Below are positions 1 through 38,549 of a stretch of DNA of 38,549 bases, piece after piece. Location: NCBI GenBank assembly GCA_003022925.1, contig PXRY01000021.1, forward strand, positions 1 to 38,549, given 5' to 3'. The DNA is from Halobacteriales archaeon QS_8_65_32. GTDB taxonomy: Archaea > Halobacteriota > Halobacteria > Halobacteriales > Halococcaceae. Position 1 is the first letter of the stretch, and each line of letters begins with the position of its first letter. The position numbers were made by a program, and so were the translations under genes. The notes under the pieces were generated by a model. The model worked only from the letters and a program-made list of their open reading frames with translations. It was not told the DNA's origin and did no database searches.

Positions 1-4
1 CGCA

Positions 5-253
5 ATGGCAGAACAAAGCGGGTCGAACATCGACATCGACGAGGGACAGGTCAGATCGGTAGCGGAAGACGCCGGGAGCGATCCGATAGTGCTCGCCTCA
101 GGCATATCGATTCTGCTCTCGCTGTACCTCTTTTACGTAGAGGGGAACAAACAGCAGGGCGTCTTCGTAGGTCACTGGGCACCGACGTTCCTTGCGATCG
201 GAAGCTACCTCCGACAGAAAGACGTCGACGAACAGCTCGACCGAGCGGTCTAA
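5..253 (+). CDS. small haloarchaeal membrane protein, hypothetical
   Basis: 82 aa ORF with ATG start, acidic N-terminus and two hydrophobic stretches (IVLASGISILLSLYLFYV, APTFLAIGSYL). Confidence 0.6.
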   Translation: MAEQSGSNIDIDEGQVRSVAEDAGSDPIVLASGISILLSLYLFYVEGNKQQGVFVGHWAPTFLAIGSYLRQKDVDEQLDRAV

Positions 254-433
254 TTGCGTCTGTCGGGACGTCGCGACGTTCCCACGTCCATCACATCGGG
301 TCGGATCGATCGAACGGTCGAACCGACGATACCGTCGAATCGAATCCATGACCGACGTGCCCGGCAGTTATACCGTATCGATCGACACGCCGATCGAATC
401 GCCCGACCCCCAGCGAACGCGATCGACCGACAG

Positions 434-1045
434 CTATTCCGGCAGGAAGAAGTCGGGATCGTCCCCAGTGAAGGTAATCACCCGATCGCGCCGGAGCCGA
501 CGGACGTAGGTGAAAAAGACCCCTTCGCGCTCAGCCCGCTCACGAAGCGCGCTCGCCTTTTCGCTCTCGTAGTACGCCGGCACGCACACCGTACGCTCGG
601 TCGCCTCGTCGGTGAGGACAACGAGCAAGAAGACGACCCCGTTTTCGGTCGTTCGGTAGACCTCGTAGGAGCCGAACCTCGCCCCTTCCTTGATCCAAGA
701 CTCCAGTTGCTCGAACTCGGGGTCGGGGACGAGCACCTCTAAGCCGAACCGGTCGGTATCGGTATCGCTGGCAGTGTCGGCACCGTCCGTATCGTCGCCG
801 CCGTTTCCGCCGTCGCCTCCGGCCTCGCCCTCGCTCTCATCCCCGCCGGTACCGGCCTCGCGGCCGCTGCCGTCGAGCGTGGCGACATCGCCGGGGTGTA
901 ACTCCAGGACGTCCCACTCCGCCTCGCGGAACTCCGCCGCGATCGCTTCCATGTCCTCGATAACCCCCTCCCAGGGCTCGACGACGCGATCGAACGGGTT
1001 CGGAACGTCTTCGGACACGTTTCGATACCCGACGTTCCGTCCCAA
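434..1045 (-). CDS. haloarchaeal hypothetical protein with acidic low-complexity linker
   Basis: 203 aa ORF with halophile-like composition ([28 protein letters not shown]); overlapping ORFs on the other strand have Arg/Ser-rich antisense character. Confidence 0.7.
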
Positions 1046-1107
1046 ATAGTTTGCGTCCCGGTGGCCCGAGCCGACAGGACCACGACGCCACGGGGGCCGA
1101 CGCCAAG

Positions 1108-1118
1108 CGTATATACGG
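1108..1118 (+). promoter_or_regulatory. candidate TATA box for ABC transporter operon
   Basis: cgtatatacgg about 25-30 nt upstream of the GTG start at 1138, consistent with a leaderless haloarchaeal transcript. Confidence 0.4.
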
Positions 1119-1137
1119 CGGCTCCGAACGCCCCGGC

Positions 1138-3747
1138 GTGAGCGACAGGAGTCTGCTCTCGATTTCGGATCTGCGGACGCACTTCGATTCCGATCGGGGC
1201 ACGGTGAAGGCCGTCGACGGGATCGACCTCGCGATCGGCGAGGGCGAGACGGTGGGACTCGTCGGCGAGTCGGGCTCGGGCAAGTCGGTGACCGCGCTGT
1301 CGGCGATGGGGCTGATCGACCGGCCCGGCCGGATCACGGGCGGCGACGTGACGCTTCGCGCGCCCGATCTCGCCCGCGAGTTCGCTAATCGCCGCAAACG
1401 AGCGGGGGAGTTCGTCGATCTCGAAGCCGGGACGGTCTCGCTGACCGACGCCCCCGAAGAAGCCCTGCGGCGGGTTCGCGGCGCGGAGATGAGTATGATC
1501 TTTCAGGACCCGATGACCTCGCTCAACCCCGCGGTCACCGTTGGCGAGCAGGTAGCCGAAAGCCTCCGCCTGCACCGTTACGGCAGCCGGAAACGCGACT
1601 CCTGGCTGAACGCGCTACGCGAAATTACGCCGCGGATCGGGGGTGGGACCGACGAAGCGGTCACCGCCGAGACGATCGAGGCGCTGTCGGCGGTCGGCAT
1701 CCCGGAGCCGGCCTCGCGGATCGACGAGTACCCCCACGAGTTCTCGGGGGGGATGCGCCAGCGGGTGCTCATCGCCATCGCGCTCGCCTGCCGGCCTCGG
1801 CTGTTGATCGCCGACGAACCCACCACCGCCCTCGACGTCACGATCCAGGCCCAGATTATCGATCTGATCGACGACCTCCAAGAAGAGATGGGGATGTCGG
1901 TACTGTTCATTACCCACGACTTGGGTGTGATCGCCGAGGTCGCCGACCGCGTCGCCGTGATGTACGCCGGCGAGATCGTCGAAGAAGGGCCGGTCGACGA
2001 GATATTTTCGAACCCCTCTCATCCTTATACGTACGCGCTGCTCAAGTCGATCCCCCGCGAGGACTCCGGCCGACTGACCCCGATCGAGGGCAACGTCCCC
2101 GATCTAGTCGATCTCCCCGAGGGGTGTCACTTCGCGCCGCGGTGTCCCTGGGCGAAAGCGGAGTGTCGCGAAGGCGAGATTCCCTTTCTGGACCACGGTC
2201 CCGAGACCGTCGACCATCGCGCGAAGTGCGTGCTCGAGGAGTTCGACACGGCGGCGTATGCCGACGATCGTAACGGACTACCCGCAGGCGAGCGCGGCGC
2301 TTCGAGTGCCCGGGACACCCGGAGCGCTCGGAGCGGACGCACGCAGGACGAGCCGCTGGTCGAAGTCAAGGGACTGAAAAAACATTTCTCGCAGGCCGAC
2401 GACCTGTTCGACGAGTGGCTCTCGCGGGAGCGAAGGCCGGTCAGGGCCGTCGACGGCGTGGACTTGGCCGTCTACGAGGGCGAAACGTTGGGCCTCGTCG
2501 GCGAGTCGGGCTGTGGGAAATCCACCACAGGACGGACGATCCTCCGGCTGCTCGATCCCACCGAGGGAACCGTCCTGTTCGCCGGCGAGAACGTGGGGGA
2601 TCTCGATCGCGAGGGGCTGCGTGAAAAGCGCCGGGAGATGCAGATGATCTTCCAGGACCCGCTATCGAGCCTCGATCCCCGGATGACCGTCGGGAAGACG
2701 ATCGCAGAACCGCTTTCGATCCACGACCTGCCTGAAGACGGCGAGGCCGACGCCGACGGGAAATCGAAGGGAGAATGGCGACGGGATCGGGTCACCGAAC
2801 TCATGGAGGCGGTGGGGTTGGAACCGAGCCAGTACGGCCGCTACCCCCACGAGCTGTCGGGTGGTCAGCGCCAGCGCGTCGGCATCGCGCGGGCGCTCGC
2901 GGTCGATCCGGACTTCATCGTCTGTGACGAGCCGGTGAGCGCGCTCGACGTCTCGGTCCAGGCCCAGATCCTCAATCTACTCGAAGATCTCCAGGCGGAG
3001 TTCGGCCTCACCTACCTGTTCATTGCCCACGACCTCTCGGTGGTACGTCACATCTGCGATCGCGTGGCGGTGATGTACCTCGGCGAGATCGTCGAAACCG
3101 CTGAGACCGCCGAGTTGTTCGCCGATCCTAAACACCCCTACACGCGAGCGTTGCTGTCGGCGATCCCCGAACCCGATCCGGGCGCGGCGAGCGAGCGCGT
3201 GACCCTCGAAGGCGACGTCCCAAGCCCGATCGACCCGCCGTCGGGCTGTCGCTTTCGGACGCGGTGTCCGTCGGTCATTCCCCCCGACAACCTCGATATC
3301 TCCCAGGCGGCCTATCGCGAGGTGATGAACTACCGACAGCGCGTCGAAAGCGGTTCGATCGACGTCGAGGCGATCGTCGCCGAAAGCGAGGCGGAAGGCA
3401 GACCGACGCTGCAGGCGGGCGCCGACGGCGGTCGCGCGAGCGACGATCCGGTCGACAACGGTGGCCGCGTCGATGGTGGGCGAGCGGACAGCGCCCGCGG
3501 GGCGACCGGGACGGGCGAGGTGACCGGCGAGGCGCTGTTCGAGTTCTTCTTTACCCACGACCTCTCCGGCGAGGCGCGAACGGCCGTCGAGCGGTCGTTC
3601 GAGCACCTCGTTGGAGGCGACGCCGAGGCTGCCGCATCGGTGCTCCGTGACCGCTTCGAGAGCGTCTGTGAGCGGGACCGACCCGTACTGGGTGACGAAG
3701 CCCATCCCGCGGCGTGTCACCTCTACGAGCAACCCGACGATCGATGA
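1138..3747 (+). CDS. dipeptide/oligopeptide ABC transporter, fused dual ATPase (DppD-DppF type)
   Basis: Two ABC domains with Walker A ([17 protein letters not shown]), signatures ([18 protein letters not shown]) and oligopeptide C-terminal motifs ([19 protein letters not shown]). GTG start at 1138 chosen because the protein similarity begins there ([16 protein letters not shown]). Confidence 0.93.
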
Positions 3748-3794
3748 CGTTCCGATCGGTCGTGTTTAGTGTAGCAGCTTTCGGGAAAGGAGTT

Positions 3795-3974
3795 GTCGAG
3801 ACCGTCTTGGAAGGCCCTCGACACGCTCGGCGTCGCCGGGCAGGTCTGCTGCCCGGCTGCAAGCGATTTCTTCGGAATCGCCCTGGCTGCGAACCACGCT
3901 GCGCGCGCCGTCGGCGTGCTTGCGGGTTCTCGCTCGCCGACTGGTCGGCCTCTTTCAGTCCCGCCCGAACCGGT
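3795..3974. repeat. hairpin-rich intergenic repeat element, copy A
   Basis: Ends shared with copy B: GAGACCGTC...CGACACGCTCGGC at one end and GGTCGGCC(T/C)CTTTC/CTTCCAGTCCC(G/A)CCCGA at the other. Contains perfect hairpin GCCGGGCAG-gtctg-CTGCCCGGC and a cUUCGg tetraloop hairpin. Confidence 0.65.
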
Positions 3975-4079
3975 TCCAGTTGGCCTTCATCGCTTCGCTA
4001 AACACTGCCGTCCGACCGGCGCTTGATTGTAACACAGTGGTTCGATACAATTATTACCACGGTCTCTGGAGGGGTATCC

Positions 4080-5792
4080 ATGTCACGTGGTGACGACATC
4101 GATCGACGGAGCTTCCTGAAAGCGGCCGGTGCCGGCGCGGCGGCGGTTTCGCTCGCCGGTTGTTCCGGCGGCGGTGGCAACGGCGGCAGCGGTGGCAATG
4201 GCAGCGGCGGCGGAGGCGGGGACGACGGTGGTGGCGGCGGGGGCAGCGGCCAGGGCGGCACGCTCGTCTACGCCCGTGGCAGTCACTCGCCGACGCTCGA
4301 CTTCCAGAACTCGACGAGCGGCGAGGTCGCGAAGGTAACCGAACAGCTCTACGAGGCGCTGATCGGCTTCGTCCCCGGCGAGGCCACGCTCACCGAGGAA
4401 CTGGCGACCGAGTACAGCCTCGATGGGCAAGAAGTGACGCTCACGCTGCGGGAGGGCGTGACCTTCCACAATGGCGAGGAGTTCACGGCGCAGGACTTCG
4501 TCGCCACTGTCCGGCGATTCACCGATCCGAACTACGAGTTCTACGGCGGCGACGACTACGTCTCGGCGTACGGCCCCTTCACGTTCGGCGAGTGGATCGA
4601 CGACATCTCCGCCGAGGGCGATTATAATATCACTATCTCGCTCACACAGGAGTACGCCCCCTTCCTGCGGAACCTCGCGATCTTCGCGGCGGGTATCCAC
4701 TCCCAAGCCGCGATCGAAAACGGAAACGTCGATCTGAGTAACCAGCCCGTTGGCACGGGACCGTTCGAACTCGCGAACCTGGACGACGGCAACGAAGTCA
4801 TTCGCCTGTCGGCGTTTGGGGAGTACTGGGGCGAGGGGCCACAGGTCTCGGAGGTGGTCTTCGAGACGATCGGGCAGAACTCCACGCGCGCCCAGTCGCT
4901 TGCCAACGGCGAGGTCGACATCGCCGACGGCCTCGGCGCACAGGCCTCCCAGCAGGTCCAAAGTGCCGGCAGCGCCGAACTCCGGTCAGTCGAAGGTATC
5001 AACACCGGCTACATGGCCTTCAATTTCAACTACGAGCCGTTTCAAAGTAAGCAGGTCCGTCAGGCCATCAGTTACGCGATCGACACCCAGGCGATCGTCG
5101 AGAACATCTACGCCGGCTTCGCGAGCCAGGCCGCCCAGCCGGTGCCGCCGAACGTGCTCGGCCACAACGAGGAACTCCAGCCCTATCCCCGAAACCTGGA
5201 TCGCGCGCGCTCGCTGCTGCAGGAAGCGGGGTACGGCGACGGCTTTGCGTTCGAACTCGCGACGTTCCAGAACCCGCGTGGGTACAACCCCTCGCCGCTG
5301 CCGACCGCTCAGACCGTGAAATCGAATCTCTCGGAGGTCGGGATCGAGGTAACGATCAATCAGCAATCCTTCGATCCGTTCCTCGAATACACCGCCCAGG
5401 GCCAGCACGACGCGTGTTTCCTGGGGTGGTACACCGACAACGCCGATCCCGACAACTTCCTGTACGTCCTCCTCCATCCCCAGGTCGAAGACAGCGAACT
5501 CACCGAAGGACAGGACTGGGTGAGCTTCGACACCGAGGGGTACAACACCTCGAATCGAGCGGCATGGGCGAACCGGGAGTTCATGGGGCTCGTCGAGGAG
5601 GGTCAATCGACCTACGACGAGGCGACCCGTCGGGACCGGTATACCCAGGCCAACGCGCTGGCCCGCGAGGAAGCCCCGTGGGTGTTCATCGACCACGCAC
5701 AGGAACTGCGCGGCGTTGCGAACCGCGTGAACAACTACACCGTCGCGGCTATCGGCGGTCCGTACCTCGGCCTCGTCACGCTCGGCGGATAG
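4080..5792 (+). CDS. ABC transporter substrate-binding lipoprotein (SBP_bac_5 family, peptide type)
   Basis: Tat/lipobox N-terminus MSRGDDIDRRSFLKAAGAGAAAVSLAGC; family-typical HNGEEFTAQDFVATVRRFTDP and VRQAISYAID; adjacent to permease and ATPase genes. Confidence 0.93.
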   Translation: MSRGDDIDRRSFLKAAGAGAAAVSLAGCSGGGGNGGSGGNGSGGGGGDDGGGGGGSGQGGTLVYARGSHSPTLDFQNSTSGEVAKVTEQLYEALIGFVPGEATLTEELATEYSLDGQEVTLTLREGVTFHNGEEFTAQDFVATVRRFTDPNYEFYGGDDYVSAYGPFTFGEWIDDISAEGDYNITISLTQEYAPFLRNLAIFAAGIHSQAAIENGNVDLSNQPVGTGPFELANLDDGNEVIRLSAFGEYWGEGPQVSEVVFETIGQNSTRAQSLANGEVDIADGLGAQASQQVQSAGSAELRSVEGINTGYMAFNFNYEPFQSKQVRQAISYAIDTQAIVENIYAGFASQAAQPVPPNVLGHNEELQPYPRNLDRARSLLQEAGYGDGFAFELATFQNPRGYNPSPLPTAQTVKSNLSEVGIEVTINQQSFDPFLEYTAQGQHDACFLGWYTDNADPDNFLYVLLHPQVEDSELTEGQDWVSFDTEGYNTSNRAAWANREFMGLVEEGQSTYDEATRRDRYTQANALAREEAPWVFIDHAQELRGVANRVNNYTVAAIGGPYLGLVTLGG

Positions 5793-5891
5793 CTCCCGGA
5801 TACGCCTGACGAGTGACTGCGACGCGGCGGCCGACCGGCGATCCGATTCCCGGCGCAGCGAGCGGGACGTTTTTAGCCCTCCCGTTCGCGG

Positions 5892-6953
5892 GTGAGCGTA
5901 GTGATCTCGAAGCGGTTCGTCGCGAAGCGGCTGTTGCTCCTCGTTCCCGTGCTGTTCGGGGTCGCGACGCTCGTCTTCGCCATTCTCCAGCTCTCGCCGG
6001 GCAACCCCGCACGCGTGATCGCCGGCCAGCGCGCTTCGGAGGAGTTCGTCAGACAGATCGAACGCGAACTCGGACTGAACGACCCGATTTACGTGCAGTA
6101 CGGCCGCTTTCTGCTCGACGCCGCGCAGTTCGACTTCGGAAACTCCTACACCATTCAGCGAAACACCCCGGTCCGGCAGATCCTCCGGAACAAACTGCCC
6201 GTCACGCTCGAACTCGCGCTGTACGGCCAACTGATCGGCATCCTCCTTGGGATTCCTCTCGGCATCATCAGCGCCGTCAAGCAGGACACGATCACCGATC
6301 ACCTCACGCGTGTCGGCGCACTGTCGGGCATCTCGATCCCGATCTTCTGGAGCGGGCCCTTAGTGATCCTGGTGTTCGCGCAGTTCTTCGGGTGGCTGCC
6401 GACGAGCGGGCGGATCGACGCCCAGCGGTTTTCGATCGAACAGGTCACCGGGCTCATCACGGTCGATACGTTCGTCCAGGGCGTCGACGCGACGCTTTCG
6501 AGCGGCTTCGCGGTCTCTCACTTCGCGCCCTTCTTTTCGGCGGTCGAGCACATGATCCTGCCCGCAGCGACGATCGGCATCTACTCGATGGCGCTGATCT
6601 CGCGGATGATGCGCTCGTCGATGTTAGAAGTCACCAGACAAGATTACATCCGGACCGCCCGCGCGAAGGGCCAGGGTGCGAAGATCACGCTCATGAAACA
6701 CGGCCTTCGCAACGCCCTCATTCCAGTTATCACCGTCATCGGCATCCAGTTCGGCTCGCTTCTGGGCGGGGCAGTTCTCACCGAGACCGTCTTCGGCATC
6801 GCCGGGATCGGCACGCTTCTCGTCCAGGCGATCGAGGTCGGCGATTACCCCGTCGTCCAAGGCACGGTACTGGTCTTCGCGTTTCTCTTTACGCTCGTGA
6901 ACTTGGGGGTCGACGTCACCTACTCCGCGCTCGACCCGAGGATCGATCAATGA
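5892..6953 (+). CDS. ABC transporter permease (DppB type)
   Basis: Typical N-terminus (FVAKRLLLLVPVLFGVATLVFAILQLSPGNPARV) and EAA loop (RTARAKGQGAKITLMKHGLRNALIPVITVIG). Confidence 0.93.
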   Translation: MSVVISKRFVAKRLLLLVPVLFGVATLVFAILQLSPGNPARVIAGQRASEEFVRQIERELGLNDPIYVQYGRFLLDAAQFDFGNSYTIQRNTPVRQILRNKLPVTLELALYGQLIGILLGIPLGIISAVKQDTITDHLTRVGALSGISIPIFWSGPLVILVFAQFFGWLPTSGRIDAQRFSIEQVTGLITVDTFVQGVDATLSSGFAVSHFAPFFSAVEHMILPAATIGIYSMALISRMMRSSMLEVTRQDYIRTARAKGQGAKITLMKHGLRNALIPVITVIGIQFGSLLGGAVLTETVFGIAGIGTLLVQAIEVGDYPVVQGTVLVFAFLFTLVNLGVDVTYSALDPRIDQ

Positions 6954-7005
6954 ACACGAATGTATACACGAACGCGAGCGCGAAACCGAACGGACGGGCT
7001 CGACG

Positions 7006-7938
7006 ATGAGCACCGAAACCGATACCGGAGCCGAAGCCGGCAGGCGACAGGCGCGCGGGGTCGTCGAGCGGGTGCGCGCCTCGCCGTTTCTCTCGGACCT
7101 GCTCTCGAATCGGCTCGCGCTCGTCGGCCTCGGGATCATCCTTGCGATGATCGTGATAGCGGTCTACGCGCGGCTGTTCGTCGACTTGGAGGCGATCTCG
7201 CTCACGCAGTTCGGCACGAACCCACCCCAAGCGGCCCCGAGCGCGGAGTACCCCTTCGGCACCGACGGGCAGGCCCGTGACATCTTCCCGCGGGTGCTGT
7301 ACGGCGCGTGGTACGCCGTGCTCTATGGTACTATCACGGTCGGGGTCTCGACGATCGCCGGCGTCGGCCTCGGCACGCTCGCGGCCTACTTCGGCGACGT
7401 CACCGACAACGTCGTGATGCGATCGATGGACGTGTTGCTCGCCTTCCCGTCGCTCTTGCTTGCACTCGCGCTGGTTGCGATCTTCCCCGACGGCCTCGGC
7501 CTCTGGCGGGCGGTCGCGGCGCTCACGCTCGTCTACACCCCCCGGTTCGCCCGCGTGATCCGGGGCGCGGCGCTCGCCGTGTTGGAGGACGAGTACGTCG
7601 ATGCAACGGTGGCACTCGGCGCGGCCGATCCGCGCGTGATCGTCCACCACGTCCTGCCGAACTGTCTCGCGCCGATCACAGTACAATCGACCCTCAACTT
7701 CGGGCTGGCGATCATCGACCTCGCCGCCCTCTCATTCTTAGGGTTCGGCGCGCCGACGGGCACGCCCTCGTGGGGACTAATGCTTTCGAACGGCGTGGAG
7801 TTCGGCCTGCTCACGGGGATCTGGTGGTGGTCGTTTTTCCCGGGCCTGTTCCTCGCGATCACGGTATTGGGGTTCAATCTCTTGGGCGATGGCATGCGCG
7901 ACGCGCTCGACCCCCGGATGCGCGACGCCATCGACTGA
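7006..7938 (+). CDS. ABC transporter permease (DppC type)
   Basis: FGTDGQARDIFPRVLYGAWYAVLYG and EAA loop DATVALGAADPRVIVHHVLPNCLAPI; C-terminus LGFNLLGDGMRDALDPRMRD. Confidence 0.93.
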   Translation: MSTETDTGAEAGRRQARGVVERVRASPFLSDLLSNRLALVGLGIILAMIVIAVYARLFVDLEAISLTQFGTNPPQAAPSAEYPFGTDGQARDIFPRVLYGAWYAVLYGTITVGVSTIAGVGLGTLAAYFGDVTDNVVMRSMDVLLAFPSLLLALALVAIFPDGLGLWRAVAALTLVYTPRFARVIRGAALAVLEDEYVDATVALGAADPRVIVHHVLPNCLAPITVQSTLNFGLAIIDLAALSFLGFGAPTGTPSWGLMLSNGVEFGLLTGIWWWSFFPGLFLAITVLGFNLLGDGMRDALDPRMRDAID

Positions 7939-7950
7939 TCGGGGGACGAT

Positions 7951-8329
7951 CGTGAGCGCCGACGAAGACGGATCACAGGGTTCGAATCGCGGCCGGCGCG
8001 AGCGACTGTCCAGAATCCGTCTCGTCGGATTTGCCGGTGCAGTCGGGCTCGCGCTCGGTGTGTTCGGTACCCTCGTCGTCGCGACGACCGGAGCGGACGG
8101 GCGGGGAGCGAGTACCCTCGTGTTCTCGCTCGGCGCGCTCGCGTTCGGGTTCGCCCTCTTGGGGTGGTCCGGGTCGGTCGCGGCCGGCCGGTCGATCGAG
8201 GCGACGCAGGCCCACCTCGATACCGACACCGGCTGGACCGAAAGTGGGTCGCGGCGAGCGATGGCCCGCATAGGTGGGTTCGGCGCGGGCGTGATGGTCG
8301 GCGCGTCGGTCACTACGCTTCTGGTTTGA
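7951..8329 (+). CDS. haloarchaeal integral membrane protein, hypothetical
   Basis: GTG start MSADEDGSQGSNRGRRERL followed by three to four hydrophobic helices; follows dppC-type gene closely. Confidence 0.65.
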
Positions 8330-8352
8330 GCCGCCGCCACGCTCGGTCGTTC

Positions 8353-9765
8353 TCAGTCGTCGTTCGCCATCGTACGGGACGATGAACGGACGTTCTCGCC
8401 GATCGCCTCCCCGAACCGCTCGTCACTGTCACCACCGTCGCCGTCACCGCTGCCGCCGTCGCTACTGCCGTCGACATCCCAGGACTCGTCGTCCGTCCGC
8501 TCGTAGATGACCTGCCCTCGCACCATCGTCCACTCCGGAAACACCCCCTCGGAGCCCTCGAAGGGTGTCCAGCCGGCTTTCGAGTGTCGCTCCTCGCCCC
8601 TGATCTCGCGTGCCGTCTCGGGATCGAAGAGCGCGAGATCGGCGTCCTTCCCGGCTTCGACGCGCCCCTTTCGCGGGAGGTCGAAGATCGCTGCCGGGTT
8701 GGCTGCGGTGAGGTCGCGGACCCGCTCGTAGGACAGCTTTCCCTCGCGTGCTTCGGCGAGCAAGAGGGGCAAAAGGGTCTCGACGCCCGGCACGCCGCTC
8801 GGCGCGTTCCAGACGTCGGTGTCTTTCTCCGTGCGAGTGTGGGGCGCGTGGTCGGTCGCGATCACGTCGACTGTGCCGTCGGCAACGCGCTCGTAGACCG
8901 CCTTCCGGCAGTCTTCGCTTCGTAGGGGCGGGTTCATCCGACCACAGGTCCCCAACTCGTCGAGATCGGCTCGCGAGAGAAACAGGTGATGAGGCGTCAC
9001 CTCACAGGTCATTCCCGCATCCTTCGCCCGATCGATCCCTTCTGGAGTGCTCGCGTGGGCAATGTGCAGTTGTGCGCCGAGTTCCGCGCCGACCGTACAT
9101 GCCTGGGCGATCGCCTCTACCTCCGCCTCGATGGTTCGAAAGGCGCTCCAGCCGTCAACGTCGTCGCCGTCGCGCTCGCGTGCGGTCTCCGAAAACAGCG
9201 CGGCGTCCTCGGCGTGAACGGTCGTCGCGACCCCCCGCTCGGTCGCTTCCCGCACGGCGGCCTCGAACAGGTCGGCGTCGATTCCCATCTCGCCCGTCGA
9301 GTCGGCGAGGAAGATTTCACCGAGCGCGAACAGCGGCCGTTCGAGTAGTTCTCCGGGCTCCCACTCGGGCGTGACGCCGCCGTTGATTCCGTAATCGACG
9401 AGCGAACGGGTCGCCAGTTCGGCCTTCGCGTCGAAGCGCTCTCCGTCTATCGTCGGCGGGTCGGTATTGGGCTGGTCGACGACCGTCGTTACCCCGCCGG
9501 CCGCCGCGCTTGCAGAAAGCGTCTCCCAGGTCTCCTTGTACGGAAAGCCTGGCTCGCGGGCGTGGACGTGGACGTCTATCGCGCCGGGCAGGAGGAGCTT
9601 TCCGGTCGCGTCGATTACTCGCTCTGCCTCGGCTTCGTCGTCGTCCCGTCCGTTTTCGGTCCCACCCTCCGCGGAGAGCCGGCGGCCGACGGCGTCGATC
9701 CGCTCGCCACGGACCTGGACGTCGCGTCGCCGGCCGTCGGCGAGCGTCGCGTTGCGAACGAGCAC
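8353..9765 (-). CDS. pyrC: dihydroorotase
   Basis: Amidohydrolase motifs IDVHVHAREPGFPYKETWETLSASAAAGGVTTVVDQPNT, CEVTPHHLFLS, VIATDHAPHT. Confidence 0.92.
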   Translation of the reverse strand: MLVRNATLADGRRRDVQVRGERIDAVGRRLSAEGGTENGRDDDEAEAERVIDATGKLLLPGAIDVHVHAREPGFPYKETWETLSASAAAGGVTTVVDQPNTDPPTIDGERFDAKAELATRSLVDYGINGGVTPEWEPGELLERPLFALGEIFLADSTGEMGIDADLFEAAVREATERGVATTVHAEDAALFSETARERDGDDVDGWSAFRTIEAEVEAIAQACTVGAELGAQLHIAHASTPEGIDRAKDAGMTCEVTPHHLFLSRADLDELGTCGRMNPPLRSEDCRKAVYERVADGTVDVIATDHAPHTRTEKDTDVWNAPSGVPGVETLLPLLLAEAREGKLSYERVRDLTAANPAAIFDLPRKGRVEAGKDADLALFDPETAREIRGEERHSKAGWTPFEGSEGVFPEWTMVRGQVIYERTDDESWDVDGSSDGGSGDGDGGDSDERFGEAIGENVRSSSRTMANDD

Positions 9766-9927
9766 AGTCGCTGCACGCCGCCGGTCGGCCTAAAGCTCTC
9801 GACTGCGAATGACCGACCGCCGTCGCAAGCAATTGGTATCGACCTCGGGAAGCTTATACGGTGAGAACTATCCGGCGAGTGAACGTGAGTCGCTGGATTT
9901 AGAGCGACATAGCGAGTCGGGGAGACA

Positions 9928-11553
9928 ATGAGACGGTCCCGGGTAGCGATCGGTAGTGTAATCGGCTGCGTGCTCGCGGTTCTCGCTCATCATGACGTCC
10001 TGGGTTACTGGTTTACCGGCGACGATACCATCCCGCTCATCGAAACGAGTCGCGTCACCTCCGGCCAGGACCTCGTTGCCGTCTTCACCAGCCCGCTGCT
10101 GCGGGGCACGCGGTTCGCAGCGGAGTTCGCGGCGTTCTATCGACCGCTCGCGAACCTCTCGTACGCCTTCGATTTCTGGATGTGGGGACTCGACCCGTTC
10201 GGCTACCACCTCACTGACCTGTTCTTACACGCTACTGCTGCAGGCCTCGTGGTCGCCTTCGTCAGCACGGCGACCGACGACGACCTCGCGGGTCTTCTCG
10301 CCGGGTGTCTGTTCGCGATTCACCCGATCACCGCCGAGATCGTGCCGATACCCGCCCGCCGACACGACGTACTCGCAACGGTCTTTCTGTTGTCTTCGCT
10401 GCTGTTGTTGCTGAAAGGACGGGACCTCTCCGACGAGAGCACTCGTCGCTACCTCGGGGGATCGGTTCTCGCCTACCTGTTCGCGCTCGCCTCGAAGGAA
10501 GTCGCAATGATCCTTCCGGGACTTCTCGCCGCATGGCTGTTGCTCGCCGCCGTTCCTTCGGTTACCGATGGCGACGCCGATATCGGAAGCGAGCTTCGAG
10601 ACGGCGCGAAGACCCTCGCGCCGTACGTCCTGGTTACGTTCGGGTATCTCGTCGTTCGAATCCGCTTGCTCGGCGGAATCGGCGGATACAGGCAGACGCC
10701 CGAGATCACCCCGGAAGCGCTCGGTACGGTTCTCGCCGACTACGTCATCAGTCTGGTCTATCCGGTCGATATCCTCGGTGTCGTCCCTGATACCGACGCC
10801 GCGCTGGTGTCGATCGTGTTATTGGCTTCCGCCGCGGTCGTCGTTGGCGGGACAGCGTACGCGGCGTTTCGGGCCGGCGGGCTACGACGCCTGCTCGCCT
10901 CGCGATACGGCCGGCTGGTCGGGTTCGCCGGCGCGTGGTTGATGGCACACGTCCCGCTGTTCCTCATGTCGCCCGGGCGCTATTCGGCGCGACACGGGTA
11001 CGTCTCGCTCGTCCCGTTCGCAGCACTCACGGCCGTAGCTCTCGTCGTTGCGGGGCGCGAACTCCGCTCGTCCGACAGCACCATCGACGTCGGGGCTGGC
11101 AGCGTAGCCGTCGTCGCTGGTCTCCTCGTCGTCTCGCTGTTGGCCGTTTCGCCGTTGATCCATCCCTACGACGGGTGGAAGTGTGCTGGCAGGATATCCG
11201 AGAGCGCGCTGGAAGGTGCCGCCGACGGGGCGGGTGATCTCCCGTCGAACGCGGTCATCGCTATCCTCGGTCTTCCGACCGACGTCGATCGGCCGCCGTC
11301 GACCGCCGAACCCAAGGTGAAGACGGTGAGTTACTTCCGTTCGTATACGGTCGCGTCCTGGATTCGGCTGCAACACCCCGATAGTTCGGTCGCGACGTAC
11401 CCGATCGGACCACCGATAGAGATCGACGGTGGCGCGGAGGTGACCGCGAACGTAGTCAGGCTGGAGGACAGGCGGTTCCCCAGGTTGTTTCTCGAATACG
11501 AGTCGCAGTCGCCGCGCTGCCTGAGCGCGGCTTCGTCCGAAGCGAACCCATAG
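9928..11553 (+). CDS. multi-spanning GT-C-type membrane protein resembling TMTC O-mannosyltransferases
   Basis: FYRPLANLSYAFDFWMWGLDPFGYHLTDLFLHA and CLFAIHPITAEIVPIPARRHDVLATVFLLSSLLLLLKG resemble the TMTC/DUF1736 core motif; paralogue at 30521..32284. Confidence 0.7.
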   Translation: MRRSRVAIGSVIGCVLAVLAHHDVLGYWFTGDDTIPLIETSRVTSGQDLVAVFTSPLLRGTRFAAEFAAFYRPLANLSYAFDFWMWGLDPFGYHLTDLFLHATAAGLVVAFVSTATDDDLAGLLAGCLFAIHPITAEIVPIPARRHDVLATVFLLSSLLLLLKGRDLSDESTRRYLGGSVLAYLFALASKEVAMILPGLLAAWLLLAAVPSVTDGDADIGSELRDGAKTLAPYVLVTFGYLVVRIRLLGGIGGYRQTPEITPEALGTVLADYVISLVYPVDILGVVPDTDAALVSIVLLASAAVVVGGTAYAAFRAGGLRRLLASRYGRLVGFAGAWLMAHVPLFLMSPGRYSARHGYVSLVPFAALTAVALVVAGRELRSSDSTIDVGAGSVAVVAGLLVVSLLAVSPLIHPYDGWKCAGRISESALEGAADGAGDLPSNAVIAILGLPTDVDRPPSTAEPKVKTVSYFRSYTVASWIRLQHPDSSVATYPIGPPIEIDGGAEVTANVVRLEDRRFPRLFLEYESQSPRCLSAASSEANP

Positions 11554-11599
11554 ACGGGGGCGTCCTCGGACCGATGTCGGTACCGTTATTCCGGGGCCC

Positions 11600-12940
11600 A
11601 TGTTGTCCGAGGGCATGGGTCGTCGGCGACGGATCACCGTGCTCACCGTGGTGTTCTGCTGTTGTCTGGCCTTTCTCGGCGTACAAGCGCTAATGAACGA
11701 CTCCGCCGGGAGCGTACGTGCCACTGAGGGCGAGACGTATCCGGGGAACACGCTCATTAGCGTCCAGGGCTACGGCGAGCGGAGTCCCGGCGAGAGCGGC
11801 CGACTGATCGAAGTCACACCCGAAGGCGAGGTCGTCTGGGAGTTCGCTCCACCGAACTCGCGCGTGTTCGAAGCCGACGTCCTCGATAACGGGAACGTCT
11901 TGGTCGCGGTCGGCACCAGAGTTCCCGCAGCGGAGTGCCCCGATGAGCACCTCCAACGGGAGGACGACCACTGTATCCGGAATCGCGCCATCGAACTCGA
12001 CGGCGACTCCCTCGAAAGCCAGCCCCAGATCGTCTGGGAGTACGACTGGGTAGACGAACAGATGTTCGCTCACGAGGTTCACGACGTCGTTCGCCTCGAC
12101 GACGGCCGGACCGCGATCATGGACATGGGTAACGATCGTGCAATCATCGTCGATAGGCGAGGGGAGATCACCTGGGAGTGGCGTGCCGAGGAACACCTTA
12201 CCGCCGGGACGCCGTTCTACAAGGAGTACGGCGGGCCCGAGCCGCCCGAAGACGGCGTCGACTGGACCCACGCTAACGACATCGAGCAACTCGAAAACGG
12301 CAACCTCCAGATGTCGATCCGGAACTTCGATACGGTGATCGAAGTCGATCGTGAGACCGGCGAGATCGTCGATACCGTCGGCCGGCCCGGCGATCACGAG
12401 GTCATGCAGGAACAACACGCCCCCAACCGTCTCGAGAACTGGGGAACGATCGTCATCGCCGACAGTGACAACAACCGAATCGTTGAACACGACGTAGAGA
12501 CCGAAGAGCCCGTCTGGACCTATGGAGGACAGGACCTCCTTCACTATCCACGAAGCGCAGAACGCCTGCCCAACGGCAATACGCTCATCGCAGACTCGTT
12601 CAACGACCGCGTGATCGAGATCGACGAGCAGGGGGAGATCGTCTGGGAGTACGAGGGTGTACCGTTCGTTTACTCCGCCGAACGGGTCGCAATCGAGAAC
12701 GGCCAGCGCGTCTCCGAACCCGGGGAAGGCGACGAGACGGTCCCTGGCTGGCAACTCGAAGGGGAGACTGCCGACCCAGGTGCCGTGGTCGGGAACCTCC
12801 GGCTACTCGAAGCGTGGGCTGCGTTCGTCCTTCCGGCGTGGATCGCCTTTCCGGAACTGATCGCACTGCTCGTCGGCACGCTCGCTGGAGTCGGTCTCGT
12901 CGTCCAGAGCAGCATAGCCTGGTGGGGCAAGTACAGGTAG
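11600..12940 (+). CDS. arylsulfotransferase (ASST)-like membrane-anchored beta-propeller protein
   Basis: Repeated GEIVWEYE-type blades, THANDIEQLENGNLQMSIRNFDTVIEVD and PNGNTLIADSFNDRVIEID; N-terminal TM anchor and C-terminal hydrophobic region. Confidence 0.75.
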   Translation: MLSEGMGRRRRITVLTVVFCCCLAFLGVQALMNDSAGSVRATEGETYPGNTLISVQGYGERSPGESGRLIEVTPEGEVVWEFAPPNSRVFEADVLDNGNVLVAVGTRVPAAECPDEHLQREDDHCIRNRAIELDGDSLESQPQIVWEYDWVDEQMFAHEVHDVVRLDDGRTAIMDMGNDRAIIVDRRGEITWEWRAEEHLTAGTPFYKEYGGPEPPEDGVDWTHANDIEQLENGNLQMSIRNFDTVIEVDRETGEIVDTVGRPGDHEVMQEQHAPNRLENWGTIVIADSDNNRIVEHDVETEEPVWTYGGQDLLHYPRSAERLPNGNTLIADSFNDRVIEIDEQGEIVWEYEGVPFVYSAERVAIENGQRVSEPGEGDETVPGWQLEGETADPGAVVGNLRLLEAWAAFVLPAWIAFPELIALLVGTLAGVGLVVQSSIAWWGKYR

Positions 12941-13229
12941 CGTGCGCATCTACCTTTCATATTAGGTCTACCTTCCATGCTAAATGTGCCGTGTCGATCG
13001 GGATGGAACCGATGGGACCCGTATTCGCGCTGCCGGAGCGCTGGAAGGGTCGATCCTACGGACACGACTCCGCACGAACGGGAGGGACGTCGCCAAGTAT
13101 TGCGCATCCAGCGTCGAGAACCGGCACCTTCGAGCCCTCCCTGATACCGAGCGCGTTCGACCGTTCGACTCCCGGGACGGCGTCGATTCGAAAGGGTAGG
13201 CACTTAGCGCCGGATCAGTAAGAACCGGC

Positions 13230-14300
13230 ATGCGAGTGAATGGCCGGACGCGCGTCGAGGGCGGACGTGAGCGAGTCACGCTCGTCCCCGAGAGCCTCGA
13301 CGATCTCTGGCACCTCACCTACCTCGTAGAACCCAGCGACTCGGTGTCGGGCGACACTACGAGACGGATTCAACGCGCCGACGACCGGGTGCGTGACACT
13401 GGCGGCGAGCGCGAACCGATGAGTGTCACCATCGAAGCCGAATCGGCCGAGTTCGACAAGTTCGCGAACCGTCTACGGATTTCGGGCACCATCGAGTGGG
13501 CGTCGCGGGAGGATCAGATCGGCGCACACCACACGCTGAACGTCCAAGAACGCGCCGAGATCGATATCGAGAAACATTGGAAACCCGATCAGGAACAACG
13601 GCTCGAAGAGGCCATCGAGGCGACCGACGCGCCCGATGTCGCGATCGCCACGGTCGAGGAGGGCGCGGCGGCGGTTCACACCGTTGCCCAGTACGGCGCG
13701 GAAGAACGTGTCTCGCTCACCGGTCCGACCGGCAAGGGCGAGTACGCCCGCGATCGCTCCGAACTGTTCGCCGAGCTCGCCTCCGTGCTCTCACGTATGG
13801 ACGTCGACGCAATTCTCCTGGCGGGACCGGGATTCACCAAGCGTGACGCCCTCGATTTCATCGAACGCGAACGGCCCACCGTCGCCGAACGGATCACGAC
13901 GACGGTCGATACGAGCGCGATCGGCGATCGGGGCGTCCACGAGGTCTTGAAACGCGGCGCGGTCGCGGACGTCCAAGCCGAGACCAGGATCGCCGCGGAG
14001 GCCGAACTGATCGACGAACTCACGGCGAGGATCGCCCGCGAGGAGCCCGCGACCTACGGCGTCGGTGAAGTCGCGAAGGCCGCGGAGTTCGGCGCGATAG
14101 AACGGCTGTTGATCCTCGACGAACGCCTCCGCGAGGAACGCGGCGAGGGCGGCGAGTGGGAGGCAGACGTCGATACGGTCATCGAGAACGTCGAACACCA
14201 GGGCGGGAACGTGACCGTGTTTTCGAGCGAGTTCGCGCCCGGAAACCAATTGGATAGCTTAGGCGGGATCGCCGCACTGTTACGCTATCGGCTGTCCTGA
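13230..14300 (+). CDS. pelA: mRNA surveillance protein pelota
   Basis: [68 protein letters not shown]. Confidence 0.95.
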
Positions 14301-14349
14301 GGCGGACAGCTCCTACTTACCGCCGTGTCACGTCGCTCGCCCCCTACGT

Positions 14350-14450
14350 GTCGGTTCCGGGTCGGCTCCGGGTCGGTTCCCGGTCGATCTCGAGTTCGAT
14401 CCTCGGTCGGCTCTCGATCGGTCCTCGGTCGGTTACTCGGTTCCTCGTCC
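14350..14450. repeat. degenerate ~11-bp tandem repeat (unit approx. CGGYTCCGGGT)
   Basis: tcggttccggg tcggctccggg tcggttcccgg tcgatctcgag ttcgatcctcgg tcggctctcga tcggtcctcgg tcggttactcgg read directly. Confidence 0.7.
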
Positions 14451-15116
14451 GTTCGATGCCGGTCCCCGGAGGTAGGTCTGGGACGGGCCGTTTGACCGGC
14501 GGGCGACGAGGCTCGCTCGTGCGCCGGTTCGTCCGTCGCAGTCTTCGAGGCGTTCCTCGTAACGAAGCACTGTCAGATCGAGACAGGCTCTGAGGAGGTC
14601 GTTCGAACCCAGGCGGAACCGGTCGGAACTCGGGCCGCTCTCGACCGGCGTTGCCGACCGGAGGTGGTGTTTGTACATCAAGACGCCGCCGGGCGCGAGC
14701 GCCGCCTTGATGTCGGTGAGCCGATCGAGATCGTAGTAGAAACTCACGTTGATGGCGTCGTACGTCGAGACCGGGAAGTCGTAGTCGTCGATGTCGGCCC
14801 GGATCCACTCGATGTCGAGCGACCGGTCGCCACCGTCCGTCCCCTCTTCGTCCTTGCCTTTGCGGTTGCGTTCGCGCTCGTGTCGGTGTCGTTCGGCGCG
14901 TTCAAGCGCCCGTTCGGAGACGTCGATCGCGTCGACGTCGTACCCGTTTTCGGCGAGGTACAACGCGTTGCGCCCGGTACCGGTCGCGACGTCGAGCGCA
15001 CGGCCGTCCGGCAGTTCGTCGAGGTACGATCGCAATAGCGGCGACGGGGTTTCCGGCGGCTCGAACTCGCCGGTACGGTACAGTTCATCCCACCGGTCGC
15101 GCTCCGCGCATGTCAT
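14433..15116 (-). CDS. class I SAM-dependent methyltransferase
   Basis: Motif I ALDVATGTGRNALYLAENGYDVDAIDVSERAL; IEWIRADIDDYDFP; C-terminal end may vary. Confidence 0.85.
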   Translation of the reverse strand: MTCAERDRWDELYRTGEFEPPETPSPLLRSYLDELPDGRALDVATGTGRNALYLAENGYDVDAIDVSERALERAERHRHERERNRKGKDEEGTDGGDRSLDIEWIRADIDDYDFPVSTYDAINVSFYYDLDRLTDIKAALAPGGVLMYKHHLRSATPVESGPSSDRFRLGSNDLLRACLDLTVLRYEERLEDCDGRTGARASLVARRSNGPSQTYLRGPASNGRGTE

Positions 15117-15193
15117 GCGACGGTTCGGGCGTCTACGGAATGAGGTCTCACGGTTCGGATCAGCGTCGGGTTACGGGTCGTTCGAGTGTCAGG

Positions 15194-15469
15194 TCAGTCG
15201 GCACCGGCTTCGACGGCTTCGGCCTCGCCGCCGGCGTACGTCGCATTGAGGTGTTCCAAGATGCGTTCGGATTCGGCCATCGTGATCCCCCGTTCGTCGT
15301 CGACAAGGACCGGGACACCACGCTGACCCGAGACCCGCTTTACCTCGTCGCGCTTCGAGTGGAGGCCTTCGACCCAGACGCTCTCGTAATCGACGTCGAG
15401 TTCGTCCATACGCTCGTGGACGCGTTCGCAGAACGGACAACCTTCCAGTTCGTAAAGCGTGATGCTCAT
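15194..15469 (-). CDS. glutaredoxin-like protein
   Basis: MSITLYELEGCPFCERVHERMDELDVDYE...RGVPVLVDDERGITMAESERILEHL; CPFC active site, cis-Pro VPVL; start at 15469 chosen over the longer ORF. Confidence 0.9.
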   Translation of the reverse strand: MSITLYELEGCPFCERVHERMDELDVDYESVWVEGLHSKRDEVKRVSGQRGVPVLVDDERGITMAESERILEHLNATYAGGEAEAVEAGAD

Positions 15470-15631
15470 GGGAAAATGTAGACGCGCCAGCGTCAAAAGC
15501 GTGTCCCGTATCGAAGGTAGTGTTCGTCCAGCGACGTTCGGAGAACGGGCTACCACACCGTTCATGAAACCCCCAGCGAGACGTGCGACCAGACGGATGG
15601 GTATTTCAGGGACGACACCACAACTCCCCGT

Positions 15632-18600
15632 ATGGACTACGACCCCCAGGCTATCGAGGCTCGCTGGCGCGAGCGGTGGGCCGAGGCGGGGACCTACGAG
15701 AGCGACCCGCCCCGAGAGGCGGACGTCGGCGAGGACGAAGACGAAGACGAAAGCGGGGACGACGTCGATAGCGACGAGGTAACGGGAGCCAACGCAGGCG
15801 ACGGACGCGAGAAGACGTTCGTTACCGTGCCGTATCCCTATCCCAACGGCGGGATGCACGTCGGTCACGCCCGCACCTACACCGTCCCGGACGTCTACGC
15901 CAGGTACCGCCGACTCCAGGGCGACAACGTTCTGTTCCCGCTCGCCTGGCACATCACCGGTACGCCGATCATCGGCGCGGTCGAGCGGCTGAACTCCGGC
16001 GAGGAAGAACAGCTCTCGATCCTGCGCGACACCTACGGAGTGCCCGAAAACACTCTTCAGGAATTAGAGACCCCGATGGGCTTCGCGCGCTACTTCATCG
16101 AGGAGCACTACAAACGGAACCTGCAAGCGCTCGGCCTCTCGATCGACTGGCGTCGGGAGTTCACTACCAATGACGAGCGCTACTCGAAGTTCGTTACCTG
16201 GCAGTACGAGACACTACACGACCGGGGCCTGCTCGAAAAAGGCTTGAATCCGGTCAACTACTGTACGAACGAGCGCCAGCCGGTGACGACCCACGATCTC
16301 CTGGAAGGCGAGGAAGCCGAGTTCCAGGACTACACCCTCGTCGAGTTCGGCTGGAAGGGCGAAGGATCAACCGGAAGCGACGGCGGAGACGACGAAGACG
16401 ACCGGAACGACGGGGACAGCGAGGGCGGCGAACCCGAAGCCGACGAGGTGATCGTCCCAATGGCGACGCTGCGGCCCGAGACGGTGCGGGGAGTAACCAA
16501 CGCCTACGTCGATCCGGGTGCGGAGTACGTCCTCGCCGACGTGAACGGCGAGCGGTGGTTCGTCGCCGCGACCGCCGCCGAAAAGCTCGCGCTCCAGCAG
16601 CGCGACGTTTCGGTGATCGAGGAGGTAAGCGGCGAGCGCCTCGTCGGCGAGCGGGTCGAGAACCCGGTGACCGGCGAGGACGTGCTGGTCCTCCCCGCAA
16701 CGTTCGTCGACGCCGGAAACGCTACCGGCGTAGTCATGAGCGTGCCGGCACACAGCCCGGACGACTGGATCGCGTTGGCGGAAGCGAAGGCCGACGCCGA
16801 ACGCATGGAGCGCTACGGGATCGACACGGCTGAAGTGAAAGAGATCGAACCCCGAGCGATCATTGACGTTGAGGGCTTCGGGGAGTTCCCCGCAAAGAAC
16901 GCAGTCGAGGAGCGGAACATCGACTCCTCGAACGACCCTCGGCTCGTGGAGGCGACCCAGGACGTGTATAACCGGGAGTTTCATACCGGTGTCCTGAGCG
17001 CCGAATACGGCGAGTACGCCGGCGAGGTCGTCGAGGACGTCCGCGAGGAGCTACGCGAAGCCTACCGCGAGAGAGGGGCGTTCGACGCGATGTACGAGTT
17101 CACCGAGGAGGTCGTCTGTCGGTGTGGCGGCGCGGTCGAGGTTTCGATCCAGGAGACGTGGTTTCTGCGATACAACGACGAGGCTTGGATGGAAAAGACG
17201 CGGGAGGCGGTCGCGGACATGGAGGCGATTCCCGAGAACACCCGCGAGCAGTACTACCACACGATCGACTGGTTAGAGGAGTGGCCCTGTATTCGCAACT
17301 ACGGGCTGGGCACCGAGTTGCCGTGGGACCCCGAGTTCATCATCGAACCGCTGTCGGATTCGACGATCTACATGGCCTACTATACGATCGCCCACCGGTT
17401 GGACGAGATCCCGCCCGAGGAGTTAGATCGGGACTTCTTCGACGCGCTCTTCTATGGCCCCGAGGCAGTTTCCGACCCGGACGAGCGCGCGCTCGCGCTG
17501 CGCGAGGAATGGAACTACTGGTATCCCGTCGACTTCCGGTGTTCGGCGACCGATCTGATCCCCAATCACTTGATGTTCTTCCTCTATCACCACGCCGAGT
17601 TGTTCGATTCGACCGACTGGCCGGGCGGGATCACCGGGATGGGGATGGGCCTACTAGAGGGAAGCGCAATGAGTTCATCGAAGGGCCACGTCGTCCTGCC
17701 GAGCGACGCAATCGAACGGTACGGTGCCGATACGGTGCGATTCTTTTTGCTCAATAGCTCCGAACCCTGGCAGGACTTCGACTGGCGCGCCGAGCGCGTC
17801 GGCGACACCCGTCGGCAGTTAGAACGCTTCTGGAACCGAGCCGAAGAGCTGATCGACGGCGACGCTTCGGATGCCGAAGCCACTGACGGCGGCGAAGCGG
17901 TCGGCGTCGGCGGCGAGCGACTCGAGCTCGATCACACCGATCGATGGTTACTCTCGAAGCTCCAGACCACGATCGCGGAGGCGACTCGGGCAATGGACGA
18001 CTTCCAGACCCGGGCGGCGAGCCAGGCGACGTTCTTCCGGTTCGAAGAGCACCTGCGGTGGTATCGCCGTCGAACCGACCTCGATCGGCCGGCCGCGCGG
18101 TGGACCCTCCGAACGGTACTCGAAGCCCGGCTCGAACTGCTCGCCCCGTTCGTTCCATTCCTGACGAACGAACTGCACGAGCGGCTGACCGGCCGGCCGG
18201 CCGAGGACGCCGGGTGGCCAACGGTCGATCCCGACCTGCGGGACGACCGGCTCGAACTCGAAGAACGGTTGGTCTCGCGGCTGACCGACGACGTGCGGGA
18301 CATCGTCGAGGTGACCGGCACCGATCCTGAGACCGTCCGAGTATACGTCGCCGCCGACTGGAAGCAAAGGGTCTTCGAACAGGTGGTAGCGGCCGGTCCC
18401 GACCCCGACGTCGGGAGCGTAATGGGCGCGGTCATGGACAATCCCGATCTCAGAGAACGGGGCAACGAGGTCAACGAGTTGGTGACCTCCCTCGTCGACG
18501 TCGTTCGCGGGCGCGAAAGCGATCGCGAAGCCATGACCGCGGTCGACGAGTGTGGGACCTACGAGCGCGCGAGCGACTTCTTATCCCGGGAGTTCGACGC

Positions 18601-18694
18601 TGCTGTCGAGGTCTACCCCGAAGAGGATGCCGTCGATCCCGCGGACCGGGCGGAGAGTGCGCAACCGCTGCGCCCAGCGATCCACATCGAGTAG
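15632..18694 (+). CDS. leuS: leucyl-tRNA synthetase
   Basis: HIGH-like YPNGGMHVGHARTYT, KMSKS-like AMSSSKGHVVLP, CP1 editing domain; archaeal-type length. Confidence 0.95.
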   Translation: MDYDPQAIEARWRERWAEAGTYESDPPREADVGEDEDEDESGDDVDSDEVTGANAGDGREKTFVTVPYPYPNGGMHVGHARTYTVPDVYARYRRLQGDNVLFPLAWHITGTPIIGAVERLNSGEEEQLSILRDTYGVPENTLQELETPMGFARYFIEEHYKRNLQALGLSIDWRREFTTNDERYSKFVTWQYETLHDRGLLEKGLNPVNYCTNERQPVTTHDLLEGEEAEFQDYTLVEFGWKGEGSTGSDGGDDEDDRNDGDSEGGEPEADEVIVPMATLRPETVRGVTNAYVDPGAEYVLADVNGERWFVAATAAEKLALQQRDVSVIEEVSGERLVGERVENPVTGEDVLVLPATFVDAGNATGVVMSVPAHSPDDWIALAEAKADAERMERYGIDTAEVKEIEPRAIIDVEGFGEFPAKNAVEERNIDSSNDPRLVEATQDVYNREFHTGVLSAEYGEYAGEVVEDVREELREAYRERGAFDAMYEFTEEVVCRCGGAVEVSIQETWFLRYNDEAWMEKTREAVADMEAIPENTREQYYHTIDWLEEWPCIRNYGLGTELPWDPEFIIEPLSDSTIYMAYYTIAHRLDEIPPEELDRDFFDALFYGPEAVSDPDERALALREEWNYWYPVDFRCSATDLIPNHLMFFLYHHAELFDSTDWPGGITGMGMGLLEGSAMSSSKGHVVLPSDAIERYGADTVRFFLLNSSEPWQDFDWRAERVGDTRRQLERFWNRAEELIDGDASDAEATDGGEAVGVGGERLELDHTDRWLLSKLQTTIAEATRAMDDFQTRAASQATFFRFEEHLRWYRRRTDLDRPAARWTLRTVLEARLELLAPFVPFLTNELHERLTGRPAEDAGWPTVDPDLRDDRLELEERLVSRLTDDVRDIVEVTGTDPETVRVYVAADWKQRVFEQVVAAGPDPDVGSVMGAVMDNPDLRERGNEVNELVTSLVDVVRGRESDREAMTAVDECGTYERASDFLSREFDAAVEVYPEEDAVDPADRAESAQPLRPAIHIE

Positions 18695-18873
18695 TGCCGG
18701 TGTCGATCCCGGCCGACTCCAGCCGAGTTTGAGGATTCCGATCGGTCGCGGTTGACCGCGACCGACTGCCGATCGCAAACGGTCGAGAGCCGCGAACCGG
18801 TAATAGCCGTGAACGATTTGTCCTCCGGACGCCTACTAAAGCGATGAGCTAAACGGAAGACGACCCTGGAGCA

Positions 18874-19062
18874 GTGAAGAAAGCCATCAGAACGGTGACG
18901 CCCGGTTCGACGGGTCATCGGGATGCCGGCATGAACGCCATCGGCTGGGTGATACTCCTCGGTATCCTCGTCGTACTACTGCCGTTGATACCGATCGTCA
19001 TCGTCGGATGACTCCTGTTGAACATCACCGGATTCGTTCGGCGGAGCGTCCTCGGCGGTTGA
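18874..19062 (+). pseudogene. short haloarchaeal membrane protein (DUF7535-like from memory) interrupted by in-frame TGA at 19009-19011
   Basis: Reads VKKAIRTVTPGSTGHRDAGMNAIGWVILLGILVVLLPLIPIVIVG*LLLNITGFVRRSVLGG*; the frame continues after the TGA to a second stop. Confidence 0.55.
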
Positions 19063-19094
19063 GCGGGAGTAGTATCCGGTCGTGGGAGTTCCTG

Positions 19095-19303
19095 GCAAAG
19101 AGTCACTGAGACCGTCCAAAAAGCCCCCGACACGCTCGGCTCCCGCGGCTCGCTGCGGTCCTCGGCCTTCGGCCTGCGGTCCTTGCTTCGCCGGGGTTCT
19201 ACGAAGGACTCGCCCTGCTCGCCCTTCGAGCTCTCGTTCGCTCGTTCTACTCGCTTACGAGAACGCCGAGCGGTCGGCCCCTTCCAGTCCCACCCGAGAC
19301 GAT
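19095..19303. repeat. hairpin-rich intergenic repeat element, copy B
   Basis: Same terminal blocks as copy A; an internal segment matches copy C in inverted orientation (GACCGCTCGGCGTTCTCGTRAGCGAG...ACGAGCGAACGAGAGC). Confidence 0.65.
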
Positions 19304-19367
19304 CCGGACGAATCGAGAACCAGTCCACAGCCGACTGGTAGCGAACGGGATCGTCGGGAACTCCCGA

Positions 19368-20363
19368 TTATCGCGACCCGGTTCCAACGAGGTCGAACGC
19401 CATCCCGTTGCCCCGCTCGCGGGCGTGCTCGTAGACGACGTGAGCAGCGGCGATGTCCTGGATCGCCAGTCCCGTCGAGTCGAAGACCGAAACCCCGTCG
19501 GCGTCGGTTCTGCCCTCCCGTTCGCCGACGACGATCTCGCCGATCACCGCGTCGATGTCCGACTCGTCAATCAGGCCCTCCGTCCAGGCGATCGAGATCT
19601 CCCCCGAGTGGGTCGTCTGGTCGTAGTCGTCGATCACGAGTTTCACGTCGGTGAGGACCGTCGGGTCGAGTTCCTGCTTGTCGGCGGCGTCGGCACCCAT
19701 TGCGTTGACGTGGGTCCGTGACCCTAGATCCTCGGTCGTGACGATCGGCTCGGTGCTCGGGGTGACGGTCGAAAGGACGTCACACGAGGCGGCGTCGGCG
19801 ACCGATCCGCCCCGAACTGAAAGTTCCCCTTCGAACGCGTCGACGAACGCGTCGATACGTCCTTCGTTGCGGTCACAGACCACGACTTCCTCGATTTCCC
19901 GCACGGTCGCGATCGCTTCGAGTTGGGTGTACGCCTGCACGCCAGCGCCGATCAGACCCAAACTGTTCGCGTCCGGAACGGCGAGATGGTCGGTAGCGAC
20001 GGCGGCAGCGGCACCGGTGCGTTTCATCGTGAGTTCGGTGCCGTCCATGATCGCAAGCGGGAAGGCGTTCTCGGGGTCGGAGTAGATCATCGTGCCGAGA
20101 ACGGAGGGTAGGTCGTATTCGGCGGGGTTGTCGGGGTGGACGTTGACCCACTTGATCCCCGCGGCGTCCCAGTCGCCGGCGTCCATATAGGCGGGCATCG
20201 ACCGGAAGTCGCCGTTGTATTCGGGCAGATCGATGTAAGATTTGGCGGGCATCCGGACGTTTCCGCGCTCGTAGGCCGCGAAGGCGTCGCTCACGGCGGC
20301 GACGAGCTCTCCCATCGGGGTGTTCTCGTCGACGGCCTCGCTGTTCAATAGCAGGGTTTCCAT
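19368..20363 (-). CDS. ornithine cyclodeaminase / archaeal alanine dehydrogenase family protein
   Basis: MPAKSYIDLP, FRSMPAYM, GIKWVNVHPDNP, MDGTELTMKRTGAAAAVATDHLA, LGLIGAGVQAYTQLEAI. Confidence 0.9.
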   Translation of the reverse strand: METLLLNSEAVDENTPMGELVAAVSDAFAAYERGNVRMPAKSYIDLPEYNGDFRSMPAYMDAGDWDAAGIKWVNVHPDNPAEYDLPSVLGTMIYSDPENAFPLAIMDGTELTMKRTGAAAAVATDHLAVPDANSLGLIGAGVQAYTQLEAIATVREIEEVVVCDRNEGRIDAFVDAFEGELSVRGGSVADAASCDVLSTVTPSTEPIVTTEDLGSRTHVNAMGADAADKQELDPTVLTDVKLVIDDYDQTTHSGEISIAWTEGLIDESDIDAVIGEIVVGEREGRTDADGVSVFDSTGLAIQDIAAAHVVYEHARERGNGMAFDLVGTGSR

Positions 20364-20560
20364 GGTGGCAAACCTTGCGCGCGCGGACTTAGCTTTCGCG
20401 GTGCAGGGCGCTAAGTTCCCTCTATACGGGAACGGGGTAGTTGTCTCCGGCGGCCATTCGGTCGGTTCGGGCGACTCGAATCCACATCACCACCGAACGG
20501 CCGCCGGTATCGCTACGTTTACCGAAGACACTTGCTGTCACGGGGACAATACGGCGGACG

Positions 20561-21454
20561 ATGGGGCGAACGGCGTGCTGTGTACTCCTCGCCTGTGCGC
20601 TCGTCCTCGCCGGGTGTAGCGGGTTCGTCGGTGACGAGCCCGGAGCGGAGGTCGGTGGCGAGGCGAGCGACGACGGTGGATCGGCCGCGAGCGTCACACC
20701 CGCACCGGTGCCGGCGGCCACGGGAACCGAGCGGCTCGCGCCGGGGCTCACTGACGCGGGCGTTACGAGCGCGAGCGAACTCGCCGTTGCCCACAACCGG
20801 GTGCTTCGAGACCGGTCGTTCACCCTACGGACGAACCGGACGACGACGTACGCGAACGGGTCCGCTCGGAGTCACACGGCCGGGATCGTTCGCGTCGAAC
20901 CCAACGGGGAGGCGATCGGAACGCGATACGAGAGAACCGGCGTCCCGTTGATACGACTCACCAGCGGCTCGACGATCGTCCGCAGCGAGCGGTGGTTCGG
21001 CGGCGAACAGGGGCTGGCCGCGGTCGCGTACGCCAACGGAACAAGGGAGTACTACCGACAGCCGGCCAACGATGGCTCGGTGATCCTCCGGTCGTTCACC
21101 AACGACGGCGAACGGTACGGGCGGCTGCTGAGCGGCGTCGAGACGCGCGTTACCGGCCGGGTCGAACGGGACGGGACGACGCTGTATCGGGTTCGGTCGT
21201 CCGGGCTGTCGTCTGGATTGGTCCAGTTTCCCCGGTTCGAGTCGGTCGGAAACGGGACGTTCGAAGGGCTCGTCGGTCCCGAAGGGTTCGTCTACTGCCA
21301 CCGTCTGACGTACACGGCGACGACGGAGAACGGATCGACGCTTCGGATCACGGAATCACGGCGGTACGAGGAGATCGGGGAGACGACCGTTTCACGGCCG
21401 CTGTGGTACGACGAGGCGCTGAACCGAACGAACGCGACCGACGACGATCGGTGA
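20561..21454 (+). CDS. haloarchaeal lipoprotein, hypothetical
   Basis: Signal with lipobox MGRTACCVLLACALVLAGCSG followed by an acidic linker and a beta-rich domain. Confidence 0.8.
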   Translation: MGRTACCVLLACALVLAGCSGFVGDEPGAEVGGEASDDGGSAASVTPAPVPAATGTERLAPGLTDAGVTSASELAVAHNRVLRDRSFTLRTNRTTTYANGSARSHTAGIVRVEPNGEAIGTRYERTGVPLIRLTSGSTIVRSERWFGGEQGLAAVAYANGTREYYRQPANDGSVILRSFTNDGERYGRLLSGVETRVTGRVERDGTTLYRVRSSGLSSGLVQFPRFESVGNGTFEGLVGPEGFVYCHRLTYTATTENGSTLRITESRRYEEIGETTVSRPLWYDEALNRTNATDDDR

Positions 21455-21682
21455 GGGCTCCGCGGTCGTCGGCCGACCGACCACCGTGTGCGTACGAGCC
21501 GTCACGGTCGGCGACGGCGGCGTCGATTCGAACGGTGACGTCGTCACAGTATCAGCCGATAGGCCGACGAACGGCTACCGACGGGCCGACGCCTCTGTGA
21601 TCCAAGCCCCCGACTCGGAGGGCAGGCGACAGCGGCTACTGCTGGCCTGCGGTTTTTACCGTCGGGAGACGCATAATCGCCT

Positions 21683-21961
21683 ATGAGTTCCGATTCACCG
21701 CCGGATTTCACCGAGGGAGCGTCGAACGTCGGCGCGCTGACGCGGCTCAACGTGTTCTCGTTGCTCGCACAGGCGGGCTACAATCTAAAGGAGGGAAACA
21801 CCGAGCGAGCCATGCTATTGTTCGGGGCCGCTGCGCTCGCGCCTCACTCCTCGAAGCTGTCGTACGCGATCCAGGGTGGGCTCGCGGCAAAAGACGTCCT
21901 GGAGAAGTTCACTGACGTACCCGAGCCATCGACCGGTGGCACCGACATCCCGATCGAGTAA
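21683..21961 (+). CDS. haloarchaeal hypothetical protein
   Basis: 92 aa, balanced composition (MSSDSPPDFTEGASNVGALTRLNVFSLLAQAGYNLKEGNTERAMLLFGAAALAPHSSKLSYAIQGGLAAKDVLEKF). Confidence 0.65.
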   Translation: MSSDSPPDFTEGASNVGALTRLNVFSLLAQAGYNLKEGNTERAMLLFGAAALAPHSSKLSYAIQGGLAAKDVLEKFTDVPEPSTGGTDIPIE

Positions 21962-22068
21962 CACACCGCGACGTGACGCGGCCGACCGACCCGTAGGACA
22001 TAACGGCGAACTCGATAGCGTGAGGACCGTCTGATTTCGGCCGTTGGATCGAAGGCGGCGCGCGCCGC

Positions 22069-22683
22069 TCACGACGCCCCATCGGTGAGCAACCGTAGTC
22101 GGACGTATTCGTCGAGTTCGGCGCGCACGGCTCGGATCGGTGCCTCCTCGGCGGTCGTCACCCGTCCGATCATCGCGCCGTTGATCGTCGTCAACAGCAG
22201 TTCGGCCGTTCGATCCGGATCGACGTCGCGGAACACGCCTTGATCGATGCCGGCCTCGATGATAGCCGCGATCCGTGCGTGAAAGAACCGGTCGCTCCTG
22301 GCGAACTGCTCGCGGAACGCCTCGTTGTGGGGGGCTTGTGCCCGGAGTTCGGTGATCGCACCCATCAGCGCGCGTCGTTCGTCGTCGATCGACGCCGAAA
22401 GCACGCGATCGAACAGCGCCCGCAGGCGAGCGCGGGCATCGTCGCGCTCGTCGAACGCGACGTCCGCTTCGAACCGATCGAGCATGAATTCGAGAAAGTC
22501 CACGAGCAACGCGTCCTTGCTATCGTAGTGGTGATACACCAGCGAGACGCTTTTCTCGAACTCCTCGCCGATACGCTCGATCGTGAGATCGGCGTAGCCG
22601 TGCTCGCTGAGCGCTTCGTACGTCGCCTTCATCAGCGCCACACGGGTTCCGTTCCCGTCTCCGAGGTCGCGGAACGGATCCAT
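22069..22683 (-). CDS. TetR/AcrR family transcriptional regulator
   Basis: N-terminal HTH: ALMKATYEALSEHGYADLTIERIGEEFEKSVSLVYHHYDSKDALLVDFLEFML; divergent from ABC exporter. Alternative starts at 22692 and 22713. Confidence 0.92.
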   Translation of the reverse strand: MDPFRDLGDGNGTRVALMKATYEALSEHGYADLTIERIGEEFEKSVSLVYHHYDSKDALLVDFLEFMLDRFEADVAFDERDDARARLRALFDRVLSASIDDERRALMGAITELRAQAPHNEAFREQFARSDRFFHARIAAIIEAGIDQGVFRDVDPDRTAELLLTTINGAMIGRVTTAEEAPIRAVRAELDEYVRLRLLTDGAS

Positions 22684-22694
22684 GTCCGGCATAT

Positions 22695-22760
22695 CGAGTG
22701 AGTGTTTATTCAACAGCTATATGCGCTTTCCGCTTCTAGTTTTGTTAATGAGTGAGCGTT
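22695..22760. promoter_or_regulatory. candidate TetR operator region between divergent genes
   Basis: Direct repeat GAGTGAGYGTT at 22696-22706 and 22750-22760; the left copy extends to CGAGTGAGTGTTTATTCA with imperfect dyad TGARTRAR-N2-YTYAYTCA. Confidence 0.4.
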
Positions 22761-23911
22761 CCGACGGGTACCGAACCGGTACCGACGAGGCGTCCGGCGC
22801 GGGCGGGGCCAGCGCAGTTATGGAGAACCCGCCCTCGATCGAGACGTCCGGCCTCCGACTGACGTACTCCGACGGTACGGAGGCCGTCCGCGACGTCTCG
22901 CTGTCGGTCCCGGCGGGCGAGTTCTTCGGCTTCTTAGGGCCGAACGGCGCGGGGAAGACGACGGCGATCAAAGTCCTAGCTACCTTGCTGAAACCGACGG
23001 ACGGCAAGGTAGAGGTCAACGGCTTCGACGCCGAAAGCGAGCCCCGCAAGATCCGCGAGTCAATCGGCTATATGGCCCAGGAGATCGGCGTCGACGAGGA
23101 ACTCACCGCCCGCGAGAACCTCCAGTTCGCGTGTGCGGGCTACGGCGTCCCGCGGAGCGAACGGCCCGGACGGATCGACGAACTGCTCGATCTCGTCGAT
23201 CTGTTGGATGTCGCGGACCAGAAGGCCGAGAACTTCTCCGGCGGCATGCAAAAGCGCCTCGATGCCGCGACCGCGCTCGTCCATCGCCCGCCGCTCGTCT
23301 TCCTCGACGAGCCGACGACCGGCCTCGACCCGAAAGCCAGGAATCGCCTCTGGAAGTACTTCCGGGAGATCAACGACGAGGGGACGACGATCTTTCTCAC
23401 GACCCAGTACTTGGAAGAAGCCGACCAGCTCTGTGACCGCATTTCCGTTATCCTCGACGGCGAGATCGTCGCGACAGGGTCGCCGGCCGAACTCAAACAG
23501 CAGGTCGGCGGCGAGATCCTCGATATCGATGTCGAGACCGACGGCGAGAGCAGCGACGCCGGCGACGGTCGTGGCGACACCGACGGCGCGAGCGACGACC
23601 CGCGGGAGCAGGCGGCGGCGGTCGCCCGCAGCTCGGATCTCTTCGAGAACGGGGCGACGATCGAAAAGAGCGACGAGGGCATCAGCGTCACCTCCCAGCG
23701 GGCCCGGAGCCGCGGCACGGATCTGTTAGTGGCGCTTCGGGACGCCGGCCTCACAGTGACGGGCTTCAACGTGCGAGCACCGACGCTCGACGACGTGTTC
23801 CTTGCGATCACCGACGGCGAGGAACGCGAACCGGACCGAGAAACGGGAAGCGACGACGCCGACGAAGCCGCGGCGGCTCGCACGGCAACTGACGGGGGGC
23901 GGCGTCGATGA
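22748..23911 (+). CDS. ABC transporter ATP-binding protein (DrrA/multidrug type)
   Basis: Walker A GPNGAGKTTAIKVL, signature FSGGMQKRLDAA, Walker B LVFLDEPTTGLDP. Confidence 0.93.
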   Translation: MSERSDGYRTGTDEASGAGGASAVMENPPSIETSGLRLTYSDGTEAVRDVSLSVPAGEFFGFLGPNGAGKTTAIKVLATLLKPTDGKVEVNGFDAESEPRKIRESIGYMAQEIGVDEELTARENLQFACAGYGVPRSERPGRIDELLDLVDLLDVADQKAENFSGGMQKRLDAATALVHRPPLVFLDEPTTGLDPKARNRLWKYFREINDEGTTIFLTTQYLEEADQLCDRISVILDGEIVATGSPAELKQQVGGEILDIDVETDGESSDAGDGRGDTDGASDDPREQAAAVARSSDLFENGATIEKSDEGISVTSQRARSRGTDLLVALRDAGLTVTGFNVRAPTLDDVFLAITDGEEREPDRETGSDDADEAAAARTATDGGRRR

Positions 23912-24816
23912 GCACCCCGACGGAGACGGCCGAGACGACCGAGACGGGACGAAGCGAGCGAACGGCGGAACGGGAGGTTCGCCGGTCGAGCAACTCCTTC
24001 GTGGGCGATATTTGGATCAACTTCAAGCGCTGGAACATCAAAGCCGTCCGCAACCCCTTCGTGCTCGTTACCTCCCTCGTCCAGCCGATCATCTTCCTGA
24101 TCCTCTTCACCCAGGTGTTCGGCGCGGTCGCGACCAACGCGATCAACGCCGGTGCCGGCTCGATATCCTACGAGACGTTCTTAGTGCCGGCGATCGCGAT
24201 CCAGGTCGCACTCGCGGCTGCCGTTACCTCCGGGGTTGGACTCGTCAACGACATCGAAGAGGACGTCTTCGAGAAGGTGCTCGTGATGCCGATGAACCGC
24301 GGGGCGGTCTTCGCGGGCAAATCCGCCGCCGAGATCCTCCGGATCGTCGTCCAGATCGCGATCATCCTCGGGCTCGGCGTCCTGTTGGGCGCGGAGATCG
24401 CAATGGGCGTGCTCGGCGCGATCGGGATCATGCTCATCGGATTGCTGTTTTCGATCTGGTTTCTCGCCTACTCGAACATCTTAGCCGTCCTCACCAAGGA
24501 CCAGGAATCGACGATCATCGGCGCGAACCTGCTACAGTTTCCGCTGTTATTTCTATCGAGTGCCTTCCTACCGCTCGGTTCGCTGCCGAGGTGGATCCAG
24601 GTCATCGCGGCGTTCAACCCCGTGACCTACGGCGTCGACGCCGCCCGGGCGTTGATGCTCGACCGTGACGTCATGACCGTTCTCGAGGTAACGGCGTTTT
24701 CGGGCATCTGGAACACTTTGGTGCCGGCGGTCGTCGTGTTGGTCGTGCTCGATCTCGCGTTCGGGGGCGTCGCGGTCTACCTGCTGACCCGCGCGACGAG
24801 TTCGGACGCTAAGTGA
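23908..24816 (+). CDS. ABC transporter permease (ABC-2 type)
   Basis: Overlaps the ATPase stop by 4 nt; ABC-2 features (NPFVLVTSLVQPIIFLILFTQVFG, FLSSAFLPLGSLPRWIQVIAAFNPVTYGVDAAR). Confidence 0.93.
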   Translation: MSTPTETAETTETGRSERTAEREVRRSSNSFVGDIWINFKRWNIKAVRNPFVLVTSLVQPIIFLILFTQVFGAVATNAINAGAGSISYETFLVPAIAIQVALAAAVTSGVGLVNDIEEDVFEKVLVMPMNRGAVFAGKSAAEILRIVVQIAIILGLGVLLGAEIAMGVLGAIGIMLIGLLFSIWFLAYSNILAVLTKDQESTIIGANLLQFPLLFLSSAFLPLGSLPRWIQVIAAFNPVTYGVDAARALMLDRDVMTVLEVTAFSGIWNTLVPAVVVLVVLDLAFGGVAVYLLTRATSSDAK

Positions 24817-25008
24817 CTCGAACGCCAAGTAACGACTGCCGACAGTTCGTCGGCCGACCGGCGAGCCTCCTGTTGCATACTGCGCTCGATCGGTCGGGCC
24901 CACGCACTGGTCGAGGCGTTCGGCCGGCGGACAAACCGGGACGTCTGAGGGAACCGTACGGGTCGATCGAGGGAGGTATCAAGAGGATGCACCCAAAAAG
25001 AACGGACG

Positions 25009-25323
25009 ATGACGGTCGTTGCATTACTCAGCGTCGCGCCGGTAACGGAAGAGAGCATGGGCGAGGACGTCGCAGACGCCGTTGCCGCCTTGGACGACTT
25101 CGACGTATCCTACGAGACGAACCCGATGGGGACCGTGATCGAAGCCGAGAACATAGGCGAGCTCTTCGCCGCGGCGAAGACAGCCCACAAGGCCGTCGAT
25201 GCCGATCGGGTCAGCACTTTCCTCAAGATCGACGACAAGCGTTCGAGCGACGACTCCGCCCGGTCGAAAGTCGACGCGGTCGAGGACGCCCTCGGCCGCG
25301 AGGCAAGCGGCGAGCGCGAGTAA
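25009..25323 (+). CDS. MTH1187 family thiamine-binding protein
   Basis: VTEESMGEDVADAVAALDDFDVSYETNPMGTVIEAENIGELFAAAKTAHKAV. Confidence 0.88.
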   Translation: MTVVALLSVAPVTEESMGEDVADAVAALDDFDVSYETNPMGTVIEAENIGELFAAAKTAHKAVDADRVSTFLKIDDKRSSDDSARSKVDAVEDALGREASGERE

Positions 25324-25459
25324 CGAACGACTGGTAAGCGAAGACCGACGACCAGCGACCAATAAGCCAAGCCCCTCGGTCATCGGTGGTTCGCGGCGCT
25401 CGACGGCCGACGGAGCGCAGTACCGACAGAGGATTGACGGCGCGGACACGATCGGCGAT

Positions 25460-26395
25460 ATGGAGAGCCTCAATCGGATGGCGACGGAAATCGTCGACGA
25501 GGCGATCGACTTCGCCGACGAACTCGGAATCGAGGTCTACGACCTCGCGAACGGGGCCCGGGTGATAGACTTCGGGGTCAATGCCCCCGGCGGGATCGAA
25601 GCCGGCCTGCTGTGTACCGAAATCCAGACCGCCGGGCTCGCAACGGCTTCGACCCGGCTCGGCGAGGTCGCGGGCGCGCCGATCCCGCAGGTCGAACTGA
25701 CGACCGACCGGCCGGCCCTGGCACTGTTGGGCGCACAGAAGGCCGGCTGGGAACTATCGGTCGGTGAGTTCGAAGGCCTCGGCAGCGGCCCGGCCCGCGC
25801 GCTAGTCGCTGGCGAGGACGTCTTCGAGCGGATCGGCTACCGGGACGACTTCGACTTCGCGGTGCTCGCGACCGAGGCCGACCGACTGCCCAACGAGGCG
25901 GTGGCCGAGCAGATCGCAGACGTCGCCGGCGTTGCGCCAGCAAGCGTGGCGATCTGCTCGTTCGCCACCGGCAGCGTCGTCGGCAGCGTCACCATTGCAT
26001 CCCGGGCCGCCGAACTCGCGATGTTTCGCCTCGCGGAACTCGGCTACGACCCCTCGAAGGTGCGATCGATCTCCGGGAGCGCGCCGGTCGCGCCGATCAG
26101 TTACAACGAGGACGTTGCGATCGGCCGGACGAACGACGCACTCGTCTACGGCGGCCACGTCCACCTCGTCGTCGAAGAGGACTCCGAGGGGTTCGATCGG
26201 GTCCACTCGGCGGCCGCGACGGAATACGGCCGGCCCTCCGAGGACGTCTTCGAGGAAGCCGACTGGGATTTTTCGGACGTGCCCGAGGGTTTCTTCGCCC
26301 CGGCGCAGGTCACGATCGATGTGATCGACGGCCCGACCCACGTTCAGGGAGACACTGACGAGAGCGTAGTCGCCGAGAGCTTCGAGATCGCGTGA
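25460..26395 (+). CDS. mch: methenyltetrahydromethanopterin cyclohydrolase
   Basis: MESLNRMATEIVDEAIDFADELGIEVYDLANGARVIDFGVNAPGGIEAGLLCTEI; GHVHLVV; start at 25460 chosen over the extended ORF. Confidence 0.94.
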   Translation: MESLNRMATEIVDEAIDFADELGIEVYDLANGARVIDFGVNAPGGIEAGLLCTEIQTAGLATASTRLGEVAGAPIPQVELTTDRPALALLGAQKAGWELSVGEFEGLGSGPARALVAGEDVFERIGYRDDFDFAVLATEADRLPNEAVAEQIADVAGVAPASVAICSFATGSVVGSVTIASRAAELAMFRLAELGYDPSKVRSISGSAPVAPISYNEDVAIGRTNDALVYGGHVHLVVEEDSEGFDRVHSAAATEYGRPSEDVFEEADWDFSDVPEGFFAPAQVTIDVIDGPTHVQGDTDESVVAESFEIA

Positions 26396-26471
26396 GCGCC
26401 AGCCGGTGTCCCGGGCATCGTATCGAGAATCGAATCACGACCGCGACTGCGACTTCGACCACGACACCGCG

Positions 26472-27026
26472 ATGAGATTCAAGATCGTTCCCGAACCGCC
26501 TACAGACGGCGACGGCGATGGCGGTCCCGAGCGCAGCGGCGAGAACCCTGCAGACGACAGTGGCGACGTTATCGAGCGCGCGCGGCGGGCGATCCCCTTG
26601 GTGCCGGCGAGCGAGAGCGAGTGTTGTGCGCGGCTGCTCGATCGTCTCGGATTGGAGGCGCGCGACGCCGCCCGCGAGTGGCTCACTTTCGGTCGGGCGC
26701 TCGGGTTCGTCACCGAATCCGATTCGGGCTTCAGACGCCGGCGCGAGGAACCGATCGAGGAGGAGTTAGCTCCCACCTTCCGCGAGCGGGTCTACGGCGT
26801 CCGGGAGGTGCTCGCCGTTTTGCGCGAGGCGGACGAACCGCTGTCGGCCGAGGCAGTGGCCGAGCGGTTCGGCGACCACGTCCCTCAGTGGGAACGCTAT
26901 CGCTACCCCGACCCGGAGGCGATCTGGGGTGAGCGAGCGCGTCGAATCCTCGGCTGGACGGTGTATTTCGGACTCGTAGAGCGGGTGAACGAAGGATATC
27001 TCCCGGCTGAAGATCGGTCGGCGTGA
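26472..27026 (+). CDS. haloarchaeal hypothetical protein with winged-helix-like C-terminal half
   Basis: MRFKIVPEPPTDGDGDGG...VREVLAVLREADEPLSAEAVAERFGDHVPQWERYRYPDPEAIWGERARRILGWTVYFGLVERV. Confidence 0.7.
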   Translation: MRFKIVPEPPTDGDGDGGPERSGENPADDSGDVIERARRAIPLVPASESECCARLLDRLGLEARDAAREWLTFGRALGFVTESDSGFRRRREEPIEEELAPTFRERVYGVREVLAVLREADEPLSAEAVAERFGDHVPQWERYRYPDPEAIWGERARRILGWTVYFGLVERVNEGYLPAEDRSA

Positions 27027-27111
27027 CGGCGACGGACGTACACCGTGGAGCTTCCTGTCTCTCGGCTCGATTCGACTACCGTCGGTGAGCGGTGCAGGCA
27101 GTCGCTCCGGT

Positions 27112-27119
27112 ATTTTATA
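27112..27119 (+). promoter_or_regulatory. candidate TATA box of the interrupted hydrolase gene
   Basis: ttttatat about 26-33 nt upstream of the ATG at 27145, the expected spacing for a leaderless haloarchaeal mRNA. Confidence 0.4.
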
Positions 27120-27144
27120 TCGTCGAGGCGTGGATTCAAAGTCA

Positions 27145-27765
27145 ATGAGTATCGAGGATGTGAAGCTCGACGTCGACGGCGAGCGCTACCTTGGACGGCT
27201 GGACGGTCCCGACGACCTGACTGAGCGGGGCGTACTGGTGATACCGGGTGCGGGCCACAGTCCCTTCGGCAACGTGTTCGACCGGTTCGCCGACGCGGCT
27301 ACGGAGGCGGGCTACTCCGTCGCTCGCTTCGAGACCTGAGAGGATTCGGACGACCTGGCTGAAAAGAGCGAAGCGGACTACGAGGCCGAGCTCGGTGCGG
27401 GCGTCGAGTTCCTTCGATCGCGGGGTTGTTCGAGCGTGGCGATCGTCGCGAAGAGCTTCGGCGGCCGTCTCGCGCTCACACACCTCCCGGAAGGGGTCGA
27501 TCGAATGGTGCTGTGGGCACCTGCGGTTCTCGGACCGTTCGCCGATCACGAACCGTCGATCGACGCCTCGGAGTTGGCGGAAATCGCGGTTCCGGTCCGA
27601 GTATTGCAGAGCGACGAGGACGAGGTGGTGACTGTCGGGAACGCGGCGAGCATCGCAGAACACCTGCCGAACGGTGACCTGATCGAACTGTCCGGCGAGG
27701 ACCACTCATTCTTGCACGACGAGAAGCGGATCGTCGAACTGACACTGGCGTTCCTGTCGGACTGA
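27145..27765 (+). pseudogene. alpha/beta hydrolase interrupted by in-frame TGA at 27337-27339
   Basis: Two ORFs in the same frame separated only by TGA: ...AGYSVARFET*EDSDDLAEKSEADYEAELGAGVEFLRSRGCSSVAIVAKSFGGRLAL...; predicted nucleophile (KSFGG), acid (LQSDEDEVV) and His (EDHSF) lie downstream of the stop. Confidence 0.8.
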
Positions 27766-27913
27766 ACGCCGATCGAGCGCCGACCGCCGAGCGTCGGTGG
27801 CGGAGTCGCGTGGAGTCGACTGCGGCGATCGATCGTCGGCGTCGGTCGTTGCCCGCCGTCCGTCGCCGTTACTACGCTCGGCTTTTGTTCGCTGGGCACG
27901 CTGAACTAAAGTG

Positions 27914-28606
27914 ATGGACGAACCGGTAGAAGCCGTGCTGTTCGACGTCGATGGGACGCTCTGTGAGTACCGCCGGTCGGGGGCTGAACTACTCGCGGCC
28001 GCCTTCGAGCACGAAGGGGTCGAGCCATTCTTTCGGGTCAAGGCGTACTACGACCGGTTCGAGAAGTTCGCCGCACACCATGACGGGATCGACGACCTCC
28101 GGGCCGCGTGTTTCGCCGCGATCGCCGCCGACAGGGGCCGCGACCGGGCAATCAGGCACGCGCTCGCGGGACACTACGCCGCCGCGCGCGATCACGGCGA
28201 GGTCCGATACCTGCCGGACGCCCGTGAGGCGATCGACGCGCTGGCCGACGAGCATCGATTAGGCGTGGTAACCAACGGCAGGCCAAGTACCCAGAAGCCG
28301 AAGCTTGCGGCGCTCGGCCTGACCGACGCCTTCGGGACGGTGGTGTACGCGGGCCACGACGTTGCGCCGAAACCCGACCCCACGCCGTTTCACCGCGCGT
28401 TGGACGATATGGGTACCCGACCGGAGCGGACGGTCCACGTCGGGAACTCGCTCGACGCCGATGTCGCTGGAGCACACGCCGCGGGCCTCCGGTCGGTGTG
28501 GGTGCCGGACGATGCCGGAGCCGTCGAAATGGAGGGTCCCGACGACGAACGCGCTGACTACGTTCTCGACTCGCTCGAAGAACTGACGACCCCACCCTGG
28601 CAGTGA
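27914..28606 (+). CDS. HAD superfamily hydrolase
   Basis: VLFDVDGTLCEY; VVTNGRPSTQKPKLAALGL; KPDPTPFHRALDDMG; VHVGNSLDADVAGAHAAGL. Confidence 0.93.
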   Translation: MDEPVEAVLFDVDGTLCEYRRSGAELLAAAFEHEGVEPFFRVKAYYDRFEKFAAHHDGIDDLRAACFAAIAADRGRDRAIRHALAGHYAAARDHGEVRYLPDAREAIDALADEHRLGVVTNGRPSTQKPKLAALGLTDAFGTVVYAGHDVAPKPDPTPFHRALDDMGTRPERTVHVGNSLDADVAGAHAAGLRSVWVPDDAGAVEMEGPDDERADYVLDSLEELTTPPWQ

Positions 28607-28679
28607 GTAGGGTCGGTGTCAACAATCACAGCAACGACGACCGGACAGACGACGGTTGCCATACTCGTCGAACCGTCGA

Positions 28680-30281
28680 CTACTCGACGGGCGTTACGTC
28701 GGTCACTGTCCCCACGCCCTTCGATTGACCCTCGCGGAAGACGAACCGCTGGCCCTCGTGAACCAGGTACGGCCGGAACTTGAACCGAACCTGGACGGTG
28801 CCGGTGTCTCCGGGCAGCAGTTGACCCTCGTCCGGGTAGAACGCGGCGGCCTCGCTCACGGTCTCGACGTGGACGACCGGCTCGTAGCCGCTGTCGATCC
28901 GGGTGGGATGATTGAGCACCATCACCTCCGCGTCGAACTCCCGGACGGCGGTCGGCTCGGCGTCCCGCGGTAGGAGGGCCATCCCGCGCTCGACGTCGAT
29001 CTCCCGTACGCCCTTGAGCGCGATGCCGACGATGCGACCCGCAGTCGCCCGATCGACGCGGTGGTAGTGCATCTCGATCGAGCGGGCTTCGACCTCGCGG
29101 AAGTCGCCGTCGGGGAAGGGCCCAAGGAGAAGTTCGTCGCCGGCTTCGACGGTCCCCGACCGCACGGTTCCCGACGCGACCGCGCCGACCCCGGTGACGT
29201 TGTAGGTGCGATCGACGTACATCGAGAACGGCCCGACCCGCGTGCCGGTTTTGGGCAGGCGCTCGAACAGTTCGTCGAGAACGTTGAGCCCGTCGCCGGT
29301 CACGGCGCTCGTGCGAAGCATGGGCACGACGGTCTCGCCGATCTCCTCACAGGCGACATCGGTGCCGTGGCGCTCGATCGGCAGGGGGGTCTTGCCGACC
29401 TCCCGGAGCAGCCGTTCGACGTCCCCCTCGACCGCTTCGACCCGGGATTCGTCGACCATATCGGTTTTCGTGAGTGCGACGATCGTCGGGAGGTCGGTCG
29501 CGAGCAGTACTCCCAGATGCTCGCGGGTGGTCTTCGTCGGGCCGTCGTCGGCGGCCACGGTCAAGAGGCCGTAGTCGAGTTTCTGGCCCACGAGCCCCCG
29601 GATCGTGGTCCGGAGCCAGGGCTCGTGGCCCACGGTGTCGACGAACGAGACGAGCCGGTCGGCCTCTTCGACGATCCCGGCCCGGTCGGTCTTTCGGTGG
29701 GGGTTGTCCATTCGGAGGGGGCCTTCGCCGTCGAAGCCATAGACGGCATACGAGAGGTCCGCAGACAAGCCGCGTTCGACCTCGTGGGGCTGGACGTCGA
29801 GATACCCCCGGGTACCGCCCTCGCCGTCGTCGAGTTGACCGGTGACGAGTGATCCGACCAAGGTGCTCTTGCCGTGGTCGACGTGGCCGGCGGTCCCAAC
29901 GACGATGTGGTCGTCGTCGGCCCCTAAGATGGCTCCCTCGCGGATCGTCGCGACGCCGACGATGCCGCCCTTCGCGCCCCAGGTCTCGACCCCCTCGATG
30001 TGCGCGCCGGCCTCTTCGGCGAGCAAGGAGAGCACGTCCATCGATTCCGAAAAGTCGGAGGAACTGATTCCTGCGATCCCGCCGTCGTCGGTGACACCCA
30101 CCACGTAGGTTGCCTCGCCGTCGCCCGACAGTACGCGGTGGCGTAACTGAGCGGCGAGGCTTTCGAGACGGCCGTCGGCCAAGTGGAGTTCCTTCGTCAA
30201 GCGCTCTTTGAATTCGACGCTGCCGTTCTCGCGTTCGCCCTCGTCGAGCGCGCGTTCGAGAACGGCGCGGTCGGCGCTCAT
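28680..30281 (-). CDS. GTPBP1-like translational GTPase
   Basis: G1 GTAGHVDHGKSTLVGSL, G3 DTVGHEPWLRT, G4 ALTKTDMVDESR, followed by EF-Tu-like beta domains; start at 30281 (MSADRAVLERALDEGE) preferred. Confidence 0.9.
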   Translation of the reverse strand: MSADRAVLERALDEGERENGSVEFKERLTKELHLADGRLESLAAQLRHRVLSGDGEATYVVGVTDDGGIAGISSSDFSESMDVLSLLAEEAGAHIEGVETWGAKGGIVGVATIREGAILGADDDHIVVGTAGHVDHGKSTLVGSLVTGQLDDGEGGTRGYLDVQPHEVERGLSADLSYAVYGFDGEGPLRMDNPHRKTDRAGIVEEADRLVSFVDTVGHEPWLRTTIRGLVGQKLDYGLLTVAADDGPTKTTREHLGVLLATDLPTIVALTKTDMVDESRVEAVEGDVERLLREVGKTPLPIERHGTDVACEEIGETVVPMLRTSAVTGDGLNVLDELFERLPKTGTRVGPFSMYVDRTYNVTGVGAVASGTVRSGTVEAGDELLLGPFPDGDFREVEARSIEMHYHRVDRATAGRIVGIALKGVREIDVERGMALLPRDAEPTAVREFDAEVMVLNHPTRIDSGYEPVVHVETVSEAAAFYPDEGQLLPGDTGTVQVRFKFRPYLVHEGQRFVFREGQSKGVGTVTDVTPVE

Positions 30282-30520
30282 ACCCGAAGGAGGAGGGCTT
30301 CGAGCAAAAACCTTCGCCGATGTGCCATACTCACTCACGGGTAGGTCACGGGGTTTCGACCGTCGGGGCGTCGCTGCCGGGAGCGCGACACGGAACGCGA
30401 CCCGGACAGACCCGTGGGCCGTCATATAGGGAGGTCGCCGCGGACTGCCGAACCGAAACACGACCGAAGGCCTGCGCTCGCGGGCAAAAGAGTGATACTG
30501 GCGTGTTCGCACATCGATAC

Positions 30521-32284
30521 GTGTCACTTCGCTCTTCGCTGGGCCGCGACGACGGGTCGGCGGGTCTCGTCGCGCTCGCCGCCGCCGGCCTCGTCTTCCT
30601 CGTCGCTATCGGCACCCACTACGAGGTGCTCTCGTACTGGTTCACCGGTAGCGACACCCTCACGCTCATCGAAAAGAGCCGAATGCGGACCCCAGCGGAA
30701 GCGTGGCAGGTGTTTTCGAGCCCGCTCATGTACGGGACGAACTTCTCCATCGTCGTCGCTCTCTTCTACCGGCCGGTGGCGAACCTCTCGTATGCCGTCG
30801 ACTTCGCGCTGTGGGGGCTCGATCCCTTCGGCTATCATCTGACCGACTTGTTGTTGCACGCCGCGGCGGCCGTGGGCACTTTTGCGTTCGTTCGCCGGAT
30901 CGGTAAGGACACCCTCGTCGCCTTCGGCGCGGGCTGTCTACTCGCGATCCACCCGATCACCGCCGAAGTCGTCCCCACCCCCGCCCGCCGTCACGACGTG
31001 CTCGCAACGATCTTCGTGCTCGGATCGGTGCTGTTGTTCGTCCGGGCGACGCGCGCCGATCGCTCTCGCTCTCGCCTCCGTCGGTGGGGCCTTATCGGCG
31101 GCTCCGTGCTCGCCTACCTGCTCGCCGTCGGCGCGAAGGAAATCGGGATACTCGCCCCGCCGCTCGTCGGGGCGTGGTTTCTGCTCGTCGCCTACGATCG
31201 AGACTACGGAATCGGGCGGACGCTGTGGCGCGGGGTGAAAATCACGATCCCCTACACCGTCGTGACCCTCGCGTACCTCTGGTGGCGCATCGAAGTGCTC
31301 GGCGGCCTCGGCGGGTATCGAGGCGGGCCCTGGAAGGTGAGCGAGCCGTTGCTCGCGATTGCGAGCAAGTACGTCTTGAGCCTCGTCTATCCGGTCGACC
31401 TCGCCTACTGGCTCTGGGGGATGCAAGTCGAACTCGTCCCCGGCGGTTTCTACGCGTTCCTCGCGGGCGCGTTCTGCCTCGTCGCATATGCGCTGTGGCG
31501 CGTCGAGGGCTACCGGGACGTCCTCGCGTCCGACCGGGGACGGCTCGCGGCGATGTCGATCGCGTGGTTGGTGATCTTGGGCGCAGTGTTCGTCAGGTTC
31601 GGCCGGTACTCCCTTCGCAGCGGGTACGTTGCGCTCGTCCCGACCGGAGCACTGCTCTCGCTGGTGCTGGTTTCGACCGGTCGGGAACTCGCCGGCAGGG
31701 TCGGGACCGGGAGCGACGACGCCGTCGTCGCCGGTGACGGAGGCGACGCCGAAGAACGAACTAATCCTGAGAAAGCGAGTACTGGAGAGTCGAGCGTCGA
31801 ACGCCGAACGATCGGCTTCGATCTCGGGACGATCGCGGTCTTCTGTCTCGTTGTCGTGCTTGTCGGCTCGCTCGTCTGGGTCTCGCCGTTTGTCTATTCT
31901 TACGACGACTGGGAGCGCGCCGGTGAGGTCGCTTCGGAGGGTTTGCCCGCCGCCGCGAGTGCCTACGAGGAGTCAGACGTCCCGCCACGGGCGGTAATCG
32001 CGATCGCCGGCATCCCGCGGCGGCCCGGTTCGCCCGGCGTGGCCGCACCCCGACCGCAAGCGCGGACGATCGCGTACTTCTATGCGAACACGATCGCCTC
32101 CTGGATTCGGCTCACTCAGCCCGATAGCAAGGTCGCGACGTACGTCGGGGGCCGGCTGGTCCCCCTCGGCGAGAAGCCGGTCGATGTCAACGCGACGATC
32201 CGGCAGACGGTCGACCGGCGTCACTACCGGATACGACTGCGATATCCGTTGGAGAACGCGACGAACGAAACGAGTGGTGCCTGA
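30521..32284 (+). CDS. multi-spanning GT-C-type membrane protein resembling TMTC O-mannosyltransferases (paralogue)
   Basis: FYRPVANLSYAVDFALWGLDPFGYHLTDLLLHA and CLLAIHPITAEVVPTPARRHDVLATIFVLGSVLLFV; shared C-terminal motif YFYANTIASWIRLTQPDSKVATY. GTG start at 30521 chosen by comparison with paralogue. Confidence 0.7.
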   Translation: MSLRSSLGRDDGSAGLVALAAAGLVFLVAIGTHYEVLSYWFTGSDTLTLIEKSRMRTPAEAWQVFSSPLMYGTNFSIVVALFYRPVANLSYAVDFALWGLDPFGYHLTDLLLHAAAAVGTFAFVRRIGKDTLVAFGAGCLLAIHPITAEVVPTPARRHDVLATIFVLGSVLLFVRATRADRSRSRLRRWGLIGGSVLAYLLAVGAKEIGILAPPLVGAWFLLVAYDRDYGIGRTLWRGVKITIPYTVVTLAYLWWRIEVLGGLGGYRGGPWKVSEPLLAIASKYVLSLVYPVDLAYWLWGMQVELVPGGFYAFLAGAFCLVAYALWRVEGYRDVLASDRGRLAAMSIAWLVILGAVFVRFGRYSLRSGYVALVPTGALLSLVLVSTGRELAGRVGTGSDDAVVAGDGGDAEERTNPEKASTGESSVERRTIGFDLGTIAVFCLVVVLVGSLVWVSPFVYSYDDWERAGEVASEGLPAAASAYEESDVPPRAVIAIAGIPRRPGSPGVAAPRPQARTIAYFYANTIASWIRLTQPDSKVATYVGGRLVPLGEKPVDVNATIRQTVDRRHYRIRLRYPLENATNETSGA

Positions 32285-32291
32285 GCTACAG

Positions 32292-32430
32292 TGGTGTTTA
32301 GCCAAGGAGTTTCTCGGGGACTGAGAGGTGGCGCGATCACTTAGGAAGCCCCCGACCGCTCGGCGTTCTCGTGAGCGAGCGTTACGAGCGAACGAGAGCA
32401 GGGAGTGAAGTGACCGCGCTCGCGCGGAGG
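32292..32430. repeat. intergenic repeat element, copy C (partial)
   Basis: AAGCCCCCGACCGCTCGGCGTTCTCGTGAGCGAGCGTTACGAGCGAACGAGAGC; the second half matches the reverse complement of 19235-19285. Confidence 0.6.
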
Positions 32431-32438
32431 ATCTTCGC

Positions 32439-33100
32439 TCAGATGACGCCGAGGACGAAGCCGAGACCCATGAGGATCAACACGACGCCCGAGAGCACCG
32501 GGAAATACGTAGCGTACCGGCCGAGTCGGTCCTCGTAGCGTTCGAACCCGGCGACCAGAAGCAGGGTGAGGGTAACCAGCGCGGCGATCACCGCAAGCGC
32601 GTAGACGAGCATGAGCGAGAGACACCGATCGGTCGCGCCGGTACAAAAGCCCAAAATCTGGAACTCCTCCTCGTGGGCGAACCCGAGGACGAACGCCGCG
32701 CTTGCGATCCCTGCGAGGCCACGCTCGTCGGCCGCCCGAGCTAGGTCAGTGTCGTGACCGTGATCGTTGTCGTGATCGTGCCGTGGTCGCCTCCGTGCCC
32801 GTGGCCGTGGCCCAACTCGCGGATGCCGAGCAGGATCAGGAGGCCGCCGGCGACGTAGCGCAACCACCCTAAGTTCCCGGCGTCGAAGCCTGAGGCAAAG
32901 AGCAGGAAGACGCCGACGACGGCGATCGAACTGATCAGGTGGCCGATCCCGATGAGCAGGCCCGCGACCGTGCCGGCGAGCCAGCGGTGGGACTTATCGA
33001 GGGCGTAGGCGGCGGCGATCGGCCAGCCGTGACCCGGTTCGGCCCCGTGAATAAGACCGATGACGATCGCCCCGGCGAACACCGACGCCGCGTCTGCCAT
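32439..33100 (-). pseudogene. nickel/cobalt transporter-like membrane protein (NicO/HupE-like), frameshifted in His-rich loop near 32780
   Basis: 5' part MADAASVFAGAIVIGLIHGAEPGHGWPIAAAYALDK...GIRELGHGHGHGGDHG; the -1 frame continues HDHDNDHGHDTDLARAADERGLAGIASAAFVLGFAHEEEFQILGFC...VLSGVVLILMGLGFVLGVI. Confidence 0.8.
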
Positions 33101-33209
33101 ACCGCTTCGAGGAGGTTCGGACCCCTGTGGGTTGTTATGTACGGTTCGCCGTGGCGGTACTACCCGATGACCGGGGGCCGTGATGTGACCGTGAACCGAA
33201 GACGACGCC

Positions 33210-33599
33210 ATGCGAACGAGCGTCCACCTCCCCGAAGCCGATCTCGAAGCGTTCGACGTGGTCTGGCAAGCGGAGGGATTCGACTCGCGCTCGCGCGCCG
33301 TCAGGGAGGCGATCCGCGAGTACGCCGAATCACACACGCGCCTCGAAGCGATCGAGGGGCCCATCGCGGCCGTGCTCGTGTTCGACTACGAACACCGGGC
33401 GGTCATCGAGGAGCTCCACACTACCCAACACGAGTTTCAGGACGTGATCGACACGACGAGTCATACCCACCAGAGCGAGTGGTGTCTCGAAGCGGTCTTC
33501 TGTCGCGGGGCGGCCGGCCGAGTTCGTGACCTGGTCTACCGCCTGCGCGACTTCGACGCGGTCGGTCGAGTGAAGGTCATGGCGCTCCAGGCGCAGTAG
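33210..33599 (+). CDS. NikR-like nickel-responsive ribbon-helix-helix regulator
   Basis: RHH N-terminus MRTSVHLPEADLEAFDVVWQAEGFDSRSRAVREAIREY, ACT-like C-terminus with candidate metal ligands TTQHEFQ...SHTHQSEWCLEAVFCRG; divergent from nickel-transporter-like gene. Confidence 0.85.
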   Translation: MRTSVHLPEADLEAFDVVWQAEGFDSRSRAVREAIREYAESHTRLEAIEGPIAAVLVFDYEHRAVIEELHTTQHEFQDVIDTTSHTHQSEWCLEAVFCRGAAGRVRDLVYRLRDFDAVGRVKVMALQAQ

Positions 33600-34055
33600 G
33601 GAAGGGGCCGAGGAACCCGAGAACTGGCGATCCAGGCACGAAATCGGCAAACGGACAGCGAGGAGACGGCGGCCGAAACACGCCGGCGAGTCGCACGAAA
33701 GCGACCCGCTCCTCGATCGAGCGTTACGACCGGTTCCGCTGAATCCGGGGATCGATCGCCAGTATCCCGACGGAACGTAGCGGCAGGTATTCGTATAACA
33801 CAGAACGGATTCGCTGTTCACAAGTCGTTAGGCACGTAGCGATCCCATCCCCAAGCGGACACGGAATCGACAGACATCGAGACGACACTCACCGGAGTGG
33901 CGGTCTTCCTTCAGGGGAGCGAACTCACCGGTAGGGTCGAGAACGCTTTCGCCGCGCTCACGGTGGGGCGAACGGATCGCACGGCGGTACGTCCCGCTCG
34001 AAAACTGAGGCGAGTTCCCCTCGCGACTGGTCCCAGTCCTGTAGCGGAACTCCGA

Positions 34056-34802
34056 CTAACGGTGCCGTCGTCGCTTTCTGAGGGCCGCCAGGTACGTACT
34101 CGGGTTCTCGCCGGAAGCGTATTTCACCTCGGCGACCTCCCAACCAGTACCGACCGCCGCTTCCCGAAGTCGATCGGGGCTGAACAGCCGGAACAGGAGC
34201 GTCTCGTGTGCGTCCTCGTACGTCGAGTGATAGACGCGGTACGCGAGGCCGGGCGTCGGGTCCGCCCGGTAGCCGAGTATCTCTCCGGTCGCGTCCATCT
34301 CCGGGTCGTACCCGTGAACTGCGGCGCTCACGTCGGGTTTCGTCACGAACGCGAGATCGCCGAGGAACTCCCTGAGACCCTGTATTGACCCGGCCAAACC
34401 GATCTGTGTGCCGTAGACGAGCACCGATCGGAAACGATCGCGGTCGAACGCCTCACGCAATGCGAACATGTCGACCTCGCGAACGTCACGGACGCCGCGC
34501 TCGCGCATGGTCTCGACGAGGAACTCGCTCACGTCGGTTGCAATCGTCTCGAATCGGTCCTGGAAGTAAAGCGCGTCCCGCCCGGCTCCTGCGCCGATGT
34601 CGAGCAGCGGACCGTCGAGTTTCGATCGTACCCACGTGCCGCGCTCGCTTCCCGGATCGAACTCCCCGAAATAGAAGCGCTCGATCGGCTGTTCGCGCGT
34701 TCGAGCGCCGTCGCGGTCGACGAGCGGTTCCTCGCGTTCGCCGCGGTAGTGGTCGTAGATTGCACGACCGAGCGGATCAGTACCCCTCACACTCTGTGAC
34801 AC
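34056..34802 (-). CDS. class I SAM-dependent methyltransferase
   Basis: LLDIGAGAGRDALYFQDRFETIATDVSEFLVE; GTG start at 34802 (MSQSVRGTDPLGRAIYDHYRGE) preferred; AT-rich tttattatatttg lies directly upstream. Confidence 0.82.
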   Translation of the reverse strand: MSQSVRGTDPLGRAIYDHYRGEREEPLVDRDGARTREQPIERFYFGEFDPGSERGTWVRSKLDGPLLDIGAGAGRDALYFQDRFETIATDVSEFLVETMRERGVRDVREVDMFALREAFDRDRFRSVLVYGTQIGLAGSIQGLREFLGDLAFVTKPDVSAAVHGYDPEMDATGEILGYRADPTPGLAYRVYHSTYEDAHETLLFRLFSPDRLREAAVGTGWEVAEVKYASGENPSTYLAALRKRRRHR

Positions 34803-34938
34803 ACCCTCAAATATAATAAAACCGCCACGATCATCGGTACCGAATACCGCTCGAAGGAAATAACCGTAGTATCGCGATCGTCCGGGAGCTGTAGACGAAC
34901 CTGTCCTCAGAGCCGTTTCGAGACGTACGGACGCAGAC

Positions 34939-34990
34939 TTTTGCCGCGTCCCGCTCGCTACACTTCGCTCGCTCGGGGACCGCGGCAAAA
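34939..34990. terminator. long inverted repeat downstream of elp3, possible terminator or structured element
   Basis: Arms TTTTGCCGCG-TCCC and GGGGACCGCGGCAAAA flanking CGAGCGAGCG-type repeats. Confidence 0.45.
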
Positions 34991-35033
34991 ATCCTGCATC
35001 GAAAACTCGTAACGAACTCCGTCTTCGGCTGCT

Positions 35034-36710
35034 TTACAGTCGCTTCGAGACGTACGGACCGTCCTGATAGTACCCTAATTTCTCCCGGTAGTACTCCCGT
35101 GCGCCGATCCCGCTGATCACGCTTAATTTCTCGTAGCCGTCGTCCACGGCCATCGCCTCGGCTTTTGCGAGCAGTTTTCGGCCGTATCCCTGGTGTTGGT
35201 AGTCCTGGCCCTCCTCGCCTTCGACGCCGACACCCACCTCGTTGCCGTAGACGTGTAGTTCGCGCACCAACGCGGCGTTTTCCAAGCCGCGCCGCGCCAC
35301 CTCGCCGGGGTACCGCAGTCGACAGAACCCGACCAACGCGTCGGTTTCCGGGTCAACGTAGCTCAGGAAGAATTCGGTGCCGCCAGAAGCGTCGTAAGTG
35401 AGCGTCCGTAATTCGATGTCCGCGGGGTCGGGTACCCTATTACGCATCCCGACTTCCCGACACCGGATACAGTCGCACTCCCAACCGTGTTTGGCCATCT
35501 CGCGGCGGGCGAGCTGGCGGAGATTGGACTTCCAGACCCCCGCGTCGATGAAGTCCGCCGGGATATCGCGCTGGACGCGCTGGAGCCGGACGTATCGCGG
35601 GAGCATCGCCTTGATCTCGGCGACCAGTTCGGCGGCCTCCTCGTTGCGAAGCGGCTCGTAGTCGTCGCGCCGCCAGGCGTCGTACACCCGCGTGCCCCGG
35701 ACGACGAGCGTGGGATAGATCTTGAGGTAGTCGGGCTTCCACTCGCTTTCCTCGAACAGCCTCCGGAAATCCTCGACGCACATCTCCCGGTCCATCCCCG
35801 GCTGGCCGGGCATCATGTGAAAGCCGACTTTGAAGCCCGCATCGCGCAGCCGGCGGTTCGCGTCCACGGAGGCCTGGGTGCCGTGCCCGCGGTGCATCGC
35901 CCGATTGATTTCGTCGAAAGTAGTCTGGACGCCCACCTCGACCTTCGTGCCGCCGAGCCGGAGCATGCGTTCGATCTGCTCGGGGTCACACCAGTCGGGT
36001 TTCGTCTCGAAGGTCGTCCCGATGTTACGAACGTCGGCGCGCTCGTTCTCCGCGATCACGTCCTCCACGTAGCGAAACTCGTACTCGTCGGGTTCTTGGG
36101 CGAAGCTCACCCCTTCTTTCGGTTCGGGCGTCCCTTCGGGTTCGTAGTCGTTCATCGCTTGCAGGGCGCGTTTGACGAACCATTCCTGGTAGTCGTGGCT
36201 CCGAGCGGTCATCGTTCCGCCCATGAGGATGAGTTCGACCTTGTCGACCGGATGGCCGATCTTCCGAAGCTGTTCGAGCCGCAACGTCACCTGGCCGTAA
36301 GGATCGTAGTCGTTCTGAACCCCACGAGAAGCGGCGGGTTCGTGGCCGGTATAGCTCTGAGCCGAGGAAAAGTCCGACGCCGGGCCGCCCGGACAGTACA
36401 GGCACTTGCCGTGGGGACACATCCGCGGTGAGGTCATGATCGCCACCGGTGAAACCCCCGATGCCGTGCGGACGGGCTTTCGGCGCACCACTGCGGCGAC
36501 CGCCTCCCGCTTCCCGTCGGGCGCGAAATCGAGTACTTCGGCGTTGGTCGGCACCTTCGGCGCGGAGTACTCGCTACAGACCTCACGTTTCGCGCCTTCG
36601 ATGTCCTCGCGTTCGAGATCGCCCTCCAAGACGCCCGCTACCAACGCCTCACAAGCACGCTCGAACGCCTCGGTTTCGGTCGGGTCGTCGGTCGTGGTGT
36701 CGCTGCTCAT
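35034..36710 (-). CDS. elp3: tRNA uridine(34) acetyltransferase Elp3 (radical SAM/GNAT)
   Basis: Radical SAM CPHGKCLYCPGG, KVELILMGGTMTARS, C-terminal GNAT (HQGYGRKLLAKAEAMAVDDGYEKLSVISGIGAREYYREKLGY). Confidence 0.95.
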   Translation of the reverse strand: MSSDTTTDDPTETEAFERACEALVAGVLEGDLEREDIEGAKREVCSEYSAPKVPTNAEVLDFAPDGKREAVAAVVRRKPVRTASGVSPVAIMTSPRMCPHGKCLYCPGGPASDFSSAQSYTGHEPAASRGVQNDYDPYGQVTLRLEQLRKIGHPVDKVELILMGGTMTARSHDYQEWFVKRALQAMNDYEPEGTPEPKEGVSFAQEPDEYEFRYVEDVIAENERADVRNIGTTFETKPDWCDPEQIERMLRLGGTKVEVGVQTTFDEINRAMHRGHGTQASVDANRRLRDAGFKVGFHMMPGQPGMDREMCVEDFRRLFEESEWKPDYLKIYPTLVVRGTRVYDAWRRDDYEPLRNEEAAELVAEIKAMLPRYVRLQRVQRDIPADFIDAGVWKSNLRQLARREMAKHGWECDCIRCREVGMRNRVPDPADIELRTLTYDASGGTEFFLSYVDPETDALVGFCRLRYPGEVARRGLENAALVRELHVYGNEVGVGVEGEEGQDYQHQGYGRKLLAKAEAMAVDDGYEKLSVISGIGAREYYREKLGYYQDGPYVSKRL

Positions 36711-36976
36711 ACGGCGGGTAGTAACGGGAATCGCCCTCTCGCGCGAATAAGCGTGTCGTTCGATCGGATTCCGGCGTGATCGACGGTATTCATGATCGAC
36801 TTCTTAGTCACCGACTCCCTCATCACCACTACACACCCACCGAGCGGCGCGAAGATCCGTCTTCGCGCCTTCATTCCATGGGGAGAACAAACATCGAAAC
36901 TGCTGCAGGGCGAGGGAACAGTTGCCCTGTTCGGGACGGAACCGTCCGTGCAGGGTGTCGTTCGGTGTGAACGCAA

Positions 36977-37969
36977 CTACGCGTTTTCGTCGGTCGCTAG
37001 CAGTTCCTGATAGTGATTGCGAATCGTGACCTCAGTAATGTCGGTCACTTCACTGACGTCGCTCCGTGTAACGTGCTCGTCGGTGAGGAGACCAGCAGCG
37101 TATATCTCCGCAGCGGCCAGCCCGGTCGGACTCTCTTCACTGTACACCCCTTCGCCCTCTGCGGCTCGGAGCAGCTGACGGGCGCGGTGTTCGGTCTCGT
37201 CGCTGAGACCGAGGTCGGAGGCAAATCGCGGGACGTACTGGAGGGGATTCGCCGGTTCGATCTCGAGGTCGAGTTCGTGAACGATATAGCGGTACGTTCG
37301 CTTGAACTCGATCTCACTGATTCGGCTCACCGCAGCGAGTTCGTCGATCGTTCGGGGGGTGCCGGCCTGTTTGGCTGCGGCGTACAGCGCGACGGTAGCG
37401 ACGCCCTCGATCGACCGGCCCGGAAGCAGCTTTTCGTCCACTGCTCGCCGGTAAATCACGCTCGCGGTCTCCCGAACCGTCTCGGGCAACCCTAGTCCGA
37501 AGGCCATTCGCTCGATCTCACCGAGGGCCTGCTTGAGGTTGCGATCTCTCGAATCGCGGGTGCGAAAGCGCTCGTCCCAGGTGCGCAGCCGCTGCATTCG
37601 CCGCCGCTGGCGCGAACTCAGCATCCTCCCGTATGCATCGCGATCCTGCGGACCGATCTTCGTCGACAACCCCTTGTCGTGCATCATCCGCGTGGTCGGT
37701 GCCCCGACCCGTGATTTGCGGTCGCGCTCGGCTGCATCGAACGCTCGCCACTCGGGGCCACGATCGATCTCGGCCGCTTCGATAACGAGTCCACAATCCA
37801 CACAGGCCGTCTCGCCGTGTTCAGCGTCATGCTCCAGTCGTCCTCCACATTCCGCACAGACAGGCCGCTGGGTTTCCGGGTCTGTTCTGCCCTCTATCTG
37901 GACCTGCTCGTCAGAGGGTTCACTGGTCGATCGGGGTTGATCGTCGCTTGTTTGTATTTCGGTATTCAT
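36977..37969 (-). CDS. tfb: transcription initiation factor IIB (TFB)
   Basis: Zn ribbon CAECGGRLEHDAEHGETACVDCGLVI, B-reader EWRAFDAAERDRKSRVGAPTT, two cyclin folds. Confidence 0.95.
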   Translation of the reverse strand: MNTEIQTSDDQPRSTSEPSDEQVQIEGRTDPETQRPVCAECGGRLEHDAEHGETACVDCGLVIEAAEIDRGPEWRAFDAAERDRKSRVGAPTTRMMHDKGLSTKIGPQDRDAYGRMLSSRQRRRMQRLRTWDERFRTRDSRDRNLKQALGEIERMAFGLGLPETVRETASVIYRRAVDEKLLPGRSIEGVATVALYAAAKQAGTPRTIDELAAVSRISEIEFKRTYRYIVHELDLEIEPANPLQYVPRFASDLGLSDETEHRARQLLRAAEGEGVYSEESPTGLAAAEIYAAGLLTDEHVTRSDVSEVTDITEVTIRNHYQELLATDENA

Positions 37970-38051
37970 TCAAAATATCTACTTAAGTGAAAAGATAACA
38001 ACCCGCTGTTTGTACGAACTGGAGGGAGTCGGTATCCCGACCCGGCGTAAC

Positions 38052-38320
38052 CTACTTCGGGGCAACGGTGACTGCAATGACGTCCTCGGCGTCGGGGATG
38101 TCGAAGTCGGGGTGGCGCTCTTCGGCGAATTGGATCGGCTCGTCCTCGGCGGGGCCGACGTCCATCGCCATCGGGCCCTGGACGGGCTTTTGATCCGGGC
38201 CAGTGCCAGGCGCGGCATCCTCTTCGGTATCGGCGTCGCACAATCCGAGGTAGGTCGGTGACGTCGCCCTCGATAGGTTCGTCGCCGTCGTACAGCGCGA
38301 GGCCGTCGACGAAACAGTGT
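38052..38320 (-). pseudogene. possible frameshifted remnant of a small acidic haloarchaeal protein
   Basis: Acidic protein-like sequence spans two frames: HCFVDGLALYDGDEPIEGDVTDLPR (one frame), then CDADTEEDAAPGTGPDQKPVQGPMAMDVGPAEDEPIQFAEERHPDFDIPDAEDVIAVTVAPK (63 aa ORF). Confidence 0.35.
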
Positions 38321-38549
38321 CACGACCGACCTGATCTCTCGAATTTTTGATTAGTCGTCCTACCGGAGGAGTGACTCATAGCTCGTGCGCCCACGGGCCA
38401 GGAGATCGGAGACGAACTATCGCGACTGGGACTCTCGAGTCGATCCCCTGCTCGAAAACCGTGCGACGACGTGTAGCGTATCGCTCGCTCGGTGTGGTTA
38501 CGTCGACGAAACGCCGTTACTTCGAGGATAGCTGATGGTTATATGAGTC

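Follow-up and report, generated by a model that had tools for sequence, protein, structure and literature searches.

The TMTC1-4 proteins are O-mannosyltransferases of the GT-C/PMT clan, for which seven sequence motifs have been listed (PMC7801869). In the Gtr systems, a GT2 enzyme charges polyprenyl phosphate with a sugar, GtrA is the proposed flippase, and a GT-C enzyme transfers the sugar outside the cell (PMC11127046). Sulfation by AST-type enzymes has been described at the level of the active site, which in Escherichia coli AST consists of His252, His356, Asn358, Arg374, and the sulfated His436, and the AST-type Cpz4 from Streptomyces prefers the sugar hydroxyls of glycosides (PMC13426309). 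In Hbt. salinarum, knockouts have identified VNG1056C and VNG1057C as S-layer N-glycan sulfotransferases (PMC11980604). As these two proteins are sulfatase-like, S-layer glycan sulfation there does not need arylsulfotransferases (ASSTs), and theirs is the only family of haloarchaeal S-layer glycan sulfotransferases with experimental proof that we found in the literature. Among the papers searched, none dealt with arylsulfotransferases of haloarchaea.

In this study, we examined two neighbouring genes, here called P1 and P2, in a 38,549-nucleotide stretch of DNA (the window; contig PXRY01000021.1) from Halobacteriales archaeon QS_8_65_32. A first-pass annotation, made from the sequence alone, had read P1 as a TMTC-like GT-C protein and P2 as a membrane-anchored ASST-like propeller, and had proposed that the two act together in the glycosylation and/or sulfation of surface proteins. 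The two family assignments largely held up, and P1 and P2 as a dedicated surface-glycan module are not supported.

The GT-C homologue P1

P1 (9928..11553, plus strand) encodes 541 amino acids, and the 446-residue P2 follows at 11600..12940. They are flanked by pyrC, which encodes dihydroorotase on the opposite strand, and by the gene for pelota, an mRNA surveillance factor. Because codon scoring selects both (its training genes came from the window, with P1 and P2 among them) and full-length homologues of each were found in other genomes, they are genes and not chance open reading frames; the reading frames, peptides, shared strand, and 46-nt gap given in the annotation are all present in the sequence. 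The hydrophobic segments are many in P1, as had been noted, and are confined to the two ends in P2.

P1 itself gave no match in Pfam or NCBIfam, nor did single-sequence or profile searches with it against the PDB sequences. Among its 29 homologues, nine match the Pfam family PMT_2 (best 2.4e-12) and five match PMT. Within the searched genome contigs P1 matched two proteins, both of them bacterial TMTC-like TPR proteins, from Acidobacteria (L001) and the magnetotactic Ca. Magnetomicrobium (L002), with best-segment identities of 27% and 33% over part of the membrane region. The P1 profile aligned to these two proteins with an hhalign probability of 99.5% over 341 columns. The AlphaFold model of P1, built from an alignment of four sequences, is weak (pLDDT 48.7, pTM 0.55). 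The top 21 Foldseek matches of this model in the PDB are all either GT-C enzymes or complexes of which one is a part (probabilities 0.72-1.00), and its GT-C fold matches include OST, Pmt4, DPY19, ArnT, and PglB, although with E values of at least 0.015 and from a model of low confidence. We count these matches as support for a GT-C fold, short of proof. Judged by profiles and models, P1 is best classed as a GT-C homologue that is nearest to the TMTC-like proteins, much as the annotation had it.

The motifs agree with this assignment in part. We compared P1 with the seven listed TMTC motifs and scored conservation over the 29 homologues. D32-D33 (10021..10026, plus strand, as for all features given here for P1 and P2) corresponds to motif M1 and falls in the predicted first extracytoplasmic loop. 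D33, the acidic loop residue expected of a GT-C enzyme, is invariant (29/29), and P1 is the sole member of the 29 with a DD pair, as in the TMTCs, whereas its relatives carry one D. Y71-R72-P73 (10138..10146; the YRP of M2) and K190-E191 (10495..10500; the KE of M4) are invariant, as are R145 and D147 of the RHD at 10360..10368 (the RxD of M3). In the WGLDPFGYHLT core (10183..10215), W86, G87, P90, G92, Y93, H94, and T96 are invariant. P1 has neither the SHKS of M2 nor the T/Q of M4, ERxxY is not conserved at the corresponding alignment position, and the DW motif was not found. The DUF1736 segment (PF08409) has no match in P1 or its homologues; a scan of the genomes for PF08409 also gave no match, with none in the control genomes either. 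No TPR match was found in the 29 homologues. We therefore rejected P1 as a TMTC proper, since DUF1736 and the TPRs are missing, yet by its motifs it would work like the TMTC-like branch of the GT-C enzymes.

The P1 family is patchy, being present in 13 of 61 near relatives, all within two genera of the organism's own family, and, across the order, in 15 of 251 genomes. Of the four copies in the QS_8_65_32 genome, three fall into ortholog groups common to all four genomes of the genus, and P1 is the fourth, which sits on a long branch in the trees and is present in this genome only among those compared. Three paralogues had escaped the first-pass annotation. One lies in the window itself (30521..32284, plus strand, alternative start 30320), where it is oriented divergently from a GTP_EFTU-type GTPase gene in a conserved neighbourhood, and two others are arranged in tandem on contig C99. 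Each of the three further genomes of the genus that were compared has an orthologue of the gene at 30320-32284, and synteny with the GTPase gene is kept in most. Other copies of family f1, to which P1 belongs, adjoin genes for DNA primase, GINS, GTPase, permease, or transposase, which give no functional hint. A Haladaptatus member is labelled 'hypothetical protein' in RefSeq, and the P1 family represents a small haloarchaeal GT-C set that automatic annotation has overlooked.

Two other places in the window contain what look like broken genes. At 32439-33100, a homologue of a gene of 234-278 aa (cluster c8) appears as two fragments of 72 and 120 aa, possibly owing to a frameshift or an assembly error, and at 27145-27765 two short pieces on the same strand resemble, by eye, one frameshift-broken alpha/beta-hydrolase.

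The ASST-family propeller P2

The relatives of P2 begin with MxRRxR, so that translation probably starts at M6 (11615), which would widen the gap to P1 to 61 nt. P2 matches PF05935 at 1.5e-15, with 57.5 bits against a gathering score of 24.2, and several of its plasmid relatives are named aryl-sulfate sulfotransferase in RefSeq. Its model, predicted from a single sequence, is of low confidence (pLDDT 57.3). The second and third fold matches of this model are Cpz4, and many non-enzymatic propellers (NHL/BamB) match as well. The genome contains about 12 ASST-like genes (12 match rows with P2).

Five residues, H161, H224, N226, R241, and H273, show no variation across the 24 aligned sequences and run in the same order as the five active-site residues of E. 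coli AST. H161 (12080..12082) would be the positional analogue of His252, H224-x-N226 (12269..12277) of His356 and Asn358, and R241 of the SxRN motif (12320..12322) of Arg374. H273 of the QHxP motif (12416..12418) is, by motif order, the candidate sulfated catalytic histidine and the analogue of His436. Alignment to a solved enzyme, Cpz4, backs H224, N226, and R241 only; H161 and H273 are placed by their order and invariance. An attempt to place H273 on a solved ASST by sub-alignment did not succeed, as NHL and Pizza propellers ranked above Cpz4, whose match stopped short of the QH motif.

P2 has an N-terminal hydrophobic anchor preceded by RRRR (11639..11695), a C-terminal hydrophobic segment (12848..12904), and an invariant cysteine pair, C113 and C125 (11936..11974), that may form a disulfide outside the cytoplasm. 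The end segments and the cysteines suggest an anchored extracytoplasmic domain. Taken together, P2 can be assigned to the ASST family with a candidate for the His/Asn/Arg/His set expected of a catalytic centre, in line with the first reading of it as an ASST-type propeller with hydrophobic segments at both ends.

Genomic neighbourhoods of P1, P2, and their relatives

P1 and P2 lie on the same strand, and a gap of 46-61 nt is compatible with one transcript. However, among the loci compared, the adjacency is private to this genome. No ASST gene turned up near the P1 relative at any of the 20 loci fetched, within flanks of about 7-10 kb a side in most cases, and next to pelota the relatives have neither P1 nor P2. 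We therefore rejected the pair as a conserved operon; a gene pair not conserved in related genomes is also one of the outcomes that the first-pass annotation had itself named as refuting its proposal. Like P1, P2 is a long-branch copy found in this genome only, among those compared in the tree, and it is these two private copies that sit between pyrC and pelota. The closest group of P2, which includes a second copy in the same genome (C42), has its own conserved neighbourhood of GSDH, DUF7577, and CAP genes. Adjacent P1 and P2 were thus seen in this genome (G000) only, in a comparison that spans four genomes of the genus and a genome that is 78% complete, so that a rarer lineage bearing the pair could be missed. 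Given about 12 ASST-like and four P1-like genes, a rough estimate of the adjacencies expected by chance over some 30 P1-family loci is about 0.1, and the adjacency therefore argues only weakly for a shared function. The proposal that P1 and P2 act jointly finds no backing in these neighbourhoods.

Another ASST ortholog group (L072, L073, L074, L075, L077) has a VTT/DedA-domain gene close by, which lies upstream on the same strand in L073, and in three genomes of this group a GtrA gene is located about 1.3 kb downstream.

The neighbourhoods of more distant P1 relatives are more instructive. In Haladaptatus pallidirubidus, a relative with 34% identity over 555 columns of the alignment comes third in a GT2-GtrA-GT-C series, adjoined by genes for a GDP-mannose dehydratase, an epimerase, and a DegT aminotransferase. 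The six genes form a cassette (gmd, epimerase, DegT aminotransferase, GT2, GtrA, and P1-family GT-C) at positions 806-7725 of locus L111 on plasmid NZ_CP085304.1. The same cassette is found in a genome of another haloarchaeal family (G396, L135:7503-14461), and the six genes of the two loci are 57-84% identical. We regard it as a candidate Gtr-type surface glycosylation system. Our literature search found no paper joining haloarchaea, GtrA, and glycosyltransferase. By analogy, this context points to a Gtr-type role for the P1 family, in which a sugar carried by polyprenyl phosphate would be passed to an acceptor outside the cell; it is the best available clue to the function of P1 and, with its GDP-sugar genes in two haloarchaeal families, makes that role testable. 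Neither GtrA nor the cassette GT2 lies beside P1, as judged by neighbourhood and tblastn; the GtrA genes of this genome are on contigs C73 and C34, and the nearest GT2 is on C31. In a separate archaeal genome (G100, L115:10004-11431), a distant P1 relative sits between a gene for a Wzx-type flippase and genes for a UDP-sugar dehydrogenase and an aminotransferase.

Proposed functions and comparison with known systems

We consider it probable that P1 is a TMTC-like GT-C enzyme and P2 an ASST-type propeller, and that each represents an additional member of a multi-copy family, the two having become neighbours through genome reshuffling and forming no dedicated module. On the outer side of the membrane, P1 would most likely remove a single sugar from its polyprenyl-phosphate carrier and attach it to an extracytoplasmic protein or glycan, a step that in Gtr-type systems falls to the third component. 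P2, outside the cell, would most likely transfer the sulfuryl group of a sulfate ester to a hydroxyl via a histidine intermediate. We infer that the two are not functionally coupled.

The contrary reading, a co-transcribed pair in which P1 would glycosylate surface proteins and P2 would add sulfate to that glycan, draws on the shared strand and short gap, on the prediction that both proteins act outside the cytoplasm, and on the preference of Cpz4, the nearest solved sulfotransferase, for glycoside sugar hydroxyls. It appears distinctly unlikely to us in the face of the ASST-free P1 loci of the relatives, the location of the closest P2 relatives elsewhere, the pelota loci that contain neither gene, and the rough chance estimate; moreover, nothing links the product of P1 to sulfation. 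A still bolder version, in which the P1 family makes up the extracytoplasmic O-glycosyltransferases of these haloarchaea, drawing on polyprenyl-phosphate sugars, and P2 sulfates the sugar added by P1, is highly improbable.

Rather more room has to be left for two readings that concern the proteins singly. P1 may be a TMTC/PMT-like protein O-glycosyltransferase acting on surface proteins in this lineage, as the partial set of motifs M1-M4 and the presence of Pmt4 among the top fold matches would allow. This we doubt, as the family occurs in so few genomes of the order, even though O-glycans of the S-layer have been reported for Haloferax and Halobacterium, as DUF1736 and TPRs are lacking, and as the relatives beside GDP-sugar and GtrA genes would fit the decoration of a glycan equally well. 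About as doubtful is a P2 that serves as a non-catalytic beta-propeller for binding or as a scaffold. The size of its family, the many NHL/BamB matches, and a literature search that found no sulfotransferase test of the family in haloarchaea are compatible with such a role, but the active-site-like residues stay unchanged even in paralogues whose identity falls to 28%. We prefer two enzymes, each from its own family, that came to lie side by side by reshuffling.

Compared with the described systems, each of the two proteins shows a partial likeness. The proven haloarchaeal surface-glycan sulfotransferases VNG1056C and VNG1057C are sulfatase-like, unlike the ASST propeller P2. With the ASST/AST enzymes (E. 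coli AssT and Streptomyces Cpz4), P2 shares the PF05935 match, the propeller, and the His/Asn/Arg/His order, but by its length and model it has no evident N-terminal beta-sandwich; in addition, it is hydrophobic at both ends and belongs to a multi-copy haloarchaeal family. P1 resembles TMTC1-4 in its N-terminal membrane GT-C region with the first-loop D, YRP, RxD, and KE, and differs from them in the DUF1736 match, the DW motif, the aligned ERxxY, and the C-terminal TPRs, all of which it lacks. In contrast to the bacterial TMTC-like TPR proteins, which have C-terminal repeats (tested as TPR in L001 and read by eye in L002), P1 ends in a short non-TPR tail. As for the three-component GtrA/GtrB/Gtr(GT-C) systems, P1 and the other fetched members of its own family f1 are without an adjoining GT2-GtrA pair, whereas two haloarchaeal homologues of P1 stand as the GT-C gene behind GT2 and GtrA. 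The P1-P2 pair itself matters little; the useful lead is the GT2-GtrA-GT-C cassette of these two haloarchaeal families.
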